From NCBI GenBank assembly GCA_029257335.1, contig JARIBV010000068.1, positions 55,998-119,997 of the forward strand: DNA of 64,000 nt, given 5' to 3'. How positions within the stretch are numbered: the first letter of the stretch is position 1; the number at the start of each line of letters is the position of its first letter. The DNA is from Faecousia sp. (GTDB taxonomy: Bacteria > Bacillota > Clostridia > Oscillospirales > Oscillospiraceae). This document shows positions 1-64,000 of this stretch, piece after piece. Made by a program: the position numbers and the translations under genes. The notes under the pieces are model-generated. The model worked only from the letters and a program-made list of their open reading frames with translations, did not search any database and was not told the origin of the DNA.

Positions 1-254
1 CGGATGCTAAACCACAACGTTTCCTTGTAAGGAACCGGCGGATGCAGTCTGGCATCCCGATAGATGCGGGAAACCTTCAGCTCCACCCCGGGGATCTCTT
101 TGAAATAGGGATAGACTGCCTGCCCCAGGGCCTTCATAGGTTCATATAAATGCTCCACATACTCCTGCTTGTGTGCCTCAAACCAAGTGCGTTCGTTATT
201 CAGCCGAATGCCCCAGAGAAAATCCACCGTCTCTGGTGAAAAATGTTTTGCCAT
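1..254 (-). CDS. DUF2461 family protein, N-terminal part (runs off the window)
   Basis: The first 84 codons of a minus-strand gene are present; the rest lies beyond the window's left edge. The start is the ATG at 254-252, just downstream of folA (folA stop at 264), so the two are probably one operon. The visible protein begins MAKHFSPETVDFLWGI, then NNERTWFEAHKQEY, then KVSRIYRDARL and PYKETLWFSIR. This order (an N-W-F motif followed by a R-x-R-D-x-R-F/L and a Y-K-x-x-x-W segment) is typical of DUF2461 proteins, a widespread bacterial family without a settled biochemical role. The call rests on my recognition of these motifs. Confidence 0.7.
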   Translation of the reverse strand, partial: MAKHFSPETVDFLWGIRLNNERTWFEAHKQEYVEHLYEPMKALGQAVYPYFKEIPGVELKVSRIYRDARLHPPVPYKETLWFSI

Positions 255-263
255 ATTGTCTCC

Positions 264-740
264 TTATCTCTTGCGGCGGTATACGCAAAAACGGTAGGAA
301 ATCCCACCTTCCCACTGCTCTTCTCCCGGATCTTCACAAATCCATTGGGGGTCTTGGTCCAGATTGTGAAAAAATACATCAGATTTTGGGCTTGTCCCCA
401 CCTTGGTCACATAGACCGTATCACAGTAAGGCAGCATCTGTTCATAGACTGACGCCCCTCCAATGACCATGGTTTTCCCCTGAGCCAAGGCCAGGGCCTG
501 TTCCGGGCTATGGGCAAGGAGCGCTCCCGCAACAGGGTCTTGCCTACGGCTCAGCACAATATTGACCCGATTGGGCAGTGGCTTTCCTCCTGGAAAATCC
601 TGCAATGTACGACTTCCCACAATGACGCAGGCTCCTTTTGTCATCTGCCGGAAATATTTCCGGTCAGCGGACAGGGCCAGAGGCTGGGTGCCGTTGGCTC
701 CAATTCCCCAATCTTCATAAACTGCAACAATGGCTTCCAT
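264..740 (-). CDS. folA: Dihydrofolate reductase
   Basis: Reduces dihydrofolate to tetrahydrofolate with NADPH, recycling the dihydrofolate made by thymidylate synthase, whose gene lies directly upstream. The 158-residue length is normal for DHFR. Visible motifs are the N-terminal EAIVAVYEDWGIG (Met20-loop WGIG at about 11-14), an acidic residue at about D26 in the helix that carries the catalytic acid, VGSRTLQDFP (NADPH-binding region), and VIGGASVYEQMLP. An ATG two codons upstream (746) is also in frame, but the GAGGA ribosome site abuts it. The ATG at 740 has a better 6-nt spacing. The gap to thyA is only a few bases, so the two are cotranscribed and probably translationally linked. Confidence 0.9.
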   Translation of the reverse strand: MEAIVAVYEDWGIGANGTQPLALSADRKYFRQMTKGACVIVGSRTLQDFPGGKPLPNRVNIVLSRRQDPVAGALLAHSPEQALALAQGKTMVIGGASVYEQMLPYCDTVYVTKVGTSPKSDVFFHNLDQDPQWICEDPGEEQWEGGISYRFCVYRRKR

Positions 741-749
741 GGTCATTCC

Positions 750-1577
750 TCAAATGGCCACAGGAATCTTTTCCCCAAAGGGGCAGAATTCATACCCCTC
801 CAGCCGAAAATCCTTGGCACAATAGTCATAAAAGTTATCTTTTTCTTCCATCACAAACTTCGGTGCAGAAAAACCGGGCTGCTCCAGCATCTTTTTGACC
901 AGAGGCACATGACGATCATAAATGTGACAGTCCGCAATCACATGCACCAATTCCCCTGCCTCAAAGCCGGAAACCTTTGCCATCATATGAAGCAAAACGG
1001 CATACTGACACACATTCCAGTTATTGGCCGTCAGCATGTCCTGAGAACGCTGGTTCAGTATGGCATTGAGGGTATTTCCGGAAACATTGAAGGTCATGGA
1101 ATAAGCGCAGGGATACAGATGCATTTCGTGCAGATCTTCAAAATTATACAAGTTGGTGAGAATCCGCCGGGAAGCCGGATTGTGCTTCAGGTCGTACAGG
1201 ACCCGGTCCACCTGATCGAACTCTCCTTCCGGAAACTGATATTTTTTCCCCAGCTGGTAGCCATAGGCCTTGCCAATCGAGCCGGACTCATCCGCCCAAC
1301 TGTCCCAGATATGACTGCTCAGATCCTTCACATTGTTGGATTTTTTCTGCCATATCCACAGCAGTTCATCCACGCAGCTTTGGAAAGCGGTACGCCGCAG
1401 TGTCATGACGGGAAATTCTTCCCGCAGATCGTAGCGGTTCACCACTCCAAATTTCTTCACTGTATGGGCAGGGGTTCCATCCTCCCACCGGGGGCGTACT
1501 TCCTGATCGGTGTCCCAGACACCGTTTTCTAAGATATCCAGGCATGTTGCCCGGTAAATTTCATCAGCTTTGCTCAC
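750..1577 (-). CDS. thyA: Thymidylate synthase ThyA
   Basis: Methylates dUMP to dTMP using methylene-tetrahydrofolate and releases dihydrofolate for the adjacent FolA. The protein shows the ThyA hallmarks: the ASRRI arginines that grip the phosphate (about residue 137), the nucleophile Cys157 in LYPCAYS, and the NQRSQDMLTANNWN substrate-binding stretch. Length (275 aa) is within the family range. The start is a GTG at 1577; AAAGGG sits eight bases before it. An in-frame GTG at 1586 lies too close to that ribosome site. A sigma-A-like promoter is at 1605-1633. Order is thyA then folA, the common nucleotide/folate pair. Confidence 0.95.
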   Translation of the reverse strand: MSKADEIYRATCLDILENGVWDTDQEVRPRWEDGTPAHTVKKFGVVNRYDLREEFPVMTLRRTAFQSCVDELLWIWQKKSNNVKDLSSHIWDSWADESGSIGKAYGYQLGKKYQFPEGEFDQVDRVLYDLKHNPASRRILTNLYNFEDLHEMHLYPCAYSMTFNVSGNTLNAILNQRSQDMLTANNWNVCQYAVLLHMMAKVSGFEAGELVHVIADCHIYDRHVPLVKKMLEQPGFSAPKFVMEEKDNFYDYCAKDFRLEGYEFCPFGEKIPVAI

Positions 1578-1604
1578 ATCATCCACCCTTTCTGTTTTTT
1601 GTCC

Positions 1605-1633
1605 ATTGTATCATAAAAAAAACTGACAGGCAA
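1605..1633 (-). promoter_or_regulatory. Probable sigma-A promoter of thyA-folA
   Basis: On the minus strand TTGCCT (-35) and TACAAT (-10) are separated by 17 bp, about 28 bp before the thyA start. Confidence 0.6.
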
Positions 1634-1677
1634 TGACCATGAGATACGCTGTCCGGTGTTTTTGTCCTTGAAGTGGC

Positions 1678-1706
1678 TTGACGGATTCATAAAAAGATGT
1701 TAAAAT
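1678..1706 (+). promoter_or_regulatory. Probable promoter of tRNA-Leu
   Basis: TTGACG and TAAAAT are spaced by 17 bp. The -10 ends 12 bp before the mature tRNA 5' end, as expected for a short leader. Confidence 0.7.
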
Positions 1707-1718
1707 GATACAGATGAT

Positions 1719-1805
1719 GTCGGTGTGGTGGAACAGGCAGACACAAGGGACTTAAAATCCCTCGCCGTAAAAAGCGTACCGGTTCGATCCCGGTCACCGG
1801 CACCA
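1719..1805 (+). tRNA. tRNA-Leu (anticodon UAA), CCA encoded
   Basis: A class II tRNA of 87 nt. The acceptor stem GTCGGTG (1719-1725) pairs with CACCGGC (with one G-U), followed by discriminator A and an encoded CCA. The anticodon arm is AGGGA-CTTAAAA-TCCCT, giving anticodon TAA. The long variable arm and the GGTTCGATCC T-arm are present. It has its own promoter and a hairpin terminator just downstream. Confidence 0.95.
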
Positions 1806-1812
1806 GCACAGG

Positions 1813-1845
1813 GTCTGCGTATGCATTTTGTGTACGCAGACTTTT
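1813..1845 (+). terminator. Rho-independent terminator of tRNA-Leu
   Basis: GTCTGCGTA (1813-1821) pairs with TACGCAGAC (1833-1841), followed by TTTT. Confidence 0.8.
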
Positions 1846-1903
1846 GCTATTCCCGGATATCTGCGCGCAGGGCTTCTTTGGGAAGCAGACTGCTTATTAT
1901 ACA

Positions 1904-1945
1904 AAATGAGGGCACGCATAACAACGCTTATGCATGCCCTCATTT
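1904..1945 (-). terminator. Hairpin downstream of the methyltransferase gene
   Basis: A 17-base near-perfect inverted repeat: AAATGAGGGCACGCATA (1904-1920) against TATGCATGCCCTCATTT (1929-1945). It lies 25 bp after the minus-strand stop at 1970 and is followed by a short T-rich stretch on that strand. Confidence 0.65.
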
Positions 1946-1969
1946 CAATTTTTCCGACCTTTTTGCGGT

Positions 1970-2533
1970 TTACTTCTTATCCGTACCGGGAACAGCGGTG
2001 GGAACCGGAATGTCATTTCTCACAGCAGAAACCAGATACATTCCTTCATCTGTACACAGATCCACCACAAACCAGGGGGCCAGACGCTGTCCCAGCTCCT
2101 GGGCACTCATAACCTGTTCCGGCTTCCCAGTGCTATGGGCCAGCATGAGCCGACCGCCGGGCTTTACAAAATCGGCAAGCCGCGGGATCAGCTGCCCCAG
2201 ATCTTTGAACTCCGGCAGAGCGTCCACCAGGAGGCAGCGATCAAAGCCATGGTCAAATTTACAGGCTCGAATGTCTGCGCGGATCATATGGACTTCCGGC
2301 ATTGTGAATTTTTTCTTTCCTTCTGCCAGTTTTTCTGCAGAATAATCTACACCGGTAATGCCGGCAACCTTTTTTGCTAAGTATAGCGGAAATAATTCTC
2401 CGTTTCCGCAAGCTACATCCAGCACTTGCAGACCAGGCCGCAAGTTGGCCAGCTCTACGATTTTCTCCACAGCATCACGGCGGGAGGCCGGCACCTCAGT
2501 GGGAATTACAGCAGCTTTCATTTCGGCATACAT
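1970..2533 (-). CDS. Class I SAM-dependent methyltransferase, substrate unknown
   Basis: A 187-residue Rossmann-fold methyltransferase. Motif I is VLDVACGNGELFP (about 37-49), the acidic end of strand 2 is GVDYSAEKL, a motif II-like RADIRACKF follows, and a motif III-like VKPGGRLMLAHS is near 124. These place it in the broad methyltransf_11/25 group of small-molecule or tRNA methylases; the substrate cannot be read from the sequence. The ATG at 2533 has GAGGTG seven bases upstream. It is a single-gene unit with its own promoter-like sequence (2585-2613) and terminator-like hairpin. Confidence 0.8.
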   Translation of the reverse strand: MYAEMKAAVIPTEVPASRRDAVEKIVELANLRPGLQVLDVACGNGELFPLYLAKKVAGITGVDYSAEKLAEGKKKFTMPEVHMIRADIRACKFDHGFDRCLLVDALPEFKDLGQLIPRLADFVKPGGRLMLAHSTGKPEQVMSAQELGQRLAPWFVVDLCTDEGMYLVSAVRNDIPVPTAVPGTDKK

Positions 2534-2584
2534 ATCCGATCACCTCATTTTCAATACTAACACCTCTTCGGGATGCAGATATCT

Positions 2585-2613
2585 ATTATAACCAAACACA
2601 GCAAAAAAATCCA
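2585..2613 (-). promoter_or_regulatory. Probable promoter of the methyltransferase gene
   Basis: On the minus strand TGGATT and TATAAT are separated by 17 bp. The -10 is a perfect consensus and the -35 is weak. Confidence 0.5.
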
Positions 2614-2863
2614 GTAAATTTATGTGCACAAAGTGTAAAATTCTTGAAAATTTTTTATCGCATCCCATGACCGAGAAGCCGCAGACCGGGGATCTTCCGT
2701 TTTGAAGAGCAAAACCGGGCATGCATGAATCCAGATAGCTGTATATGCTCTAAGGAATCGCAGAAAGTCTCGCCATGGAAATCTGTCTTTTGGTTCTCTG
2801 ATGAAGTATGAAAACTGGAAAACAAAAAACTCGGAAAGAACTCAAGGAGATGCCCATGAGGAT
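2614..2863. other. Intergenic stretch with no recognised gene
   Basis: Between the methyltransferase promoter and the tRNA-Val terminator I see no ribosome-site-supported reading frame, repeat or RNA motif. A 60-codon minus-strand open frame at 2540-2722 overlaps the promoter and lacks a ribosome site. Confidence 0.5.
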
Positions 2864-2900
2864 AAAAAAAACAAACCCCTTCCTTAATTAGAAGGGGTTC
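2864..2900 (-). terminator. Terminator of tRNA-Val
   Basis: AACCCCTTC pairs with GAAGGGGTT, followed on the minus strand by eight consecutive T residues (2871-2864). Confidence 0.85.
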
Positions 2901-2912
2901 GCTTTTTAAGTT

Positions 2913-2989
2913 TGGTGGAGACTACTGGACTCGAACCAGTGACCTCTTGCGTGTGAAGCAAGCGCTCTAACCAGCTGAGCTAAGCCTCC
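2913..2989 (-). tRNA. tRNA-Val (anticodon CAC), CCA encoded
   Basis: A 77-nt class I tRNA on the minus strand. The acceptor stem GGAGGCT pairs with AGTCTCC (one G-U), with an encoded CCA. The D-arm contains TAGCTCAGCTGGTTAGAGC. The anticodon arm CTTGC-TTCACAC-GCAAG gives anticodon CAC, and the T-arm is CTGGTTCGAGTCCAG. A promoter (3006-3033) and terminator (2864-2900) flank it, so it is a single-gene unit. Confidence 0.93.
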
Positions 2990-3005
2990 GTTCAGGACGA
3001 GATTC

Positions 3006-3033
3006 ATTATACCACAGTTTTGTAAAAATGCAA
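3006..3033 (-). promoter_or_regulatory. Probable promoter of tRNA-Val
   Basis: TTGCAT and TATAAT are spaced by 16 bp on the minus strand, ending about 17 bp before the tRNA. Confidence 0.65.
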
Positions 3034-3130
3034 GCCCTATTTTTAAATTTTTTCAATTCTTTTTTACTCCCTTCAATGATCTGCCAATGGTAAAATTTAT
3101 CTATTGTTGGCAAAGAAGTTTTTACTTATA

Positions 3131-3159
3131 TTGACTTTGCGTATGTCCTCTGCTACAAT
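3131..3159 (+). promoter_or_regulatory. Probable promoter of the lipoprotein at 3209
   Basis: TTGACT and TACAAT are separated by 17 bp. It sits inside the longest possible reading frame, which argues for the downstream ATG at 3209 as the start. Confidence 0.65.
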
Positions 3160-3208
3160 GTCCGGTGGCGAATGTCACATTGCTATTAAAAACAACATGG
3201 AGGAACAT

Positions 3209-3919
3209 ATGAAAAAGCTGATTTTAATTGCGCTGTCTCTGGGGTTGGTCCTGGCTATGACTGCCTGCGGCTCTTCAAAAGATACTGCCGAGACAACCGC
3301 AGCAACCACTGCTGCAACTACTGCAACTACCGCTCCGGCTACCGACAAAACCGCCCCCTCCGCATCTGAACCCAATGCTTCTTTTGACGCTGCACAGGCA
3401 GCTCCTGTCATTGGTGTCTGGCAGTTCCAGTACACCATTCCCGCAGAAACCTTCAACCTGGAGGGCTTTGAAACTCCTCTGAATATCCAGATGCTCTACA
3501 CCCTGTCTGAGGATGCAACATGGTTCATCACCGTGGATTGGGACAAGACCAATGCCAATATCGAAGAGTTCAGCAAATCCCTCTCTACCTATACCTGCGA
3601 GCTTATGTACAAGCAGTTTGCCGACAAAAATCTTGACAAAGATCAGGCAAACGAAGCCATGCAGAGCCAGTACGGCAAGACCGTGGAAGAATATGTAGAT
3701 GAGCTGATTGCGCAAACCCTCTCTGTTGAAGCGCTGTCCGCCAGCACCCCCGAGGACAGCGGCACCTACTATGTAGAAGGCGGCTCTCTGCATCTGTCCA
3801 ACCCTTCCTCCTCTGCCGAGGAAGTCATCACCTTTACTTTGGAAGGCGATACATTGACCTTGCAGTCTTCCGACAATCCTCTTCAGGATCCCCTGGTTAT
3901 GACCCGCATCGCTGACTGA
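3209..3919 (+). CDS. Secreted lipoprotein of unknown function
   Basis: A 236-residue lipoprotein. The signal peptide is MKKLILIALSLGLVLAMTAC with a lipobox (MTAC) and lipidated Cys20. Residues about 24-50 are an Ala/Thr-rich linker (TTAATTAATTATTAPAT), the usual spacer that holds a domain off the membrane. The rest has repeated acidic patches and a C-terminal beta-rich part (GTYYVEGGSLHLSN, FTLEGDTLTLQSS) that looks like a lipocalin-like or DUF4923-style domain, but I cannot name the family. The ATG at 3209 has GGAGG nine bases upstream and a promoter is at 3131. Single-gene unit. Confidence 0.85.
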   Translation: MKKLILIALSLGLVLAMTACGSSKDTAETTAATTAATTATTAPATDKTAPSASEPNASFDAAQAAPVIGVWQFQYTIPAETFNLEGFETPLNIQMLYTLSEDATWFITVDWDKTNANIEEFSKSLSTYTCELMYKQFADKNLDKDQANEAMQSQYGKTVEEYVDELIAQTLSVEALSASTPEDSGTYYVEGGSLHLSNPSSSAEEVITFTLEGDTLTLQSSDNPLQDPLVMTRIAD

Positions 3920-3936
3920 TTGACATTGCATTCAAA

Positions 3937-3976
3937 ACGGCTGCCTCATCCGAATCGGTAAGGCAGCCGTCTTTTT
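3937..3976. terminator. Terminator between convergent genes
   Basis: ACGGCTGCC (3937-3945) pairs with GGCAGCCGT (3962-3970), followed by TCTTTTTATT. It ends the plus-strand lipoprotein and lies against the 3' end of the minus-strand gene at 3975. Confidence 0.8.
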
Positions 3977-4364
3977 ATTCCTGCACTGTTTCCCGGGTCT
4001 TTAAAAATGCTGTTGCAGCCTCCAAAAGCGCCGGGGCATTGCGAACTCTGGAAAGCTGTTCCAACAGCGCCACATAGCCGGTTTCATTGCTGTCATTCAC
4101 AAAATAGGACCCATTGGTATAGGAAAACAGCACCAAATAGGGACGCTCCTGCCGATAACGGAGCTTGGCCCTTGTACTGGGTTCATAATTCAGCAGCATG
4201 ACCCGTCCTTCTTTTCGAATGGCCAGGGCACCATCTTCCTGCTCCTCTACTGCATACCCCATTTGCTCCAGAAGCTCCATGGGCTTGGGCTGCTCCGATA
4301 TTCTCTGCTTTTTGCGAAACAATGCCTTCATCCGTTCCATCCAGTCAGCCATATCATACACCAT
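3975..4364 (-). CDS. Small conserved-looking protein of unknown function
   Basis: About 129 residues if the ATG at 4364 is used; an in-frame ATG at 4352 is an equally possible start. A frame extension to 4412 would run through a TATAAT (4381-4386) and is therefore unlikely. The N-terminus is basic (MERMKALFRKKQR), followed by a compact alpha/beta pattern (LLEQMGYAVEEQEDGALAI, LVLFSYTNGSYFVNDSN). No signal peptide, membrane segment or catalytic motif is seen. I do not recognise the family. The composition and neighbours give no functional clue. Confidence 0.6.
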   Translation of the reverse strand: MVYDMADWMERMKALFRKKQRISEQPKPMELLEQMGYAVEEQEDGALAIRKEGRVMLLNYEPSTRAKLRYRQERPYLVLFSYTNGSYFVNDSNETGYVALLEQLSRVRNAPALLEAATAFLKTRETVQE

Positions 4365-4413
4365 CCTTTCTACGATCTCCATTATACTACAAATATTCCA
4401 TTGTGTCTGCACA

Positions 4414-4449
4414 AATAATACCCCCAGCTTTTGTTGGGGGTATTATTTA
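4414..4449 (-). terminator. Terminator of the alarmone synthetase gene
   Basis: AATAATACCCCCAGC pairs with GTTGGGGGTATTATT around a TTTT loop. The palindrome is 31 bp downstream of the minus-strand stop at 4480 and ends in ATTATTTG on that strand. Confidence 0.7.
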
Positions 4450-4479
4450 TAGAAAACATATTCACTCTTTTCTATGGTG

Positions 4480-5169
4480 CTATAGATCCAGCACTGCGCT
4501 CTGCTCCGGGGCTACCTGATGCAATCGGACGGCAATGGCCTCCATACGGCTGTCCGTCTGCGCAATAATATCGGCACACTGAGACAGCTCCTGCACGATT
4601 CCTGCCGGAATCTCTTCTGCATCTGTCTTATAGTGGATTTCATGCTCCAAGCTGGCCCAAAAATCCATGGCTATGGTGCGAATCTGGATCTCCACTCGGA
4701 CCATTTGCCGGGAGTCTGACAGATATACTGGCACCTCAACCACCAAATGCAGGCTTCTATAACCGTTTGGCTTCGGATTTTTAATATAGTCCTTCTCCTG
4801 GTACAGCCGGATATCTGCCTGAGACAGCAGCATATCCCGAACGGAATAAATATCGGAGATATAAGGGCAAATCACCCGGACCCCTGCCACATCGTTAAGG
4901 TTGTCCACAATGGAGTCGATGGATAACGCAATGCCTCTGCGAGACAGCTTTTGTGCAATGCTTTTCGGGGTTTTGAGCCGTGATTTCACTGTTTCGATGG
5001 GGGTACGCATTCCACGGACCCGGTGCTCTCGGTTCAAAATATCCAGTTTGGTGGTAATTTGCTTGATGCCCCCTTCATAGAGCAGCATGAGCTGCTGATA
5101 TCGGGCAGCAAAATGAATCAGTTCCTCCTGCCCAAGGGAGGTCATCGCATTGGCGGAAGATTCCTGCAT
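4480..5169 (-). CDS. Small alarmone synthetase, RelQ/YjbM type GTP pyrophosphokinase
   Basis: Transfers pyrophosphate from ATP to GDP or GTP to make (p)ppGpp. The 229-residue length and lack of an HD hydrolase domain or C-terminal regulatory domains mark it as a stand-alone RelQ-like enzyme rather than a Rel/SpoT protein. The RelA/SpoT synthetase fold is visible as VKSRLKTPKSIAQKLSRRG (the basic ATP-binding K-R segment, about 62-80), DVAGVRVICPYISD (about 93-106), KPNGYRSLHLVVEVP (the guanine-stacking tyrosine, about 134-148) and VEIQIRTIAMDFWASLEHEIHYK (the catalytic Glu, about 159-180). ATG at 5169 has AAAGGGG upstream. The gene is divergent from hinT. Confidence 0.88.
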   Translation of the reverse strand: MQESSANAMTSLGQEELIHFAARYQQLMLLYEGGIKQITTKLDILNREHRVRGMRTPIETVKSRLKTPKSIAQKLSRRGIALSIDSIVDNLNDVAGVRVICPYISDIYSVRDMLLSQADIRLYQEKDYIKNPKPNGYRSLHLVVEVPVYLSDSRQMVRVEIQIRTIAMDFWASLEHEIHYKTDAEEIPAGIVQELSQCADIIAQTDSRMEAIAVRLHQVAPEQSAVLDL

Positions 5170-5283
5170 GGTCCCACCCCTTTCTCTGTTTTGTTTATTT
5201 TACCAAATTATTGTATATTAGTTGTAACAAAAGGGTTAATTTTTCTGAAATCGGGATTCTGCCCGCCTTTCTTGGGGAAACTA

Positions 5284-5311
5284 TTGCAAAAATGACCGTT
5301 TGTGTTATAAT
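5284..5311 (+). promoter_or_regulatory. Probable promoter of the HIT gene
   Basis: TTGCAA and TATAAT are separated by 16 bp, 40 bp upstream of the start codon. Confidence 0.6.
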
Positions 5312-5351
5312 ATTGGCAGTCACTATCCATTTAATACGGGAGGAATCATCT

Positions 5352-5687
5352 ATGTCTGATTGTCTTTTCTGCAAGATTGTCTCCGGCGACATCCCCTCCC
5401 AGAAGGTTTATGAGGACGAGACCGTCCTGGCCTTCCGGGATATCAACCCCCAGGCCCCGGTCCACATCCTGGTCATCCCAAAAACGCATATTGACAGTGC
5501 CGCTGCCATCACCGCCGAAAATTCCGGCGTGGTGGCCCACTGCTTTGAAGTCATCGCCCAGCTGGGCAAGGATTTGGCCGGCGGCTTCCGTGTGGTCAGC
5601 AACTGCGGCCCTGACGCCGGTCAGACCGTGCCCCACCTGCATTTCCACATTCTGGGCGGCCGCCCCCTGGCCATGGAAATGGCCTGA
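5352..5687 (+). CDS. HIT (HINT) family nucleotide phosphoramidase
   Basis: A 111-residue HINT-branch histidine triad protein, which hydrolyses purine nucleoside phosphoramidates such as adenylated amines. The signature HLHFHILGG is at 95-103 (H95, H97, H99), and the N-terminal CLFCKI (C4, C7) is the zinc site common in Gram-positive HINTs. IPKTHIDS and ISNCGPDAGQ-like segments complete the active site. ATG at 5352 follows a GGGAGGA ribosome site and a promoter at 5284. The CofE-like gene starts 17 bp downstream, so they form an operon. Confidence 0.93.
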   Translation: MSDCLFCKIVSGDIPSQKVYEDETVLAFRDINPQAPVHILVIPKTHIDSAAAITAENSGVVAHCFEVIAQLGKDLAGGFRVVSNCGPDAGQTVPHLHFHILGGRPLAMEMA

Positions 5688-5704
5688 GCAAGAAAGGAGT
5701 ATCT

Positions 5705-6409
5705 ATGGCAGAATTACGGCCCAATGAGGGCAAAAAAGGAATGATTGAGGTAGATGGCGTGCAGTATCTGCGCCTGCCCATCACCACCCATCTCATTACC
5801 AAGGATGATAACATCTGCGATGTCGCAGAAAAGTACGGCAAGCCCCAGCTGCAGCCCGGTGATGTGCTTTTTATTTCTGAGAAGATCGTGGCCTGCACCC
5901 AGGACCGCGCCATTCCTCTGGAGGACATCAAGCCCCGGAAGCTGGCCTACACTCTGAGCAAGTATGTGACCAAAACGCCCCACGGCATCGGGTTGGGTAT
6001 GCCTGAAACCATGGAGTGTGCCCTGCAGGAATGCGGCGTTCTGCGCATCCTCTTCGCAGCCGCCGTATCCGTCATCGGCAAGAAGCTCTTTAAGAAGAAG
6101 GGCTGGTTCTACTCTGTAGCAGGCTATAAGGCACGCTCTATCGACGGCCCCTGCCACAACACCATTCCTCCTTATAACCACTATGTGGTTCTGGGTCCCG
6201 TGAAGCCCGACAAGGTTGCTGCCGAAATCAAAGAACGCATCGGCTTTGATACCTGCATCGTGGACATTAACGACCTGGAAGGCCAGATTCTGGGCACCTC
6301 CTCCAAGGCTCTGGACAAGCATCTCTATGCCCGGATCCTGAAGGACAACCCCCTGGGCCAGGATGACCAGCAGACCCCCATGGGCATCATCCGCAAAGTG
6401 ACCGTCTAA
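5705..6409 (+). CDS. CofE-like (coenzyme F420-0:glutamate ligase family) protein
   Basis: A 234-residue protein resembling the CofE family (F420_ligase, PF01996). The clues are an N-terminal LRLPITTHLITKDDNICDVAEKY, GDVLFISEKIVACTQDRAI (the family's G-D-x-x-x-x-x-x-K-x-v-s-x-x-e-g block), and a DTCIVDINDLEGQILGTSSKALD block. In archaea and actinobacteria CofE adds gamma-glutamates to F420-0. Clostridia generally do not make F420, so the substrate here is unknown; a related amide-forming reaction is an inference. ATG at 5705 has AAAGGAG seven bases upstream. It is cotranscribed with the HIT gene; HIT proteins act on nucleotidyl-amine intermediates. Confidence 0.7.
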   Translation: MAELRPNEGKKGMIEVDGVQYLRLPITTHLITKDDNICDVAEKYGKPQLQPGDVLFISEKIVACTQDRAIPLEDIKPRKLAYTLSKYVTKTPHGIGLGMPETMECALQECGVLRILFAAAVSVIGKKLFKKKGWFYSVAGYKARSIDGPCHNTIPPYNHYVVLGPVKPDKVAAEIKERIGFDTCIVDINDLEGQILGTSSKALDKHLYARILKDNPLGQDDQQTPMGIIRKVTV

Positions 6410-6415
6410 CTTCTA

Positions 6416-6468
6416 AATCCCCCGTCTCTGTGACCCGGCACCGAACCGCGCACAGGGCGGGGATTTTT
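6416..6468 (+). terminator. Terminator after the CofE-like gene
   Basis: A stem of ATCCCCCGTCTCTGTG against CACAGGGCGGGGAT (imperfect), followed by TTTTTC. Confidence 0.6.
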
Positions 6469-6492
6469 CATTCTTTGAAGGAGGAGTTCCCT

Positions 6493-7062
6493 ATGAAAAT
6501 TTTGTTTACCGGCTTTATGCCCTTTAACGGAGGGCCTACCAATCCATCCTATGACTGTCTGAAAAATATGCCCCAAACCATAGACGGCGCCACCATTGTC
6601 ACCGCTGAGCTCCCCGTAGTATTCCAGGCTGCTCCCCAGGCTTTGCGGGCCCTTCTGGAGACCCATCAGCCCGACTGCGTGGTGTGCCTGGGGCTGGCTG
6701 CTGACCGGAAGAAAATCACGCCGGAAAAGGTGGGAATCAACTTCGCCCATGCCAGAATCCCCGACAACGCCGGCTTCCGGCCCGTGCACCAGACTCTGAT
6801 TCCCGGAGGGCCTGACGCCTATTTTTCCACCTTGCCTGTGGAAAAGATTTTAAAGGCGCTGGACCAGGCGCAGATTCCTGCCGACTTGTCCCTGAGCGCA
6901 GGAAGCTATGTCTGCAACTGCATTCTCTACCATCTTCTGAGCTGGGCCACTCCCAGAACAATTCCTGCCGGCTTCATTCATGTCCCCCCCGAGACAGAAA
7001 TGCCTCTGGAGCAGGTGACTCAGGCCATGATTCAGGTGGCAAAGGTCCTGGCTGCCCGGTAA
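6493..7062 (+). CDS. pcp: Pyroglutamyl-peptidase I (C15 cysteine peptidase)
   Basis: Removes N-terminal pyroglutamate from peptides in the cytoplasm. The 189-residue protein has the full catalytic triad in family context: Glu78 in ITPEKVGIN, Cys141 in SAGSYVCN, and His163 in GFIHVP. FTGFMPFNGGPTNPS at the N-terminus and ARIPDNAGF near 87 are also diagnostic. The ATG at 6493 has GGAGG ahead of it. It stands alone between two terminators. With the Opp peptide importer elsewhere in the window it fits a peptide-scavenging lifestyle (inference). Confidence 0.93.
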   Translation: MKILFTGFMPFNGGPTNPSYDCLKNMPQTIDGATIVTAELPVVFQAAPQALRALLETHQPDCVVCLGLAADRKKITPEKVGINFAHARIPDNAGFRPVHQTLIPGGPDAYFSTLPVEKILKALDQAQIPADLSLSAGSYVCNCILYHLLSWATPRTIPAGFIHVPPETEMPLEQVTQAMIQVAKVLAAR

Positions 7063-7084
7063 AGCACCACCGCTTCGTGTATAC

Positions 7085-7126
7085 AGGAGCTGCCCGTTTC
7101 ACTTGCGGCAGCTCCTTTTCTTTTTT
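7085..7126 (+). terminator. Terminator of pcp
   Basis: AGGAGCTGCC (7085-7094) pairs with GGCAGCTCCT (7107-7116), followed by TTTCTTTTTT. Confidence 0.85.
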
Positions 7127-7142
7127 GAAAACATTCGCTGAC

Positions 7143-7177
7143 AAAAAGGAAGCTGCCGCATTACGCAACAGCTTCCA
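7143..7177 (-). terminator. Terminator of prfC
   Basis: On the minus strand GGAAGCTG pairs with CAGCTTCC around a 13-nt loop, followed by TTTTT. It lies a few bases beyond the prfC stop. Confidence 0.75.
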
Positions 7178-7181
7178 ATGA

Positions 7182-8783
7182 TTATTCTTCTCCTTGTTCC
7201 ACTGTGATTTCAGACAGTTCCAGGCCGGGATTGCGGCGGCAGGTGAAGTCAATGGCCCAATAGCTGGTAAAGACCAGCAGACTTCTGCCACGATAATCCT
7301 CCAACAGCTCTGCATCGGAGCCCAGGTTCAAATCCTGGAGGTCTCCCGGGTAGCTGTCGATGAGCCTCAGTTCTTCATAGGGCAGATACTCCATCCGCAG
7401 ATCCACACCGTATTCGTTCTTCATACGATACTGGAACACTTCAAACTGCAAAACGCCCACCACGCCTACAATAACTTCTTCCATACCGGAATTGGGCACC
7501 TTAAAAATCTGAATGGCACCTTCCTGCGCAATCTGCTCGGTTCCCTTCACAAACTGCTTGCGCTTCATGGAATCCTTCGCAGAAACCCGGGCGAAATGCT
7601 CCGGCGCAAAGGTGGGAATCCCCGCAAACTTGAACTTTTTGCCGGGTGCGGTAACCGTATCGCCAATGGAGAAAATGCCGGGGTCAAAGACACCAATAAT
7701 ATCTCCCGCATAGGCCTCTTCCACGATTTCACGCTCCGCAGCCATCATCTGCTGCGGCTGGCTCAGACGCATCTTTCTGCCCCCCTGAACATGGTACACT
7801 TCCGCATCCCGCTCGTACTTGCCGGAGCAGATTCGCAGAAATGCCAACCGGTCCCGGTGTGCCTTATTCATGTTGGCCTGAATTTTAAAAACGAAAGCAG
7901 AGAAGCTGGGATCGAATGCGTCCACCACGCCGCAGTCCGCAGTCCGGGACAGCGGAGGCGGGGTCATCTTCAGGAATTCCTCCAAGAAAGGCTCTACGCC
8001 GAAGTTGGTCAGGGCAGAGCCAAAGAACACAGGGCTCAAACGGCCGTGCCGGACTTCTTCCAAATCGAAGTCCCGTCCCGCGCCCAGAAGCTCCACATCG
8101 TCTACCAGCTGACGATATTTCTTTTCGTCTCCCAAAATCTCCGCAACCTTGGGATCATAGAGGTCAATCTCTTCTTTTCCTGCCCGATTTCTGCCGGCGG
8201 CACCGGAGGAGAAAAAGAGGAGCTGACTGCCCCGGCGGTCATAGACACCCTGAAATTCCTTGCCGGAGCCGATGGGCCAGTTCATTGCATAGGTCTCGAT
8301 CCCCAGTTCCTGCTCCAGCTCTTCCAGGAGGTCAAAGGGGTCCCTGGACTCTCGGTCCATCTTGTTGATAAATGTGAAAATCGGAATGTGGCGCATGGCG
8401 CAGACCTTAAACAGCTTTCTGGTCTGGGCCTCAACACCCTTACTTCCGTCAATGACCATGACGGCAGAGTCCGCTGCCATCAGGGTACGGTAGGTGTCCT
8501 CGGAAAAGTCCTGGTGACCCGGGGTATCCAGGATGTTAATGCAGCAGCCGCCCCACTGGAACTGCATCACGGAGGAAGTCACAGAGATTCCTCTCTGCTT
8601 CTCAATTTCCATCCAGTCAGACACAGCGGCACGACGATTTTTTTTGCCCTTGACTACACCGGCCTGGGCAATGGCGCCGCCGTAAAGCAGGAACTTTTCG
8701 GTCAGCGTGGTTTTACCGGCGTCGGGGTGAGAGATAATCGCAAAGGTCCGACGGCGGCTGATTTCTTCTTGCAATGTAGGCAT
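7182..8783 (-). CDS. prfC: Peptide chain release factor 3 (RF3 GTPase)
   Basis: GTPase that ejects RF1/RF2 from the ribosome after peptide release. The 533-residue length matches RF3. Motifs: G1 HPDAGKTTLTEK (about 19-30), G2 region RGISVTSSVMQF, G3 DTPGHQDF, G4 NKMDRESRDP, then the RF3-specific FEVFQYRMKNEYGVDLRMEYLPY segment near 450-475. EF-G and TypA differ at these points, which separates it from them. ATG at 8783 has GGAGGA seven bases upstream. A single-gene unit, convergent with pcp. Confidence 0.95.
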   Translation of the reverse strand: MPTLQEEISRRRTFAIISHPDAGKTTLTEKFLLYGGAIAQAGVVKGKKNRRAAVSDWMEIEKQRGISVTSSVMQFQWGGCCINILDTPGHQDFSEDTYRTLMAADSAVMVIDGSKGVEAQTRKLFKVCAMRHIPIFTFINKMDRESRDPFDLLEELEQELGIETYAMNWPIGSGKEFQGVYDRRGSQLLFFSSGAAGRNRAGKEEIDLYDPKVAEILGDEKKYRQLVDDVELLGAGRDFDLEEVRHGRLSPVFFGSALTNFGVEPFLEEFLKMTPPPLSRTADCGVVDAFDPSFSAFVFKIQANMNKAHRDRLAFLRICSGKYERDAEVYHVQGGRKMRLSQPQQMMAAEREIVEEAYAGDIIGVFDPGIFSIGDTVTAPGKKFKFAGIPTFAPEHFARVSAKDSMKRKQFVKGTEQIAQEGAIQIFKVPNSGMEEVIVGVVGVLQFEVFQYRMKNEYGVDLRMEYLPYEELRLIDSYPGDLQDLNLGSDAELLEDYRGRSLLVFTSYWAIDFTCRRNPGLELSEITVEQGEE

Positions 8784-8934
8784 CGTTCATTCCTCCATAA
8801 ATTTGTCCCTACTAAATCGGGGGGAAATGCCATAGAAAAAGCCGGAATCCCTAGGGGGCTCTGGCTGAAAAATAACGGATTTCACTCCAAACCACCTTAG
8901 TTTACCACGAATTTCTTCCATTTACAAGTGGTTC

Positions 8935-8963
8935 TTGCATTTGTTCTCCGCAACTGGTATAAT
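8935..8963 (+). promoter_or_regulatory. Probable promoter of the small membrane protein gene
   Basis: TTGCAT, 17-bp spacer, TATAAT, 38 bp upstream of the start at 9002. Confidence 0.7.
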
Positions 8964-9001
8964 GAACAAAATAGGCCCTCTGGGCAGAGAGGATTTTTGC
9001 T

Positions 9002-9355
9002 ATGAATATGGCTTTCGATATTCTGCTGACCCTTTGTTTTGTTGCAAGCGGGCTGTATGCCCTGATTCTGTGGGTCCAGGCCCAGTACTGGACGCAGCTG
9101 CTCCCCAATCCATATCTCTACCCCCGGGGAAAACATCCCGGCTCATGTCGAAAGCCTGAGGGCTACCTTCAGATGCTGCGTACCCGGCTTCTGGCCTGGG
9201 GAATTCTGCTTCTTCTTGCGGCAGGGGGTTATATTCTGGGACAGGTCCTGCCAGATTGTTCCCCTTGGGTTTCCTTCCTTTTCCTTCTGCTGGGCGCCGG
9301 GGTTTTCCTGAGTCACAAGTGGACCATGTACCGGGCTGCCAAACGGTTTTGGTAA
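9002..9355 (+). CDS. Small integral membrane protein of unknown function
   Basis: 117 residues with three predicted membrane segments: about 5-26 (FDILLTLCFVASGLYALIL), about 63-82 (LLAWGILLLLAAGGYIL), and about 89-107 (VSFLFLLLGAGVFLS). Between the first two is a proline-rich soluble stretch (LLPNPYLYPRGKHPGSC) and the C-terminus is basic. No family is recognised. ATG at 9002 has GAGAGG nine bases upstream and a near-consensus promoter 38 bp further up, so the gene is probably real. It ends at a strong terminator shared with the convergent M3 peptidase gene. Confidence 0.75.
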   Translation: MNMAFDILLTLCFVASGLYALILWVQAQYWTQLLPNPYLYPRGKHPGSCRKPEGYLQMLRTRLLAWGILLLLAAGGYILGQVLPDCSPWVSFLFLLLGAGVFLSHKWTMYRAAKRFW

Positions 9356-9371
9356 CGGAATCATTCAAAAT

Positions 9372-9424
9372 CCACCCTTACTGCGAACGGCTCCGTTCGC
9401 GAGTAAGGGTGGTTCTTTCTGTTT
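9372..9424. terminator. Terminator between convergent genes
   Basis: CCACCCTTAC (9372-9381) pairs with GTAAGGGTGG (9403-9412), with an inner CGAACGG/CCGTTCG stem, followed by TTCTTTCTGTTTT. Confidence 0.85.
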
Positions 9425-11085
9425 TAATCGAGCTGATCGATCAGTTTGGTCTGGAAGCAGGTTTTCAGATCATCCATACGCTGTGGCTCAAAGGGGCTGA
9501 CGATCCCGGCGCCGCTGAGAAGATCACCAAATTCCTCATCTTCCCACTGCATGGACAGGGCATCAAACAGCTCCAAGCCGTCTCCTCCCGTCTCCAGCTC
9601 CTTCTCATAGATCTGCATGGCAATGTCATTGGACACCACATAGCTCAGGACATAAAAGGGCTCTGTGAAAAAGTGAGGAACTTCTGCCCAACCAGTCTGC
9701 ATTCCCTCCCCTGTCTCCACGCCAAAGTCCTTCATCACTGCAGCATATATGGCATTGAGATTTTCCAAGGTCAGCTCTTCTTTTGTAAGCTTGTAAACAC
9801 GGCTCTCAAATCTGTGATAGGCTGCCTGATCGATATAAGTGGACAGGCTATTGGCCAGCACCATCTTTTGCAGGGTTTTCAGTGTAGATCCGCTGGTATC
9901 CTTTGAATAGGAGGTCGCCAGATACTCCATCGCCTGAGACAGGACTTCCGCATTGTCTATGGATAGATAGCTCTCCTGGGTCATATAGTCATTGATAAAA
10001 TGACCGAACTCATGGGAAAACCCTATGTAATCCGTAATATCTCCATATGGATAAAAGAAAATAAACGGCACCTCATAACTTGCCAGATACAGCTCAAAGG
10101 AGCCTGCATACTTGTTTTCTCCGGCAGAGAGATCGAACAGCTCCTGATCGGCCAAAACCTGCCAGGCTTTCTCCGCAATCCCTCCCATATGCTCCGCAGC
10201 AGACTTCACATAGCTCTGGACCTGCTGCTGGGACACGGTTTTGGAATAGGCTTTCTCTAAAAAGTCAGAATTCCACAGCTGTAAATACAGAGGGACCAGA
10301 TTTTCCTGTATGGAAGAAACATAGGCCTCTGCCTCCCGGGGGGTATAGTCCCGATGGTAAAACCAGTCCCAGGCAAAGGATTCATAGTCGGCATACCCTG
10401 TCTCCCGGGCCATGGCCTGCCGCACCTGAACTAGCTCCGCATAGATGGGCGCCAATGCCTCTGCCAGCTTCCGGGTGTAGTCCGGATCTGTCTGATTCTG
10501 GGCAAGCGTGCTCAGAACATCATAATAGTTTGCCTCCAGCCGGGTCTCTTCTTCCAGGAGTTTTAAAAGTGTCTCAGACCAGACAGACTCTGCGGCCTGT
10601 CCCTGGTCGTCTAAGTACTGGTCAAAAAATCCGTCTCCAAAGAACTCCGCTTCCAGCTCCTTGCGCAGGGGAGACTGGGCCAGCGCACGGCCTACAGTGT
10701 CCGTACTCTCGCTTATCTGGTTCATGGCCTGCGCACAAAATTCATACTCTTCTTTGTAATACTGGTCGGACAGGTCCAGGCTGTGCCGGATGTCCGCCAA
10801 ATGGTACATGGTCTGACAGTGCTTAACCTGGTTGTAGTAAAAGGACAACGTTTCCAGCAGCACCTGAGGGTCAGTCTGTGTCAGGCTTTCACTGCAAATC
10901 TCTTTTTCTGTTCCCTTAAGCGCATCCATGTCAGGACGGGTATAGACCATCTCCCGAAAGGTGGGCGCCCGTTCTGTCTGCCCTGTCAGCTGGCCAACCG
11001 CACGGCTCACCTTCTCCGGTGTCATGGAGCAGGCAGACAGCACCAGCGACAGCAGCAGGAGCAGAGCCGTGATCGTTTTTTTCAT
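9424..11085 (-). CDS. M3 family zinc oligopeptidase, lipoprotein
   Basis: A 553-residue thimet/PepF-like metallopeptidase that is exported. The signal peptide ends in LVLSAC, with Cys19 as the lipidated residue. The zinc site is GFSHEFGHFINDY (HEFGH at 358-362); the downstream glutamate ligand is likely in NAEVLSQAMEYLATSY, about 25 residues on. Most PepF relatives are cytoplasmic, so the lipobox is notable: this enzyme should act outside the membrane, perhaps on short peptides before uptake. It is the last gene of a three-gene unit with fem-type and alr-like genes. Its ATG overlaps the alr-like stop by four bases, which suggests coupled translation; GGAGGT lies nine bases upstream. Confidence 0.9.
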   Translation of the reverse strand: MKKTITALLLLLSLVLSACSMTPEKVSRAVGQLTGQTERAPTFREMVYTRPDMDALKGTEKEICSESLTQTDPQVLLETLSFYYNQVKHCQTMYHLADIRHSLDLSDQYYKEEYEFCAQAMNQISESTDTVGRALAQSPLRKELEAEFFGDGFFDQYLDDQGQAAESVWSETLLKLLEEETRLEANYYDVLSTLAQNQTDPDYTRKLAEALAPIYAELVQVRQAMARETGYADYESFAWDWFYHRDYTPREAEAYVSSIQENLVPLYLQLWNSDFLEKAYSKTVSQQQVQSYVKSAAEHMGGIAEKAWQVLADQELFDLSAGENKYAGSFELYLASYEVPFIFFYPYGDITDYIGFSHEFGHFINDYMTQESYLSIDNAEVLSQAMEYLATSYSKDTSGSTLKTLQKMVLANSLSTYIDQAAYHRFESRVYKLTKEELTLENLNAIYAAVMKDFGVETGEGMQTGWAEVPHFFTEPFYVLSYVVSNDIAMQIYEKELETGGDGLELFDALSMQWEDEEFGDLLSGAGIVSPFEPQRMDDLKTCFQTKLIDQLD

Positions 11086-12167
11086 TGGAACTGCACCTCC
11101 ATGGCCTTCAGGTCCAGAGGATTGACCTGTACCACCACAGGATCATGCAGGGCACACGGAATGTCCGTCACATCCGCAATGAGATTCACCATCCCCACAT
11201 GCCCCAAAACCGGGCAGGTCTTTCCGTTGATCTCCACCGTCAGGCAATGGCGCTTCAGCAGATATTTGAGGTATCGGGCCATGGAATGGATGCAATCCCG
11301 GGGGCGGAATACATCATAGCCCCGCTCCACGGAAAATCCGTGCAGATACCCCACGCCGATTACAGCGATCTTCGTCTCCCGTTTCACCTGGCAGTCGCCG
11401 CCATAGCCCACATTATGCCCCTTGGGAAGGGTTCGCAGCGCCTCCACATCGGCCTTTACATAACCAACCCGCATGAGTCCGGCCTCCTGTGCATAGCACA
11501 CACGACCCAAAAGGCAGGAGCCCAGGCGCACCGCGTCCAGATGCATCTGCGGTCCATACCAAAAAGCCAGGGAGTTGCAGCAATGGACCATCCCCACCTG
11601 ACATCCCGCCTGTCTGAGTTCCGTCACCATGGCCTGGAAGGCTTCAAATTGCCGGTTTCTGACTTTTTCGTTGCCGCCTCGATAAAAGTGGGTAAAGACC
11701 CCCTCGATTTGGATCGTTTCGTACTTCCACAGCTCTTTGGCCTGTTCTATCTGCCGGGGCAGAAATCCATACCGCCCCATTCCCGTATCCAGCTTCACAT
11801 GGACCCGGGCCTTCTTCTCCATTCGCAGGGCTGCGGCATTGACAGCCTCGGCGGCCTCCACAGAGCCAACCGTGCAAATTACATCCAAATTCAGCAGCTG
11901 CTCCAGCTCCTGAGGGTCGGAGGTTTCCCGAAGCATGAGAATCTGCATGTCCTCCCGCTGTTCTTCCCGCAGGGCTGCGGCCTCTTCCAGCGCCGTAACA
12001 GCAAAGTGGGTGATTCCCTCTTCATAGAGCACCCGGGCCAGTCTTGCCGCCCCCAAGCCGTATCCGTTGCCCTTCACAACGCCCCAGATGGTAGCCTTGC
12101 CTGCCTTCTGTTTTAAAACCTGAACATTGTGAATGATATTCTTTGTTTCTACAATATAGGTTTTCAT
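11082..12167 (-). CDS. Alanine racemase-like PLP enzyme
   Basis: A 361-residue fold-type III PLP racemase of the alanine racemase family, which interconverts L- and D-alanine (or another small amino acid) for cell-wall synthesis. The PLP lysine is K32 in VVKGNGYGLG (usual form VVKANAYGHG), the barrel motif HVKLDTGMGRYGF is at about 124-136, and the catalytic tyrosine is Y256 in NVGYGGDC (usual VSYGxxW). The variant PLP and tyrosine loops make substrate assignment uncertain; a serine or broad-specificity racemase is possible. ATG at 12167 has GAGGGAG upstream. It lies 17 bp after the Fem-type gene and overlaps the peptidase gene by 4 bp. Confidence 0.83.
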   Translation of the reverse strand: MKTYIVETKNIIHNVQVLKQKAGKATIWGVVKGNGYGLGAARLARVLYEEGITHFAVTALEEAAALREEQREDMQILMLRETSDPQELEQLLNLDVICTVGSVEAAEAVNAAALRMEKKARVHVKLDTGMGRYGFLPRQIEQAKELWKYETIQIEGVFTHFYRGGNEKVRNRQFEAFQAMVTELRQAGCQVGMVHCCNSLAFWYGPQMHLDAVRLGSCLLGRVCYAQEAGLMRVGYVKADVEALRTLPKGHNVGYGGDCQVKRETKIAVIGVGYLHGFSVERGYDVFRPRDCIHSMARYLKYLLKRHCLTVEINGKTCPVLGHVGMVNLIADVTDIPCALHDPVVVQVNPLDLKAMEVQFQ

Positions 12168-12184
12168 AGCTTCTCCCTCGGGAC

Positions 12185-13270
12185 TTACTCTGCTTTCTTT
12201 TCTTCCGGTGCCTTGTCCTTGTTCTCACGGCGGTACTTGAGGACATTCCGATGCTGATAGATCTTGGTGGCTTTGTCGATCATCACATACAGAGGCTTGC
12301 TGAGAATCAGGTCAAATTCGCCTACAAACTCCGTGAAATCACCGTTGAAGCCCTTCTTGAACTTGTACAGACCGTACAGGGGATTGCTCTCATCCAAATC
12401 GCCGGAAACACCACGGAAGTCATAGATCCTGCATTTCTTTTCCAGTGCCCACTGAATCATATTCCACTGCAAAAGATAGTTGGGCATCAGATTCCGGTGG
12501 CTGTTGGAGGAGGCGCCGTACAGATACCACACCTTGTCTCCAAACCAGATGGCCAGGGTGCCCGCAATGGGCTTTCCTTCATAAAAGGCCATGTACAGCC
12601 GGGCGTGTTCTCCCAGATTCTTCAGAATGTTGGAAAAATACTCCTCATTCCGGGTCACAAAGTTGTCACGCATACCGGTCTCAATCATGATCTGGGTAAA
12701 GTCATGCACCATCTCCTGCCCGCAGATTTTCACCTCTACCCCCTTTTTGGTGGCAAGACGGATATTATAGCGGTGCTTCTGGTGGAAGGAGGCCAGCATT
12801 TCTTCCTCGGTTTTGTTCTCCACATTCATGCGGAAAACAAACTTGGGCTGGATTCCTTCAAAGTTCTTTCCTTCCTGCATAATCCGGAAACCAAAGGACT
12901 CCAGCATCTGCCGGAAGGCCTGATTTTCCACAGGCACATCGGGATCTACCTTGATGACATAGCCGTGGTACTCCTTTGCAAGGGCCTTTGCGCCCTTCAC
13001 CAACTCCTCCATGGTCTGCCGGTCATCCAGATCGCACACAGGCCCCCGGCAGGCATAGAGCATACTGGCCCGGAAAATGGGCATTCTGCGGATCAGAAAT
13101 GCCATGGAGCCTTTGATCTTTCCATCCTCCCCACGGACCGCAACGGCCCGCCAGGTCCAGGCTGCCTTCTGCTTGCCCCAGAGACTGGACTGGGCAAAAT
13201 GCCCCTTGGGGTGGCCTGCAATAAATGCCTCATACTCTGCCAGGGTCTTATCGTTAATCAATTCATACAT
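12185..13270 (-). CDS. FemABX-family aminoacyltransferase (peptidoglycan interpeptide bridge)
   Basis: A 361-residue protein with the two GNAT-like halves of the Fem family, which transfers an amino acid from aminoacyl-tRNA to lipid II or a related peptide. Family features: GHFAQSSLWGKQK near the N-terminus (about 23-35), FGFRIMQEGKNFEGIQPKF, RHNIRLATKKGVEVK-like KYRYNIRLATKKG, and the C-terminal GDLDESNPLYGLYKFKKGFNGDFTEFVGEFDL that is diagnostic for FemABX. The start is the ATG at 13270 (MYELINDK), eight bases after AAGGAAG; the open frame continues 20 codons upstream without a ribosome site. Heads an operon with alr-like and M3 peptidase genes. Confidence 0.88.
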   Translation of the reverse strand: MYELINDKTLAEYEAFIAGHPKGHFAQSSLWGKQKAAWTWRAVAVRGEDGKIKGSMAFLIRRMPIFRASMLYACRGPVCDLDDRQTMEELVKGAKALAKEYHGYVIKVDPDVPVENQAFRQMLESFGFRIMQEGKNFEGIQPKFVFRMNVENKTEEEMLASFHQKHRYNIRLATKKGVEVKICGQEMVHDFTQIMIETGMRDNFVTRNEEYFSNILKNLGEHARLYMAFYEGKPIAGTLAIWFGDKVWYLYGASSNSHRNLMPNYLLQWNMIQWALEKKCRIYDFRGVSGDLDESNPLYGLYKFKKGFNGDFTEFVGEFDLILSKPLYVMIDKATKIYQHRNVLKYRRENKDKAPEEKKAE

Positions 13271-13388
13271 GGCGTAAGCTTCCTTTGTTATAAAATAATC
13301 ATAGGCGTAAAAATCCAATTTAATTCCCATATCATATCATGTTTTTCCCGTTTGTGCAACGACTAACCGGAATTCTTCCCAGTTTTGT

Positions 13389-13417
13389 TTGCAATTCCTA
13401 AAAATGTAGTGTATACT
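13389..13417 (+). promoter_or_regulatory. Probable promoter of the DEAD-box helicase gene
   Basis: TTGCAA, 17-bp spacer, TATACT, 42 bp before the start codon. Confidence 0.65.
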
Positions 13418-13458
13418 GTAGAAATGCCTATGGCAAATTTACATAGCAAGGATTATCT

Positions 13459-14814
13459 ATGACATTTCAATCACTCAATCTATTGCCTGAGCTTCTTCAG
13501 GCCGTACAGAAGATGGGCTATACCGCCCCCACTCCCATTCAGGCTGCTGCCATCGGCCCCGTGGCGCAGGGTCGGGACCTCATTGGCTGCGCCCAGACAG
13601 GAACAGGGAAAACCGCCGCTTTTTCCATTCCCATTTTACAGCGGCTCTCCGGGAAAATTACAAAAGATCACCGCCCCATCCGTGCCTTGATTTTAACTCC
13701 TACCCGGGAACTGGCTTTGCAGATCCAGGAGAATTTCCGCTCCTATGGTGCCTTTCTGCCGGTCAGAAGCACAGTAATCTTCGGCGGTGTGGGGCAAGCT
13801 CCCCAGGTGCAGGCCCTGCAAAGAGGCGTGGATGTACTGATTGCCACCCCGGGCCGGCTGAACGACCTGTGCAATCAAGGCCACATCGATCTGAGCCGAC
13901 TGGAAATTTTTGTGCTGGATGAAGCCGATCGGATGCTGGACATGGGCTTTATTCACGATGTTCGGAAGGTCATTGCCAGACTTCCTCAGAAGCGGCAGAC
14001 CCTCCTTTTTTCTGCCACCATGCCTCAGGAAATCACCGCACTGTCCAAGACCATTCTTCACGATCCCATCCGTGTAGAGGTGGCGCCCCAGTCTTCTACG
14101 GTGGATACCATTTCCCAGCAAGTCTACAAAATCGATAAAGGGAACAAAAAACTTCTGCTGCATGACATTCTCACAGAAAACAGCTACCCCAGTGTGTTGG
14201 TTTTCACCAATACCAAACACGGCGCCAATCGAGTGGCGGACACTCTTACCCGGTCCGGGATCCCTGCCATGGCCATTCACGGCAATAAAAGTCAGTCCGC
14301 CCGGGTGACTGCGCTGGAGCGGTTTAAATCCCGTGACATTCGGGTGCTGGTGGCAACCGACATTGCCGCCCGTGGAATCGATGTGAATGAGCTGCCCTGC
14401 GTCATCAACTATGAGCTTCCCAATGTGCCGGAAACTTATGTGCACCGCATCGGCCGGACCGGTCGGGCCGGGCACTCAGGCATTGCCATCAGTTTTTGTA
14501 ACTTCGACGAGCTTGCCTACCTCAAAGACATCGAAAAGCTGATTGGAAAATCCATACCGGAGATCAAACAGCATCCCTGGCCCATGGAAATCTTTGAACC
14601 GACTCCCAGGCAGCAACGAAACCAGCGGCCCCTGCGCAAGCCGAATTCCCAGAATCCGGCGTCTCCCACCGTCCGGCAGATTCCTGCTCCTGCGCAGAAG
14701 CCCGCAGCGGTCTCCGTTCCTAAGCCCCGCGGCCTTCGCTCCGACCCCAGGATTCCCGGAACCGTGGTGGCCGTTGCAGACGGCAGGCGCAGAAAAAGAA
14801 ACCGAAAGCCCTGA
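13459..14814 (+). CDS. DEAD-box ATP-dependent RNA helicase (RhlE/CshA-like)
   Basis: A 451-residue RNA helicase likely used in mRNA turnover or ribosome assembly. All core motifs are present: Q motif [13 protein letters not shown] (about 19-31), motif I AQTGTGKT (about 46-53), Ia [14 protein letters not shown] (in [13 protein letters not shown]), [19 protein letters not shown] and [12 protein letters not shown]. The C-terminal tail (about 385-451) is basic, Pro- and Arg-rich and ends in [10 protein letters not shown], as in RhlE-type enzymes. The TrmH-type RNA methyltransferase gene starts 24 bp downstream, consistent with an RNA-metabolism operon. Confidence 0.93.
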
Positions 14815-14838
14815 CTTTGATCCCAGGAGGTAGCATCT

Positions 14839-15648
14839 ATGGCCGATATTCGAGAAATTACCGACTTTTCCGCACCCGAGCTGGACATCTATGCCCGGCG
14901 CTCTGAGGTGCAGCTTCTGAATCGGGAGAATCCACAGGAGGGGATCTTTATCGCAGAAAGCCCCAAGGTCATTGCCCGGGCTCTGGATGCGGGCTATGAG
15001 CCCGTCTCCCTTCTGGCAGCCTCCAACGAATTGCAGGGACAGGCTGCCGGGATTCTGGACCGATGCAGCAGCATCCCGGTTTATACCGCTCCTTTTGATG
15101 TTCTTACCCAACTGACCGGTTTTCAGCTGACGAGAGGCATCTTGTGCGCCATGCGCAGAAAGCCCCTGCCCACCATGGACTCCATCTGTGCCGGAGTACG
15201 CCGGGTTGCCGTGCTGGAAAATATAATGAACCCTACCAATGTAGGAGCCATCTTCCGTTCTGCCGCAGCTCTCAACATGGACGCCGTTCTTCTGACCGAC
15301 TGCTGCACCAACCCCCTCTACAGGCGGGCCATCCGGGTGAGTATGGGCACCGTATTTCAGGTGCCCTGGACCTATGTTGGACCCGACTGGCAGCAGTGTC
15401 TCCGCAGTTTAGGCTTTCAGACGGCTGCTATGGCCCTGAAGGAGGACTCCCTTTCCCTTCGTGACCCCCGCCTGACCCGGGCAGAGCAGCTGGCCATTGT
15501 CTTGGGCACCGAAGGGGATGGTCTTGCCTCCGAAACCATTGCACGATGCGACTACACCGTTATGATCCCTATGACCCATCATGTGGACTCTCTGAATGTC
15601 GCCGCAGCCAGTGCAGTGGCCTTCTGGCAGCTGGGTTCCTATGAATAA
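14839..15648 (+). CDS. TrmH/SpoU family RNA 2'-O-methyltransferase
   Basis: A 269-residue SPOUT enzyme that methylates ribose 2'-O in tRNA or rRNA. The three SpoU motifs are clear: motif 1 NPTNVGAIFRSAAAL (about 130-144, with the catalytic Arg), motif 2 VLGTEGDGL (about 220-228) and motif 3 IPMTHHVDSLNVAAASAVAFW (about 244-264). An N-terminal substrate-binding domain (about 30-100) is present, as in TsnR/RlmB-like members. The usual motif 3 is I-P-x-x-x-x-x-x-S-L-N-V, which is kept. Target not determinable. Ribosome site CAGGAGGT precedes ATG 14839. Confidence 0.9.
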   Translation: MADIREITDFSAPELDIYARRSEVQLLNRENPQEGIFIAESPKVIARALDAGYEPVSLLAASNELQGQAAGILDRCSSIPVYTAPFDVLTQLTGFQLTRGILCAMRRKPLPTMDSICAGVRRVAVLENIMNPTNVGAIFRSAAALNMDAVLLTDCCTNPLYRRAIRVSMGTVFQVPWTYVGPDWQQCLRSLGFQTAAMALKEDSLSLRDPRLTRAEQLAIVLGTEGDGLASETIARCDYTVMIPMTHHVDSLNVAAASAVAFWQLGSYE

Positions 15649-15659
15649 ATCCATTTTTC

Positions 15660-15689
15660 GGGCAGTCCCGCCAAACGGCAGGACTGCCC
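15660..15689 (+). terminator. Hairpin after the SpoU methyltransferase gene
   Basis: GGGCAGTCC pairs with GGACTGCCC around a 12-nt centre. The following T-tract is weak (ATTGTAATAATG), so it may be only partly terminating. Confidence 0.5.
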
Positions 15690-15736
15690 ATTGTAATAAT
15701 GTCAAAATTTTTGTGGAAAATTTCATAAAATAATGA

Positions 15737-15766
15737 TTGATTTTTGCACCAACCGAATAGTATAAT
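15737..15766 (+). promoter_or_regulatory. Probable promoter of glmS
   Basis: TTGATT, 18-bp spacer, TATAAT. The predicted leader is only about 45 nt, too short for a glmS ribozyme. Confidence 0.6.
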
Positions 15767-15820
15767 GCAGGTAATGAATTGGGCTCAAATTCCTATTCTA
15801 TTATGTTGGAGGTTTTTTCT

Positions 15821-17662
15821 ATGTGTGGAATCGTTGGATATGTTGGCCAGCGACAGGCAGCGCCGATTCTGTTGGATGGCCTTTCCAAGCTGGAATATCG
15901 CGGCTATGACTCTGCCGGTATCTGTGTACACGGCCCCATGGGGCTGGAAGCCATGAAGACCAAAGGCCGCCTTCAGGCCCTGCGTGACAAGACAGACGAT
16001 GGCAGGAAGCTTCCCGGCGTTATTGGCATTGGCCATACCCGGTGGGCCACTCACGGCGCTCCCTCAGACCAGAACTCCCACCCCCATTTATCCGATGACG
16101 GTGTCATTGCCGTGGTGCACAACGGCATTATTGAAAACTATATTGAATTAAAGGAGATGCTGACCTCCAAAGGCTGTCATTTCCATTCGGACACAGATAC
16201 CGAGGTCATTTCAAACCTGATTGCAATGCACTACCGGGAGCACCATGATCTGCTGGAGGCCGTGCGGCAGGCCATTCGCAGGCTGGAAGGCAGCTATGCC
16301 CTGGGTATCTTGTGCAGAGAATTTCCCCGGCAGATGATTGCGGTGAAAAAAGACTCCCCTCTGATTTTCGGCTTCGGAGATCAGGAGTATTTCATTGCCT
16401 CCGATGTGCCCGCCATCTTGAAGCACACCCGGAAAGTGGCCTATCTGGAAGATGGTGATATGGCTGTTTTTACCGCCAATTCTGTCTCCTTCTACAATGC
16501 ACTGGGAGAGCCTGTCCGCAGAGTTCCGGAAACCATCACTTGGGAGCTGTCTGCCGCTGAGCGGGGTGGATTCCCCCATTTCATGCTGAAGGAAATTTAT
16601 GACCAGCCAAATGTCCTGCGTGATACCATCCACCCCCGGATTCAAAATCATCATGTGGTGCTGGATGAGATTCAGTTCTCTCCCAGTGTGCTGAAAAAAA
16701 TACGCAGGATCTACATTATTGCCTGTGGTTCTTCTTATTATGTGGGTTGTGTGGCCAAATATATTCTGGAAAAGAGCTGCAAAATCCCCACCGAACCCAT
16801 TGTTGCCTCGGAATTCCGATATGCAGATCCCATTCTGGATGAAAATACCCTGTGCCTGTTTATCAGTCAGTCCGGCGAGACCGCCGATACACTGGCTGCC
16901 CTCCGGGAAGCCAAGGCGCAAAAGGCCAAAACTCTGGCCATTGTCAATGTGGTAGGCAGTGCCATTGCCAAGGCCGCCGATCAGGTGCTCTACACCTGGG
17001 CAGGACCGGAAATCGCCGTGGCCACCACAAAGGCCTACTCCACCCAGCTCGCTACCATATACCTGATCACGCTGTATCTGGCAGAGGTACTGGAAACCAT
17101 GGCCCAGGAGGAAATTCAGGCAGCATGCAATGCCCTCTACACCCTTCCCGAGCAAATTCAGGCCTGTCTCAGTGAGGAGCGGATCGCACAGATTCAGTAC
17201 TATGCTTCCACTCTCTTTGACCACCGTGACGCATTCTTCATCGGGCGCAACCTGGACAGTGCCACCTGTCTGGAGGGCAGCCTGAAACTGAAAGAGATTG
17301 CTTACATCCACTCTGAGGCCTACGCCGCAGGTGAGCTGAAGCACGGCCCCATCTCACTGATTGAGTCCGGCACCCTGGTGTTGGCGATCGCCACTGTGGC
17401 ACCGCTGTTTGAAAAGACCATGGCAAATATCAAGGAGGTAAAGGCGAGAGGCGCCCATGTCCTGTGTCTTACCACGGAAGATCTGGAGCAGGAGGCAAAA
17501 AAGACCGCTGACCATGTGATTACGGTCCCCAAAATCCATCCCCTGCTGCAGCCCAGCCTCAATGTGATCCCCTTGCAAACCTTCTCTTACTACACCGCTT
17601 TGGCACGGGGCTGCGATGTGGATCAGCCCAGAAATCTGGCAAAATCCGTCACTGTGGAGTAA
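15821..17662 (+). CDS. glmS: Glutamine--fructose-6-phosphate aminotransferase (isomerizing)
   Basis: Makes glucosamine-6-phosphate from fructose-6-phosphate and glutamine, the entry to peptidoglycan sugar synthesis. The protein starts MCGIVGYVG, so Cys1 of the processed enzyme is the amidotransferase nucleophile. The first half (about 1-240) is the class II glutaminase domain (GHTRWATHG, HNGIIENY, SDTDTEVI), and the second half has two SIS sugar-isomerase domains (CGSSYYVG, SQSGETADT, STKAYSTQ-like ATTKAYSTQ, LKLKEIAYIHSEAY and the C-terminal PRNLAKSVTVE). 613 residues is normal. ATG 15821 follows TTGGAGG. The internal in-frame ATG at 15779 has no ribosome site and lies upstream of the Cys1 requirement. 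Confidence 0.97.
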   Translation: MCGIVGYVGQRQAAPILLDGLSKLEYRGYDSAGICVHGPMGLEAMKTKGRLQALRDKTDDGRKLPGVIGIGHTRWATHGAPSDQNSHPHLSDDGVIAVVHNGIIENYIELKEMLTSKGCHFHSDTDTEVISNLIAMHYREHHDLLEAVRQAIRRLEGSYALGILCREFPRQMIAVKKDSPLIFGFGDQEYFIASDVPAILKHTRKVAYLEDGDMAVFTANSVSFYNALGEPVRRVPETITWELSAAERGGFPHFMLKEIYDQPNVLRDTIHPRIQNHHVVLDEIQFSPSVLKKIRRIYIIACGSSYYVGCVAKYILEKSCKIPTEPIVASEFRYADPILDENTLCLFISQSGETADTLAALREAKAQKAKTLAIVNVVGSAIAKAADQVLYTWAGPEIAVATTKAYSTQLATIYLITLYLAEVLETMAQEEIQAACNALYTLPEQIQACLSEERIAQIQYYASTLFDHRDAFFIGRNLDSATCLEGSLKLKEIAYIHSEAYAAGELKHGPISLIESGTLVLAIATVAPLFEKTMANIKEVKARGAHVLCLTTEDLEQEAKKTADHVITVPKIHPLLQPSLNVIPLQTFSYYTALARGCDVDQPRNLAKSVTVE

Positions 17663-17702
17663 GTCCGGTTTCTGCAACCATTTTCCTAAAATCTACAACA
17701 AA

Positions 17703-17751
17703 AACCAACGGTACGCAAGATATGCTTCTTGGGTACCGTTGGTTTTCTTTT
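17703..17751 (+). terminator. Terminator of glmS
   Basis: AACCAACGGTAC (17703-17714) pairs with GTACCGTTGGTT (17733-17744), followed by TTCTTTTG. Confidence 0.85.
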
Positions 17752-17922
17752 GAGATGCACACAAATCAGAGAGCCGGCAGGCATAAGAAAGAAAAAGTGC
17801 CAGAAAATGTTATTTCAACCAAATTTTCAACTTCTTTTTTCACCTGCTGACATATTTTGTGGTTTGAGGAAATAAATTTATGCAATATGTAGGGTTTCGA
17901 CAAACTGTGCACGAAATATGTG

Positions 17923-19878
17923 TTATGTTACTGTTGACGATAAGGGACGAAGGCAAATCGCCACTGCTGTCTGATCGTCTTCCTGAATTTCAGGTCCGGC
18001 AACCAGCAGAGAAGCCAACGCCTTTGTGGAATGGCCAGTGTAATCCGCAATTTTGGTCTGGGTCTCCTCTCCATCCAGACCGTCGCTGACCAGTACCACA
18101 ACCTCCTGCCTCTGTAGGGATAGCCGAATCACCTCTGCCCGGTGTGTCTCTCCAATTCCCACACCGGGTGGTGGTGCGGCTGTCCCCAGCAGTCGTACTG
18201 CGCGGCGATGTTTTAAAAAGCTGACTGCCGCACCCCATTTGTACAAAACGCCTCTTCCTGTGTCCAGGTGGAGCTCAAGAAGATCCGCTGTTGAAAAGCC
18301 TCCTGTGTCACGAAGAACATATAAATCATTCAGTGTCTCCAGGGCTGCTTTGGCTGGGTATCCGGCCTGAAGCATCCCCCGCAAAATCTCAGTGGCCCTC
18401 TCACTCTCCCGAGCGGCTCCTACTCCGGCCCCCATGCCATCACACAGCACTACATAGTAACGGCTGCCAGGGCCGGGGAAATGCACCACAGCGTCCCCGG
18501 AATCATGGAGTCCGAACTTTCCTCTGGCCCCGATCCCCAGATCCGGTTCGTATTGTTTCTCCCCATCCCGCGGCAAAAACAGCCCTTGAGCTGCTTCACG
18601 CAGATATGAAGCAAGAAATCCATACTGATGTTCCAGCGCCTTTCGACTCTCCCTCTGCCTTGCCTCATACTGAAGACGCAGCCGCATTTCCTCCATCGTC
18701 TCATACATGGCGCTGAGCATCCCATCCGGTCGGCGGCATCTGGAGCGGAAGTCATCGGGCAAATCCTCCGCCTCTACCTTTCTCCGCTCCAGCATAGGCA
18801 GGATGCACCGCTTTAGCTTGGAACGGTTTTCCTCCCCCTCCATAATCCAGCATTGTTCCCGTCTGCTGCACCCCTGACAGGCCCGTGCAATCACCTGTTC
18901 TAAGAAAATATCGCCCCGGTACATCGGCATCCGATCCTGTGACAACAGGTTTTCTAAATACTCCATCGATTCCGCAGCCTGCTCCAAACGCCGGATGATC
19001 CGCGGAGATGGCCGGGGTGCCTTCTTTTTTTCCACAGGCAGAAACATAGAAGCCAAGCCTCCGGCTCCCAAGGATATGGGAATCCCAGGCGCAAACGTTC
19101 CCGCCAAATAGAGAAACGGCACGCACCACAAAGTGGCCGCCAATGCATGTTTGCCCCTGCTCTTTCCTGTAAGGCTGTCTGAAAGCAGCGACAGGCACAG
19201 CACCGGTGTCAGCATCACCTTTGTAATCCCTGACAAATCGATGGCAATTCCGCAGCATAGTGCCCAAGGGAGTCCGTCCATTCCTCCGTGGAGGCTGACC
19301 AGAAAAGCTGACACCGCAATGCCTAAATCCAAAACTCTGCCAAAGCTCACCTGACACAGTCCTAAAACTATCGCTCCCCACCGTACAGGCGCAATGGAAG
19401 GTTCCTGAAATACCGCAGCCCCTGCACCTGCCCATAACGCACGGAAACAGTAGTCCAACAGGTCCGCGGCAGGCAAGGTCGGTTTGTTTAAAAGGAATGG
19501 AAATCCCAGTGCCGCAGTGATGCCCGTACACAATGCCGGAAGAAACCATGACCGCTCCCTTAGCTCTGTTCCCGTAAAAATGGCTATCCCCAGAAGTGCT
19601 GCTATAATTCCTGCCAGAGGCTCCAGTGAAGCTTGTCCGCCCCAGAAATGGAAGTAACCCAGGGCTGCCCCCATAGCTCCCACCAAAGAAGACCAGTCCG
19701 CCTTACAGTTGACAATAAAGCCGATGCAAATTGGAATGGGACTGGTTTTGAGGGCAGCCGCTGACAGAATATAAGCCAATGCGCCATCTTGTACCAATCC
19801 CAAAAGTGTTTTAAGAGGTTCTATACGCCTCAGTCTGTGCCCAACCGCCTGCACCGCCGCAGGAGCAAAATGCCCCAT
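17923..19878 (-). CDS. spoIIE: Stage II sporulation protein E-like PP2C phosphatase
   Basis: SpoIIE dephosphorylates SpoIIAA in the forespore and so frees sigma-F. This 651-residue protein has a polytopic N-terminal half (hydrophobic segments through about residue 290), a cysteine-bearing central region (ACQGCSRREQCW, about 338-349) and a C-terminal PP2C domain. The PP2C metal motifs are present: VLCDGMGAGVGAA, VVLVSDGLDGEE and EDDQTAVAICL at the C-terminus. Bacillus SpoIIE is about 827 residues, so the membrane and central parts are shorter here. ATG 19878 has GGGAGG nine bases upstream. The gene indicates descent from a spore former; whether this strain sporulates is not shown. Confidence 0.85.
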   Translation of the reverse strand: MGHFAPAAVQAVGHRLRRIEPLKTLLGLVQDGALAYILSAAALKTSPIPICIGFIVNCKADWSSLVGAMGAALGYFHFWGGQASLEPLAGIIAALLGIAIFTGTELRERSWFLPALCTGITAALGFPFLLNKPTLPAADLLDYCFRALWAGAGAAVFQEPSIAPVRWGAIVLGLCQVSFGRVLDLGIAVSAFLVSLHGGMDGLPWALCCGIAIDLSGITKVMLTPVLCLSLLSDSLTGKSRGKHALAATLWCVPFLYLAGTFAPGIPISLGAGGLASMFLPVEKKKAPRPSPRIIRRLEQAAESMEYLENLLSQDRMPMYRGDIFLEQVIARACQGCSRREQCWIMEGEENRSKLKRCILPMLERRKVEAEDLPDDFRSRCRRPDGMLSAMYETMEEMRLRLQYEARQRESRKALEHQYGFLASYLREAAQGLFLPRDGEKQYEPDLGIGARGKFGLHDSGDAVVHFPGPGSRYYVVLCDGMGAGVGAARESERATEILRGMLQAGYPAKAALETLNDLYVLRDTGGFSTADLLELHLDTGRGVLYKWGAAVSFLKHRRAVRLLGTAAPPPGVGIGETHRAEVIRLSLQRQEVVVLVSDGLDGEETQTKIADYTGHSTKALASLLVAGPEIQEDDQTAVAICLRPLSSTVT

Positions 19879-19928
19879 ATACCACCGCCTCCCTTTGCCT
19901 CTATTTTAGCACAGGGGCAGGGCAGAAC

Positions 19929-19937
19929 TTGTCGGGA
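19929..19937. promoter_or_regulatory. Candidate Spo0A box upstream of spoIIE
   Basis: TTGTCGGGA resembles the 0A box TTTGTCGAA/TGTCGAA with two mismatches in the core. It lies just upstream of a TAAAAT (-10 like, 19903-19908 on the minus strand) that has no recognisable -35, the arrangement of Spo0A-activated sigma-A promoters. Tentative. Confidence 0.25.
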
Positions 19938-19979
19938 AGTGGCGGCTCTTTGAAAACTTATCTGCTGTCTTGATGCAAA

Positions 19980-20124
19980 AAGGGACTGTACAAAAACTCG
20001 TTTTTCTTAAAAACGGCAAAATAAATTCCAGCAGGAAACAGAGATACAGCCCGATTTCCTGCTGGAATTTTTAAATTGTATAGATTGCGAAATGCTGTGA
20101 CACGGACTTTTTGTACAGCCCCTT
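19980..20124. repeat. 145-bp structured element with terminal inverted repeats
   Basis: The ends, AAGGGACTGTACAAAAACTC (19980-19999) and the complement of the right end AAGGGGCTGTACAAAAAGTC, form imperfect terminal inverted repeats of about 20 bp. Nested inside is a second strong hairpin, AAATTCCAGCAGGAAA (20023-20038) against TTTCCTGCTGGAATTT. The element follows the 20136 stop of the last opp-operon gene and would terminate it on the minus strand. A miniature transposon-like element or a conserved 3'-UTR structure are both possible. No clear target-site duplication is visible. Confidence 0.5.
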
Positions 20125-20135
20125 AATGATAACTC

Positions 20136-20399
20136 TTATAGACCGAATGCGAACCAGACCACCAGAACGATAAAAAGGAGAGCAAGAATACATGCTGGAA
20201 CAATGGTAATAAGCGCCGATATAATCATGGCACGAAGATCACCTTTCTCCAACGCAATATCCTTTTCAACCAAATCCTCCATAGGAGGCAATTCATCAGA
20301 AGTCTCGTACTCCGGCTTCTTCTTGCTTTCAGCCTCACGCTGACGGACCTGTTCTTTTTGCCAGTCAAAGGCTCTTTTTACTTTCCGTTGCAGGAGCAC
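20136..20399 (-). CDS. Small single-span membrane protein at the end of the opp operon
   Basis: An 87-residue protein starting with GTG at 20399, seven bases after a strong AAAGGAGG. The first half is very basic then acidic (VKRAFDWQKEQVRQREAESKKK, DELPPMEDLVEKDIALEKGDL) and probably cytoplasmic. One long hydrophobic segment (about 58-85: IISALITIVPACILALLFIVLVV) spans the membrane and ends the protein. It starts 13 bp after the oppF stop and so is cotranscribed with the peptide importer. I do not recognise the family. A role as an accessory or stabilising subunit is inferred from position only. Confidence 0.75.
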   Translation of the reverse strand: MLLQRKVKRAFDWQKEQVRQREAESKKKPEYETSDELPPMEDLVEKDIALEKGDLRAMIISALITIVPACILALLFIVLVVWFAFGL

Positions 20400-20412
20400 T
20401 GCCGGGCCTCCT

Positions 20413-21951
20413 TTATTTCTCGTTCAGGACATGGTGACAAGCCACAAAATGGTTGGGGCGAAGTTCACGGAACTCAGGCACAACCTGTGTGCAGATCTCG
20501 GTGCAGTACTTGCAGCGAGTATGGAACTTGCAGCCCTTGGGAGGTCTCACGGGACTGGGGATATCGCCCTCCAGAACCTCGGGCTCCCGGTTGGCGTCCT
20601 CGTCTGTAGTGGGAATTGCATTCAGCAGAGCCTCGGTGTAGGGGTGCATGGGATGAGCAAAAATGTCATCAGAAGGAGCAAGCTCAACCATGTTGCCCAG
20701 ATACATAACACCGATTCTATCGGAAATGTACTTAACAACGGACAGGTCATGGGTGATGAACATGTAAGTCAGATGCTGCTTTTCTTTCAGTTCCTTCAGC
20801 AGGTTGATAACCTGTGCCTGAATAGAAACGTCCAGAGCAGAAACGGCTTCGTCACAAACCACGAACTTGGGGCGCAGTGCCAAAGAACGGGCGATACCGA
20901 TTCTCTGACGCTGACCACCGGAGAACTGGTGAGGGAAACGGTGGACAAAGTAGCCAGCCAGGCCACATTCCTCCATAACCTTCACAACCTCTTCCTGCAT
21001 ACGCTCATCATTTTTACGGAAGTACTTATGCGCAATCATGCCCTCACCGATAATCTGACCAACCGTCATTCTGGGGTTCAGGGAGGAATAGGGATCCTGG
21101 AAGATCAGCTGCAAATCGCTGCGCAAATGGCGCATCTCATCATAGGTCAGACGAGCCAGATCAATACCATTGGAGCGGTAAGCATCATACTTTGCAAAAT
21201 CAGTGTCCTTCTCATGCTGCTTCCGCAGGGCATCGATACGGACATTGATATCTGCAAGACGCTTGCGAATCTGAGCAATTTCATCGTCGCAGGCATTCAG
21301 CTTAGCTACAGCTTTATCGGCCTTAGCCTTGGCAGAGCCCTCAGCCTTACCAGCCTCTCTCTGCTTCTTCAGCTGGTATGCAGTATCCTTCACATCAAGC
21401 TCCAAATCCTGGCGCTTGTATGTAGCTTTGGACAGTTCCTGGAACACCTTGTACTGCTCCAGATAAATATTTGCAACAGGCTCCATATCAGGAGCGGCCA
21501 CCAGACCACCGATCAAAGTAGCCAGATCCAGCATTGCATCATTGGCTTCCTTCTTGAGGTGAGTCAGCTCTGCATGCTTTGCATACTGCTCTGTTTCAGG
21601 CAGAGCATCGTACTCAGCCTGAAAAGCTTCGTACTTTTTCTGATCCTCCAGCATCTTTTCCTTCCGCTTGCTCATATTACGGAAGGTATCGTGCACATAC
21701 TTAGGTGCAATCTCAGCCAGTTCACGGCCAAAGTACATGGTACGACCATCGGTCTGCTTGTACAGCTGCAACAGAGACCGGCCCAAGGTGGACTTACCAC
21801 AGCCGGACTCACCGACCAAACCGAAGGTTTCACCTTCATAGATATCGATGGAGATACCATCGTTGGCCTTAACTGCCAGGCCCTTTCCCACAGGGAAGTA
21901 CTGCTTCAGATTGGAGATTTGCAGCAGTATCTTGCGTTCCTTATTTTCCAT
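20413..21951 (-). CDS. oppF: Oligopeptide ABC transporter ATPase OppF, with a large internal insertion
   Basis: One of two ATPases that power peptide import. Walker A GESGCGKST is at 47-55, the Q-loop IFQDP at 283-287, signature FSGGQRQ at 343-349, Walker B FVVCDE at 363-368, the H-loop His at 401, and the C-terminal oligo_HPY domain (KGCKFHTRC, cysteines 474/480/483/487) is intact. In ordinary OppF about 35-50 residues separate Walker A from the Q-loop; here there are about 230. The extra roughly 185 residues (about 83-268) are highly charged and Lys/Glu/Gln/Ala-rich, with heptad-like stretches suggesting coiled coil. Total length is 512 against about 320. ATG 21951 overlaps oppD by 11 bp with AAGGAGG upstream. 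Confidence 0.92.
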   Translation of the reverse strand: MENKERKILLQISNLKQYFPVGKGLAVKANDGISIDIYEGETFGLVGESGCGKSTLGRSLLQLYKQTDGRTMYFGRELAEIAPKYVHDTFRNMSKRKEKMLEDQKKYEAFQAEYDALPETEQYAKHAELTHLKKEANDAMLDLATLIGGLVAAPDMEPVANIYLEQYKVFQELSKATYKRQDLELDVKDTAYQLKKQREAGKAEGSAKAKADKAVAKLNACDDEIAQIRKRLADINVRIDALRKQHEKDTDFAKYDAYRSNGIDLARLTYDEMRHLRSDLQLIFQDPYSSLNPRMTVGQIIGEGMIAHKYFRKNDERMQEEVVKVMEECGLAGYFVHRFPHQFSGGQRQRIGIARSLALRPKFVVCDEAVSALDVSIQAQVINLLKELKEKQHLTYMFITHDLSVVKYISDRIGVMYLGNMVELAPSDDIFAHPMHPYTEALLNAIPTTDEDANREPEVLEGDIPSPVRPPKGCKFHTRCKYCTEICTQVVPEFRELRPNHFVACHHVLNEK

Positions 21952-22930
21952 TACGGGCCTCCTTATCCGGATAGAAGCAGCGAATTTCCTGGTTAGGTGC
22001 TACGGAAACCAGCTCAGGCTCCTCTTCCATACAGCGCTGAGTGCAGTACTTGCACCGGGGTGCGAATTTACAACCCTTGGGCAGAGCCAGGGGATGGGGA
22101 ACTGCGCCGGGAATAGCGTCCAAGCGCTCACTATGGGTATCCAGGCGAGGCATGGAAGCCAGCAGGCCCTCTGTGTAGGGGTGGGAGTACTTCACGGACC
22201 GGGAGAACAGCGTCCGGGCAGGGACATGCTCCACAACCTGACCACAGTACATAACAGCGACATCATCGGCCATCTGGTTAATAACACCGAGGTCATGGGT
22301 GATGAACATGATGGAGGTGCCGCGGGTACGCTTCAGCTCGTTCATCAGGCGCAGGATCTGGGCCTGAATGGTAACGTCCAGAGCGGTAGTAGGCTCATCC
22401 GCAATCAGCAGCTTAGGCTCACAGGCCAGAGCGATTGCAATCATAACACGCTGACGCATACCACCGGACAGCTGATGGGGATACTGGTTCAGAACCACCT
22501 CAGGATTGGGGATCTTTACGTCAGCCAGCATCTTAAGGGCTGCCTTTGCAGCCTCCTTCTTAGACATCTTGCGATGGATGATGAAGGGCTCAGACAACTG
22601 CCGTTTTACAGAGAAAACGGGGTTCAGTGCGGTCATAGGCTCCTGAAAAATAACGGAAATGTCGTTGCCACGAATGGCATACATCTCGTCCTTGCTGCAC
22701 TTGGTAAGATCAACACCGTCAAAGAGAATCTCACCGGAGTCGATATAACCATTGCCATCCAGCAACTGCAGAACGCTCATGGCGGAGACGGATTTTCCGG
22801 AACCGGACTCACCGACAACGCCCAGAGTTTTTCCTTCGTCAACGGAGTAAGAAACTCCGTTGACAGCCTTTACGATACCCTTCTTCGTGCGGAAGAAGGT
22901 ATGTAGATCCTTTAATTCAAGTAATGCCAT
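21941..22930 (-). CDS. oppD: Oligopeptide ABC transporter ATPase OppD
   Basis: The partner ATPase of the Opp importer. The 329-residue protein has Walker A GESGSGKS (about 41-48), Q-loop IFQEPM, signature LSGGMRQR (about 154-161), Walker B LLIADEPT, the H-loop in FITHDLG, and the C-terminal oligo_HPY cysteine cluster GCKFAPRCKYCTQRC. Unlike its OppF partner it has normal length and no insertion. ATG at 22930 follows GGGAGGG. It starts 14 bp after oppC and overlaps oppF by 11 bp. Confidence 0.95.
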   Translation of the reverse strand: MALLELKDLHTFFRTKKGIVKAVNGVSYSVDEGKTLGVVGESGSGKSVSAMSVLQLLDGNGYIDSGEILFDGVDLTKCSKDEMYAIRGNDISVIFQEPMTALNPVFSVKRQLSEPFIIHRKMSKKEAAKAALKMLADVKIPNPEVVLNQYPHQLSGGMRQRVMIAIALACEPKLLIADEPTTALDVTIQAQILRLMNELKRTRGTSIMFITHDLGVINQMADDVAVMYCGQVVEHVPARTLFSRSVKYSHPYTEGLLASMPRLDTHSERLDAIPGAVPHPLALPKGCKFAPRCKYCTQRCMEEEPELVSVAPNQEIRCFYPDKEARNGK

Positions 22931-22944
22931 AACTTCTCCCTCCC

Positions 22945-24894
22945 TTACTTATCGCGGTCAGACTTGGGGTCCATGACGTCACGCAGAGCGTCGCCGACCA
23001 GATTGATACAAATACAGGTGATTGCCAGGAACAAAGAGGTGAATACCCACTGCCACCAGAAGTTCTTAATAATGGTAGCATTGTTTGCACCATTGAGCAT
23101 GTTGCCCCAAGTGGGTCTGGGATAGGTAACACCGAAGCCCAGATAGCTCAAGGAGGACTCAGTCAGCATACAAGTTGCAAAGTTCAGAGTCAAGTTAACA
23201 AAGATGACGGAGACGATGTTGGGCAGGATGTGCTTGAATGCGATTGCGCCTTCACGAACACCCATTGCCTTAGCAGCGGTAACATACTCGTTTTCTCTTG
23301 CAGCCAGAACCTGACCACGAACCAGACGGGCAAGGCCAGTCCAGCTCAGAAGACCCAGGATTACCATCAGCACAAATATCTTCGAGTTTTCAGAAATATC
23401 CATCTGCGCCATGACAGCCGACAGAATCAAAGCAAATGGCAGGAACGGAATGGCTGCGAAGACCTCAGCAACACGCATCAGGAACATATCTGCCTTGCCG
23501 CCGAAGTAACCGGAGATACAGCCGATAACAATACCAATCACGGAAGAGATGATAACGGCAACTGCACCGATGGTCATGGTCATCTTACCACCCTGAATGA
23601 TACGCTGGAAGATGTCAGCACCATAGCTGTCTGTACCGAAGATGTAGCCCTTGAGGCCCCACTTTGCCATCAGCTTGTTATTTGCGTCTACTGCATAGCT
23701 CTGGAAAGAACCGCCGTAGATCCGGTCAGCGCCCTTGGCACTTGCTTCCACATCGCACTGGCCCAGAACATTGCCGCCCCAGGAGTAAACATTTCCCTTG
23801 TCGGTCAGAGCAGTGTAGTGATAAGCACCTGCCTTCACATCCACAATCTGTTCGCCATTCATCTCGGGCATGTTTACGGAACCTGCGGGGAAGTCACCGG
23901 AGAAGCACATGGTGCCATCATCCAGCAGCATACCAACATTGGAGCTGGTAGCATAGATGCTGGTGATCTTCCGGCCATCCAGGAACTTGCCGGCAGGGCT
24001 GGCAGATCCGGTCATATTTGCGCGGTACTGATCCAGCAGGCCACGCTTGCCGGTAAACAGGCCATTGCCCTTCTCAGTCAGGCCGACAACATAGCTCAGA
24101 GTGAAATCAATGTCTACAAGATCCTTCTTGTCAACGAAATTTTCAATGTTGGAATATGTGTTCTTGTTGCCCCAGAGGTACAAAGTACCATCATTCATCA
24201 AAATTGCAGAGCACTGGTAACCACAGGTAACCTTCTTGATGTTCTCCACATCGATGGTGCCATTAAGCAGCTGATCGGGCATGGGGAGAATATTGGGGTA
24301 GAGCTCCGGATCAAAGTAACCGTACTGACCCAGCTTATTTACGCCCCAGGCGTATACCTTACCATTCTCGTCAATGGCAATGGCGTGGTCCATACCGGCA
24401 GCGACCTGAACGATCTTAGCGTCCTGGATTTCCTGAGGGATATCCTTCATATCAATTCCAGTTGTGCCCATCTTGGTAGAACCCCAGACATACACCTTAC
24501 CGGCATTGGAAAGACCAACGCTGAAACTGCCGTAGCTGTCGATCATTTTGATGTCGTTTTTCAGTTCCTTGGGAACGCTCATCATACCCATTGTAGGAGG
24601 AACATTCTTCTGGGTGACCTCTGTGTAGGAGTCACTGTAGTTCTTCATAAACAGAGGTCCAATGAACACGGTCAGCATCATCACAATGACGACGATCAAT
24701 GCAAAGACAGCCAGTTTGCGCTCCATAAAGCCCCGGATGATCTGTTTAGTAGGACTGACAATCTCCTCTACATCCTTAGTGGGGTCTTTCTTATTCTGCT
24801 CCATCTGGTCTACCAACTCAGCAGAGCCGCCTCTGAACAGGCGACGGCCCCAACCGGCGATTGTGCCGAAGAAGCCTTTTTTCTGTTTTTTCAT
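22945..24894 (-). CDS. oppC: Oligopeptide ABC permease OppC with an inserted RCC1-like seven-repeat propeller
   Basis: The second membrane subunit of the Opp importer, 649 residues against the usual 300 or so. TM1 is at about 61-83. Normal OppC then runs within about 40 residues to the conserved GTDxxGxDxxxR motif, here GTDSYGADIFQRII at 420-433. Between them lie about 310 residues (about 105-415) carrying seven RCC1-like units, each ending in a G-x-V-Y-x-W-G-type strand: GKVYVWG (132), GKVYAWG (178), GTLYLWG (236), GNGLFTG (276), GTMCFSG (327), GNVYSWG (367) and KLMAKWG (407). The permease core then continues with four to five TMs and the coupling EAA motif EYVTAAKAMGVREGAIAFKHILPN (536-559). 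The frame is uninterrupted. Confidence 0.92.
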   Translation of the reverse strand: MKKQKKGFFGTIAGWGRRLFRGGSAELVDQMEQNKKDPTKDVEEIVSPTKQIIRGFMERKLAVFALIVVIVMMLTVFIGPLFMKNYSDSYTEVTQKNVPPTMGMMSVPKELKNDIKMIDSYGSFSVGLSNAGKVYVWGSTKMGTTGIDMKDIPQEIQDAKIVQVAAGMDHAIAIDENGKVYAWGVNKLGQYGYFDPELYPNILPMPDQLLNGTIDVENIKKVTCGYQCSAILMNDGTLYLWGNKNTYSNIENFVDKKDLVDIDFTLSYVVGLTEKGNGLFTGKRGLLDQYRANMTGSASPAGKFLDGRKITSIYATSSNVGMLLDDGTMCFSGDFPAGSVNMPEMNGEQIVDVKAGAYHYTALTDKGNVYSWGGNVLGQCDVEASAKGADRIYGGSFQSYAVDANNKLMAKWGLKGYIFGTDSYGADIFQRIIQGGKMTMTIGAVAVIISSVIGIVIGCISGYFGGKADMFLMRVAEVFAAIPFLPFALILSAVMAQMDISENSKIFVLMVILGLLSWTGLARLVRGQVLAARENEYVTAAKAMGVREGAIAFKHILPNIVSVIFVNLTLNFATCMLTESSLSYLGFGVTYPRPTWGNMLNGANNATIIKNFWWQWVFTSLFLAITCICINLVGDALRDVMDPKSDRDK

Positions 24895-24906
24895 TCCTGC
24901 GCCTCC

Positions 24907-25959
24907 TTACTTTCCAACTCTGACTCTGGGGTCAACAAGGCCGTAGATGATATCAATGATCAGGTTGCCCAAGAGAGACATTCCAACGTAGAACAGCTGC
25001 AGGAACAGAACTACATCAAAGTCAGTCTTACGCAGGGAGTCGATCATAATCTTACCCATACCATTGAGGCCAAACATGTTTTCAAACACCAGAGAACCGG
25101 CGAAGATGCCCAGGAACCAACCAACAACCAGAGTTACGACGGGAATCAGAGCATTGCGCCATGCATGAGAGTAGATAACTGCCTTTTCCTTGACGCCCTT
25201 TGCGCGAGCGGTCCGGATGCAGTCCATACTCAGTGCATCAATCATAGAGGCACGGACATAACGGGTCATGCCACCCATGGAGCAGAATGTCATAGTGATA
25301 AGGGGCAGGGCCAGATACTTCAAAGTATCCTTCCAATATGCCCAACCCTGAAAGTTACTGCCGGGGGTTTTCATACCGCTGGGCGGGAACCAACCAAGCA
25401 GTGAACAGAATATCCAAATGAAAAGAATTGCTGTGATAAAGGTAGGCAAGCTATAGCCTATAATTGTGAAGATCTGAACACCTCGGTCAAACTTGCTGTT
25501 CTTCTTCACCGCACACATAATACCCAGAGGAATCGTAATACCCAGGGCCAGAATTGTAGAAAGAATATTGATGATGATTGTATTTCTCATAGGCTCTTTA
25601 ATGACATTGATTACATCATCTTTGAGCTCATAGGAATAACCAAAGTTGCCTTCCAGCAGACCATTAAAGCTGCCGTTGTACAGGGGGTATACGCCGATCC
25701 AACGGCCATAACGAATCAGCATGTTGTCGGTATCGGTACCGTAGCGACGCTGATATTCAACATAGCGTTTTTGGAACCACTCTTGACGTTGCTCTTGAGT
25801 GAGGCCCTTCAGGGCTTGCTTCTGACTGTTTTCATCTGCTTTTGCATCTGTATAAGCACGGTTATTCGGGACAAGGTTATAGATCAAGAACATAAGAAGC
25901 GACAATATGACCAGAACAACAAGCATATAGCAGATTCTCTTAAGTACATATTTTCCCAT
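24907..25959 (-). CDS. oppB: Oligopeptide ABC permease OppB with enlarged first loop
   Basis: First membrane subunit of the Opp importer, 350 residues. TM1 is about 9-29 (the usual LLxxIPxLLxVSxxxF-like start is LVVLVILSLLMFLIYNLVP). The first extracytoplasmic loop (about 30-125) is longer than usual and holds a charged helical stretch (AKADENSQKQALKGL, QEQRQEWFQKRYVEYQ) before GNFGYSYELKDDVI. The permease core follows with the EAA coupling motif DCIRTARAKGVKEKAVIYSHAWRN (246-269). The start is the ATG at 25959 (MGKYVLKRI), preceded by GGGAG. The open frame continues 53 codons upstream, but without a ribosome site and into hairpin sequence. Confidence 0.92.
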   Translation of the reverse strand: MGKYVLKRICYMLVVLVILSLLMFLIYNLVPNNRAYTDAKADENSQKQALKGLTQEQRQEWFQKRYVEYQRRYGTDTDNMLIRYGRWIGVYPLYNGSFNGLLEGNFGYSYELKDDVINVIKEPMRNTIIINILSTILALGITIPLGIMCAVKKNSKFDRGVQIFTIIGYSLPTFITAILFIWIFCSLLGWFPPSGMKTPGSNFQGWAYWKDTLKYLALPLITMTFCSMGGMTRYVRASMIDALSMDCIRTARAKGVKEKAVIYSHAWRNALIPVVTLVVGWFLGIFAGSLVFENMFGLNGMGKIMIDSLRKTDFDVVLFLQLFYVGMSLLGNLIIDIIYGLVDPRVRVGK

Positions 25960-26297
25960 ATTATTCTCCCATCTGTCGCCCGCGCGACAGTGTATTTGGC
26001 ATGGCATGAGGCTTTGGATCACCCCCTGCATGCCATGCGGGGGTAATTTGCAAATTTTGGTCCTACCTGTCCGGCCAAAAAAGACCGCACACTGGAGAAA
26101 ACGAACAGTGTACGGCATCTTGCGCCGTGTTGTGAATCAAACCATCCACCAGAGGTAGGTGGTGTTACTCCCCGCTGTCCCACAGATGCAATGCTTTCGC
26201 AGTATGGCCTGCAACCACAGGGTGGGTTTCCCCACCCTGTGACCGCAATGTCACACCTTACACATGGGTGTTAAGCTAGGGGTTTCAAAGTGATGGA
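25960..26297 (-). other. oppA-oppB intergenic region with stable hairpins
   Basis: 338 bp without a gene. The strongest structure is CACAGGGTGGG/CCCACCCTGTG (26216-26241, 11-bp stem, tetraloop-like centre) about 55 bp after the oppA stop. A second is CCCCCTGCATG/CATGCGGGGG (26022-26043), and a weaker CCACC/GGTGG stem lies near 26145-26162. None is followed by a T-run on the minus strand, so they look like mRNA-stabilising or processing hairpins that set OppA above the membrane subunits, not full terminators. Confidence 0.55.
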
Positions 26298-28583
26298 TTA
26301 CTTCATCCAGTAGATATCGGCCATATCCTTAATGAAGTACTGGCTGTAGTTGCTGTACATGCTGGGATCAATGGTCAGGTTGAAGGAGTAGTCATAGACA
26401 GCGGAGTTGTAGCCGGTGCCCAAGTTGAAGCAGGTGTACATGGGAGTACCGCTGTAGTAGCCGTAGATCTGAGCCTGCTGCATTTCGTCCAGCATGGGGT
26501 TGAAGTCACCAATGGTCTTGTAGACAGCGAAGCCTGCAGCCTTCATGTTCTCGGACTGCTCAAAACCGGTAACCAGCAGATCGGAGAAGTCGTTGTTGGT
26601 GGTGCCGTACCAGTTCAGAACCAGAGGCATGTAGTAGTCGCCATTGACCTGGACGGTCTTGTAAGCGCCGTCAACAGACTTGTAAGCCTTGTCGAACTCG
26701 GTAGCCACATCGCCGGGGATCTTCTTGTAACGAACGCCCTCGGTGTACTCGCCGCCTTCAGCATTGTAGATCCAGCCGTCTTCCTCCAGAACTGCGATAG
26801 CAGAGTCCACGGAGGTATCATAAGCATTCAGAGACATGCCCTGGGAAGTAGCAGCTCTGTACATCCAGGAACCGGTGTAGTAGGGGCCGTCAACAACGCC
26901 GCCGTAGCCGCCGGTGAAGTCCTTAGCAAAGGTGGAGCGGTCCATGCAGTAAGCAATGGCCTGACGGACAGCAGTGTACTGAACGGGGCCATAGTCAGCA
27001 CGGAATGCCAGCTTACCATAGCCGGCACGGCTGTAGTGGGTGTAAACATAAGCGCCGTTGGAGCCGTCAGCCAGAGCGATGGCTTCGTTGGTGGGAGCGC
27101 CGCCGGTGATGCCGGGCAGGACATCAACGCCGCCGGCCTTGAAGTCTTCCAGCTGAGTCTGGGTAACGATCTTCTTGTAAACAACCTTCTGGATGCTGGG
27201 CTTCTTGCCTTCAAAGTTGCCCTTGAAGTTGGGGTTCAGTTCCAGAGTTGCTTCCTTGCTGGAAGCGTCGTACTTAGAGAGCACATAGGGACCGGAGTAG
27301 GGGTAGGTGGTATCGGTATTCTGAGAAGACTGCAGGATGTGAGCAGCATGGGTGTAGTTCTCGCCTTCCTTGGCGTAGAAATCACCGGTGATGTAGCAGC
27401 CCTTGCCGTCATCTGCGATGTCGAATTCGCCCATCCACAGATCCTTGAAGGTGGGATCAAAGGAAGCGTAATTGAGAGCGTAGAAGTAAGGCAGATACTG
27501 AGGATCGATGGTTACGGAGAACTGGTAGTCGCCCAGCAGGCGAAGACCGGTCATTTCCTTGGTAACAACGGTGCCGTCGTCCAGGGTAGCGCCTTCGTTG
27601 GTGCCATCATAAGCATTGTAGCCCTTGAAGCCAACGAAGTTCATGGTGCTCATATGATCCTTACCGGCAGCCTGAGTAGCTACAGGAGTGGAGAATGCCA
27701 TGGCATAGTACAGGTAGTTCTTAGCGGTGATGGGAGAACCATCAGAGAACTTCAGGTCTTCCTGAAGAGTAATGGTGTAGGTCAGAGAACCGTCCTCGTT
27801 GTTGACGCTTTCCAGGTTCTTTACGACCTGCTCGTTCACAACAAAAGCACCGTCCTTGTTGGCCACAACGGTTTCCAGACCGTTGCACATATGGGAAACA
27901 GCAAGGTCGGATGCAGCGGGGCTGGTGCCGCCGAAGGCAGCAAAACGGAACTTGCCGGACAGCTCGGTAGCATCGCCGATGATGATGGAGTTGTCAGCCT
28001 TCTCGGAGGTCCAGTCAATCAGAGCCTTGGTAACAGGCCAGTAGGGGTTGGTCGCATGCTCCTCAATACCCTTGATCTGTGCGTTGTACAGATCATAGAA
28101 CTCGTTGGAGTACAGGGGAATCTCGGGCATCATCATGTTCCAGCGGGTGATGTAGTACTTCCACCACTCGGCATAGACCTCATCTTCGGTCTTGAAGTCA
28201 GTGCCTTCGGTAGAGGTGTTGTAAACCATGGCCATGGACAGGAAGTCCAGACCCAGTTCAACAGACTCGCCGTCAACATCCAGGTAGGCCAGGCCAGTGG
28301 TGGGATCCTCGGTGACATCAGCGATGGAGACGTCCTTACCCATGTGCTCGTACAGGGAGACATAATCCATGCCGTACTCCTTGCCGTTCAGCATCTGAAT
28401 AGAGGAAGGCTCGCCGTCAGCGTTGACAGGCTGGGTCTCATTTCCAGTAGCGTCGGGGTTAGCGGTCTCACCAGAGACAGTGGAGTCGGTGCCCTTTGTC
28501 TCGTTGGTGTCGTTTTTGCTGCAGGCGGTCATAACGGAAGTCACCATAACGGCAGCCAGCAGCAATGCGAACAGCTTTTTCAT
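26298..28583 (-). CDS. oppA: Oligopeptide-binding lipoprotein OppA, enlarged
   Basis: The substrate-binding subunit of the Opp importer (SBP_bac_5 family). Signal peptide MKKLFALLLAAVMVTSVMTAC with lipidated Cys21, then a Ser/Thr/Asn/Glu-rich linker to about 50. The SBP_bac_5 core is seen at about 205-600: LTYTITLQEDLKFSDGSPITAKNYLYY, YSGPYVLSKYD, VRQAIAYCMDRSTFAKDF and a late ERYLI-type region. Total length is 761 against about 540-590. The extra material is mainly N-terminal (about 55-195) and includes MMMPEIPLYSNEFYDLYNAQIKG, a segment that resembles the P-x-I-P-L-Y block normally found in the C-terminal lobe of this family. ATG 28583 follows AAGGAGG; promoter at 28668. Confidence 0.93.
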   Translation of the reverse strand: MKKLFALLLAAVMVTSVMTACSKNDTNETKGTDSTVSGETANPDATGNETQPVNADGEPSSIQMLNGKEYGMDYVSLYEHMGKDVSIADVTEDPTTGLAYLDVDGESVELGLDFLSMAMVYNTSTEGTDFKTEDEVYAEWWKYYITRWNMMMPEIPLYSNEFYDLYNAQIKGIEEHATNPYWPVTKALIDWTSEKADNSIIIGDATELSGKFRFAAFGGTSPAASDLAVSHMCNGLETVVANKDGAFVVNEQVVKNLESVNNEDGSLTYTITLQEDLKFSDGSPITAKNYLYYAMAFSTPVATQAAGKDHMSTMNFVGFKGYNAYDGTNEGATLDDGTVVTKEMTGLRLLGDYQFSVTIDPQYLPYFYALNYASFDPTFKDLWMGEFDIADDGKGCYITGDFYAKEGENYTHAAHILQSSQNTDTTYPYSGPYVLSKYDASSKEATLELNPNFKGNFEGKKPSIQKVVYKKIVTQTQLEDFKAGGVDVLPGITGGAPTNEAIALADGSNGAYVYTHYSRAGYGKLAFRADYGPVQYTAVRQAIAYCMDRSTFAKDFTGGYGGVVDGPYYTGSWMYRAATSQGMSLNAYDTSVDSAIAVLEEDGWIYNAEGGEYTEGVRYKKIPGDVATEFDKAYKSVDGAYKTVQVNGDYYMPLVLNWYGTTNNDFSDLLVTGFEQSENMKAAGFAVYKTIGDFNPMLDEMQQAQIYGYYSGTPMYTCFNLGTGYNSAVYDYSFNLTIDPSMYSNYSQYFIKDMADIYWMK

Positions 28584-28667
28584 TTCTTTTCCTCCTTAAG
28601 AGATAGTTGCGGTCTTGCGACCTATTTAATACCTGTCGTGGGAAGCGACAAGATATTAACGTAAGAT

Positions 28668-28696
28668 AGTATACTACCCGTTTGGTAAAAATGCAA
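28668..28696 (-). promoter_or_regulatory. Probable promoter of the opp operon
   Basis: TTGCAT, 17-bp spacer, TATACT on the minus strand, giving a leader of about 80 nt before oppA. Confidence 0.65.
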
Positions 28697-29198
28697 TAGT
28701 CACATTGTATTTTTACATATTTTTCGTTCATTTCGTCAATATCCCCATAAGGCAACCGACGGCTGTCCACCAGGTACGGAACTTTATGCAAGGTGCTACA
28801 GGGAAACTTGGCAATCTGTACGCGAGCAGCGGAGCACTGACCGTGAGCCACGCTTGTTATTGAAGCTACACTATCCTGTGCTTTCACTGTACTATACCAC
28901 ATTGTTCACTAATAATCAACTATTTTCTGCAGCCCGCTTTTTTGGTCAACGGAAATCATGCAATCCCCATAAATTCTGTATATATATTTTATATATTTTG
29001 CACCTGCTTCCTGGTTTTTTGCGATTTCTTTTCAGAACATATATTTTAAGAGAATAGATCCCTTTGTTTTTATCTATTCTGCCAGTTTTTAAAGCTTTCC
29101 TCTTTCGTTCGTCGATTTTAAAAACCAATTTTGATGCGTGTAAACTGTATTTTTCCATTTACAAGCACCGATGTATCTTTCCTGCGGACACCCCAAAA
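28697..29198. other. Long AT-rich intergenic region upstream of opp
   Basis: About 500 bp with no ribosome-site-supported frame. The part at about 28900-29170 is much more AT-rich than its surroundings (for example TATATATATTTTATATATTTTG around 28980-29000). I found no T-box, SAM-riboswitch or CodY-like motif I could defend. It probably contains the regulatory region of opp and the 3' end of the decayed mannosidase gene. Confidence 0.4.
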
Positions 29199-32004
29199 TC
29201 AGCTTTTTGTGGTATACCGAAGCAGGGTCACTATTTCTCCTGCCTTTTGAAGGAGCCGGACCGTTTCATCTTTTACACAGAGCTCTTTTAAAGGTTGTTC
29301 TGCCAAATCCGCAATAAATGCCTTTTGAAGTCCGTCAAAGCGAACCCAGACCATCCCCTCTTTCAGGCAAGGCTCCAAAAGGCGCAGCACCGTTGCTTTT
29401 CCATCCTGAGAGCGTTTGACGCTTCCCACCTGGGCTACACCGTGGATTTCAAAAAAGCGGTATGTCAAAGGCAGGGTAACCGGATGGGAAATGTTGGATG
29501 CATAAGAAAGATCCCAGTGGGTAAAGGCGGTGCCCAGGGCTTTCAGCGTCATACCATCCGATTTTGCGGCACACATACCCAAACGAAACCGGCACTGTCC
29601 CAGCTCCGGATAAGGGTCAGGGCCGGAGGAGGAACGCAGAAGAGACACCTGCAGGTTGTCTGCATACCCACGATAGCCATATTTGTTATCCGTGAGCAGG
29701 GCCATTCCCATCTTCTCTCCTGCTGCAAACAGAAAGTTTCTGGCGCAGTGGTCATGCAGAGGTTCCGGCATCCGCCGATCCAGGCCAATAAGCCCGTCAC
29801 CAAAAAATTGCTCCGGTGTCCAGGCCAGATGCATCTGAACGCACAGGCTCGGGCTTCCGGTTTCGTCCGCCAGTTCCATCCAGTGCACTTTGCCCGTCAG
29901 CTCCAGAATCGCAGATCCCTTTTCTAATGTGGCGGTGACCTCCAGCCTGCTGTCATGCATCCGGATTTCATAGGTCAGACTTTGACGGAGCTCCCCTTTT
30001 TCGGGTCCTTTGATTCGGCAGACACAGCCGGTTTTATGAAGATCCACCGGCTCCATCTGCACTCCCTCTACCCAGGCATTTCCTGTTGTCTCCCCTTTTC
30101 GCTCTCGGTACATCCGGACCCTGCTCCTCGAGGGCCCAGCATCTGTCTGCCTGTTTCCTTATATATAGGAGGCAATGGACAAATCTTCCTCCCGGAATGT
30201 GATTTTCACCACATCATTTTCTAAAATCAAAGGTTGGTATACGGTCACCCTGGGATTCGGTGGCAACGCCGAGAAGCAGAAGCTCTGCTTTTCCTCCTCG
30301 GTCACGACCACCGTGGTATACCCCAAAGCAGGGACCTCCATCTGAACAAGAAGGTCCGTTCTTCTGTGACTCCAGTCCGAAGCCCCATGGGCCAACACCT
30401 GAGAGGGCAGCAGGTCCCCTTGTGCATCACGGACCCACAGCTGTTCCGGATTTCCGGGCCAGTCCCAGAGACTGGCTTCCATCACGCCTTTGCGATCAAA
30501 GCCCGTTGGATTGAAGAAATGCAAAATTCTGGTTTTTCCTCTGCTGCGCTCCATCCCGGCAGGCGGAACCCATTGGCAATGTCAATCAACAGCCCCATAC
30601 CTACTCCTTCAGAGCAAGATATCACAGGCGTATCCAGTGTCGCATAGGATGGGGTATCAATCCGGTCTGCAAAAGCCCGCAGCGATGCACCGGAGGCCGC
30701 CATCACCACGCCCATCGCCTCTTCAAACGCCCCCATGGCATGATCTCTGGAAATCTCCACATGGGAGCCAGGGAGAATGTCATGAAACTGATTGAACAAA
30801 ATCCGTTCCCAGGCAAACCGAAATTGGGGGTTGAAGCCCTCCATTGCTGTGGATTCTTCCGCAAGAGCGGCCAGTACTTCCGCCTCATACAGCCGATCCT
30901 CTGCCATTCGGTTGGCCTCCTTGATCCTGGACTGGGAGGTATAGCAGCCCGTAAAGGTGGGGCCAAGCTTCCCTGAAATCACAGGCAGCCGATGCATGAT
31001 GGGCAGGATGTTTGAAAAATACTCCCCATAGGTAGAAAACCTGATTTTGGGTGACAAGGGCCAGGTCTGCATCTGCAAAATACGCTCCAGATCCTGCCGG
31101 GTAGGTCCCCCGCCATGGTTGCCCACGCCATAAATCTTCATCATATCCTGAATGCCGTATTTTTTGCAAAACAGAGGCACCTGATTCAAATACATGGGCC
31201 GAATGGCATCGTTGTACCACAGAAGCTCGTTGAGTGCCAGAATTTCCGTACCGTTTGGAGCCTGCCAGCGGTAGAGGTTCTCCCCATCCAGGCCCCGGCA
31301 ATGGTAGAACCAGCGGATCCCGCCGGCTGTCAGGATTTCCGGCACCCAGGCACTGTGGCCAAAGGAATCGGGATGAAAGTCCCCTTCCACACTATCATAA
31401 ACTATGCCGAATTGCTGATAAAGATACTCCTTTGTATACAGAATGTGCCGTGCCATGGATTCCGCATTGGGCATGTTTTTGTCCAGCTCCACATAGGAAG
31501 ACCCCGCAAACTCCCATCGGTCTTCTCGCACCCGCTGCCTGATCCGGCGAAAGAGTGCCGGATCGTAAAATTCCGCAATTCGGTATACGGCACACTGAGA
31601 CTGGGAGAATGTAAACTCCGGGTATTCCTCCATAAGATCCAACATGGTCCGAAAGGTGCTCAGTACCGCCTGCACTGTTTCATGGGTGCCCCACATCCAA
31701 TCCATGTCAATATAGGCATGGGCAACGCAATGGTGAGTATACTGCTTTGCTTTCGGTGTCAGGGGAAGCAGCACCAACTCCGCCTTTTGCAGGGCAGTAT
31801 CCGTCAGGGCATGTTCCCGCTGAAAGCTGTCGTATAAACCGTCTACGGCCTGCTCCAAAAGCCGACGCTCCTGCCCTTCCGCCACAGCCTCTGCCACAGA
31901 AAAGGATGCAAAAAATCGCTCGCCCCAGGAACTCAGCTCAGGAATGTCGATCCAGTGGTTTTCTGCTCCGGCTTCATCTGCGCTATTTTATCATACATGG
32001 TCAT
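29199..32004 (-). pseudogene. Broken alpha-mannosidase, glycoside hydrolase family 38
   Basis: A GH38-type alpha-mannosidase split into several frames. The start is ATG 32004 (MTMYDKIAQ) with GAGGAG upstream. The catalytic-domain marks are intact: HAYIDMDWMWGTHE (the zinc-binding H-x-D), VEGDFHPDSFGHSAWVPEIL (aspartate nucleophile region) and ILFNQFHDILPGSHVE. Four indels interrupt it: in the A-run at about 31959-31962; in the A-run at 30533-30537, where restoring one base joins SAAEEK to TRILHFFNPTGFDRKG; two bases missing beside the TAA at 30159-30161, whose repair reads SYIDKETGRQMLGP; and one base at the GGG of 30132-30134, after which the frame reads SRSRVRMYRERKG. Most are losses in homopolymers. 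The gene would not give a full protein unless these are sequencing errors. Confidence 0.85.
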
Positions 32005-32069
32005 ATGTATTTCTCCTCTTTGGTTGATTATCCCATTATGGCACAAGCAAATTCTCTTTGCAACTACCA

Positions 32070-32105
32070 TAAAAAAGAAAGGCCTGCCGCATATGCGACA
32101 GGCCT
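32070..32105 (-). terminator. Terminator of the P-loop protein gene
   Basis: AGGCCTGTCGCAT pairs with ATGCGGCAGGCCT on the minus strand, followed by TTTCTTTTTT. Confidence 0.85.
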
Positions 32106-32127
32106 CTTTTCGGACATACTTTTGGGA

Positions 32128-32535
32128 TTACAGGTACTTCTTCATTCCCTCGGTTGCCAGAGCAACATCATCAGAAATGGTAATGGTGAAGTGCATGTCA
32201 TTGGCCTTGCCAAACTCGGCACACCAATCCAGGAACTCTTCACCTACGGTACGGTTCTCACCGATGAACTTGTACAGGCTTTCAATAAACACATGGGTGA
32301 TATCGAAGTTACCGGCATGCAAGCCACTGATGAAGCCCTTGAGCATAGTAATGTCATTAACACCATAGTCCTTGGCGTCGATGAGACGGACACGGTAATC
32401 AATGTCATAGGTCAGCTTCTGGCCGTGCTCAACACAGACCACGCTGCCGTTCTCGCTCTGAACCGCCTCGTTGATATTTTTGACCAACTGCTTGGTTTTG
32501 CCAGAGCCCTTCAGTCCCATAATTACTTTCACCAT
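32128..32535 (-). CDS. Small P-loop NTPase-like protein of unknown function
   Basis: 135 residues with a Walker A motif at the extreme N-terminus: VIMGLKGSGKTKQLVKNI (GLKGSGKT at 7-14). A candidate Walker B is FDITHVFIESLY (about 77-88). The remaining sequence has alternating strands and helices (VVCVEHGQKLTYDIDYRVRLID) and a C-terminal TITISDD. No helicase, kinase or GTPase fingerprint is complete, so the partner and role are unknown; I have the impression this compact form is conserved in clostridia. ATG 32535 has AAGGAGG nine bases upstream. Single-gene unit with a strong terminator. Confidence 0.8.
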   Translation of the reverse strand: MVKVIMGLKGSGKTKQLVKNINEAVQSENGSVVCVEHGQKLTYDIDYRVRLIDAKDYGVNDITMLKGFISGLHAGNFDITHVFIESLYKFIGENRTVGEEFLDWCAEFGKANDMHFTITISDDVALATEGMKKYL

Positions 32536-32637
32536 AGGTATCTCCTCCTTACAGCACCGGGATATCCCGGTTATGTTCTACTATTCTACCAGTTTCTTCG
32601 TGGAATTGCAACTGTTTTTCTTCTAAGTCGTCAAAAC

Positions 32638-33948
32638 TTATTTCTGCTCATAGCCGGGCTTGCCCAAAAGCTGGAACATATTGCGCTTATAAAACTCCAC
32701 GCCGGGCTGGTTGAAGGGATTGACTCCCAACAGATAGGCAGAAATTCCGCAGGACAGCTCAAAGAAATAGAAAATCTCGCCCAGCTTGGCATCGTTCAGT
32801 TCGCCCACATCCACGGTAATCACGGGTACGCCGCCATCCACATGGGCTGCCACAGTGCCCCGGAAGGCCTGCTCGTCCACAAAGTCCAGGGTCTTGCCCT
32901 CCAGATAATTCAGTCCGTCCAGGTTCTTGTAATCAGACCCCACCGTCACGGCGTTGGCATCAGGGGCAAAGCGCACCATAGTTTCAAACAGATTCCGCTT
33001 CCCCTGCTGAATCATCTGCCCCAAGGAGTGCAAATCGGCGGTAAACTCGGCAGTGACCGGGAACAGTCCCTTGCCGTCCTTGCCCTCAGACTCTCCAAAG
33101 AGCTGCTGCCACCAGCCACCCATCATCTTAAAAGCAGGCTCAAAGGAGGTAAACAGCTCAATCTCTTTTCCCTTCCGGTTCAGAAGGTTCCGAATGGCGG
33201 CATACAGCCAGACGGGGTTTTCAAAAGAACGCAGATTGTAGCTCTGCTTGGCCTCGGCAGCGCCGGCCATCACCGCCTCAATGTCGATCCCGGCCACAGC
33301 CATGGGCAGCAGTCCCACCGCCGTCAGCACGCTGAAGCGTCCGCCTACATTCTGGGGAATGGTGAAGGTCTCCCAGCCCTCTTCCTGAGCCATCTGGCGC
33401 AGAGCCCCCTTTTCCGGGTCGGTAATGGCGAAGATACGGGACTTGGACACCTCAGAGCCATATTTCCGCTCCAGCATCCAGCGCAGGGCACGGGTCGCGA
33501 TAGCAGGTTCCGTTGTGGTGCCGGACTTTGAGATAAATGCCACGGAAAAGTCCTTTCCCTCCAGCTGCTCTACCAGATCATTCCAGGCACGGGTAGACAG
33601 ATTGTTCCCCGCAAAGAAGATTCTGGGGTTACCCTTGGTTCCGCGCTTGAGATTGTAATTCGGCCCTTCCAGCAGTTCGATTGCAGCCCGGGGGCCCAGA
33701 TAGGAGCCGCCGATGCCCACCACAACAAATGCTTCGGAACTTTCACGAATGGTCTTGGCCGCATCCATAATGCGGCGCATTTCCTGGGTCGTCTCACGGG
33801 TGGGCAGATTCAGCCAGCCCAGAAAGTCGTTGCCCTCGCCGCTGCCCTCCATAACCGTGTTATGGGCGGCAGATACCTCTTTCTCCGCAGCCAGCAGATC
33901 GGGCAGAGCCAGCTGACCCCACACATTAGAAATATCGACTTTTATCAT
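32638..33948 (-). CDS. pgi: Glucose-6-phosphate isomerase
   Basis: Interconverts glucose-6-phosphate and fructose-6-phosphate in glycolysis. The 436-residue protein is of the compact Gram-positive type. Signatures: VVVGIGGSYLGPRAAIE (about 67-83), VAFISKSGTTTEPAIATR (about 128-145), PQNVGGRFSVLTAVGLLPMAV (about 190-212) and the C-terminal QPGVEFYKRNMFQLLGKPG. The start is the ATG at 33948 (MIKVDISNVWG) after AAAGGA; an ATG 14 codons upstream lacks a site. Divergent from the ROK glucokinase gene, which makes its substrate. Confidence 0.96.
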   Translation of the reverse strand: MIKVDISNVWGQLALPDLLAAEKEVSAAHNTVMEGSGEGNDFLGWLNLPTRETTQEMRRIMDAAKTIRESSEAFVVVGIGGSYLGPRAAIELLEGPNYNLKRGTKGNPRIFFAGNNLSTRAWNDLVEQLEGKDFSVAFISKSGTTTEPAIATRALRWMLERKYGSEVSKSRIFAITDPEKGALRQMAQEEGWETFTIPQNVGGRFSVLTAVGLLPMAVAGIDIEAVMAGAAEAKQSYNLRSFENPVWLYAAIRNLLNRKGKEIELFTSFEPAFKMMGGWWQQLFGESEGKDGKGLFPVTAEFTADLHSLGQMIQQGKRNLFETMVRFAPDANAVTVGSDYKNLDGLNYLEGKTLDFVDEQAFRGTVAAHVDGGVPVITVDVGELNDAKLGEIFYFFELSCGISAYLLGVNPFNQPGVEFYKRNMFQLLGKPGYEQK

Positions 33949-34102
33949 AACAAGTCCACGTCCTTTCAACCGTATACGATTCCAGAGCACACATACTCTT
34001 TTCTAGTATGCTACCGCAAAATCAACGGAAACGCAAGGGCTTTTTTCCCGGAAGCAAAAAAACTTTTCTGCTTCTTATTTTCTGTCAAAATTTTGCTGGT
34101 TC

Positions 34103-34131
34103 TGGACTTTTTTATGGCGGGGCGATATAAT
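34103..34131 (+). promoter_or_regulatory. Probable promoter of the ROK kinase operon
   Basis: TGGACT, 17-bp spacer, perfect TATAAT, 35 bp before the start. Confidence 0.6.
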
Positions 34132-34166
34132 AGGAAAAGCCATTCCCTTGTTTGGAGGTAAACAAC

Positions 34167-35117
34167 ATGATATATGGATTTGGAATCGACCTGGGCGGCA
34201 CCACTGTGAAGCTGGGTCTTTTCACTCAGGAGGGAGCCTTGGTTGAAAAATGGGAGATCCCCACAAATACAAGCCAGAATGGTTCCTCCATCCTGCCAGA
34301 CATCGCCCAAGCCGTTGAGGATTGCATGTCCCGGCACCAAATTCCAGCAGACCGGTGTCTCGGCATCGGCATCGGTGTTCCAGGCCCCGTAAGCAGCGAC
34401 GGCACAGTAAACCGCTGTGCAAATCTGGGCTGGGGTGTTTTTAACCTGCAGCACAGGCTGCAGGAGCTGACAGGACTTCCCGTAAAAGCCGGAAATGACG
34501 CCAATGTGGCCGCTTTGGGAGAATGCTGGCAAGGCGGCGGACGGGGATGCAAAAATATGGTCCTGGTCACTTTGGGAACCGGAATCGGCGGCGGCATTGT
34601 GGCGGACGGCAAAATCCTTTTCGGGGCCCATGGCGCAGCCGGAGAAATCGGCCATCTGCCCATGGACAAAGCCGAAACCGAGCCCTGCGGCTGCGGAAAA
34701 TATGGCTGCGCCGAGCAATACGGCTCCGCCACCGGCATTGTCCGTCTGGCACGGCGGGCCATGAAGCAAAGCCAACTGTCTTCCCGCCTGCGCTCTGTGG
34801 AGCATATGACGGCCAAGGACATTTTTGATCTGGCAAAGGAACAGGACCCTCTGGCCTTGGAGGTCCGGAGCCGCTACTTTGATTTTTTGGGGCAGTTCCT
34901 GGCCTGTGTATGCTGCGTGGTAGATCCCGAAGTGGTGGTCATAGGCGGCGGCGTGTCCAAAGCCGGTCCGGTACTGTCTCAGGGAATCCAAGAGGCATTT
35001 GTACCCTATATGTTCCACACCGGACGGAACATCCGCTTTGTTCTGGCCGAACTTGGAAACGATGCAGGTATTTATGGCAGCTTTAAGCTGGCCTTGGATC
35101 ATTGGGAGGAAAAATAA
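34167..35117 (+). CDS. glk: ROK-family glucokinase
   Basis: Phosphorylates glucose with ATP, feeding the divergently encoded Pgi. The 316-residue protein has the N-terminal phosphate loop FGIDLGGTTVKLG (about 5-17), the glycine-rich GTGIGGGIV (about 138-146), the sugar-binding GEIGHLPMD (about 162-170) and the ROK zinc motif PCGCGKYGCAEQYGSATG (about 177-194). The start is the ATG at 34167 with TTTGGAGG upstream. Other ROK kinases (for example N-acetylglucosamine or fructokinase) cannot be fully excluded. Its TAA overlaps the ATG of the next gene (TAATG). Confidence 0.88.
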   Translation: MIYGFGIDLGGTTVKLGLFTQEGALVEKWEIPTNTSQNGSSILPDIAQAVEDCMSRHQIPADRCLGIGIGVPGPVSSDGTVNRCANLGWGVFNLQHRLQELTGLPVKAGNDANVAALGECWQGGGRGCKNMVLVTLGTGIGGGIVADGKILFGAHGAAGEIGHLPMDKAETEPCGCGKYGCAEQYGSATGIVRLARRAMKQSQLSSRLRSVEHMTAKDIFDLAKEQDPLALEVRSRYFDFLGQFLACVCCVVDPEVVVIGGGVSKAGPVLSQGIQEAFVPYMFHTGRNIRFVLAELGNDAGIYGSFKLALDHWEEK

Positions 35118-35965
35118 TGGATGTTTTGGTATTAGGCGGCGGCCCTGCCGGTGTCAGCGCCGCAATTTATGCAGCTCGTGCAGGAAAAAGCGTCACCCTT
35201 CTGTACATGGATATGGGGGCGCTGGGTCGGGCAGAACGGATCGATAATTTTTACGGTTGTCCTGCCACCACCGGTCCTGCTCTCTTTGAAGCCGGGCTGC
35301 AGCAGGCACGGGATCTGGGGGTCACCGTAAAGAAGACCCAGGTGCTTTCCCTGGGCTTCGGAATGGAGGGGCTGCTGGCAGAAACCTCAGAGGGAGACCT
35401 GGAGGCCAAAGCCGTCGTTCTGGCCACAGGCACTCAAAGAAAGGCTCCGAAAATTCCGGGGCTGCAGGACTTTGACGGTGCAGGCGTCAGCTATTGTGCC
35501 ATCTGTGACGGCTTTTTCTGCCGCGGCAAAGAGGTTGCCGTACTGGGTGCTGGAGAGTATGCCCTCCATGAGGCGCAGGTTTTGGCTCCCCTTGCCTCCA
35601 AGGTCACCCTGCTTACCAACGGAGAGGACGCACCCCTGTGTGAATTTTCTGTGGACCGGCGTCCCATTGCCGCTTTAGAGGGAGCCAACGGCATTTTGCA
35701 GCAGGTTCGTTTTCAGGACGGAGAGGCGCTGCCTGTATCCCGGCTCTTCGTGGCCCTGGGCACCGCAGGAAGCGGCGACCTTGCCAAAAAGGCAGGAATT
35801 CTCACAAATGCCGACAAGATCCTGGTGGATGACAGCATGGCCACCAATATCCCCGGCCTCTTCGCCGCAGGTGACTGCACGGGAGGTCTGCTCCAGGTCT
35901 TTAAAGCTGTTTCCCAAGGCTCCCAGGCAGGTATGGCTGCGGTGAAATATCTCAACTCTCTGTAA
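35117..35965 (+). CDS. Thioredoxin reductase-like FAD/NAD(P) disulfide oxidoreductase
   Basis: A 282-residue protein of the TrxB family. FAD-binding GGGPAGVSAAIYAARAG is at about 7-23, the redox-active dithiol CAICDG (about 131-136) is followed by a further Cys, an NAD(P)-binding AVLGAGEYALHEA is near 146-158, and the C-terminal FAD motif is GLFAAGDCTGG (about 250-260). The NAD(P) GxGxxA-type site reads GAGEYA, so coenzyme preference may differ from classical TrxB. It is slightly shorter than typical (about 310). The start overlaps glk by one base, so it is translated from the same message. Confidence 0.85.
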   Translation: MDVLVLGGGPAGVSAAIYAARAGKSVTLLYMDMGALGRAERIDNFYGCPATTGPALFEAGLQQARDLGVTVKKTQVLSLGFGMEGLLAETSEGDLEAKAVVLATGTQRKAPKIPGLQDFDGAGVSYCAICDGFFCRGKEVAVLGAGEYALHEAQVLAPLASKVTLLTNGEDAPLCEFSVDRRPIAALEGANGILQQVRFQDGEALPVSRLFVALGTAGSGDLAKKAGILTNADKILVDDSMATNIPGLFAAGDCTGGLLQVFKAVSQGSQAGMAAVKYLNSL

Positions 35966-35981
35966 GGTCCCCCTATGACGC

Positions 35982-36018
35982 AAAGGCTCAGACAAGCAAG
36001 ATTGTCTGAGCCTTTTTC
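35982..36018 (+). terminator. Terminator of the glk operon
   Basis: AAGGCTCAGACAA pairs with TTGTCTGAGCCTT around a short loop and continues into TTTTT. Confidence 0.85.
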
Positions 36019-36029
36019 CGTCTCTCTGT

Positions 36030-38078
36030 TTAATTGAAGGTGCCTATGCCATCGTGAAACAGATGGCCGATACGGCTGCGCAGGGCCTGCGCCTCCGGGG
36101 TGTGCTCCGCTCCATGGAGATTCACCCATTCCGAAGCCGCAGCCTGCGCCTGCTTCAAAAGGTCCAGATCCATGGATAAACTGGCGGCCCGGAAGGTTGG
36201 CAAGCCATGCTGACGGTGACCAAAGAAATCACCCGGGCCACGAAGCTTCAGGTCCTCCTCCGCAATGCGGAAGCCGTCTGTGGTTTTACACAAGCTCTTG
36301 AGCCGAAGCAGCGTGTCAGGATTTCGGCTGTTTGACACCAGAATACACCAGCTTTTATCCTTGCCCCGGCCGACCCGGCCCCGAAGCTGATGAAGCTGAC
36401 TCAGACCAAAACGGTCCGCATCTTCCACCACCATCAAGGTGGCATTCGGAACATCCACCCCCACCTCGATCACTGTGGTTGCCACCAAAATCTTAGCTTC
36501 TCCTCTGGAAAAGGCGCCCATGACCGCTTCTTTTTCACTGCCTTTCATTCTGCCATGGATCAGCGCCACAGGCAAGTCAGGAAAAACCGTTCTTTGCAGC
36601 GTCTCCGCCCAGGTCTGGGCCGCCTTGCCGGTCTCCGTTTCCCCTTCCTCCACCGCAGGACAGACAATATAGCACTGATGCCCTGCCTGCACCTCTTTTC
36701 GGATAAAGCCGTTCAGCCTGGCCCGGTAGGATTCGTTGACCAGGAAGGTATCGATCACCTGTCTGCCAGGAGGCAGCTCGTCCAAAACAGAAACCTCTAA
36801 ATCACCGTAGAGAATCAGTGCCAGCGTTCTGGGAATGGGCGTGGCAGACATGACCAGCAAATGACTGCCGCTTCCTTTTTCAGACAGGGCTGCACGTTGG
36901 GCCACACCGAAGCGGTGCTGTTCGTCCGTAATTACCAGGCCAAGATTGGAAAACTCCGTGCTCTTGGAAAATAGTGCATGGGTTCCTACTGCCAGATGGG
37001 CTTCCCCGGAACTAAGCGCTTCCCGCGCCAGCCGCTTTTCCTTGGGCGTCATAGACCCTGTCAACAGTATGCACTGCACGCCCAAAGGGGTCAGGAGGCC
37101 GGTCAATGTCTTATAATGCTGCTCGGCTAAAATTTCTGTGGGTGCCATGAGCGCTGTTTGCCGGCCGTTCTTACAGGCCAGATAGGCCGCAGCCGCTGCC
37201 ACCATGGTTTTGCCGCTTCCCACATCCCCCTGTAAAAGCCGGTTCATGGGAAATCCCTTGGAAAAATCGTTGCTGATTTCCTCAATGGCCCGTTTCTGTG
37301 CCTTGGTCAAAGAAAAGGGCAGGGCCTCAAAAAACGGTGTCAGATCCCGCCGAAGATACGGATGCACCGTTACCAAGGTGCGCTGGGCTCTCATCAGACT
37401 GAGGGCTGCGGAAAATACGAAAAACTCCTCAAAAATCAGCCGCCGTCTGGCATGGTCCAGATCTTCCGGGCTTTGGGGCTGGTGGATGGCATAGTAGGCC
37501 CGATCCGCTCCAATAATGTGATATTGCTCTAAAATCTCCTGAGGCAAAATCTCCTGGGGAGGGCCGCAAAGGGCCAATGCCTGGGCGATGGCCTTGGAAA
37601 CGGCCTGATTGGTCAGCCCTGCGGTGAGGGGATAGATGGGAAGGATTCTTCTGGTCACGCCCGGATCGGAATCCACCGACTCAAAGACCGGATTGGTCAT
37701 GCCATAGCCCCCAAACTCTCCGGTCACTGCTCCGTAAAATATGTATTCCCTGCCCGGCACCAGCTGTTCCGTCCCGAAACGGCGGTTGAAAAATGTAATG
37801 TTCAGTCTGCCGGAGTGGTCAGCAACGGTCACCTTTGTGAGCTCCAGCCCCTTGCGGATTTTGTGGCTTCTTGGGCTTGTCATCACCATGGCACGAAAGC
37901 AGGCCGGCGTGTCCACCTCCAGCTGTGCAATGGTACTCAGTCTGGTGCGGTCCTCATAGGTGCGGGGATAGTGGCAGATGAGATCCTCCAGGGTGTGGAT
38001 CCCCAGTGAAGCAAACAGCTTTTCCTTCGCAGGGCCTATGCCCTTCATGGTCTGAATGGAATCTGTACGATGTGCCAT
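36030..38078 (-). CDS. recG: ATP-dependent DNA helicase RecG
   Basis: A 682-residue branch-migrating helicase that rescues stalled forks. The N-terminal wedge/OB domain spans about 1-250 (IKGIGPAKEKLFASLGI at about 10-26). Helicase motifs: I LLQGDVGSGKTMVAAAAA (about 283-300), Ia APTEILAEQH, II DEQHRFGV (in the RecG-typical form), III MSATPIPRTLA, V VATTVIEVGVDVPNA and VI QLHQLRGRVGRG. Length is in the family range (about 680-690). ATG 38078 follows AAGGAGGGCGGCT. Single-gene unit. Confidence 0.97.
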   Translation of the reverse strand: MAHRTDSIQTMKGIGPAKEKLFASLGIHTLEDLICHYPRTYEDRTRLSTIAQLEVDTPACFRAMVMTSPRSHKIRKGLELTKVTVADHSGRLNITFFNRRFGTEQLVPGREYIFYGAVTGEFGGYGMTNPVFESVDSDPGVTRRILPIYPLTAGLTNQAVSKAIAQALALCGPPQEILPQEILEQYHIIGADRAYYAIHQPQSPEDLDHARRRLIFEEFFVFSAALSLMRAQRTLVTVHPYLRRDLTPFFEALPFSLTKAQKRAIEEISNDFSKGFPMNRLLQGDVGSGKTMVAAAAAYLACKNGRQTALMAPTEILAEQHYKTLTGLLTPLGVQCILLTGSMTPKEKRLAREALSSGEAHLAVGTHALFSKSTEFSNLGLVITDEQHRFGVAQRAALSEKGSGSHLLVMSATPIPRTLALILYGDLEVSVLDELPPGRQVIDTFLVNESYRARLNGFIRKEVQAGHQCYIVCPAVEEGETETGKAAQTWAETLQRTVFPDLPVALIHGRMKGSEKEAVMGAFSRGEAKILVATTVIEVGVDVPNATLMVVEDADRFGLSQLHQLRGRVGRGKDKSWCILVSNSRNPDTLLRLKSLCKTTDGFRIAEEDLKLRGPGDFFGHRQHGLPTFRAASLSMDLDLLKQAQAAASEWVNLHGAEHTPEAQALRSRIGHLFHDGIGTFN

Positions 38079-38309
38079 AGCCGCCCTCCTTGCCTAGCCT
38101 GTGTTTCTTTTGATTATACCGCACAATCCTTTCCACTGCAATCAAAATTCTTTTGTCCATGCATCCTCAGCCGCCGCTGCGCATAAGATAGAGCAAAGAC
38201 CCGGTGGCCGGTATCTACCGCACTCTCCCTCTTTCGGTTGTCCCGAATTTTATAGAATTCTGTGTATAACGGTGGAATTTTCGGAAAAACTGGATCTGAG
38301 GTGAAGAAT

Positions 38310-38528
38310 ATGAAACACTGTTTGGCCAGTCTTTGTCTTTTGGGAATGATTCTGGGGGTCTCTCGTGGATATGTGGCCATCTGGAAAGAGGAGGATCCCC
38401 AGCCCTGGCTGGTAACAAAAATGCCTGTGGAGTTGCTGCCGCAGCAGGACCAGATTGCCCTGAAAAAAGGCATCCCGCTTCCGGACGATGCGGCCCTTAC
38501 CAGGGCGCTGGAAGATTACTGTTCATGA
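38310..38528 (+). CDS. Small exported protein resembling a BofC C-terminal domain
   Basis: A 72-residue protein that starts with a short hydrophobic segment (about 4-20: LASLCLLGMILGVSRGY), probably a signal anchor. The rest ends ELLPQQDQIALKKGIPLPD and ALTRALEDYCS. That pattern (L-P-x-x-D-x-x-x-L-x-x-G-I ... L-x-x-x-L-E-D-Y-x-S) resembles the C-terminal domain of BofC, a forespore checkpoint protein; this is a recognition from motif memory and the protein is much shorter than BofC. ATG 38310 follows GAGGTGAAGAAT. With spoIIE it would fit a spore-former. Confidence 0.5.
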   Translation: MKHCLASLCLLGMILGVSRGYVAIWKEEDPQPWLVTKMPVELLPQQDQIALKKGIPLPDDAALTRALEDYCS

Positions 38529-38543
38529 CAACTAAATTTCCTC

Positions 38544-38572
38544 TTGATTTTCTGCGCAAAACAGGTTAATAT
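38544..38572 (+). promoter_or_regulatory. Probable promoter of the DUF1292 gene
   Basis: TTGATT, 17-bp spacer, TAATAT. The predicted leader holds a small CCCCTGG/CCAGGGG hairpin before the GGAGGT ribosome site. Confidence 0.5.
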
Positions 38573-38620
38573 TATGGCATGAAAACCCCCTGGCCACCAG
38601 GGGCCTGGAGGTAGCATACT

Positions 38621-38914
38621 ATGGAAGAATACGGTTCCGATTTCATCACCATCACCGATGAGGACGGTAAGGAATACGAGCTGGAGATCTTGCAGCAGCT
38701 GGAGTATCAGGGAAAAACCTATATGGCTGTTGTTCCCGCCGTATCATATGACGAGGCAGAGGAAGAGCTGGAGGTCAGCCTTCTGCGCTCTGATGAAGAG
38801 GACGGCGAGCCCATCCTCAGCGCCATTACCGACAACGAGGAACTGGAAGCCGTCTACGCCCTCATGATGGAGGCGCTCTACGCCGACGAAGATGAGGAGG
38901 AAGACGCTGAGTAA
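38621..38914 (+). CDS. DUF1292 family protein (YrzB-like)
   Basis: A 97-residue acidic protein of the DUF1292 family, short cytoplasmic Firmicutes proteins of unknown role. Characteristic are the beta-strands FITITDEDGKEYELEIL near the N-terminus, TYMAVVPAV, the middle EEELEVSLLRSDEEDGE, and a strongly acidic C-terminus (YADEDEEEDAE). In Bacillus the relative YrzB lies with yrrK and yrzL. Here it has its own promoter and is followed by the probable 6S RNA. ATG 38621 has GGAGGT eight bases upstream. Confidence 0.85.
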   Translation: MEEYGSDFITITDEDGKEYELEILQQLEYQGKTYMAVVPAVSYDEAEEELEVSLLRSDEEDGEPILSAITDNEELEAVYALMMEALYADEDEEEDAE

Positions 38915-38925
38915 TCATCAATCAT

Positions 38926-39130
38926 GGATCTCCCTGCTTGGTTCGTGACGTGCCCGTTTAGACCCACATTTTTTACTAGGGACGCAGGACTTCTTCTTCG
39001 GATTGCAGGCCTCCCGCCGGCGCTTTGACGATCGGTGGACGTTGGAAGCAGTTAAGATGTTAGAGCGGCGACCCACCTGCCGTTTTGTGCAGGTTATAAT
39101 CGGGTGCGCACGGCTAAAGTGGGGATTTTC
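38926..39130 (+). ncRNA. ssrS: Probable 6S RNA (ssrS)
   Basis: The region between the DUF1292 stop and the terminator at 39131 is conserved-looking, codes for nothing, and has 6S-type features. The ends can pair (ATCTCC near 38928 with GGGGAT near 39123). The two halves show blocks I associate with clostridial 6S RNA: TAGACCCACATTTTTTACTAGGGACGC on the left, and AGAGCGGCGACCCACCTGC, GCAGGTTATAATCG and ACGGCTAAAG on the right, with a large internal open region between. 6S RNA binds the sigma-70/sigma-A holoenzyme and mimics an open promoter. Length (about 205 nt) fits. The exact ends are estimated. Confidence 0.55.
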
Positions 39131-39171
39131 AGGACCTGGTGCAAGAAATTGCCCAGGTCCTTTCTCTATTT
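39131..39171 (+). terminator. Terminator after the probable 6S RNA
   Basis: AGGACCTGG (39131-39139) pairs with CCAGGTCCT (39153-39161), followed by TTCTCTATTT. Confidence 0.8.
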
Positions 39172-39189
39172 GCAGAAAGGAATCGATTT

Positions 39190-39666
39190 ATGACACAACA
39201 ATACACTCTGCTTCAGGAGCAGCTCAAAGCCCTTGTGGAAGGGGTCCCCCATCTCATCGCCAATCTTTCCAACGCCTCCGCCCTGATTATGGACAGTCTC
39301 CCAGACCTCAACTGGGCAGGGTTTTACCTGCTGGAGGAGGATACCTTGGTGCTGGGTCCCTTTCAGGGAAAGCCGGCGTGTATCACCATTGCCGTGGGCC
39401 GTGGCGTCTGCGGCACAGCCGTGAAAGAGGGCGTGACGCAGCTTGTGCCGGATGTGCATGCCTTCCCCGGCCACATTGCTTGTGACTGTGCTTCCCGCTC
39501 CGAAATTGTGATCCCCCTGCGCAAGGACGGAGCCGTGGTGGCGGTATTAGACATGGACAGTCCCACTGCGGGCCGGTTTACACAGGAGGATCAGGAGGGT
39601 CTGGAAGCCCTGGTGCCCATTTTGGAGGCTGTGTTTCAAAGCAGCAGCCCCTTTCCTCCCATATGA
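39190..39666 (+). CDS. msrC: Free methionine-(R)-sulfoxide reductase (GAF domain, MsrC type)
   Basis: Reduces free methionine-R-sulfoxide in the cytoplasm, repairing oxidised methionine. It is a 158-residue GAF-domain protein whose cysteines C64 (GKPAC), C74 (GRGVCG) and C98 (GHIACD) keep the 10- and 24-residue spacing of the known enzyme's three catalytic cysteines. GPFQGKPAC, DVHAFPGHIACD and SEIVIPL are diagnostic. The start is the ATG at 39190 with AAAGGA eight bases upstream; the ATG at 39139 lies in the preceding terminator. Confidence 0.92.
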   Translation: MTQQYTLLQEQLKALVEGVPHLIANLSNASALIMDSLPDLNWAGFYLLEEDTLVLGPFQGKPACITIAVGRGVCGTAVKEGVTQLVPDVHAFPGHIACDCASRSEIVIPLRKDGAVVAVLDMDSPTAGRFTQEDQEGLEALVPILEAVFQSSSPFPPI

Positions 39667-39677
39667 TTGATTTTCAG

Positions 39678-39720
39678 TCTGCCGAAGAACCAACCGGTTC
39701 TCGGCAGATTTTTATTTTTA
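39678..39720 (+). terminator. Terminator of msrC
   Basis: TCTGCCGA (39678-39685) pairs with TCGGCAGA (39701-39708), followed by TTTTTATTTTTA. Confidence 0.85.
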
Positions 39721-39852
39721 TGCAAATAAATTTCATGAATATACATTTTAATATACATAGCAGCTTGCATATCATGTTTGAAATTGTGAATAAACTAGAA
39801 TATATGCACATAATTTTCGGATTTTCCCGAATAATAATGTGTTATTATACAA

Positions 39853-39881
39853 TTGACAACGAATAATATACGGTATATAAT
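39853..39881 (+). promoter_or_regulatory. Consensus sigma-A promoter of the amino acid ABC operon
   Basis: Perfect TTGACA and TATAAT separated by exactly 17 bp, about 50 bp before the start codon, in an AT-rich region. Confidence 0.85.
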
Positions 39882-39931
39882 GCAACACATGATACAACCT
39901 CATTTACAGATGCTTTGAAGGAGAATGAAAA

Positions 39932-40780
39932 ATGAAAAAATATGTTGCAATGATGCTTGCAGTTCTTATGCTCTGCGGTCTGTTTGCCGGATGCGGCTCA
40001 TCCAATGACGGTCCTACCGTAAAAAAGGGGAAACTCACCGTAGCCACCAGCCCTGACTTTGCGCCCTTTGAGTTTTATTCTCTGGACGATGCCGGAAAGC
40101 CCACCCTGGCAGGCTTCGACATTGCACTGGCGCAGTATATTGCAGACTATATGGGTCTGGAGCTGGAAATCATCCCCATGGACTTTGACGGCACTCTCAG
40201 CGAGCTCACCAGCAAAAAGGTGGACCTGAGCATGGCCGGTTACTCCCCCGATCCTGCCCGAGAAAACAGCATGAGCTTCTCCGATGTATACTATACCTCC
40301 GGCCAGGCTTTCCTCTGCACCAAGGAAAATGCCTCCAAATTCTCCACCATTGCAGATGCCAACAAGCCTGAGTATCAGCTGGGCGTGCAAATTGGTTCCA
40401 TACAGTATGGCCTGGCCCAGGAGAACACCCCGGAGGCTGACATTGTACAGCTGAGCAAGGTGACCGACATCATCGCCGAGGTCCTCTCCGGCAAGCTGGA
40501 CGGTGCGTTTGTAGAAACCGCCGTGGCAGAGACCTACATGAAAAACTATCCGGAACTGACCGTTGCTTTGGATGTTTCCTATGAAAAGGACGGATATGTG
40601 ATCGGCGTTTCCAAGGGAAACGAGGCGCTTCTTGCCTCTGTAAACGAAGCCATTGCAAAGGCAAAGGAAGATGGCTCTCTTGCAAAATTCATTGAAGAGG
40701 CCAATGTGCAGGCGGCCTCCAATACCTTTGAAGGGCTCTTGGATGCACAGGGCGGCGTTCCTACCGAGGCCAACAACTAA
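39932..40780 (+). CDS. Polar amino acid ABC transporter substrate-binding lipoprotein
   Basis: A 282-residue SBP_bac_3 protein that captures an amino acid at the cell surface. The signal peptide ends LFAGC with lipidated Cys21. The family pattern is clear: KGKLTVATSPDFAPFEFYS (about 32-50), LAGFDIALAQYIADYMGLELEIIPMDFD (about 60-90), DLSMAGYSPDPAREN (about 104-118), VQIGSIQ and the late VNEAIAKAKEDGSLAKFIEE. The substrate is not readable; cystine, glutamine or histidine type systems look alike. It follows a consensus promoter and precedes permease and ATPase genes. Confidence 0.93.
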   Translation: MKKYVAMMLAVLMLCGLFAGCGSSNDGPTVKKGKLTVATSPDFAPFEFYSLDDAGKPTLAGFDIALAQYIADYMGLELEIIPMDFDGTLSELTSKKVDLSMAGYSPDPARENSMSFSDVYYTSGQAFLCTKENASKFSTIADANKPEYQLGVQIGSIQYGLAQENTPEADIVQLSKVTDIIAEVLSGKLDGAFVETAVAETYMKNYPELTVALDVSYEKDGYVIGVSKGNEALLASVNEAIAKAKEDGSLAKFIEEANVQAASNTFEGLLDAQGGVPTEANN

Positions 40781-40847
40781 ATCAGAAACAATCTGGATTC
40801 CCCCGGAGGCTGGCCTTCGGGGGGAATCCCATGAAAGGAGCTATTTT

Positions 40848-41546
40848 GTGATCAGTCTACACGGTTTTCAGGCAACTTTTCAGTACCTTGAGCTGTTCAT
40901 CCAGGGACTGGTTTGTACCTTGTCCCTGTCCGTATTCACGGTACTGTTTGGTTTCATTTTGGCGCTGGCTCTGGCTCTGATGCGGATGAGCAGGATCAAG
41001 CCCATTCGTTTTCTCGCTGCTGCCTATGTGGAGGTATTCCGCGCCACCCCCATTATGGTCCAGCTGTTTCTGGTCTATTATGTTTTGCTGGCCGGTGTCA
41101 GCCTCCCCTCTTTCAAGCTTTTTGGATTCATTCGCTTCGAGCGCTTTGTTCCCGGTGTCATTGCTCTGTCCCTCAATTCCGGCGCCTATCTGTCAGAAAT
41201 CATCCGTTCCGGTATTCAGAGTGTTGACCAGGGCCAGACCGAGGCTGCCCGCAGTCTTGGGATGAGCCAGCGGCAGAATCTGGTTGAAGTGGTCATCCCC
41301 CAAGCCATCAAAAACATTCTGCCCGCCATTGCAAACGAGTTTGTGACCATCATCAAGGAATCTTCCATCTGCTGGACCATTGGCGTGCAGGAAATCATGT
41401 TTGCTGTAACCACGGTAAAAACTGCCACCTATTCCATCGGCGAGCCCTTGATCGTGGCTGCCTGTGTATACTTCTGCCTCACCTTCCCCACCAGCAAACT
41501 GATCGAACATTTTGAAAGGAAGATGCGCCGTGGCGACAAAAGATAA
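40848..41546 (+). CDS. Polar amino acid ABC transporter permease
   Basis: A 232-residue HEQRRO/His-Glu type permease. It starts with GTG at 40848, seven bases after AAAGGAG; the open frame runs 65 codons further up through the intergenic hairpin but has no site. Five membrane segments are likely. The family blocks are [26 protein letters not shown] (TM1-2), [17 protein letters not shown] (the R-x-T-P signature) and the EAA coupling motif [22 protein letters not shown] followed by [11 protein letters not shown]. It probably works as a homodimer, since the operon has no second permease. Overlaps the ATPase gene by 17 bp. Confidence 0.92.
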
Positions 41547-42306
41547 CTGTATTCAGGTAAAGCACCTGAAAAAATATTACAACAAAGGGGCACTTCGTGC
41601 CCTGGACGATGTGTCCGTAGATATTCACACAGGCGATGTGATGGTGGTCATCGGACCCTCCGGCTCCGGAAAATCCACCCTGCTCAGAAGTCTGAATCTT
41701 CTGGAGGTTCCCACCCAGGGTGAGATCCTGTTTGACAGTGTGGACATTACAAAGAAAAAAGTCAGAAACGCCGACGGAAAGCTGGTCAAAGTAAATATTG
41801 ACCACCATCGGCAGAAAATGGGAATGGTCTTTCAGCACTTCAATCTCTTTCCCCATAAGACCATTTTGGAAAATATGACTTTGGCCCCCATCAAGGTGAA
41901 AGGAATGCCCAATGAGGAGGCCCAAAAAAAAGCACTGGCCCTTTTGGAGCGCGTAGGCCTTCAGGATCGAGCCAACGCCTATCCCATCCAGCTCTCCGGC
42001 GGTCAGAAGCAGAGAATCGCCATTGTAAGAGCTTTGATGATGGAGCCGGAGGTTCTGCTATTTGATGAGCCCACCTCCGCTCTGGACCCCGAAATGGTGG
42101 GAGAAGTTCTACAGGTCATGAAAGAGCTGGCGCAGCAGGGCATGACCATGGTGGTAGTCACCCACGAGATGGGGTTTGCAAAGGAAGTAGGAAATCGAGT
42201 CCTGTTCATGGCAGACGGAAAGCTTCTGGAGCAAGGGACCCCCGATGAGATTTTCAATCATCCAAAACATCCCAGACTTCAGGATTTCCTGTCCAAGGTC
42301 CTGTGA
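41530..42306 (+). CDS. Polar amino acid ABC transporter ATP-binding protein (GlnQ-like)
   Basis: The ATPase of the importer, 258 residues. Walker [10 protein letters not shown] (about 40-48), Q-loop FQHFNLFP, signature LSGGQKQR (about 149-156), Walker [20 protein letters not shown] and the H-loop in [12 protein letters not shown] are present. A GTG at 41530 is the preferred start because AAAGGAAG sits seven bases before it; a TTG six codons earlier is the only other in-frame option. It has a small insertion ([22 protein letters not shown]) between Walker A and the Q-loop that is seen in some of these proteins. The terminator is at 42313. Confidence 0.92.
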
Positions 42307-42312
42307 TGCCTA

Positions 42313-42358
42313 TAAAAATTCCCCCACAGAAGCCCGTCTTCCGTGGGGGAATTTTTTA
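42313..42358 (+). terminator. Terminator of the amino acid ABC operon
   Basis: AAAAATTCCCCCAC pairs with GTGGGGGAATTTTTT and continues into TATTATT. Confidence 0.85.
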
Positions 42359-42385
42359 TTATTCCACAGCCCCTGTGCCGGTTTG

Positions 42386-42426
42386 TGGAAAAAGGCGAGC
42401 AGAGTTTACAATCCGCTCGCCTTTTC
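42386..42426 (-). terminator. Terminator of recR
   Basis: On the minus strand AAGGCGAGC pairs with GCTCGCCTT, followed by TTTCC. Confidence 0.7.
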
Positions 42427-42459
42427 TCATTTGCCCTCAGGGACAAATTCCGTTTTTTG

Positions 42460-43059
42460 TTAAATAAGCTGTCTGCCCTCCAGCGCACGCAGAAGCGTAA
42501 CTTCGTCGGCATACTCCAGCTGGCTGCCCACCGGGACACCATAGGCCAAACGAGTGACCTTGATTTCCATAGGCCGCAGAAGGCGGGACAGATACATGGC
42601 CGTGGCCTCCCCTTCTGTGTCGGGATTGGTGGCCATAATGACCTCCTTCACATCCCCCTGCGCCACCCGGTTTAGAAGCTCCCGGATTCGGATATCGTCA
42701 GGCCCCACATGATTCAGCGGCGAAATGACACCGTGCAGCACATGGTACACCCCACGATACTCTCTGGCCCGTTCCAAAGCCATAAGATCCCGGGGCTCCG
42801 CCACCACGCAGATAGTGCTTCTGTCCCGCTGGGGATCCGCACAGATGGGGCAAAGCTCCTGATCTGTGAGGTTTTGGCACACGGGGCAGGTTCTCACCTT
42901 CTGCCTTGCATCTACGATGGCCTGCGCAAAGTCCTGCGCCTCCTGCTCCGGGAGTCGAAGCACATGAAACGCCAGCCTCTGGGCTGTCTTGGTACCGATG
43001 CCGGGCAGCTTACCGAATTGCTCGCTGAGGCGCTCCAGCGCCGTGGGAAAACTCTGCAT
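42460..43059 (-). CDS. recR: Recombination mediator RecR
   Basis: Works with RecF/RecO to load RecA at gaps. The 199-residue protein has the helix-hairpin-helix FGKLPGIGTKTAQRLAFHVL (about 15-34), a C4 zinc finger CPVCQNLTDQELCPIC (about 58-73), and a TOPRIM domain with VVAEPRDLMALE and ATNPDTEGEATAMYLSRLL (about 142-160). It is the last gene of SRP RNA-dnaX-ybaB-recR, starting 3 bp after ybaB. ATG 43059 follows GGGAGGT. Confidence 0.96.
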   Translation of the reverse strand: MQSFPTALERLSEQFGKLPGIGTKTAQRLAFHVLRLPEQEAQDFAQAIVDARQKVRTCPVCQNLTDQELCPICADPQRDRSTICVVAEPRDLMALERAREYRGVYHVLHGVISPLNHVGPDDIRIRELLNRVAQGDVKEVIMATNPDTEGEATAMYLSRLLRPMEIKVTRLAYGVPVGSQLEYADEVTLLRALEGRQLI

Positions 43060-43062
43060 GAT

Positions 43063-43410
43063 TTAGAACAGACCTCCCAGATTGATTCCGCCGGTGAGCT
43101 TGGACATCGAGTTGGAAGCCTCATTTTCCGCGCTGCGCATGGCCTCGTTGATGGCGGCCATCACCATGTCCTGGAGCATCTCCACATCATCGGGGTCCAC
43201 TGCCTCGGGTTTAATGGTCAGGGACACCACCTCGTGAGAGCCGTTGACCTCAGCACGGACCATGCCGCCGCCGGAGGTAGCCGCATAAGTCTTGGTCTGG
43301 AGCTCCTGCTGCATCCGCATCATTTCCTGCTGCATCTTCTGGGCCTGCTTCAGCATAGCCGCCTGATTTAAGCCTCCCATGGGGCCCCCACGAAAACCGC
43401 CTTTAGCCAT
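43063..43410 (-). CDS. ybaB: YbaB/EbfC family nucleoid-associated protein
   Basis: A 115-residue DNA-binding protein. Family features: MLKQAQKMQQEMMRMQQELQTKTY (about 20-43), then GGGMVRAEVNGSHEVVSLTIKPEAVDPDDVEMLQDMVMAAINEAM, and a Met/Gly-rich tail. The start is the ATG at 43410 with GGAGGA seven bases upstream; the TTG five codons earlier overlaps the ribosome site. Located between dnaX and recR, as usual. Confidence 0.95.
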   Translation of the reverse strand: MAKGGFRGGPMGGLNQAAMLKQAQKMQQEMMRMQQELQTKTYAATSGGGMVRAEVNGSHEVVSLTIKPEAVDPDDVEMLQDMVMAAINEAMRSAENEASNSMSKLTGGINLGGLF

Positions 43411-43425
43411 TGTATGTTCCTCCAA

Positions 43426-45042
43426 TTACTTGATTTTAATGACATCGCTGTGTTGTTTTCCAAAATTCAAAAGTTCCTGAAAGTGTTCACTGTTTCTGGG
43501 CTTTGCCTGCTGATCACTGGCCCAGGTTCTGATGGGGCGGCCCAAAAACTCCGTGGCAACCTTGCCCACCAGTTCCAGATTCTCCCGCTTGCTGATCAGC
43601 TCATAGACATATGTGCTGTTGCATCGCAGCTCCAGCCGGTCCCCCTGCAAGCAGCCCTGCACAAGTGCATCGGGTGTGGCTCCAAAATAGCCGCGCAGAA
43701 CAGGATTTTTGATTTCCTCATGGATTTTACTGACCAGATCCGGCCAGAATCCCACGGGGGATTCTTCCCGACTGCCCGGGAGTTCCTGGGGTTCTTCCTC
43801 CTGCGTCACAGGCGGCGCATCCTCATCTCCGGGCATAGGCGGGAATTCTTCTTCCCCGCCGGTCTCTTTGGGAGCCTCCCGGACCACACGGACGCCCTTT
43901 GCCACCGCACTTTCCAGCCTGGAAAGCCGGGCATTCAATGCCTCCGCATCCAGATTCAGTTCCGGCTGGCACAGCCGCAAAAGGCACAGCTCTCCATCCA
44001 TTCGAGTTTTGCCACCTCTTGTAAAGCCTGCGGCGGTGGCTTGTAGTTCCTTCATGATCCGCACCAGCTCCCCGGGAGAAAACCGATCCCGGAGGGCCAT
44101 GGCCTCCTGATCTGTGGCCACACCGGAGAGCATGGACAGGCCGGACTGCGGGGCTGTTTTCAGCACCAGAAGGTCCCTGGCCACGGCACACAGCTCGTCC
44201 AGCAGGGCCGCCACATCCTTGCCGTCCGCATAGAGCCTGTCATAAAGCTCCAGGGCTCCTTTGGTATCATGGGCAGCCAAATGGCTCATCATAAGAGCGG
44301 CTTTCTGCTCTCCCGCCAATCCCAGACACCGATACACCGCCTCTGCGGTAACCGGGCCCTGGGTTGCAGAGGCACACTGGTCCAAAAGGCTGACACCGTC
44401 TCTCAACGCACCGTCTGCCATACGGGCCAGAACCATGGCCGCCTGCGGCTCCAGGGTGATCTGCTCCTGTGCAGAAATATACTGAAGCCGATCAGCCACA
44501 TCCTCCGGGGAGATTCTTCGGAAAGAAAACCTCTGGCACCGGGATAAAATCGTGGCAGGAACCTTGTGCAGCTCCGTTGTTGCCAGAATAAAAATCAGAT
44601 GTTCCGGCGGCTCCTCAATGATTTTCAGCAGCGCATTAAACGCCGACAGAGACAGCATATGGACCTCGTCCACAATATACACCCGGTAGCGCACCTCAGA
44701 AGGGGAATACACCGCATCATCCCGCAGGTCTCTGATATTATCTACGCCGTTATTGGAGGCGGCATCGATTTCCAGCACATCCATGCAGGAGCCTTCATCA
44801 ATGGCCCGGCAGGCTGCACACTGGTTGCAGGGATTGCCGTCCCGGGGATTGAGACAGTTGACCGCCTTGGATAAAATTTTTGCACAGCTGGTCTTGCCGG
44901 TGCCCCGTGAGCCGGTAAACAGATAGGCGTGGCTCAGGTGACTGGTAACCAGCTGGGTTTTGAGGGTTCGGGTAACACCCTCCTGCCCCACGACCTCGTC
45001 GAAGGTCTGGGGACGATATTTTCGATATAAGGCCTGATACAT
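43426..45042 (-). CDS. dnaX: DNA polymerase III subunit gamma/tau
   Basis: Clamp-loader ATPase of the replicase, 538 residues. The N-terminus MYQALYRKYRPQTFDEVVGQEGV is diagnostic. Walker A GSRGTGKTSCAKILSK (about 43-58), four-cysteine zinc module CLNPRDGNPCNQCAAC (about 62-77), Walker B VYIVDEVHMLS, and sensor 1 FILATTELHKVP are present, then a Pro/Glu-rich linker (about 375-430) and a tau-like C-terminal domain. The ATG at 45042 has GGAGG eight bases upstream. Open frame upstream extends into the SRP RNA and is not coding. A candidate A-rich slippery site for gamma/tau frameshifting was not seen. Confidence 0.95.
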   Translation of the reverse strand: MYQALYRKYRPQTFDEVVGQEGVTRTLKTQLVTSHLSHAYLFTGSRGTGKTSCAKILSKAVNCLNPRDGNPCNQCAACRAIDEGSCMDVLEIDAASNNGVDNIRDLRDDAVYSPSEVRYRVYIVDEVHMLSLSAFNALLKIIEEPPEHLIFILATTELHKVPATILSRCQRFSFRRISPEDVADRLQYISAQEQITLEPQAAMVLARMADGALRDGVSLLDQCASATQGPVTAEAVYRCLGLAGEQKAALMMSHLAAHDTKGALELYDRLYADGKDVAALLDELCAVARDLLVLKTAPQSGLSMLSGVATDQEAMALRDRFSPGELVRIMKELQATAAGFTRGGKTRMDGELCLLRLCQPELNLDAEALNARLSRLESAVAKGVRVVREAPKETGGEEEFPPMPGDEDAPPVTQEEEPQELPGSREESPVGFWPDLVSKIHEEIKNPVLRGYFGATPDALVQGCLQGDRLELRCNSTYVYELISKRENLELVGKVATEFLGRPIRTWASDQQAKPRNSEHFQELLNFGKQHSDVIKIK

Positions 45043-45076
45043 CCGCATAACCTCCATTCTCGAAAAGGTACAATAA

Positions 45077-45378
45077 GGCCGACTCATAACAAGATCGCAC
45101 ACCCACATTTGAAACAGCGCAACACCCGATACCGGCGCAGCCAGCTCGGAAACGGCAACCTCACGGCACACGAACAGATCCGCTTAATGCTGCTTGGTTC
45201 CCCACCTGACATGGTTCACGGGAGTCCGTTGCGTAAGACCGGTTCTTCAACGCCGCTTACGCCGGCCAGACGGTATTGCTGCTGATCCGGGTATGGGAAT
45301 TCATCCCTGCTGTAGCGGATTGCAGGTTACAGGGCACCGCTATCTCCCCGACTAGTGCGACCTTGTTATAAGCCGGCC
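45077..45378 (-). ncRNA. ffs: Signal recognition particle RNA, large (Gram-positive) type
   Basis: The RNA of SRP, about 302 nt, with both ends forming a long closing helix: GGCCGGCTTATAACAAGGTCGCAC at the 5' end (45378 downwards) pairs with GTGCGATCTTGTTATGAGTCGGCC at the 3' end. The Alu-side block GGGGAGATAGCGGTGCCC TGTAACCTGCAATC and the S-domain apical loop TGTCAGGTGGGGAACCAAGCAGC (usual GGTCAGGTCCGGAAGGAAGCAGC form) are both recognisable. It lies 35 bp upstream of dnaX, as scr does in Bacillus. No convincing promoter was found between acpP and it, so the RNA may be transcribed from acpP. Exact ends are estimated. Confidence 0.9.
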
Positions 45379-45414
45379 GCTTGTAACAAGGGGTATTCGA
45401 TTAAAGCTCGAGGA

Positions 45415-45636
45415 TCAGTTCAGCTTCTCCTCAATGTAGTCAGCCAACTCACCGAAGGTGGTAATCTGCTGGCCTTCCAGATCCAGCTCCACGCCCAGCT
45501 CCGCCTCAAAATCAATGGTCATCTCTACAATATCCAGAGAGTCAACACCCAGACTTTCAAAGGTGGTATCCCGAGTGATCTCCTCAGCAGAAATCTCCAG
45601 CTGCCGGGAGGCATAGGAAACGATTTTCTCAAACAT
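45415..45636 (-). CDS. acpP: Acyl carrier protein
   Basis: A 73-residue acidic carrier of fatty-acid synthesis. The phosphopantetheine serine is S33 in LGVDSLDIVEM. Helix pattern and length match AcpP. It stands alone, directly upstream of the SRP RNA and separate from any fab genes in this window. ATG 45636 follows a CTGGAGGATAAGTA-like ribosome site. Its promoter (45708-45736) is close to consensus, as expected for a very abundant protein. Confidence 0.95.
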   Translation of the reverse strand: MFEKIVSYASRQLEISAEEITRDTTFESLGVDSLDIVEMTIDFEAELGVELDLEGQQITTFGELADYIEEKLN

Positions 45637-45707
45637 ATTACTTATCCTCCAGAAAGAACGATCTTCCAGAAAGAAGCATTGCCTGCGTTCTAGAATTCAC
45701 GGGATAT

Positions 45708-45736
45708 ATTTTATTACATCTTTCCGTGTTTGTCAA
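45708..45736 (-). promoter_or_regulatory. Strong promoter of acpP
   Basis: Perfect TTGACA, 17-bp spacer, TAAAAT on the minus strand, giving a leader of about 65 nt. Confidence 0.75.
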
Positions 45737-45759
45737 CGCCAAGTTTTCTTCCTTCTGCG

Positions 45760-46461
45760 TTACAGCGGTTTCTGTTTTATTTTTGTAAACCGTCTGGGAT
45801 ACTGTGCCGGGGTAGGCTTTACCTTCCGGATCACCAAAATGCTGTGTTCCGTGCCATCCACGCCAAAACCCGTCTGCTTTTCCAGCTTACCACCCAGGAT
45901 CGCAATGGCCTTTCCGGCTTCCTCCAGCTCTTCTCTGGCGGCAGCCCCCTTCATCGCCAGGAAGGCACCTCCCACCTTCACATAGGGAAGGCACAGCTCG
46001 CACAGGATGTTGAGCCGGGCCACAGCCCGGGACACCGCAAAATCGTACTGTTCCCGGCGAGTGGCCACAGCCTCCTCCGCTCTGGCCGTGAGGCACTCCA
46101 CTTCCAGATCCAGCGCGGGCAGGGTCTGGGCCAGCCAATCCATTCGCTTACCCAAAGAGTCCAGAAGGGTCAGTTTCATTGCAGGACATGCAATTTTCAA
46201 GGGAACACCGGGAAATCCGCCGCCGCAGCCCACATCAATGACCTTCTTCCCTGAGAGATCTCCCAGGGTCAGCAGGGTCAGGCTGTCTAAAAAATGGAGC
46301 TTGGCCACCTGGGCCGGGTCTGTAATGGCCGTCAGGTTCATGACCTGGTTTTTTTCCAGCAGTGCCTGCCCGAACCGGCACATGGTCTGCACCTGTTGCT
46401 GCTCCAGACGCAGGCCCAGCTCCGGCAGGCCTGCCTGTATCACTTCCATCATTTCCTGCAT
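45760..46461 (-). CDS. rsmG: 16S rRNA (guanine-N7)-methyltransferase RsmG
   Basis: Methylates G527 of 16S rRNA. The 233-residue protein has VIDVGCGGGFPGVPLKIACP (SAM motif I, about 69-88), ALEVECLTARAEE (LD/EV block) and FAVSRAVARLNILCELCLP. The start is the ATG at 46461, preceded by AAGGAGGG; the preceding gene's TAA lies between the site and the ATG, so translation is coupled. The upstream extension to 46530 has no site and lies in the previous coding sequence. Confidence 0.95.
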   Translation of the reverse strand: MQEMMEVIQAGLPELGLRLEQQQVQTMCRFGQALLEKNQVMNLTAITDPAQVAKLHFLDSLTLLTLGDLSGKKVIDVGCGGGFPGVPLKIACPAMKLTLLDSLGKRMDWLAQTLPALDLEVECLTARAEEAVATRREQYDFAVSRAVARLNILCELCLPYVKVGGAFLAMKGAAAREELEEAGKAIAILGGKLEKQTGFGVDGTEHSILVIRKVKPTPAQYPRRFTKIKQKPL

Positions 46462-46462
46462 C

Positions 46463-47638
46463 TTATCCCTCCTTCGTTGTCTCGGTCGGCTCTGTGGATT
46501 CCGTTGTCTTGGCACCGAAGACATCGTCATAGTTCAGAGGGTTGAATTCTGTGGGAGGGGGTGTGGTGTCTACCACATACTGATCCTGATACCACGCTAC
46601 CAGAAGGTCTGTCACATGGCTGTAGGTCTTAACGCCCTCTTCCTGTCCATTGGATTGGAGGTAAGCGTTATTGACTGCATCCACAGCCTGCTGCGCCGTT
46701 CCATTTTGCTGCTCCTGCACCTGATTCAACCGCTCCACATCACGGCGAATGGTGTCGGAGGCATCCCGCCACACTTCGGACCAGGCCGCACGGTCGATCT
46801 CATACAGTCTATCTGCACAGAAGAGGAAAGCTTCCAAATTGCCGGAATACCGGAAGGTGGGGTCTTTGCTGAAATCGCAGGCCAGATAGGCTGCAAAGTT
46901 TGCCTCATCCTCTCGTGCAATGGCCAAAAGGTGGGCTATTTCGTGGCAGATATTAAAGGGGATCCGAGTAGGATACTGGTTCAGATTCACAGCTGCCTCA
47001 CCGGTGAGAGCCATAGCCACACCGTCAACGCCCATGTTGTGGAACTGATCCTTCCAGCCCAATTCTTTCACCGTAATTTTGGGGCCTGCAAAAACAGAGT
47101 ATTTCCACACCAGATTGGTATAGGCCTGATTGGCGATATCGTTCATTTGCTCCAGAGCCGGCAGGCGCAGATCCCCGTTTTCATCCCGTGCTGCCTCAGC
47201 AGAAACCGCCTCTGCCTGCTGCCGGTAAAATACCGCCGCTTCTTTCAATTCCTCCACGGAATAGGTCTCTTTCACCGGCATCTTCATGCTGTCTTCCAGG
47301 GGTTTGTTGTAGTAGTTGATCCCCCAAATGGCGGTAAACAGGAAGACTGCCACAGAAGCGGGAGCCAGGACCCACCCCAGCCAGCGCAGCAGGTTCTTCC
47401 GAAACAGCACCGCAAGTGCAAGACCCACCAGGCAGGCCAACAAATACAAAGCCAAAATAACCTGCCACAGGCAGAAGTCAAGTACCCCGGTTTTTGCCGC
47501 CATCAGCTCGATAAAGGTCTTGGAAGCAAACGGATACGCCATACCCACCAGAAGTCCAAAATGTTCCGCTGCGATTTTCAGGATAACTGTCAGCGCCAAA
47601 AATACGGCCGCCACAATAATGCCGCGCAGATTTTTCAT
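46463..47638 (-). CDS. DUF3810 membrane-anchored metalloprotease-like protein
   Basis: A 391-residue protein with two or three N-terminal membrane segments (about 7-25, 58-83, 89-107), then a soluble domain. That domain carries a zinc-metalloprotease-like CHEIAHLLAIAREDEANFAAYLAC (HEIAH at about 235-239, with a downstream E-x-x-A). This arrangement matches DUF3810. The C-terminal tail is Pro/Thr/Glu-rich and disordered. Substrate unknown; the active site would be outside the membrane or in the cytosol depending on topology. ATG 47638 follows AAGGAGG. It overlaps by one or two bases with the rsmG start region. Confidence 0.82.
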   Translation of the reverse strand: MKNLRGIIVAAVFLALTVILKIAAEHFGLLVGMAYPFASKTFIELMAAKTGVLDFCLWQVILALYLLACLVGLALAVLFRKNLLRWLGWVLAPASVAVFLFTAIWGINYYNKPLEDSMKMPVKETYSVEELKEAAVFYRQQAEAVSAEAARDENGDLRLPALEQMNDIANQAYTNLVWKYSVFAGPKITVKELGWKDQFHNMGVDGVAMALTGEAAVNLNQYPTRIPFNICHEIAHLLAIAREDEANFAAYLACDFSKDPTFRYSGNLEAFLFCADRLYEIDRAAWSEVWRDASDTIRRDVERLNQVQEQQNGTAQQAVDAVNNAYLQSNGQEEGVKTYSHVTDLLVAWYQDQYVVDTTPPPTEFNPLNYDDVFGAKTTESTEPTETTKEG

Positions 47639-47807
47639 AAAAGCGACCTCCTTGCTTTTCTATAGATTCCAAAAGGTTCCATCATCCAGACAAAGGAACC
47701 CATTAAACCATAGTATACCACACATGGAAGAAAAAGTCTCCCCCAAAATTTTGAATTTTCCAAAAACAACCGTCCCTTTTCTTGCGCAATCCCCGGCCAT
47801 AAAAAGG

Positions 47808-47842
47808 AAAAAACTGCCTCGCCTCAAGGCAAGACAGTTTTC
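47808..47842 (-). terminator. Terminator of tcdA
   Basis: On the minus strand AAAACTGTCTTGCC pairs with GGCGAGGCAGTTTT around TTGA, ending in a T-run. Confidence 0.8.
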
Positions 47843-47850
47843 CCTATCAT

Positions 47851-48564
47851 TCAAGTTTTGTCAATCAGCTCCATGATTACAGCCCCGGCCAGTTCAAGCC
47901 CTGCCACACTGGGGACCCAGGACACCGAAGCCGGAATGCTTCTGCGACCCGGTGGCGGCGCTTCCAGACTCTCCGGGGTAAGCGCCGGTTCCGTACTGAA
48001 CAGGACCTTATGATGCAGGATGCCGCGCTCCTTCAATTCCTTTCGCACCACCCGTGCCAGAGGGCAGAAGCTGGTCTTGGAGATATCCGTGATCTGAAAT
48101 TTCGTGGGATTCAGCTTATTTCCCGTGCCCAGAGCACTGATGATGGGAATCTCCAGCCGGTGGGCATTTTCAATCAGGCTCAGCTTGCAGGACACCAAAT
48201 CGATGGCATCCACAATATAGTCATATTTTACATCAAAAAAGCGGTTTTTGTTCTCTTCTGTATACCGTTCCGCCAGAGCCCGCACCTGGCATTGAGGGTT
48301 GATATCCAGAACACGCTCCGCCATAACCCGGGCTTTGTACTTTCCCACCGTGGAGTGCATCGCACAAAGCTGCCGGTTGATGTTGGTAAGGCCCACCGTA
48401 TCATCGTCCACCAGAGTGAGAGCCCCCACCCCGGCCCGGGCCAGGGCCTCTGCGGTATAGCTTCCTACGCCGCCAATGCCAAAGACTGCCACATGGCTTT
48501 GCTTCAGCCGTTCCAGAGCCTTGGCTCCCAGCGCCATTTCCTCTCTCAAAAACGGATGCTCCAT
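47851..48564 (-). CDS. tcdA: tRNA threonylcarbamoyladenosine dehydratase (TcdA-type ThiF enzyme)
   Basis: Cyclises N6-threonylcarbamoyladenosine at tRNA position 37 in an ATP-dependent step. The 237-residue ThiF/E1-like protein has the nucleotide loop VFGIGGVGSYTAEALARAGVG (about 31-51), LVDDDTVGLTNINRQL (about 54-69), DAIDLVSCKLSLIENA, the catalytic-region LGTGNKLNPTKFQITDISKTSFCPLARVVRKELKERGI, and FSTEPALTPE, all typical of TcdA/CsdL. The related MoeB and ThiF are less likely because the zinc cysteines are absent. ATG 48564 follows AAAGGAGAATACA. Confidence 0.9.
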   Translation of the reverse strand: MEHPFLREEMALGAKALERLKQSHVAVFGIGGVGSYTAEALARAGVGALTLVDDDTVGLTNINRQLCAMHSTVGKYKARVMAERVLDINPQCQVRALAERYTEENKNRFFDVKYDYIVDAIDLVSCKLSLIENAHRLEIPIISALGTGNKLNPTKFQITDISKTSFCPLARVVRKELKERGILHHKVLFSTEPALTPESLEAPPPGRRSIPASVSWVPSVAGLELAGAVIMELIDKT

Positions 48565-48581
48565 TGTATTCTCCTTTCAGT

Positions 48582-48612
48582 TAAAAAAGAGGGCTGCTTT
48601 GCAGCAGCCCTC
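48582..48612 (-). terminator. Terminator of the foldase gene
   Basis: On the minus strand GAGGGCTGCTGC pairs with GCAGCCCTC, followed by TTTTTT. Confidence 0.85.
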
Positions 48613-48636
48613 CTCGGGATGTTCGTAACCGGAATC

Positions 48637-50214
48637 TTAGCGCTTGGGCATCTTGGGCTGCAAAACATGGTCGGTCTTAATAAAGCCGTAGCCCATGCCG
48701 TTCTCCGTAGAAACAGCCTCAGTCACATCCTTATACCAAGCTTCGTACTCAGCATTCTTCAGAGCGTTTACAACCATGCCGTCACGGTAGGAGTACTCAC
48801 CCTTGCCAACGAAGTACATGAGGTGATAGCCATAATCGGTCTCCACCACATCCACATCGCCTGCCTTGCGGCTGCTGTCAAAGATCCATTTGTCGAAGGA
48901 CTCTACCATCATGCCGGGAGCCACAGACTCATACAGGCCGCCCTTGGTGTTAGAGCCGGGATCGGTGGAGTACTTGTTGGCCAGCTCAGCAAAGTTGTCT
49001 TCCGTGGGGTCCTTTTCATACTCAGCCTTGATCTCCTGGATCTTGGCCTTGGCGGCCTCCTTCTCCTCAGGCTTCTCAGCACTGATAAGGATATGGCGGA
49101 CATCCACCGTCTCGATATCGGAATTGTCCTTGCTGGACAGGTACATCACAACACTGTAGCCATTGGTAGCTTCCAGAACCGTGGTCTCCCCGGCGGTACG
49201 GGCGGTATCTACAATCCAGTCTGCCATGTTGCTGGCTATGTTGGCCTTGAGATAGTTCTGGTACAGGGAGGTATCCTTAACCTCGGGCTGCTTGGCTTCC
49301 TTGTCCTCAGACTCCTTTGCCTTCTTCTCGGCGGCAGCCTTGTTCATCTCGAGCACAGCAGTCTCAAAGGCCTTCTCATCCCCCTTGCAGTCGGCAGCCA
49401 TTTTGTCGGCAGCGGCCTTTGCGGCGGACTTTGCAGCCTCGGTCTCTTCCTCGGTATGCTCTTCAGCGTCGGTTTCGTAATAATCGCTGGTAGCAAAGGT
49501 GTAGACACGGTAGGTGTAGGAAGAATAGTCAGTAGGATTCTTCTCAGATTCTGCCTTGATCTCTTCTGCAGTGTACTCCAGACCTTCCAGGTACTGGTTG
49601 ATATAGTTGGAAGCCACAATCTGCACTTCCAGGAAGTCCCGATAGGTGCTCACATTGCAGCCCACACCATAGTTGGCACGCAGCATCGCGGAAGCACTGT
49701 TAAATCCATAGGAAGGAGCGGTTGCCTCCAGAGCATTGATAGAAGCCTCCACGGAAGCCTTGTCCTCCTCGGTCAGGGTATAACCGTTGGCAATGGCCTC
49801 ATCATAGATGGCATACATATTACGAGCGGTAAGAACTGCATTCTCCAGCAGATAATCAGCAAAGGTCTTGCCCTCTTCCATCTCCTGCTTGTCCAGGGGA
49901 ACGCCGGGCTTCACCATGTAGCTCAGGTAAGGGTCACTATTCATGGCATTGCCATAGAAATAGTTCATTTCCGCAGCGGACAGCTTATGCCCACCCACGG
50001 TAACAGCGGTAACGGTACGCTGCAGCAGGCCGCTATTGATAAAAGCAGACACCGCAATGCCAACGATTACCAGGCCGACGATCACATAAAACAGGATGGT
50101 CCAGACCTTGAGCTGTCTTGCAGCCTTGGCCTCTTCCTTCTTCTCGAGGCGTTTCTGTTCGACGGCCTCAGTGGGCTGCCCCTGACGGAGCTTTTTCTGA
50201 CGGGATGCACTCAT
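48637..50214 (-). CDS. PrsA/SurA-like peptidyl-prolyl isomerase foldase
   Basis: A 525-residue extracytoplasmic chaperone. A basic N-terminus is followed by one membrane anchor at about 37-59 (no lipobox, unlike Bacillus PrsA), then a helical chaperone domain with long charged stretches (VLEMNKAAAEKKAKESEDKEAK). The PpiC parvulin domain is at about 370-475: VDVRHILIS, FAELANKYSTDPGSNTKGGLYE, ETDYGYHLMYF. It helps secreted proteins fold after translocation. The membrane anchor instead of a lipobox is a minor variant. ATG 50214 is weakly preceded by GAGAGGA. Single-gene unit. Confidence 0.88.
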   Translation of the reverse strand: MSASRQKKLRQGQPTEAVEQKRLEKKEEAKAARQLKVWTILFYVIVGLVIVGIAVSAFINSGLLQRTVTAVTVGGHKLSAAEMNYFYGNAMNSDPYLSYMVKPGVPLDKQEMEEGKTFADYLLENAVLTARNMYAIYDEAIANGYTLTEEDKASVEASINALEATAPSYGFNSASAMLRANYGVGCNVSTYRDFLEVQIVASNYINQYLEGLEYTAEEIKAESEKNPTDYSSYTYRVYTFATSDYYETDAEEHTEEETEAAKSAAKAAADKMAADCKGDEKAFETAVLEMNKAAAEKKAKESEDKEAKQPEVKDTSLYQNYLKANIASNMADWIVDTARTAGETTVLEATNGYSVVMYLSSKDNSDIETVDVRHILISAEKPEEKEAAKAKIQEIKAEYEKDPTEDNFAELANKYSTDPGSNTKGGLYESVAPGMMVESFDKWIFDSSRKAGDVDVVETDYGYHLMYFVGKGEYSYRDGMVVNALKNAEYEAWYKDVTEAVSTENGMGYGFIKTDHVLQPKMPKR

Positions 50215-50329
50215 GGTTTATCAAGTCCTCTCATAATCCTTAGGTATTGGGGGGTATAGACTTGGCTATTATAACCGAAAATTCCCCCAGTTGCAAGTGG
50301 TGTTTCTGGAAAGATGAAATAATTTTACA

Positions 50330-51151
50330 TTACCCCAGGGGCAGCCGGTCTATTCCCTGCTTGAACCGTGTAATCATCTCTCCCGTAAGGCTGTCGCCGG
50401 AGAAATCATCCGGAAGCTCCTCCCGCCGGAACCAGGTTCCCTCTGCCAGCTCGTCTTCCTGGAGCTTCACCTGATCACTGCCCTCCAAATCAGCATAAAA
50501 CCCCATAAGCAGACTATCCGACACCACCCAGGGCTGGGACTTATAGAAATGAAGCGATCCCAGCCGCAGTCCTGTTTCCTCCATCACTTCCCGCCGCACC
50601 GTTTCTTCCACCGTTTCGCCAATCTCCGAGTAGCCGGCCACCAGAGCATACCGTTTGAAGGCTCGTCCGGCGTACTTGGTCAAAAGCAGACGCTCCCCGT
50701 CCCGCACCGCCACAATGACCGCAGGATTGATCCTTGGATAAACCGTATTGTGGCATTTCGTGCACACCAGCGCCCTCTCTTTTTGACTGTGCTCCATGGG
50801 CGCTGCGCAGCATCCGCAGAATCGGTTGCCCTGATACCAGCGGGCCAGACTTTGACCCACCGCACAGGCATAAACCAGTTCCTTCGGGGCCCCTCCACGA
50901 TAGTCTTTTACAAAGGAGAAACCGGCCGCTTCCCCGGAAAATGTAAGAAAATAGGCTGTTTCATCAATAGAAAACCCATATAAAAACGACTCTGCCCTTT
51001 GCACCTGCCCTACCCTGGGCAGCGTCCAGTGATCCCCTTCCCGGCGAAGAAGCACTCCGTCTTTTGTACAGACCAGCGCCAGATCTTCCTGTCCGGGCTG
51101 ACGAAACTCCATGGGATTGTGGTACACATGAGGTGCAATATCCTGTAACAT
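50330..51151 (-). CDS. nudC: NAD(+) diphosphatase NudC-like Nudix hydrolase
   Basis: Hydrolyses NADH (and NAD-capped RNA) to nicotinamide mononucleotide and AMP. The 273-residue protein has a four-cysteine zinc module (FCGCC and CTKC, about 118-141), and the Nudix box GYSEIGETVEETVRREVMEETGL (about 181-203, with the REVMEE metal ligands). A SQPW motif follows (KSQPWVVSDSLLMGF), but the usual SQPWPFPxS reads SQPWVVSDS, so substrate specificity is less certain. ATG 51151 follows AAGGAT. Confidence 0.85.
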   Translation of the reverse strand: MLQDIAPHVYHNPMEFRQPGQEDLALVCTKDGVLLRREGDHWTLPRVGQVQRAESFLYGFSIDETAYFLTFSGEAAGFSFVKDYRGGAPKELVYACAVGQSLARWYQGNRFCGCCAAPMEHSQKERALVCTKCHNTVYPRINPAVIVAVRDGERLLLTKYAGRAFKRYALVAGYSEIGETVEETVRREVMEETGLRLGSLHFYKSQPWVVSDSLLMGFYADLEGSDQVKLQEDELAEGTWFRREELPDDFSGDSLTGEMITRFKQGIDRLPLG

Positions 51152-51217
51152 ACGCGTATCCTTCTTTCTGTTCTTTTGATGAATTCCTTTTCAGTGCAAC
51201 GCCCCTGCACTTTTCCC

Positions 51218-51257
51218 AAAAAACGCCACGCAGGGGAGGGATCTCTCCCTCCCCTGC
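51218..51257 (-). terminator. Candidate terminator of gluQ
   Basis: On the minus strand GCAGGGGAGGG pairs with CCCTCCCCTGC around AGAGAT; a T6 tract follows seven bases later. Confidence 0.6.
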
Positions 51258-51325
51258 AAAATATTCCTCTGGACAACTCTGTTCTGTTTTTAAGGCTTTC
51301 GTGTCATCTGTGCACACATTTCGCA

Positions 51326-52231
51326 TCAAACAGTTCGGATGTAAACATCCTCCCTGCCTACCCTCTCCCAGGAAAAGCACTTGGCCAGCTCCTGGGGCGT
51401 CACAGGCTCTGCGCCAGGGTTGAGACCTGCCCACTGTGCCAGCAGCCCCACAATGGCCTGCGCAGACAGGGTCCCGGACAGCTCTTCCAGATCCATGTCC
51501 CGGTCTCTTTTGGAAAGCCGCCGGCCGTCGCTGCTCATCAGCATGGGCACATGGTAATACGACGGTGTCTCATATCCGAAAAGCCGCTGCAAATACATCT
51601 GCCTGGGAGTGCTGTTGAGCAGATCCCTTCCTCTGACGACCTCCGTCACACCGGCGTCTCCGTCATCCACTACCACCGCAAGCTGGTAGACAAAGGCTCC
51701 GTCGGCTCTTCTTACTACAAAATCGCCGCACTGGGTTTTCAGATTTTCTGTATAAAGCCCCTGAAGACCGTCCCTAAAGGAGATCTCCTCACGAGGCACC
51801 TGAACCCGCCAGGAGGGAGGACGACCCATGGCCTTCTTTTCCTCTTCTGACAATGCCAGGCAGTGGCCGTCATAGACAAAAACTCCTTCTGAGGCATGGG
51901 GGGCCGTCAGACTGTGCAGTCTGCTTCTGGTGCAGAAGCAAGGGTACAGCAGCCCCTTCTCTTTCAAAACAGAAAGCTGCTCCAAATACCGCTCCGTACG
52001 CAAACTCTGCGGTGTTGTCTCCACATCCCAGTCCAGCCCCAGCCACTCCAGATCCCGGCGGATGCGGTCGGCGTTGAGGCTGCTGGTCCTCTGGGTATCC
52101 AGGTCCTCCATGCGCAGGATCATGGTCCCGCCCTGACTGCGCACAGACAGCCATGCCAGCAGCGCCGCAAACAGATTCCCCATATGCATCCTGCCGCTGG
52201 GGGTAGGAGCAAACCGCCCTACAACCTTCAC
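51326..52231 (-). CDS. gluQ: Glutamyl-Q tRNA(Asp) synthetase
   Basis: Attaches glutamate to the queuosine base at position 34 of tRNA(Asp). The 301-residue protein is the catalytic half of a class I GluRS with no anticodon-binding domain, as in GluQRS. HIGH-type motif is FAPTPSGRMHMGNL (about 7-20), RMEDLDT follows, and the KMSKS-type motif is RRLSKRDRD. YPCFCTRSRL and the cysteine positions match the zinc-binding region of this family. The GTG at 52231 overlaps the stop of the deacylase gene (GTGA), so translation is coupled. Confidence 0.9.
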   Translation of the reverse strand: MKVVGRFAPTPSGRMHMGNLFAALLAWLSVRSQGGTMILRMEDLDTQRTSSLNADRIRRDLEWLGLDWDVETTPQSLRTERYLEQLSVLKEKGLLYPCFCTRSRLHSLTAPHASEGVFVYDGHCLALSEEEKKAMGRPPSWRVQVPREEISFRDGLQGLYTENLKTQCGDFVVRRADGAFVYQLAVVVDDGDAGVTEVVRGRDLLNSTPRQMYLQRLFGYETPSYYHVPMLMSSDGRRLSKRDRDMDLEELSGTLSAQAIVGLLAQWAGLNPGAEPVTPQELAKCFSWERVGREDVYIRTV

Positions 52232-52797
52232 CCTTCTTCCTCCACCGGAAGCTCCACAAAAACAGGCTCATGGTCCAAAGCCGGAATGACCTGTTCCAGT
52301 ACGACAGGCATTGGGATTCGCAATGTAGAGGTATTTTTGCATGGATGCAGACCCAGCCAATGCCGGCGAAGCAAAGGCTTGTCGATCACCAGCTTGACCC
52401 GTTTTTCCCGGTCCCGGAGCAATCCCAGCAAACTGGCAGAGCCTGGCTGCACGCCTAAAAGCTCCTGCAAATCCTCCTCCGGGGCAAAGCTCAAGCGGCT
52501 GCACCCCAGCTGCGAGGAGAGATACTTGGTCTTAAACACCTTGTCCCCCTCCAAAAGCAGGAGATAATGCTGGGTTCTCTGCCGATTACATAGAAATAAA
52601 TTCTTGGCAATGGGCGCCTCCAGCACCTTTTCCACAGCATGGCAGGTGTCAATGTGAAAGGCAGCATCGTGATCCACCCGATCATAGGCCACGCCCAGAC
52701 CGTCCAAAAAGTCATAACACCCCTGCTCCACCGGTTCCCGTTCTTCCCGGGGCCGGCCAGTATGGCGGACAGGGTCCAGCCAAAATGCGGTTTCCAT
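52228..52797 (-). CDS. ProX/YbaK family prolyl-tRNA deacylase-like protein
   Basis: A 189-residue protein resembling the free-standing editing domains (YbaK/ProX) that hydrolyse mis-charged aminoacyl-tRNA such as Ala-tRNA(Pro). Family clues: VDHDAAFHIDTCHAVEKVL (about 41-59), APIAKNLFLCNRQRTQHYLLLLEGDK (the conserved K-N-L-F/V-L region, about 61-86), LSSQLGCSRLSFAPEEDLQELLGVQPGSASLLGLL and VIDKPLLRRHWLGLHPCKNTSTL. ATG 52797 follows GGGAG. It overlaps gluQ by 4 bp, a quality-control pair around tRNA. Confidence 0.85.
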   Translation of the reverse strand: METAFWLDPVRHTGRPREEREPVEQGCYDFLDGLGVAYDRVDHDAAFHIDTCHAVEKVLEAPIAKNLFLCNRQRTQHYLLLLEGDKVFKTKYLSSQLGCSRLSFAPEEDLQELLGVQPGSASLLGLLRDREKRVKLVIDKPLLRRHWLGLHPCKNTSTLRIPMPVVLEQVIPALDHEPVFVELPVEEEG

Positions 52798-52814
52798 GGT
52801 CTATCTTCTCCCTT

Positions 52815-54065
52815 TTACTGTGCAATGTTGAGATCTTCGCTCTGAATCTTCTGTTTATAAGGATTGCAGTAGTCATTGACCATGTCCGCCACCTCATCGG
52901 GGGACAGGATATAGTAGGACTGGCCATCTATGTAATCCGCATAGCCCGGCAATGTCTGGGCCTCTATGTTTCCAAGCCCGGCTTTCCATGCATTTACTCC
53001 CAGCCACAGCATGTTTCTGGTGGAAAGATCCGTGACAATGTACTTGTTGAGGCAGGAAAGCAGACTCGGAAGTTTTGTAATGCTTCCCACAGAAAGCCAC
53101 TGGTCCATGCAGGCAGAGAGGAACGCTCTTTGCACTTCTACCCGGCCAAGGTCCTGATTGTAGTAGCCTTCCCGGTAGCGCACCACACACATGGCCTGCA
53201 ATCCGTCCAGCTTCTGAGGTCCGGCCTTCAAATCGATGTACAGATCCTGAGAAGCATCCTCATAGTACATATCCTGGGGCACATCAAATTCCACACCGCC
53301 CATAATGTCCACCATCTCAACAAATCCGTCCAGATCGATCAGCATGTATCCGTCCGGCCGATAGCCGATGATCTTCTCCACATAGCCCATCAGCTCATAC
53401 ATTCCCTCCTCCGGGTCTTCGGCACCGCCGTTGCGGCCGAAGGCAGAATTCAGCTTGGCATAGCTTCCGGAGGTGGTCTCGGTGAGTGTATCTCTGGGCA
53501 GGCTCACAAGGTTCACCGCTTTTTCCCTGGCATTCACATACAGAACCATCATGGTGTCGGTCCGAAACCCGCCTTCATCGGTGCCGCAGAGCAAGATGGT
53601 AGAGGCTCCACTCTTTCTGGCTCCCACAGGGCGATCTGTCACAGGCTGCTTTGTAAGCAGGAATATGGGTACGATGATGATTGCCAGCAGCAACACCAGC
53701 AGGCACACCAGGACACGAAGGCCCCGTCTTTTCCTCTTGCGGTGTTTTTTTCCCTTCCGGGTTTTCTCCGGGGCTCTAGCCTGGACCTCTGCCGCCGCTC
53801 TGCTGCCACCTCGACGGGTCTGCTGTGCGGACTGCATCATAGGGGAAATCTCCTCAATATCCGGGTTATAGGCCGGAATTCCTCCCGCCTGGGAGGCGGC
53901 AGGGGATTTTTGAAAATCCCGGCCATAGTTGTTGCTAAAGTTTGCATAATAGGTTTGCGCCGGAGGTTCCTCCATCCGGAAGTCCTCCTGGTCCTCTTCT
54001 TCCAGCAAAGCATCCGCTTCCCGGAGCAGGTCTTCCAGGTCATCTCTTCCCGGTCTGTCTGTCAT
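52815..54065 (-). CDS. LytR-CpsA-Psr (LCP) family glycopolymer ligase
   Basis: Attaches teichoic acid or capsule polymers to peptidoglycan. The 416-residue protein has a long acidic/basic cytoplasmic N-terminus (about 1-105, with KGKKHRKRKRR just before the membrane), one TM at about 108-128, and an extracellular LCP domain: ILLCGTDEGGFRTDTMMVLYVN (about 151-172), NLVSLPRDTLTE and GGVEFDVPQDMYYEDASQDLYIDLKAGPQKLDGLQAMCVVRYR, with the conserved Arg/Asp set. The unusually long cytoplasmic tail may bind partners. Promoter at 54104. Confidence 0.92.
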   Translation of the reverse strand: MTDRPGRDDLEDLLREADALLEEEDQEDFRMEEPPAQTYYANFSNNYGRDFQKSPAASQAGGIPAYNPDIEEISPMMQSAQQTRRGGSRAAAEVQARAPEKTRKGKKHRKRKRRGLRVLVCLLVLLLAIIIVPIFLLTKQPVTDRPVGARKSGASTILLCGTDEGGFRTDTMMVLYVNAREKAVNLVSLPRDTLTETTSGSYAKLNSAFGRNGGAEDPEEGMYELMGYVEKIIGYRPDGYMLIDLDGFVEMVDIMGGVEFDVPQDMYYEDASQDLYIDLKAGPQKLDGLQAMCVVRYREGYYNQDLGRVEVQRAFLSACMDQWLSVGSITKLPSLLSCLNKYIVTDLSTRNMLWLGVNAWKAGLGNIEAQTLPGYADYIDGQSYYILSPDEVADMVNDYCNPYKQKIQSEDLNIAQ

Positions 54066-54103
54066 GGCACATGCCTCCTTACTCTTTAATTTTGATTTCG
54101 GTT

Positions 54104-54132
54104 ATTATAGCGCAAATTTTCCCGGATGTAAA
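54104..54132 (-). promoter_or_regulatory. Probable promoter of the LCP gene operon
   Basis: TTTACA, 17-bp spacer, TATAAT on the minus strand. Confidence 0.65.
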
Positions 54133-54318
54133 CGCTTTTCCATCATCATTTCACTTTTCTGCACTGCAAAGAGGTTCCCAAATCCTTTCTTCCTTCCTCT
54201 TTTCCACAGGCTGGCAGTATATAAAGAATTTGTAAAATTTCCACTTTTTTCTCCCGGAAACAGAAATTATATGTTACAATAAAAAAAGCAATTCCCGTGA
54301 GGGAGGGAGGAACATTCT

Positions 54319-55527
54319 GTGAAACGATTCAAACCAAACAACCGATTTCAGCAGGCAGCAGCCCTGGTGGTAATCGGCATCCTGACTTATACGCTTATCA
54401 ACCATCTATCCGTCATCAGCACCGTATTCTGGTTCCTCACGGACCTGTTGGAACCGCTCATTATCGGCGGTATTCTGGCCTTTTTTCTCAGCGTACCCAT
54501 GCGTGCTCTGGAACGGTGTCTGGCCCGGTTTCAGGAGAAACACAGCCGAAAGATCCGGACCCGATTCAATAGTACCATCAGCCTTCTGATTACCTATGTG
54601 GGCAGCTTTTTTCTGATTTTCATGGTGTTCTACATTCTGGTTCCTCAGCTGATCGAAACCATTCCCCCCATTATTACCTCTGTAGAAAACGCCCTTCCTC
54701 GGTTCTATGCTTTTCTGGAAAAGCACAACATTGACAGCGCTCAGATCAAATCTTTGTTGTCAGGCATCGATCTGGGTGTGCTGATCCAAACCCTGATGGA
54801 CAATTACGAGCAGATCATCAACACCTCTTTGACTGCGGTTTCCTCCGTGGTGGAGGTCCTGATGCTGGCCATATCCGGCTTCGTCATTTCCATTTATATC
54901 CTGGCCAACAAAACCAAGCTGCAGCGCCAGATTCGCAAAGTGCTCTATGCCTATGTGGACAAGCGTCACGCCGACCGCATCTCCGCTGTGGCAAGCCTCA
55001 CCAACAAGACTTTTTCCAATTTTCTCTCCGGGCAGTGTCTGGAATCCCTGATCCTGGGCTGTATGTTCTTCGTCACCATGAGCATTATGAAGCTGCCTTT
55101 CGCTTCTGTTATCAGCGTGTTTATCGCTTTTACCGCCATGATTCCCTATGTGGGTGCTTTCCTGGGCGGTACGGTAGGTGCCCTGCTGATCGTGACCGCA
55201 AGTCCTATGCAGGCCCTGGTTTTCCTCATTACCTTCATGGTGCTCCAGCAGGTAGAGGAACAGCTGGTCTACCCCCGGGTGGTGGGCAGCTCTGTGGGAC
55301 TTTCCCCCATTTGGATTTTGGTATCCATCTTCGTAGGCGGCAAGCTCTTTGGCATTATGGGAATGCTGTTCTTCATTCCCCTGACCTCCGTCATATACAG
55401 CCTCCTGCGCACCAATGTTGCCAGCCGACTCGAGAGCCGTGGCCTGGAAGTTACGGCAGACGAGGTTCTTTCTACAAAGGTTGCCGAAACGACCAAACCG
55501 GAATCCGACAAGCAGCCCAAAGAATAA
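54319..55527 (+). CDS. AI-2E family transporter (UPF0118)
   Basis: A 402-residue membrane protein of the AI-2E/UPF0118 family, eight or so TMs in the two-block pattern (about 13-55, 78-108, 175-205, then a cluster about 245-380). Diagnostic segments are VLMLAISGFVISIYILANK, IPYVGAFLGGTVGALLIV and VGSSVGLSPIWILVSIFVGGKLFGIMGMLFFIPLTSVIYSLL. Members have been linked to AI-2 export, sodium/proton antiport or other roles, so the substrate is open. It starts with GTG 54319 after GGGAGGAAC. Single-gene unit, divergent from the LCP gene. Confidence 0.9.
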   Translation: MKRFKPNNRFQQAAALVVIGILTYTLINHLSVISTVFWFLTDLLEPLIIGGILAFFLSVPMRALERCLARFQEKHSRKIRTRFNSTISLLITYVGSFFLIFMVFYILVPQLIETIPPIITSVENALPRFYAFLEKHNIDSAQIKSLLSGIDLGVLIQTLMDNYEQIINTSLTAVSSVVEVLMLAISGFVISIYILANKTKLQRQIRKVLYAYVDKRHADRISAVASLTNKTFSNFLSGQCLESLILGCMFFVTMSIMKLPFASVISVFIAFTAMIPYVGAFLGGTVGALLIVTASPMQALVFLITFMVLQQVEEQLVYPRVVGSSVGLSPIWILVSIFVGGKLFGIMGMLFFIPLTSVIYSLLRTNVASRLESRGLEVTADEVLSTKVAETTKPESDKQPKE

Positions 55528-55532
55528 AAAAT

Positions 55533-55556
55533 AACTTCCCGGAACTCCGGGAAGTT
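55533..55556 (+). terminator. Terminator of the AI-2E gene
   Basis: AACTTCCCGG pairs with CCGGGAAGTT, right after the stop codon. The T-tract after it is weak. Confidence 0.55.
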
Positions 55557-55595
55557 GCAATCTTCCTGCTCTGCGGCCACGATCCCGCATATATC

Positions 55596-55627
55596 ATACG
55601 CCCTGCCGATTACCGGCAGGGCGTATG
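55596..55627 (-). terminator. Hairpin at the 3' end of typA
   Basis: ATACGCCCTGCCG pairs with CGGCAGGGCGTAT around ATTAC, five bases beyond the typA stop on the minus strand. No strong T-run. Confidence 0.6.
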
Positions 55628-55631
55628 CTGT

Positions 55632-57458
55632 TTACTTTTCTCTTTTCTTCATGACCTCGCGCATACGAGTGGCGTGGTCCAAGGTGCGCTTGCGGATACG
55701 CAGGCTCTTGGGTGTGCACTCCAGCAGCTCGTCGTCGGCCAGGAACTCCAGGCACTGCTCCAGAGAGAAGATTCTGGGTGTGGTCAGGCGCAGGGCTTCG
55801 TCGGAACCGGCGGCACGCATATTGGTCAGCTGCTTCTTTTTGCAGATATTCACCGTCATGTCTTCGTTCCGGCTGCAAATACCCACTACCATGCCGGCAT
55901 AGACATCGGTACCGGCGCCCACAAACAGCTGTCCGCGCTCCTGGGCATTAAACAGGCCGTAGGAGCTGGCTTCGCCGGTCTCGAAGGCAATGAGAGAGCC
56001 GGTCAGTCGGCGGCTGATCTCGCCCTTCATAGGTGCATAGCTGTCCAGAACAGAGGACATAATGCCTTCCCCTCGGGTATCTGTCAGGAACTCATTGCGG
56101 TAGCCAAACAGGCCCCGGGCAGGCACCAGGAATTCCAGACGATAGCGGTTGCCCACAGGATTCATGGAAATGAGGTCGCCCTTTCTCTGTCCGATCTTCT
56201 CGATCACGGCGCCCATGGTGCCGTCGGGCACATCACAAACCAGACGTTCAACGGGCTCGCAGAGCTTGCCGTCGATCTCCTTGGTAAGGACTCTGGGAGT
56301 GGACACAGAGAACTCGTATCCCTCCCGGCGCATGGTCTCCATGAGGATGCTCAGGTGCATCTCACCACGGCCAGCCACATTGAAGGAATCCGTTCCTTCC
56401 TCGCTGACCCGGAGGGAGACATCCTTGAGAAGCTCCTTGGTCAGGCGGTCCCGGAGGTTTCTGGAGGTAACAAACTTACCTTCTCTGCCTGCAAAGGGGC
56501 TGTCGTTGACCGCAAAGGTCATCTCGATGGTAGGATCGGAGATCTTCACGAAGGGCAGCGGCTCCACGCAGTCGGGCGCACACAGGGTATGTCCGATGGT
56601 GATATCCGCCATGCCGGAAAATGCCACGATCTCGCCGGCAGAGGCCTCCTGAATGGGAGCCTTGCCCAGACCGTCGAACTCGTACAGGGCCACGATCTTG
56701 CCCTTCTGCTTCATGTCGGGATTGTGATAATCACAGATTACCACTTCCTGGTTCACTCTTACGGTACCCCGTTCTACACGGCCGATGCCGATTCTGCCCA
56801 CATACTCGTTATAATCGATAGAGGACACTAGGATCTGGGCAGGGCCATTCTGGTCGCCGCTGGGGGCGGGGATATAGTTCACAATGGTCTCGAACAGAGG
56901 CACCATGTCGGTTCCCAGCTCATCGGGGCCATAGGAAGCAATGCCCTGGCGGGCAGAGCAGAACACGGTGGGGGAATCAAACTGCTCTTCGGTTGCATCC
57001 AGGTCCAGGAGAAGCTCCAGAACCTCGTCCATTACCTCATGGACTCTGGCATCGGGGCGGTCCACCTTATTGACCACCACAATGACCTTGTGACCCAGCT
57101 CCAGGGCCTTCTGCAAAACGAACCGGGTCTGGGGCATGGGGCCTTCGGCTGCATCTACCAGAAGCAGAACGCCGTTGACCATCTTCAGAATACGCTCCAC
57201 CTCACCGCCGAAGTCGGCGTGGCCCGGGGTATCAACGATGTTGATTTTTGTTCCTTTATAGTTGACTGCGGTGTTCTTCGCCAGGATGGTAATGCCACGC
57301 TCCCGCTCCAGATCTCCGGAGTCCATCACACGCTCCACGGTGGCCTGATTTTCACGATAAATGCCACCCTGCTTTAAAAGCTGGTCCACCATGGTGGTCT
57401 TGCCATGGTCAACATGGGCGATAATTGCAATATTACGAATATTCTCCTGCTGCGCCAT
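55632..57458 (-). CDS. typA: Ribosome-associated GTPase TypA/BipA
   Basis: A 608-residue translational GTPase used in ribosome assembly and stress. G1 [13 protein letters not shown] (about 15-27), switch [14 protein letters not shown]3 [12 protein letters not shown] (about 77-88), G4 NKVDRPDAR and SALxG-like CSARQG are present. The EF-G domains III and V are seen ([21 protein letters not shown]) and the TypA-specific C-terminal domain ([32 protein letters not shown]) closes the protein. Promoter at 57507. Single-gene unit. Confidence 0.96.
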
Positions 57459-57506
57459 ACTTTTGGTCGCTCCTTCCTTAAATAAAAGCCGTTGTCTCGA
57501 CTAAGA

Positions 57507-57535
57507 AATATATCACATTCTCCCCGGAATTGCAA
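57507..57535 (-). promoter_or_regulatory. Probable promoter of typA
   Basis: TTGCAA, 17-bp spacer, TATATT on the minus strand, about 50 bp before the start. Confidence 0.6.
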
Positions 57536-57673
57536 CGGATTTCAGAAAAAACAAGAAAAAAATCAGATATTTTCCCGTTTCAGTATACCCAATCGTCAAT
57601 GTGCCATTCAAACAGCTTCCAGAAACACCATTTATTATAGAACCTTTATAATACCGTTTGCTCTTTGCGCCGC

Positions 57674-57710
57674 AAAAAACCGGTTCCCAGACAAGCCGGG
57701 AACCGGGTTT
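57674..57710 (-). terminator. Terminator of the mgl operon
   Basis: On the minus strand CCGGTTCCC against GGGAACCGG around a short loop, followed by TTTTTTG. Confidence 0.85.
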
Positions 57711-57732
57711 ATACAGACACAAAGGAACTGTT

Positions 57733-58818
57733 TTACTTTTTCACCAGGTACTTTCTCATATCCAGGGCGCAGGCCACCAGAATGATGAGGCCCTTGATAA
57801 TATACTGTGTATTGGCATCAATGCCCAGCATATTGAGGGCAACAAAGATGATACGCAGAATGAATACGCCCAGGACGATCCCGCTGATCTTGCCGGTACC
57901 GCCTACAAAGGAGACACCGCCAATGACGCAGGCTGCAATGGCATCACATTCGGCATTGGCGCCGGTGGCCGCAGTAATGGAGCTGATTCTGGCACCCTCA
58001 ATGAAGCCGGTCAGGCCGTACATAACGCCGGCCAGAGTATGTACCAGCACGGTGGTTTTAAACACATTGACGCCGGAAACGTTGGCGGCTTCCGCATTGG
58101 AGCCAACCGCAAACATATTCTTGCCAAAGGTAGTCTTGTTCCACAGGAACCACATTCCGATCACCATAAGCACGGCATACAGCACATACCAGGGGATGGA
58201 TGCATCACCGATCTTGAACATGGTGCCGTTGACAAATTGTGTATAGCCCTTGTCCAGCTGGGAAAGGGGCTGACCATTGTTGTTATTCAGCATGAAAAAC
58301 AGAAGAATCAGGCCGTAAGTAATCAGCTGCGTGGCCAGGGTGACGATGAATGGATGGAGCTTATACTTTGCCACGAAGAAACCGTTGACCGCACCGATGA
58401 TGGCGCCCACAGCCATAACGGAAACAATGGCAATGATGATATATGCCCAGATCGGCAGCTCCGGCAGGAAGTTGAACAGTCGCTTTTGATAAGCAAAGTT
58501 CTGCAAAAATGCGGCAGAAATGGCAGCGCTGAGGCCCACCACTCGTCCGCCTGACAGGTCCGTACCTGTCAGCACAATACAGCCTGCAACACCCAAAGCA
58601 AAGGGCAGGGAGGCAGCAGCCAGAGAAATGATATTGGCAATGGAGCCGGCTTTCAGGAAATTCTCGTTGGCAATGGCCGTGTAGACAATAAAGATGATCA
58701 TAAGGATATACAGAGCATTGTTCAAAAGCCCGTCCACCCAGAAGCGGCGCTTATCCTTCTGATCCATCTGCTTATAGTTGTCACTGGTGGTTCTCAATTT
58801 TTGAATGGGGCTGACCAT
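57733..58818 (-). CDS. mglC: Galactose/methyl-galactoside ABC transporter permease
   Basis: Membrane subunit of a monosaccharide importer of the BPD_transp_2 (MglC/RbsC) type, 361 residues. About ten TM segments. Family blocks: LPFALGVAGCIVLTGTDLSGGRVVGLSA (about 91-118), VNGFFVAKYKLHPFIVTLATQ (about 163-184), and the late FAVGSNAEAANVSGVNVFKTTVLVHTLAGVMYGLTGFI and CDAIAACVIGGVSFVGGTGKI. It resembles Mgl rather than Rbs because of the IANENFL and LDKGYTQFVNGTMFK segments. The gene follows mglA by 14 bp. Confidence 0.92.
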   Translation of the reverse strand: MVSPIQKLRTTSDNYKQMDQKDKRRFWVDGLLNNALYILMIIFIVYTAIANENFLKAGSIANIISLAAASLPFALGVAGCIVLTGTDLSGGRVVGLSAAISAAFLQNFAYQKRLFNFLPELPIWAYIIIAIVSVMAVGAIIGAVNGFFVAKYKLHPFIVTLATQLITYGLILLFFMLNNNNGQPLSQLDKGYTQFVNGTMFKIGDASIPWYVLYAVLMVIGMWFLWNKTTFGKNMFAVGSNAEAANVSGVNVFKTTVLVHTLAGVMYGLTGFIEGARISSITAATGANAECDAIAACVIGGVSFVGGTGKISGIVLGVFILRIIFVALNMLGIDANTQYIIKGLIILVACALDMRKYLVKK

Positions 58819-58832
58819 GGGAAAGACCCTCC

Positions 58833-60329
58833 TTATACATATTTTGCAGCCAGGCTCATGATCTCTTCCTGACTGGTATTTTGCGCATTCACTTCACCAG
58901 CCACACGGCCGCCGGACATTACCACGATCCGGTCGCAGATTCCCAAAAGCTCCGGCATTTCGGAAGAAACCATCACAACGGTCTTTCCACTGTTTGCCAG
59001 ATCCAGAATGAGCTGGTAGATCTCATATTTTGCGCCTACATCAATGCCCCGGGTGGGCTCATCCAGAAGCAGAACCTCGGGATCTGTCAGCAGCCACCGG
59101 CCCAGAATCACCTTCTGCTGATTACCGCCGGACAGGCTGCGAATCTTGGTATCCTGGGTGGGAGTCTTGGTATGCATGGCATCAATGGACCACTGGGTAT
59201 CCTTCTTCATGGAGCTGTCACTCAGACAGACACCGCCGCGAAGATGCTTTTTAAGGCTGGAAATTACAGTATTGTCCCGGATATTCAGAATGGAGTAGAT
59301 GCCCGTGGAGCGACGCTCCTCTGTCAACAAGGCAAAGCCATTTTGGATGGATTCCCGGGAGTTTCGATTTCTGCAAACTTTACCGTCCAGCTTTACCGTG
59401 CCTTCCTTTCGGGTCATAATGCCGAAAATGCTTTCCAGCGTCTCTGTTCTGCCGCTGCCATCCAAGCCTGCCAGACCCAGGATCTCTCCTCTGCGGGCCT
59501 GAAAAGATACATCCTGCAGGTTGTTATACTGACCGGTCAGGTGCTCCACTTCCAGATACACATCTCCAGGCTTATTGGTCTTGGGAGGGAACTGGTTGGT
59601 GAGTTCACGGCCCACCATCAGACGAATAATGTCTGCCATGGAGAGCTTCTCCGTGGGCTCTGTTGCAATCCACTGGCCATCACGCATAATGGTGATTTCG
59701 TCAGAGATTCGCTTGATTTCCGCCATCTTGTGGGAGATATAAATGATGCCCACGCCCCGGTCCCGGAGCATATCAATAATTTTAAACAAGTGCTCTACTT
59801 CCTCCTCCGTCAATGACGAAGTAGGCTCATCGAACACAATCACTTTCGAATTATAAGAAACTGCCTTTGCAATTTCCACCATCTGTCTCTGAGACACCGG
59901 CATGGTGTTCATGATACGACGGGGGTCAATGTCGAGTCCCAGTTCTTCAAACACCTTTTTGGTATCCCGATACATCTTTTTTTCATCGATCATCAGGCCG
60001 GACTTGGGATATCGGCCCAGCCAGATATTATCCATTACAGAACGCTTCAGCGCCTGATTCAGCTCCTGATGCACCATGGCCACGCCATGGTCCAGAGCCT
60101 CCTTGCTATTTTTAAAGTGAATTTTCTGGTCTTCCAGGACAATGGTGCCACTGTCCATATTGTACATACCGAACAGACATTTCATCAAGGTAGACTTACC
60201 TGCTCCGTTTTCACCCATAAGTGCATGGACGGTACCACGCTTCAGCGTAAAGGAAACATTATCCAGAGCCTTCACGCCGGGAAATGTCTTGGTGACGCCT
60301 GTCATTTGCAGCAGAACTTCCTGTGACAT
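58833..60329 (-). CDS. mglA: Galactose/methyl-galactoside ABC transporter ATP-binding protein (two ABC domains)
   Basis: A 498-residue protein with two fused ABC domains. The first has a full Walker [10 protein letters not shown] (about 38-46), a Q-loop [11 protein letters not shown]-like signature [14 protein letters not shown] and Walker [17 protein letters not shown]. The second has a degenerate P-loop [13 protein letters not shown] (about 284-296) but keeps [15 protein letters not shown] (about 394-408) and [13 protein letters not shown]. This asymmetry is the family rule. ATG 60329 follows AAGGAGGAAGGAACG-like sequence. Galactose specificity is taken from the mglB partner and gene order. 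Confidence 0.94.
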
Positions 60330-60358
60330 ATCGTTCCTTCCTCCTTCCTTAAACTTCC

Positions 60359-60395
60359 GAAAAAAGGGAAGCTGCCGCCAAAACGACAGCTTCCC
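60359..60395 (-). terminator. Attenuator-like hairpin between mglB and mglA
   Basis: On the minus strand GGGAAGCTGTCG pairs with GGCAGCTTCCC, followed by TTTTTT. It lies in the 95-bp gap between mglB and mglA. A partial terminator there would keep the binding protein in excess over the membrane and ATPase subunits. Confidence 0.7.
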
Positions 60396-60424
60396 AGTGC
60401 TTAGGCTTCGGTGTGGGGTGTCAA

Positions 60425-61624
60425 TTATTCAGCTTCTCCGGTGTAGGGAGCGTAAGCAACAAACAGCTTGTTGTTCAGATCTTTTGCTACGGAGTAGATG
60501 TCGCCCTTTTCAGCAGCGGCAGCAACTGCCTCAGGCATCGCCTTGCCTTCTCCCAGAGCCAGAGCGGTAGAAGCAATGGCGGAAGCCATGCCCTTTGCAT
60601 CCTGCTTGACGGTGCCGGTCATCTTGCCCTGTGCAATCAGAGCCTGTGCAGAATCGGTTGCGTCAACGCCGAACACGGGGATGGTCTTGGTGCCTTCGCC
60701 GTTGTTGTAACCGGCCACATTCAGAGCAGAGATGCAGCCTTCTGCCATGTTGTCGTTGTTGCAGATGATGAGCTCGATCATGTTCTTGTTGGTCTCGTTG
60801 TACTGTGCCAGGTTGGTGTTCATGTACTCCATGGCAGCGCTTGCAGACCATGCGCCGGCCATATCCACCTGATAGCCGGTGGTGTTCTTGGAATCGAAGT
60901 ACTGCATAGCGGGCTTGCCGGCCCCAGTCAGAATTGCATTTGCATCCTCAACGCCATACTGGGTACGGTAGATGGCCTCGGGGTTGGACTCGTCGCCCTT
61001 GAACATTGCGTAAGAGATCACCCCGTCGCCGTTGAGATCGATAGCATTATAGTTCTCCAGAACATACTCGCCAACCAGCTTGCCCTGCAGGTGGCCTGCC
61101 TCGGGAGCATCGGTGCCGATGAAGCAGATGTTCTTATAGGCACCCAGAACGGTACCGGCTGCATCCTCGTCCTCAATGGCACGGTTAAAGAAGATAACGG
61201 GCACATCTCCGGCAATCTCCATGATGGCCTTAGCGGTATCGGAAGAGTTGGAAGTAACCATGTTGACAATCAGCAGGTTGTAGCCGTCAGTAACAGCAGT
61301 CTGAATCTGCTCGTTCTGTGTGGCCTGGACATTGTTGCCGTCAAAGTCACGGTAAGTAACGCCGGCACTTTCCAGCTCTGCATCCAGAGCGGAACGGACG
61401 CTGGAAATATATACATCGGCGTAGCTGTAATAGAAAACGCCAACATTCAGATTGGTGGCCTGGGTGGTGCCGCTCCCCTCGGTATTCTCGCTGCCCTTGG
61501 TTTCCCCGGTGGACTGGGTTGTATTCTTGGTGCTTTCGTCGGTGCCATTTTTCCCTTCACCGCAGCCCGCAAACAGGCAGGCAATCAACGTAAAGGAAAG
61601 AAGCAGTGCAATGAGTTTCTTCAT
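60425..61624 (-). CDS. mglB: Galactose/methyl-galactoside ABC transporter substrate-binding lipoprotein
   Basis: A 399-residue periplasmic-binding type I protein that captures galactose or a related sugar. The signal peptide ends LFAGC (lipidated Cys21), then a Ser/Thr/Glu linker to about 50. The core begins [27 protein letters not shown] (about 55-80) and contains [63 protein letters not shown] and [14 protein letters not shown], all typical of MglB. The start is the ATG at 61624 after GGAGGA, five codons inside a longer open frame. Specificity is inferred. Confidence 0.92.
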
Positions 61625-61801
61625 TTTGAGTTCCTCCAATTTATAATCTTGCGGGGGCTCCCTTGGCTCCCCTCAGTGATTACAATTTTATCAGGAATCA
61701 AGAAAAACTCCATTGATTATCTTTAGATATTAGTTAAAATTTTTACTCATTTCCACTATGTATATAAAAATTTTCCTCATAAAATTATGCATATTGCACA
61801 A

Positions 61802-62764
61802 TTACCAAAAAGGAAACAGTACCTTTTGACTTTCTGTGGTAAACATATTATCCTTTGTCACCACGGTCGTGGAGGTGTTGATCAGGGTCTCCGGGGAATA
61901 GAGTTTGCCTTGCAATATCTTGTATGCTGCCTCTACGCCCAGATAGCCCATGGCATAGGGGTTCTGAACCAGCAATGCCGAAACCTCTCCGGTCTGGAGG
62001 TAGTCAATGCATTGCACATGGGCATCGAACCCGATCAGATGCACCTGGTCTTCCAGATCACAGACATCCACAGCCCGGGCCGCTCCCACTGCCAGAGGCT
62101 CATTGAGGGCCAGCAGAACATTCAGATCCGGATGCTTTTGCAGCAGAATTTCGGTTTGGGCCCGGGCCGCTTCCGGAGAAGTCAGCACATTGACCGTGAC
62201 GATCTGTTCCACTCTGGGATCTTTCTCCAGCACCTCCCGCAGGCCTGTTTCCCGCTCCTCTCCATTTCGGCTCACCACAGAATAATTGATAATACCGATC
62301 CGAAGCTTTGGCTCTTCCAGGTCGAGAACCGCCTCCGCGGCCATGTGTCCGGCCTCGATATTGTCCGTTCCAACCCGAACGGATACCGCCCGAGAGTCCA
62401 CATCACTGTCAATGACTACAATCTTCACCCCTTTGGAAGCTGCGTAGTCAATGGCCTTGGCATTTTCTTCGTAACTGATGGCGGAAAAAACAATGGCATC
62501 TGCTCCCTGGGCCACGGCTTCCTCTATATAATGGTTCTGTGCCATAAAATCTTCTTCTGTCTCAGGCCCCCGAATGGTCAGGGCCAGGTTATACTCTGCC
62601 TTTGCGGCGTTGGCCCCTGCAAAAGAGGCCTTCCAGAACTCGGACTCTGTGGATTTTGCAATGAGCCACACAGAAGGCCGCTCCTTGCTGTCGCTGTCGG
62701 CGCAGCCGTTCAGACACAAAAGACTGCACAACAGCAATACCAGAAGCCCTTTAAATCTTTTCAT
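61802..62764 (-). CDS. Second sugar-binding lipoprotein, likely sensor partner of the kinase
   Basis: A 320-residue periplasmic-binding type I lipoprotein. The lipobox is CLNGC (lipidated Cys21). The core has WLIAKSTESEFWKASFAGANAAKAEY (about 33-58), VAQGADAIVFSAISYEENAKAIDYAASKGVKIVVIDSDV, GTDNIEAGHMAAEAV, LALNEPLAVGAARAV and VHLIGFDA, as in RbsB/YtfQ/MglB-like sugar-binding proteins. It has no own permease; its ATG at 62764 (after GGGAGG) overlaps the upstream kinase by 14 bp. This is the order of SBP-plus-kinase sensor units such as XylFII-LytS, so signalling rather than uptake is the preferred role (inference). Confidence 0.85.
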   Translation of the reverse strand: MKRFKGLLVLLLCSLLCLNGCADSDSKERPSVWLIAKSTESEFWKASFAGANAAKAEYNLALTIRGPETEEDFMAQNHYIEEAVAQGADAIVFSAISYEENAKAIDYAASKGVKIVVIDSDVDSRAVSVRVGTDNIEAGHMAAEAVLDLEEPKLRIGIINYSVVSRNGEERETGLREVLEKDPRVEQIVTVNVLTSPEAARAQTEILLQKHPDLNVLLALNEPLAVGAARAVDVCDLEDQVHLIGFDAHVQCIDYLQTGEVSALLVQNPYAMGYLGVEAAYKILQGKLYSPETLINTSTTVVTKDNMFTTESQKVLFPFW

Positions 62765-64000
62765 ACTGCGCTGCCTCCCGGACCTTTGGCATTCGGATGT
62801 AGACTCTGGTTCCCTCGTCGGGAGCACTGTCGATGGTAATGCCGTATGAATTGCCAAAGTAAATTTTCAGACGGTCATTGACATTCTTAATGCCGATGCC
62901 CGTGTGGTCGCTGCGCTCCTTGGACAAAATGGCCTGCACCGTCTCCGGCTCCATTCCGGCTCCGTTGTCCTCCACTAAAAACAGCAGGTCCTCTCCCTCC
63001 TCTTTCAGGCTGATGACGATTTCTCCCTCCTCTACCAGACCGTTAATGCCATGATAGATCGCATTTTCGATGATGGGCTGCAAAGTAATCTTGTTGCACA
63101 GGTAGTCCAGGCAGCTTTCCTCCACATCAAAGCGATAGGAAAACTGGTTTTTATATCGGTACGCCTGAATTTCCAGATAACTCTGCGCATGCATCAGCTC
63201 ACTGCGAATGGGAATCAGCTCATGTCCCCGGCTGATACTGATACGAAAAAGTCTGGCCAGGGCATTCACCATCTTCACTGCGTCCCCGGTTTTCCCCCGT
63301 TCGCACATCCAGGAAATGGAATCCAGGGTATTATAAAGAAAATGGGGATTGATCTGGGCCTGCAGCGCCTTTAATTCCGTTTTTCGCAGGTTGATTTCTT
63401 CGCTTCTCACCTGTTCCATCAGTTTTTGGATTCTTCCCACCATATGATGGAAGGAATCTGACAGGGCCACAATTTCTCTGGCGCCTCCTACAGGCTGATA
63501 AACAAAATGATCCGCATCCGCCTCAAACTGGCCCATGGCACCAGACAGCTCCCGGACGGGTCTGGAAAGCGCCCGGGAGAGAAAAAAGCCGATCAAAAGA
63601 GCAAACAGCGCAATCAGTACCGCTGTTACCCCCATAATTTCCGATATATCCCGAACACTGTCATCAATCAGCTCATCCACAAAACTCACACCTACCACAC
63701 GCCACCTGCAGTTATTCAGGCTCCGCACGGTGTAAATGACATTTTCCTTTACCATGCTGCCATCCATTTGCCGGGCAATAAACTCCGTATCTTCCGTTTT
63801 CAGGCTGGAATAAATCAGCTGCTGCTGCGGGTGATAGATCATATTTCCCTTTTCATCCATCAGAAAGCAGTAGCCATGCTGCCCGATTCCCACCCCACTG
63901 ATATACTCGGAAATACTGCTGAAGCTGATGTCCAGCCCGATCCATCGGTTCTTTTCTTGCAGGGGAGCGGTCATGGTGACCACCCAGGGATATTCCCCTT
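62751..64000 (-). CDS. LytS/YesM-type sensor histidine kinase (N-terminus beyond the window)
   Basis: The C-terminal 416 or so residues of a membrane kinase; it is open to the window's right edge. Part of an extracellular Cache-like sensor domain (GQHGYCFLMDEKGNMIYHPQQ) is followed by a TM (ITAVLIALFALLIGFFLSRAL-like segment near ISEIMGVTAVLIALFALLIGFFLS), a HAMP-like linker and the His_kinase domain: INPHFLYNTLDSISWM (phospho-histidine) and an HATPase_c with LLFLVEDNGAGM, TGIGIKNVNDRLKIYFG and EGTRVYIRMPKV. It overlaps the sugar-binding gene. A response regulator (YesN-like) would be expected upstream, outside the window. Confidence 0.9.
   Translation of the reverse strand, partial: GEYPWVVTMTAPLQEKNRWIGLDISFSSISEYISGVGIGQHGYCFLMDEKGNMIYHPQQQLIYSSLKTEDTEFIARQMDGSMVKENVIYTVRSLNNCRWRVVGVSFVDELIDDSVRDISEIMGVTAVLIALFALLIGFFLSRALSRPVRELSGAMGQFEADADHFVYQPVGGAREIVALSDSFHHMVGRIQKLMEQVRSEEINLRKTELKALQAQINPHFLYNTLDSISWMCERGKTGDAVKMVNALARLFRISISRGHELIPIRSELMHAQSYLEIQAYRYKNQFSYRFDVEESCLDYLCNKITLQPIIENAIYHGINGLVEEGEIVISLKEEGEDLLFLVEDNGAGMEPETVQAILSKERSDHTGIGIKNVNDRLKIYFGNSYGITIDSAPDEGTRVYIRMPKVREAAQYEKI

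Follow-up and report, generated by a model that had tools for sequence, protein, structure and literature searches.

The 64,000-nucleotide stretch of Faecousia sp. DNA analyzed here (hereinafter, the window) ends within a locus that continues on a second contig and, when the two contigs (C90 and C24) are combined, has the order galETK, transcribed in one direction, and RR-HK-SBP-mglB-mglA-mglC, transcribed in the other. The response regulator (RR), the sensor kinase (HK) and the sugar-binding lipoprotein (sensor SBP) very likely constitute a three-component sensor of a hexose, most likely galactose, that would act on the mglBAC importer and probably on galKTE.

All five genes in the window part of the locus are on the minus strand. 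The kinase is represented by the C-terminal 415 amino acids of a YesM-type protein (62751..63998) that include the end of a dCache domain, TM2, HAMP, His_kinase and HATPase. The next gene encodes a type I sugar-binding lipoprotein of 320 amino acids (61802..62764; ATG at 62764), and its start codon lies within an overlap with the end of the kinase gene, stop codon TAA, of exactly 14 bp (62751-62764). The gap between this gene and mglB (61640..61801) is likely to hold the mglB promoter and contains a leader hairpin; in relatives, it includes a conserved block. It is followed by genes for an mglB-like galactose/glucose transport SBP, also a lipoprotein (60425..61624; ATG at 61624), an mglA-like ATPase (58833..60329) and an mglC-like permease (57733..58818). 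The best NCBIfam matches of the three importer subunits are Mgl proteins, at scores below the equivalog cut-offs (796.8 bits against 828 for MglA, 331 against 386 for MglC and 153 against 420 for MglB). A terminator-like hairpin between mglB and mglA (60366..60395; 13-pair stem, T6) probably keeps the output of mglB above that of mglA and mglC. The initial annotation had pointed to the 14-bp overlap, to the adjacent mgl importer (61624-57733) and to an SBP without a permease of its own, and all three points hold, mglC being the sole permease gene that accompanies the SBP.

The window ends where contig C24 ends, with the kinase reading frame still open and cut by the assembly. When the kinase and regulator from an orthologous locus were used as queries against this genome, the N-terminal 160 residues of the kinase were located at the end of C90, running off the contig, directly downstream of a YesN-like RR of 524 amino acids (G000:C90:15330-16904; Response_reg and AraC HTH domains; start codon TTG, inferred from the position of the ribosome-binding site and from orthologues). 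The composite kinase has about 564 amino acids, compared with 569-574 in orthologues. On C90, galE, galT and galK lie on one strand, and the RR and kinase N-terminus are divergent from them. The initial annotation had placed a YesN-like regulator upstream of the kinase, outside the window; inspection of the upstream genes did find it there, as in relatives, although the window end turned out to be also a contig end, so that in this genome the linkage of the RR to the kinase crosses the contig break.

Orthologues of the sensor SBP, with 39-62% identity, occur in genera other than Faecousia within the same family and order. In these relatives, the kinase gene is directly upstream of the SBP gene and is itself preceded by a YesN-like RR, and most have an mgl-type importer after the SBP. 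The RR-HK-SBP trio is present in 20 of the 20 orthologous loci with an SBP identity of at least 39%, one of which (L065) shows only the C-terminus of the RR. Within the genus, by contrast, MglB was detected in 21 of the 60 sampled congeners and an orthologue of the sensor SBP in none of the 60 (best identity 22-31%), which indicates that mgl can work without it. The distribution of the trio thus is patchy, with either gain in this lineage or loss elsewhere, because it is missing from these 60 congeners and the RR, HK and SBP are all missing from the eight congener mgl loci that were inspected. Some congeners carry tandem SBP domains in apparently single long ORFs, of 896 amino acids (L007, L019 and L022; G059:C61:12169-14706) and of about 640-676 amino acids (L005 and L018; G048:C209).

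The importer that accompanies the trio comes in two versions, a near one (mglA identity 74-82%) in this genome and in L065, L075, L077, L078, L084, L085 and L087, and a distant one (mglA 50-53%) in the remaining loci, including L086. The latter has an SBP and kinase close to those described here (60 and 66% identity) but an mglA of only 50% identity, whereas L087, in which the SBP and kinase are equally close, has an mglA of 80% identity; in L080-L082 and L088, the orthologues adjoin other transporters. Accordingly, across the orthologous loci, pairwise distances for the SBP correlate with those for the kinase as tightly as mglA does with mglC (r = 0.983 in each case), compared with 0.606 for SBP-mglA, 0.606 for HK-mglA and 0.686 for SBP-mglC, values that serve as a comparison rather than as a test of significance because related sequences are not independent. 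Given that the SBP and kinase diverge in step with each other and not with the importer, and that the trio adjoins two mgl-type importers, the SBP belongs to the kinase, and the sensor trio stayed together while the importers were exchanged. The distant version of mglC, 551-553 amino acids long, carries an N-terminal extension of about 200 amino acids before the permease domain (L064, L066, L067, L069, L073, L074 and L086).

This reading has to be weighed against three alternatives. It would have to be revised if C90 came from another strain or species and the kinase had a different upstream neighbor, and indeed the last 37 nucleotides of C90 match the end of C24 at 34 positions, with three mismatches, so that the two contigs apparently do not represent one haplotype. 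Nevertheless, the genome contains exactly one N-terminal and one C-terminal kinase half, both at contig ends, the overlap encodes the same protein on both contigs (GEYPWVVTMTA across the join), and the RR-HK-SBP order is the same in relatives. A wrong join is, accordingly, highly improbable, and we infer, on strong sequence grounds, that the two contigs belong together; the mismatches suggest a strain mixture, in which strain variation broke the assembly. Also unlikely, if less so, is an accessory transport role in which the SBP delivers substrate to the Mgl permease while the kinase senses something through its own dCache domain. Many receptors use the dCache fold to bind ligands, and the SBP gene lies just upstream of mglB, but the operon already has mglB as its transport SBP, congeners run mglBAC without the sensor SBP, and one and the same SBP-HK pair is combined with different importers. 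A transport role was rejected because the divergence of the SBP tracks that of the kinase and not that of the permease, so that the SBP is not a stray transport protein.

More room has to be left, although the odds are still clearly against it, for the same three-component sensor responding to a different signal, namely, glucose, allose, a pentose or a galactoside, with mglBAC serving as a broad hexose importer. In NCBIfam, the SBP scores best against the D-allose binding protein, although its 77.5 bits fall well short of the 335-bit cut-off, and some orthologues, as noted above, are next to other transporters. The SBP (Peripla_BP_4, 1.3e-49 in Pfam), with its lipoprotein-type signal (..LLCLNGC), retains F15, D89, R141, N190, D215 and Q235 of what we take to be the RbsB sugar pocket, and has W in place of F16 and K in place of S9, which is presumably the state of the allose-binding protein. 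Judging from the sequence, such an intact pocket should bind a sugar, with no indication of which one. Against a different sugar stands the gene context: galK, galE, galT and, in some cases, galM lie within about 10 kb of the trio in 9 of the 21 loci, in three arrangements, namely, divergent upstream of the trio in this genome, downstream of mglC in L064, L066, L067, L069, L071 and L076, and upstream on the same strand in L077 and L079. In the other 12 loci, no gal genes were found within the flanks covered. The recurrence of the Leloir genes next to the trio in different arrangements points to galactose as the signal and, by gene context, galactose is the most likely ligand of the SBP, possibly along with glucose or methyl-galactoside. 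Right after the SBP stop codon, a TGCACAA-like element (61780-61801, minus strand) recurs in most loci; the copy in this genome is an inverted repeat, TTGTGCA-ATA-TGCATAA.

The kinase has the layout TM1-dCache-TM2-HAMP followed by the catalytic part, with Pfam matches to dCache_1 (partial), HAMP, His_kinase (PF06580) and HATPase_c; the H box (NPHFLYNTLDS), N box and G box are all present. The outer domain is predicted to be a dCache domain by the agreement of several methods: dCache_1 is detected in the intact kinase of L084 (4.6e-10, below the Pfam gathering score), the PDB sequence matches agree, the AF2 model, built from a six-sequence alignment, has this fold (pLDDT 70), and the top Foldseek matches are dCache or tandem Cache receptors. 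Downstream of the only other YesM-type kinase of this genome (L035; G000:C117:3-3620) come a YesN-like regulator and a lipoprotein-like ORF, and this set may form another sugar sensor.

A near-consensus promoter (TTGACA-17-TATGAT; one such match compared with 0.6 expected) precedes the RR gene. The putative mglB promoter, examined by eye, has the -10 element TAAAAT at 61690-61685 and no good -35, as expected of an activated promoter. Inspection of relatives, again by eye, showed conservation of a block that covers the -35 and the sequence immediately before it, whereas the flanks of the block are not conserved. A motif derived from this block in relatives did not recover the mglB and galK promoters of this genome in a scan of the window and C90, and direct repeats of 21-24 bp seen by eye were significant against shuffled sequences in a few relatives but not in this genome. 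Regulation of mglB and galK by the RR is plausible, and the gene order, together with the promoter block conserved in relatives, suggests that the RR may control mglBAC. The original proposal that the unit senses a sugar and controls mglBAC gains from the identification of the RR, the SBP-kinase co-divergence and the gal neighbors with regard to sensing. In the mglB leader, the predicted start is closely followed by a hairpin that varies in sequence (about 61650-61671 in the window, minus strand), located in the same place in most of L064-L087, with a mean z of -2.2 in relatives compared with -0.4 upstream; RNAalifold yielded no consensus for these leader hairpins, as the stems did not align. 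This structure may be an mRNA-stabilizing stem.

Around the observed gene order, domain composition, co-divergence and conservation, we infer a scheme for the ligand, docking, phosphotransfer and promoter targets. The lipid-anchored SBP would bind an external hexose, most likely galactose, and would dock on the kinase at its dCache outer domain, altering the kinase's phosphorylation of the YesN-like, AraC-type regulator. The latter would then activate the weak mglB promoter, turning on the mglBAC importer, and probably also galKTE, transcribed in the opposite direction; for the trio, transcription from its own near-consensus promoter is probable. More speculatively, and with rather low confidence, the trio could be a transferable module in which an RbsB-like lipoprotein signals through a dCache-YesM kinase and which is re-used with different Mgl-type importers, with the dCache domain perhaps adding a second, directly sensed input. 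Uncultured gut bacteria of the Oscillospiraceae type likely possess a sensor of external galactose that ties an importer to the Leloir genes, and an SBP-kinase pair can remain linked through a change of importer.

The system is best seen as a well-supported addition to the SBP-dependent three-component sensors, a kind already known. Among the papers within reach of our literature search, which fell short of the Geobacillus Gan papers, none describes a galactose three-component system with mglBAC. Among solved structures, the sensor SBP is similar to 6gq0 (1.2e-44), which, with 6gt9 and 6guq, we take to be Geobacillus GanP, a glucose/galactose-binding protein, to the arabinose-binding protein 6sw4 (2.7e-36) and to XylFII (5xsj/5xss; 6.5e-36 against the profile); XylFII is not the nearest SBP. 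XylFII-LytS-YesN, the xylose sensor of Clostridium beijerinckii, likewise combines an orphan SBP of type I with a kinase of class I and a regulator of the YesN/AraC type that controls a CUT2 importer. Of the initial annotation modeled on it, the logic of an SBP, kinase and RR near an importer stands but the geometry does not: the outer domain of LytS is a four-helix bundle (PMC9769921), whereas Pfam, AF2 and Foldseek all indicate a dCache domain in this kinase, and the neighbors, mglBAC and galKTE, hint at galactose rather than xylose. AraPST of Geobacillus, too, combines an SBP, kinase and AraC-type RR beside a CUT2 importer in the arabinose cluster (PMC4428132, Table 6), with a different gene order and sugar. 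In the cellobiose system CuaDSR of Ruminiclostridium cellulolyticum, a second lipoprotein SBP again adjoins a kinase of class I and a regulator of the YesN/AraC type; CuaD binds CuaS and the regulator induces the importer operon (PMC10384115), but CuaD is larger (410 amino acids mature) and binds a disaccharide, and its importer belongs to a kind other than Mgl. In Vibrio, an RbsB-like SBP, LuxP, is likewise paired with a kinase, LuxQ, the outer domain of which has a tandem PAS/Cache-type fold. LuxP contacts this outer domain (PMC6321045); LuxQ, however, responds to autoinducer-2 and is a hybrid kinase of the phosphorelay type, whereas the kinase described here is of the YesM type, works with an AraC-type regulator and ends after HATPase, without a receiver domain. 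Because the outer domain is a predicted dCache, LuxP-LuxQ is the likelier geometric analogue, and the SBP probably docks on the kinase in a manner closer to LuxPQ than to XylFII-LytS, which suggests that YesM-type sensors have more than the one docking mode seen in the XylFII-LytS structure.
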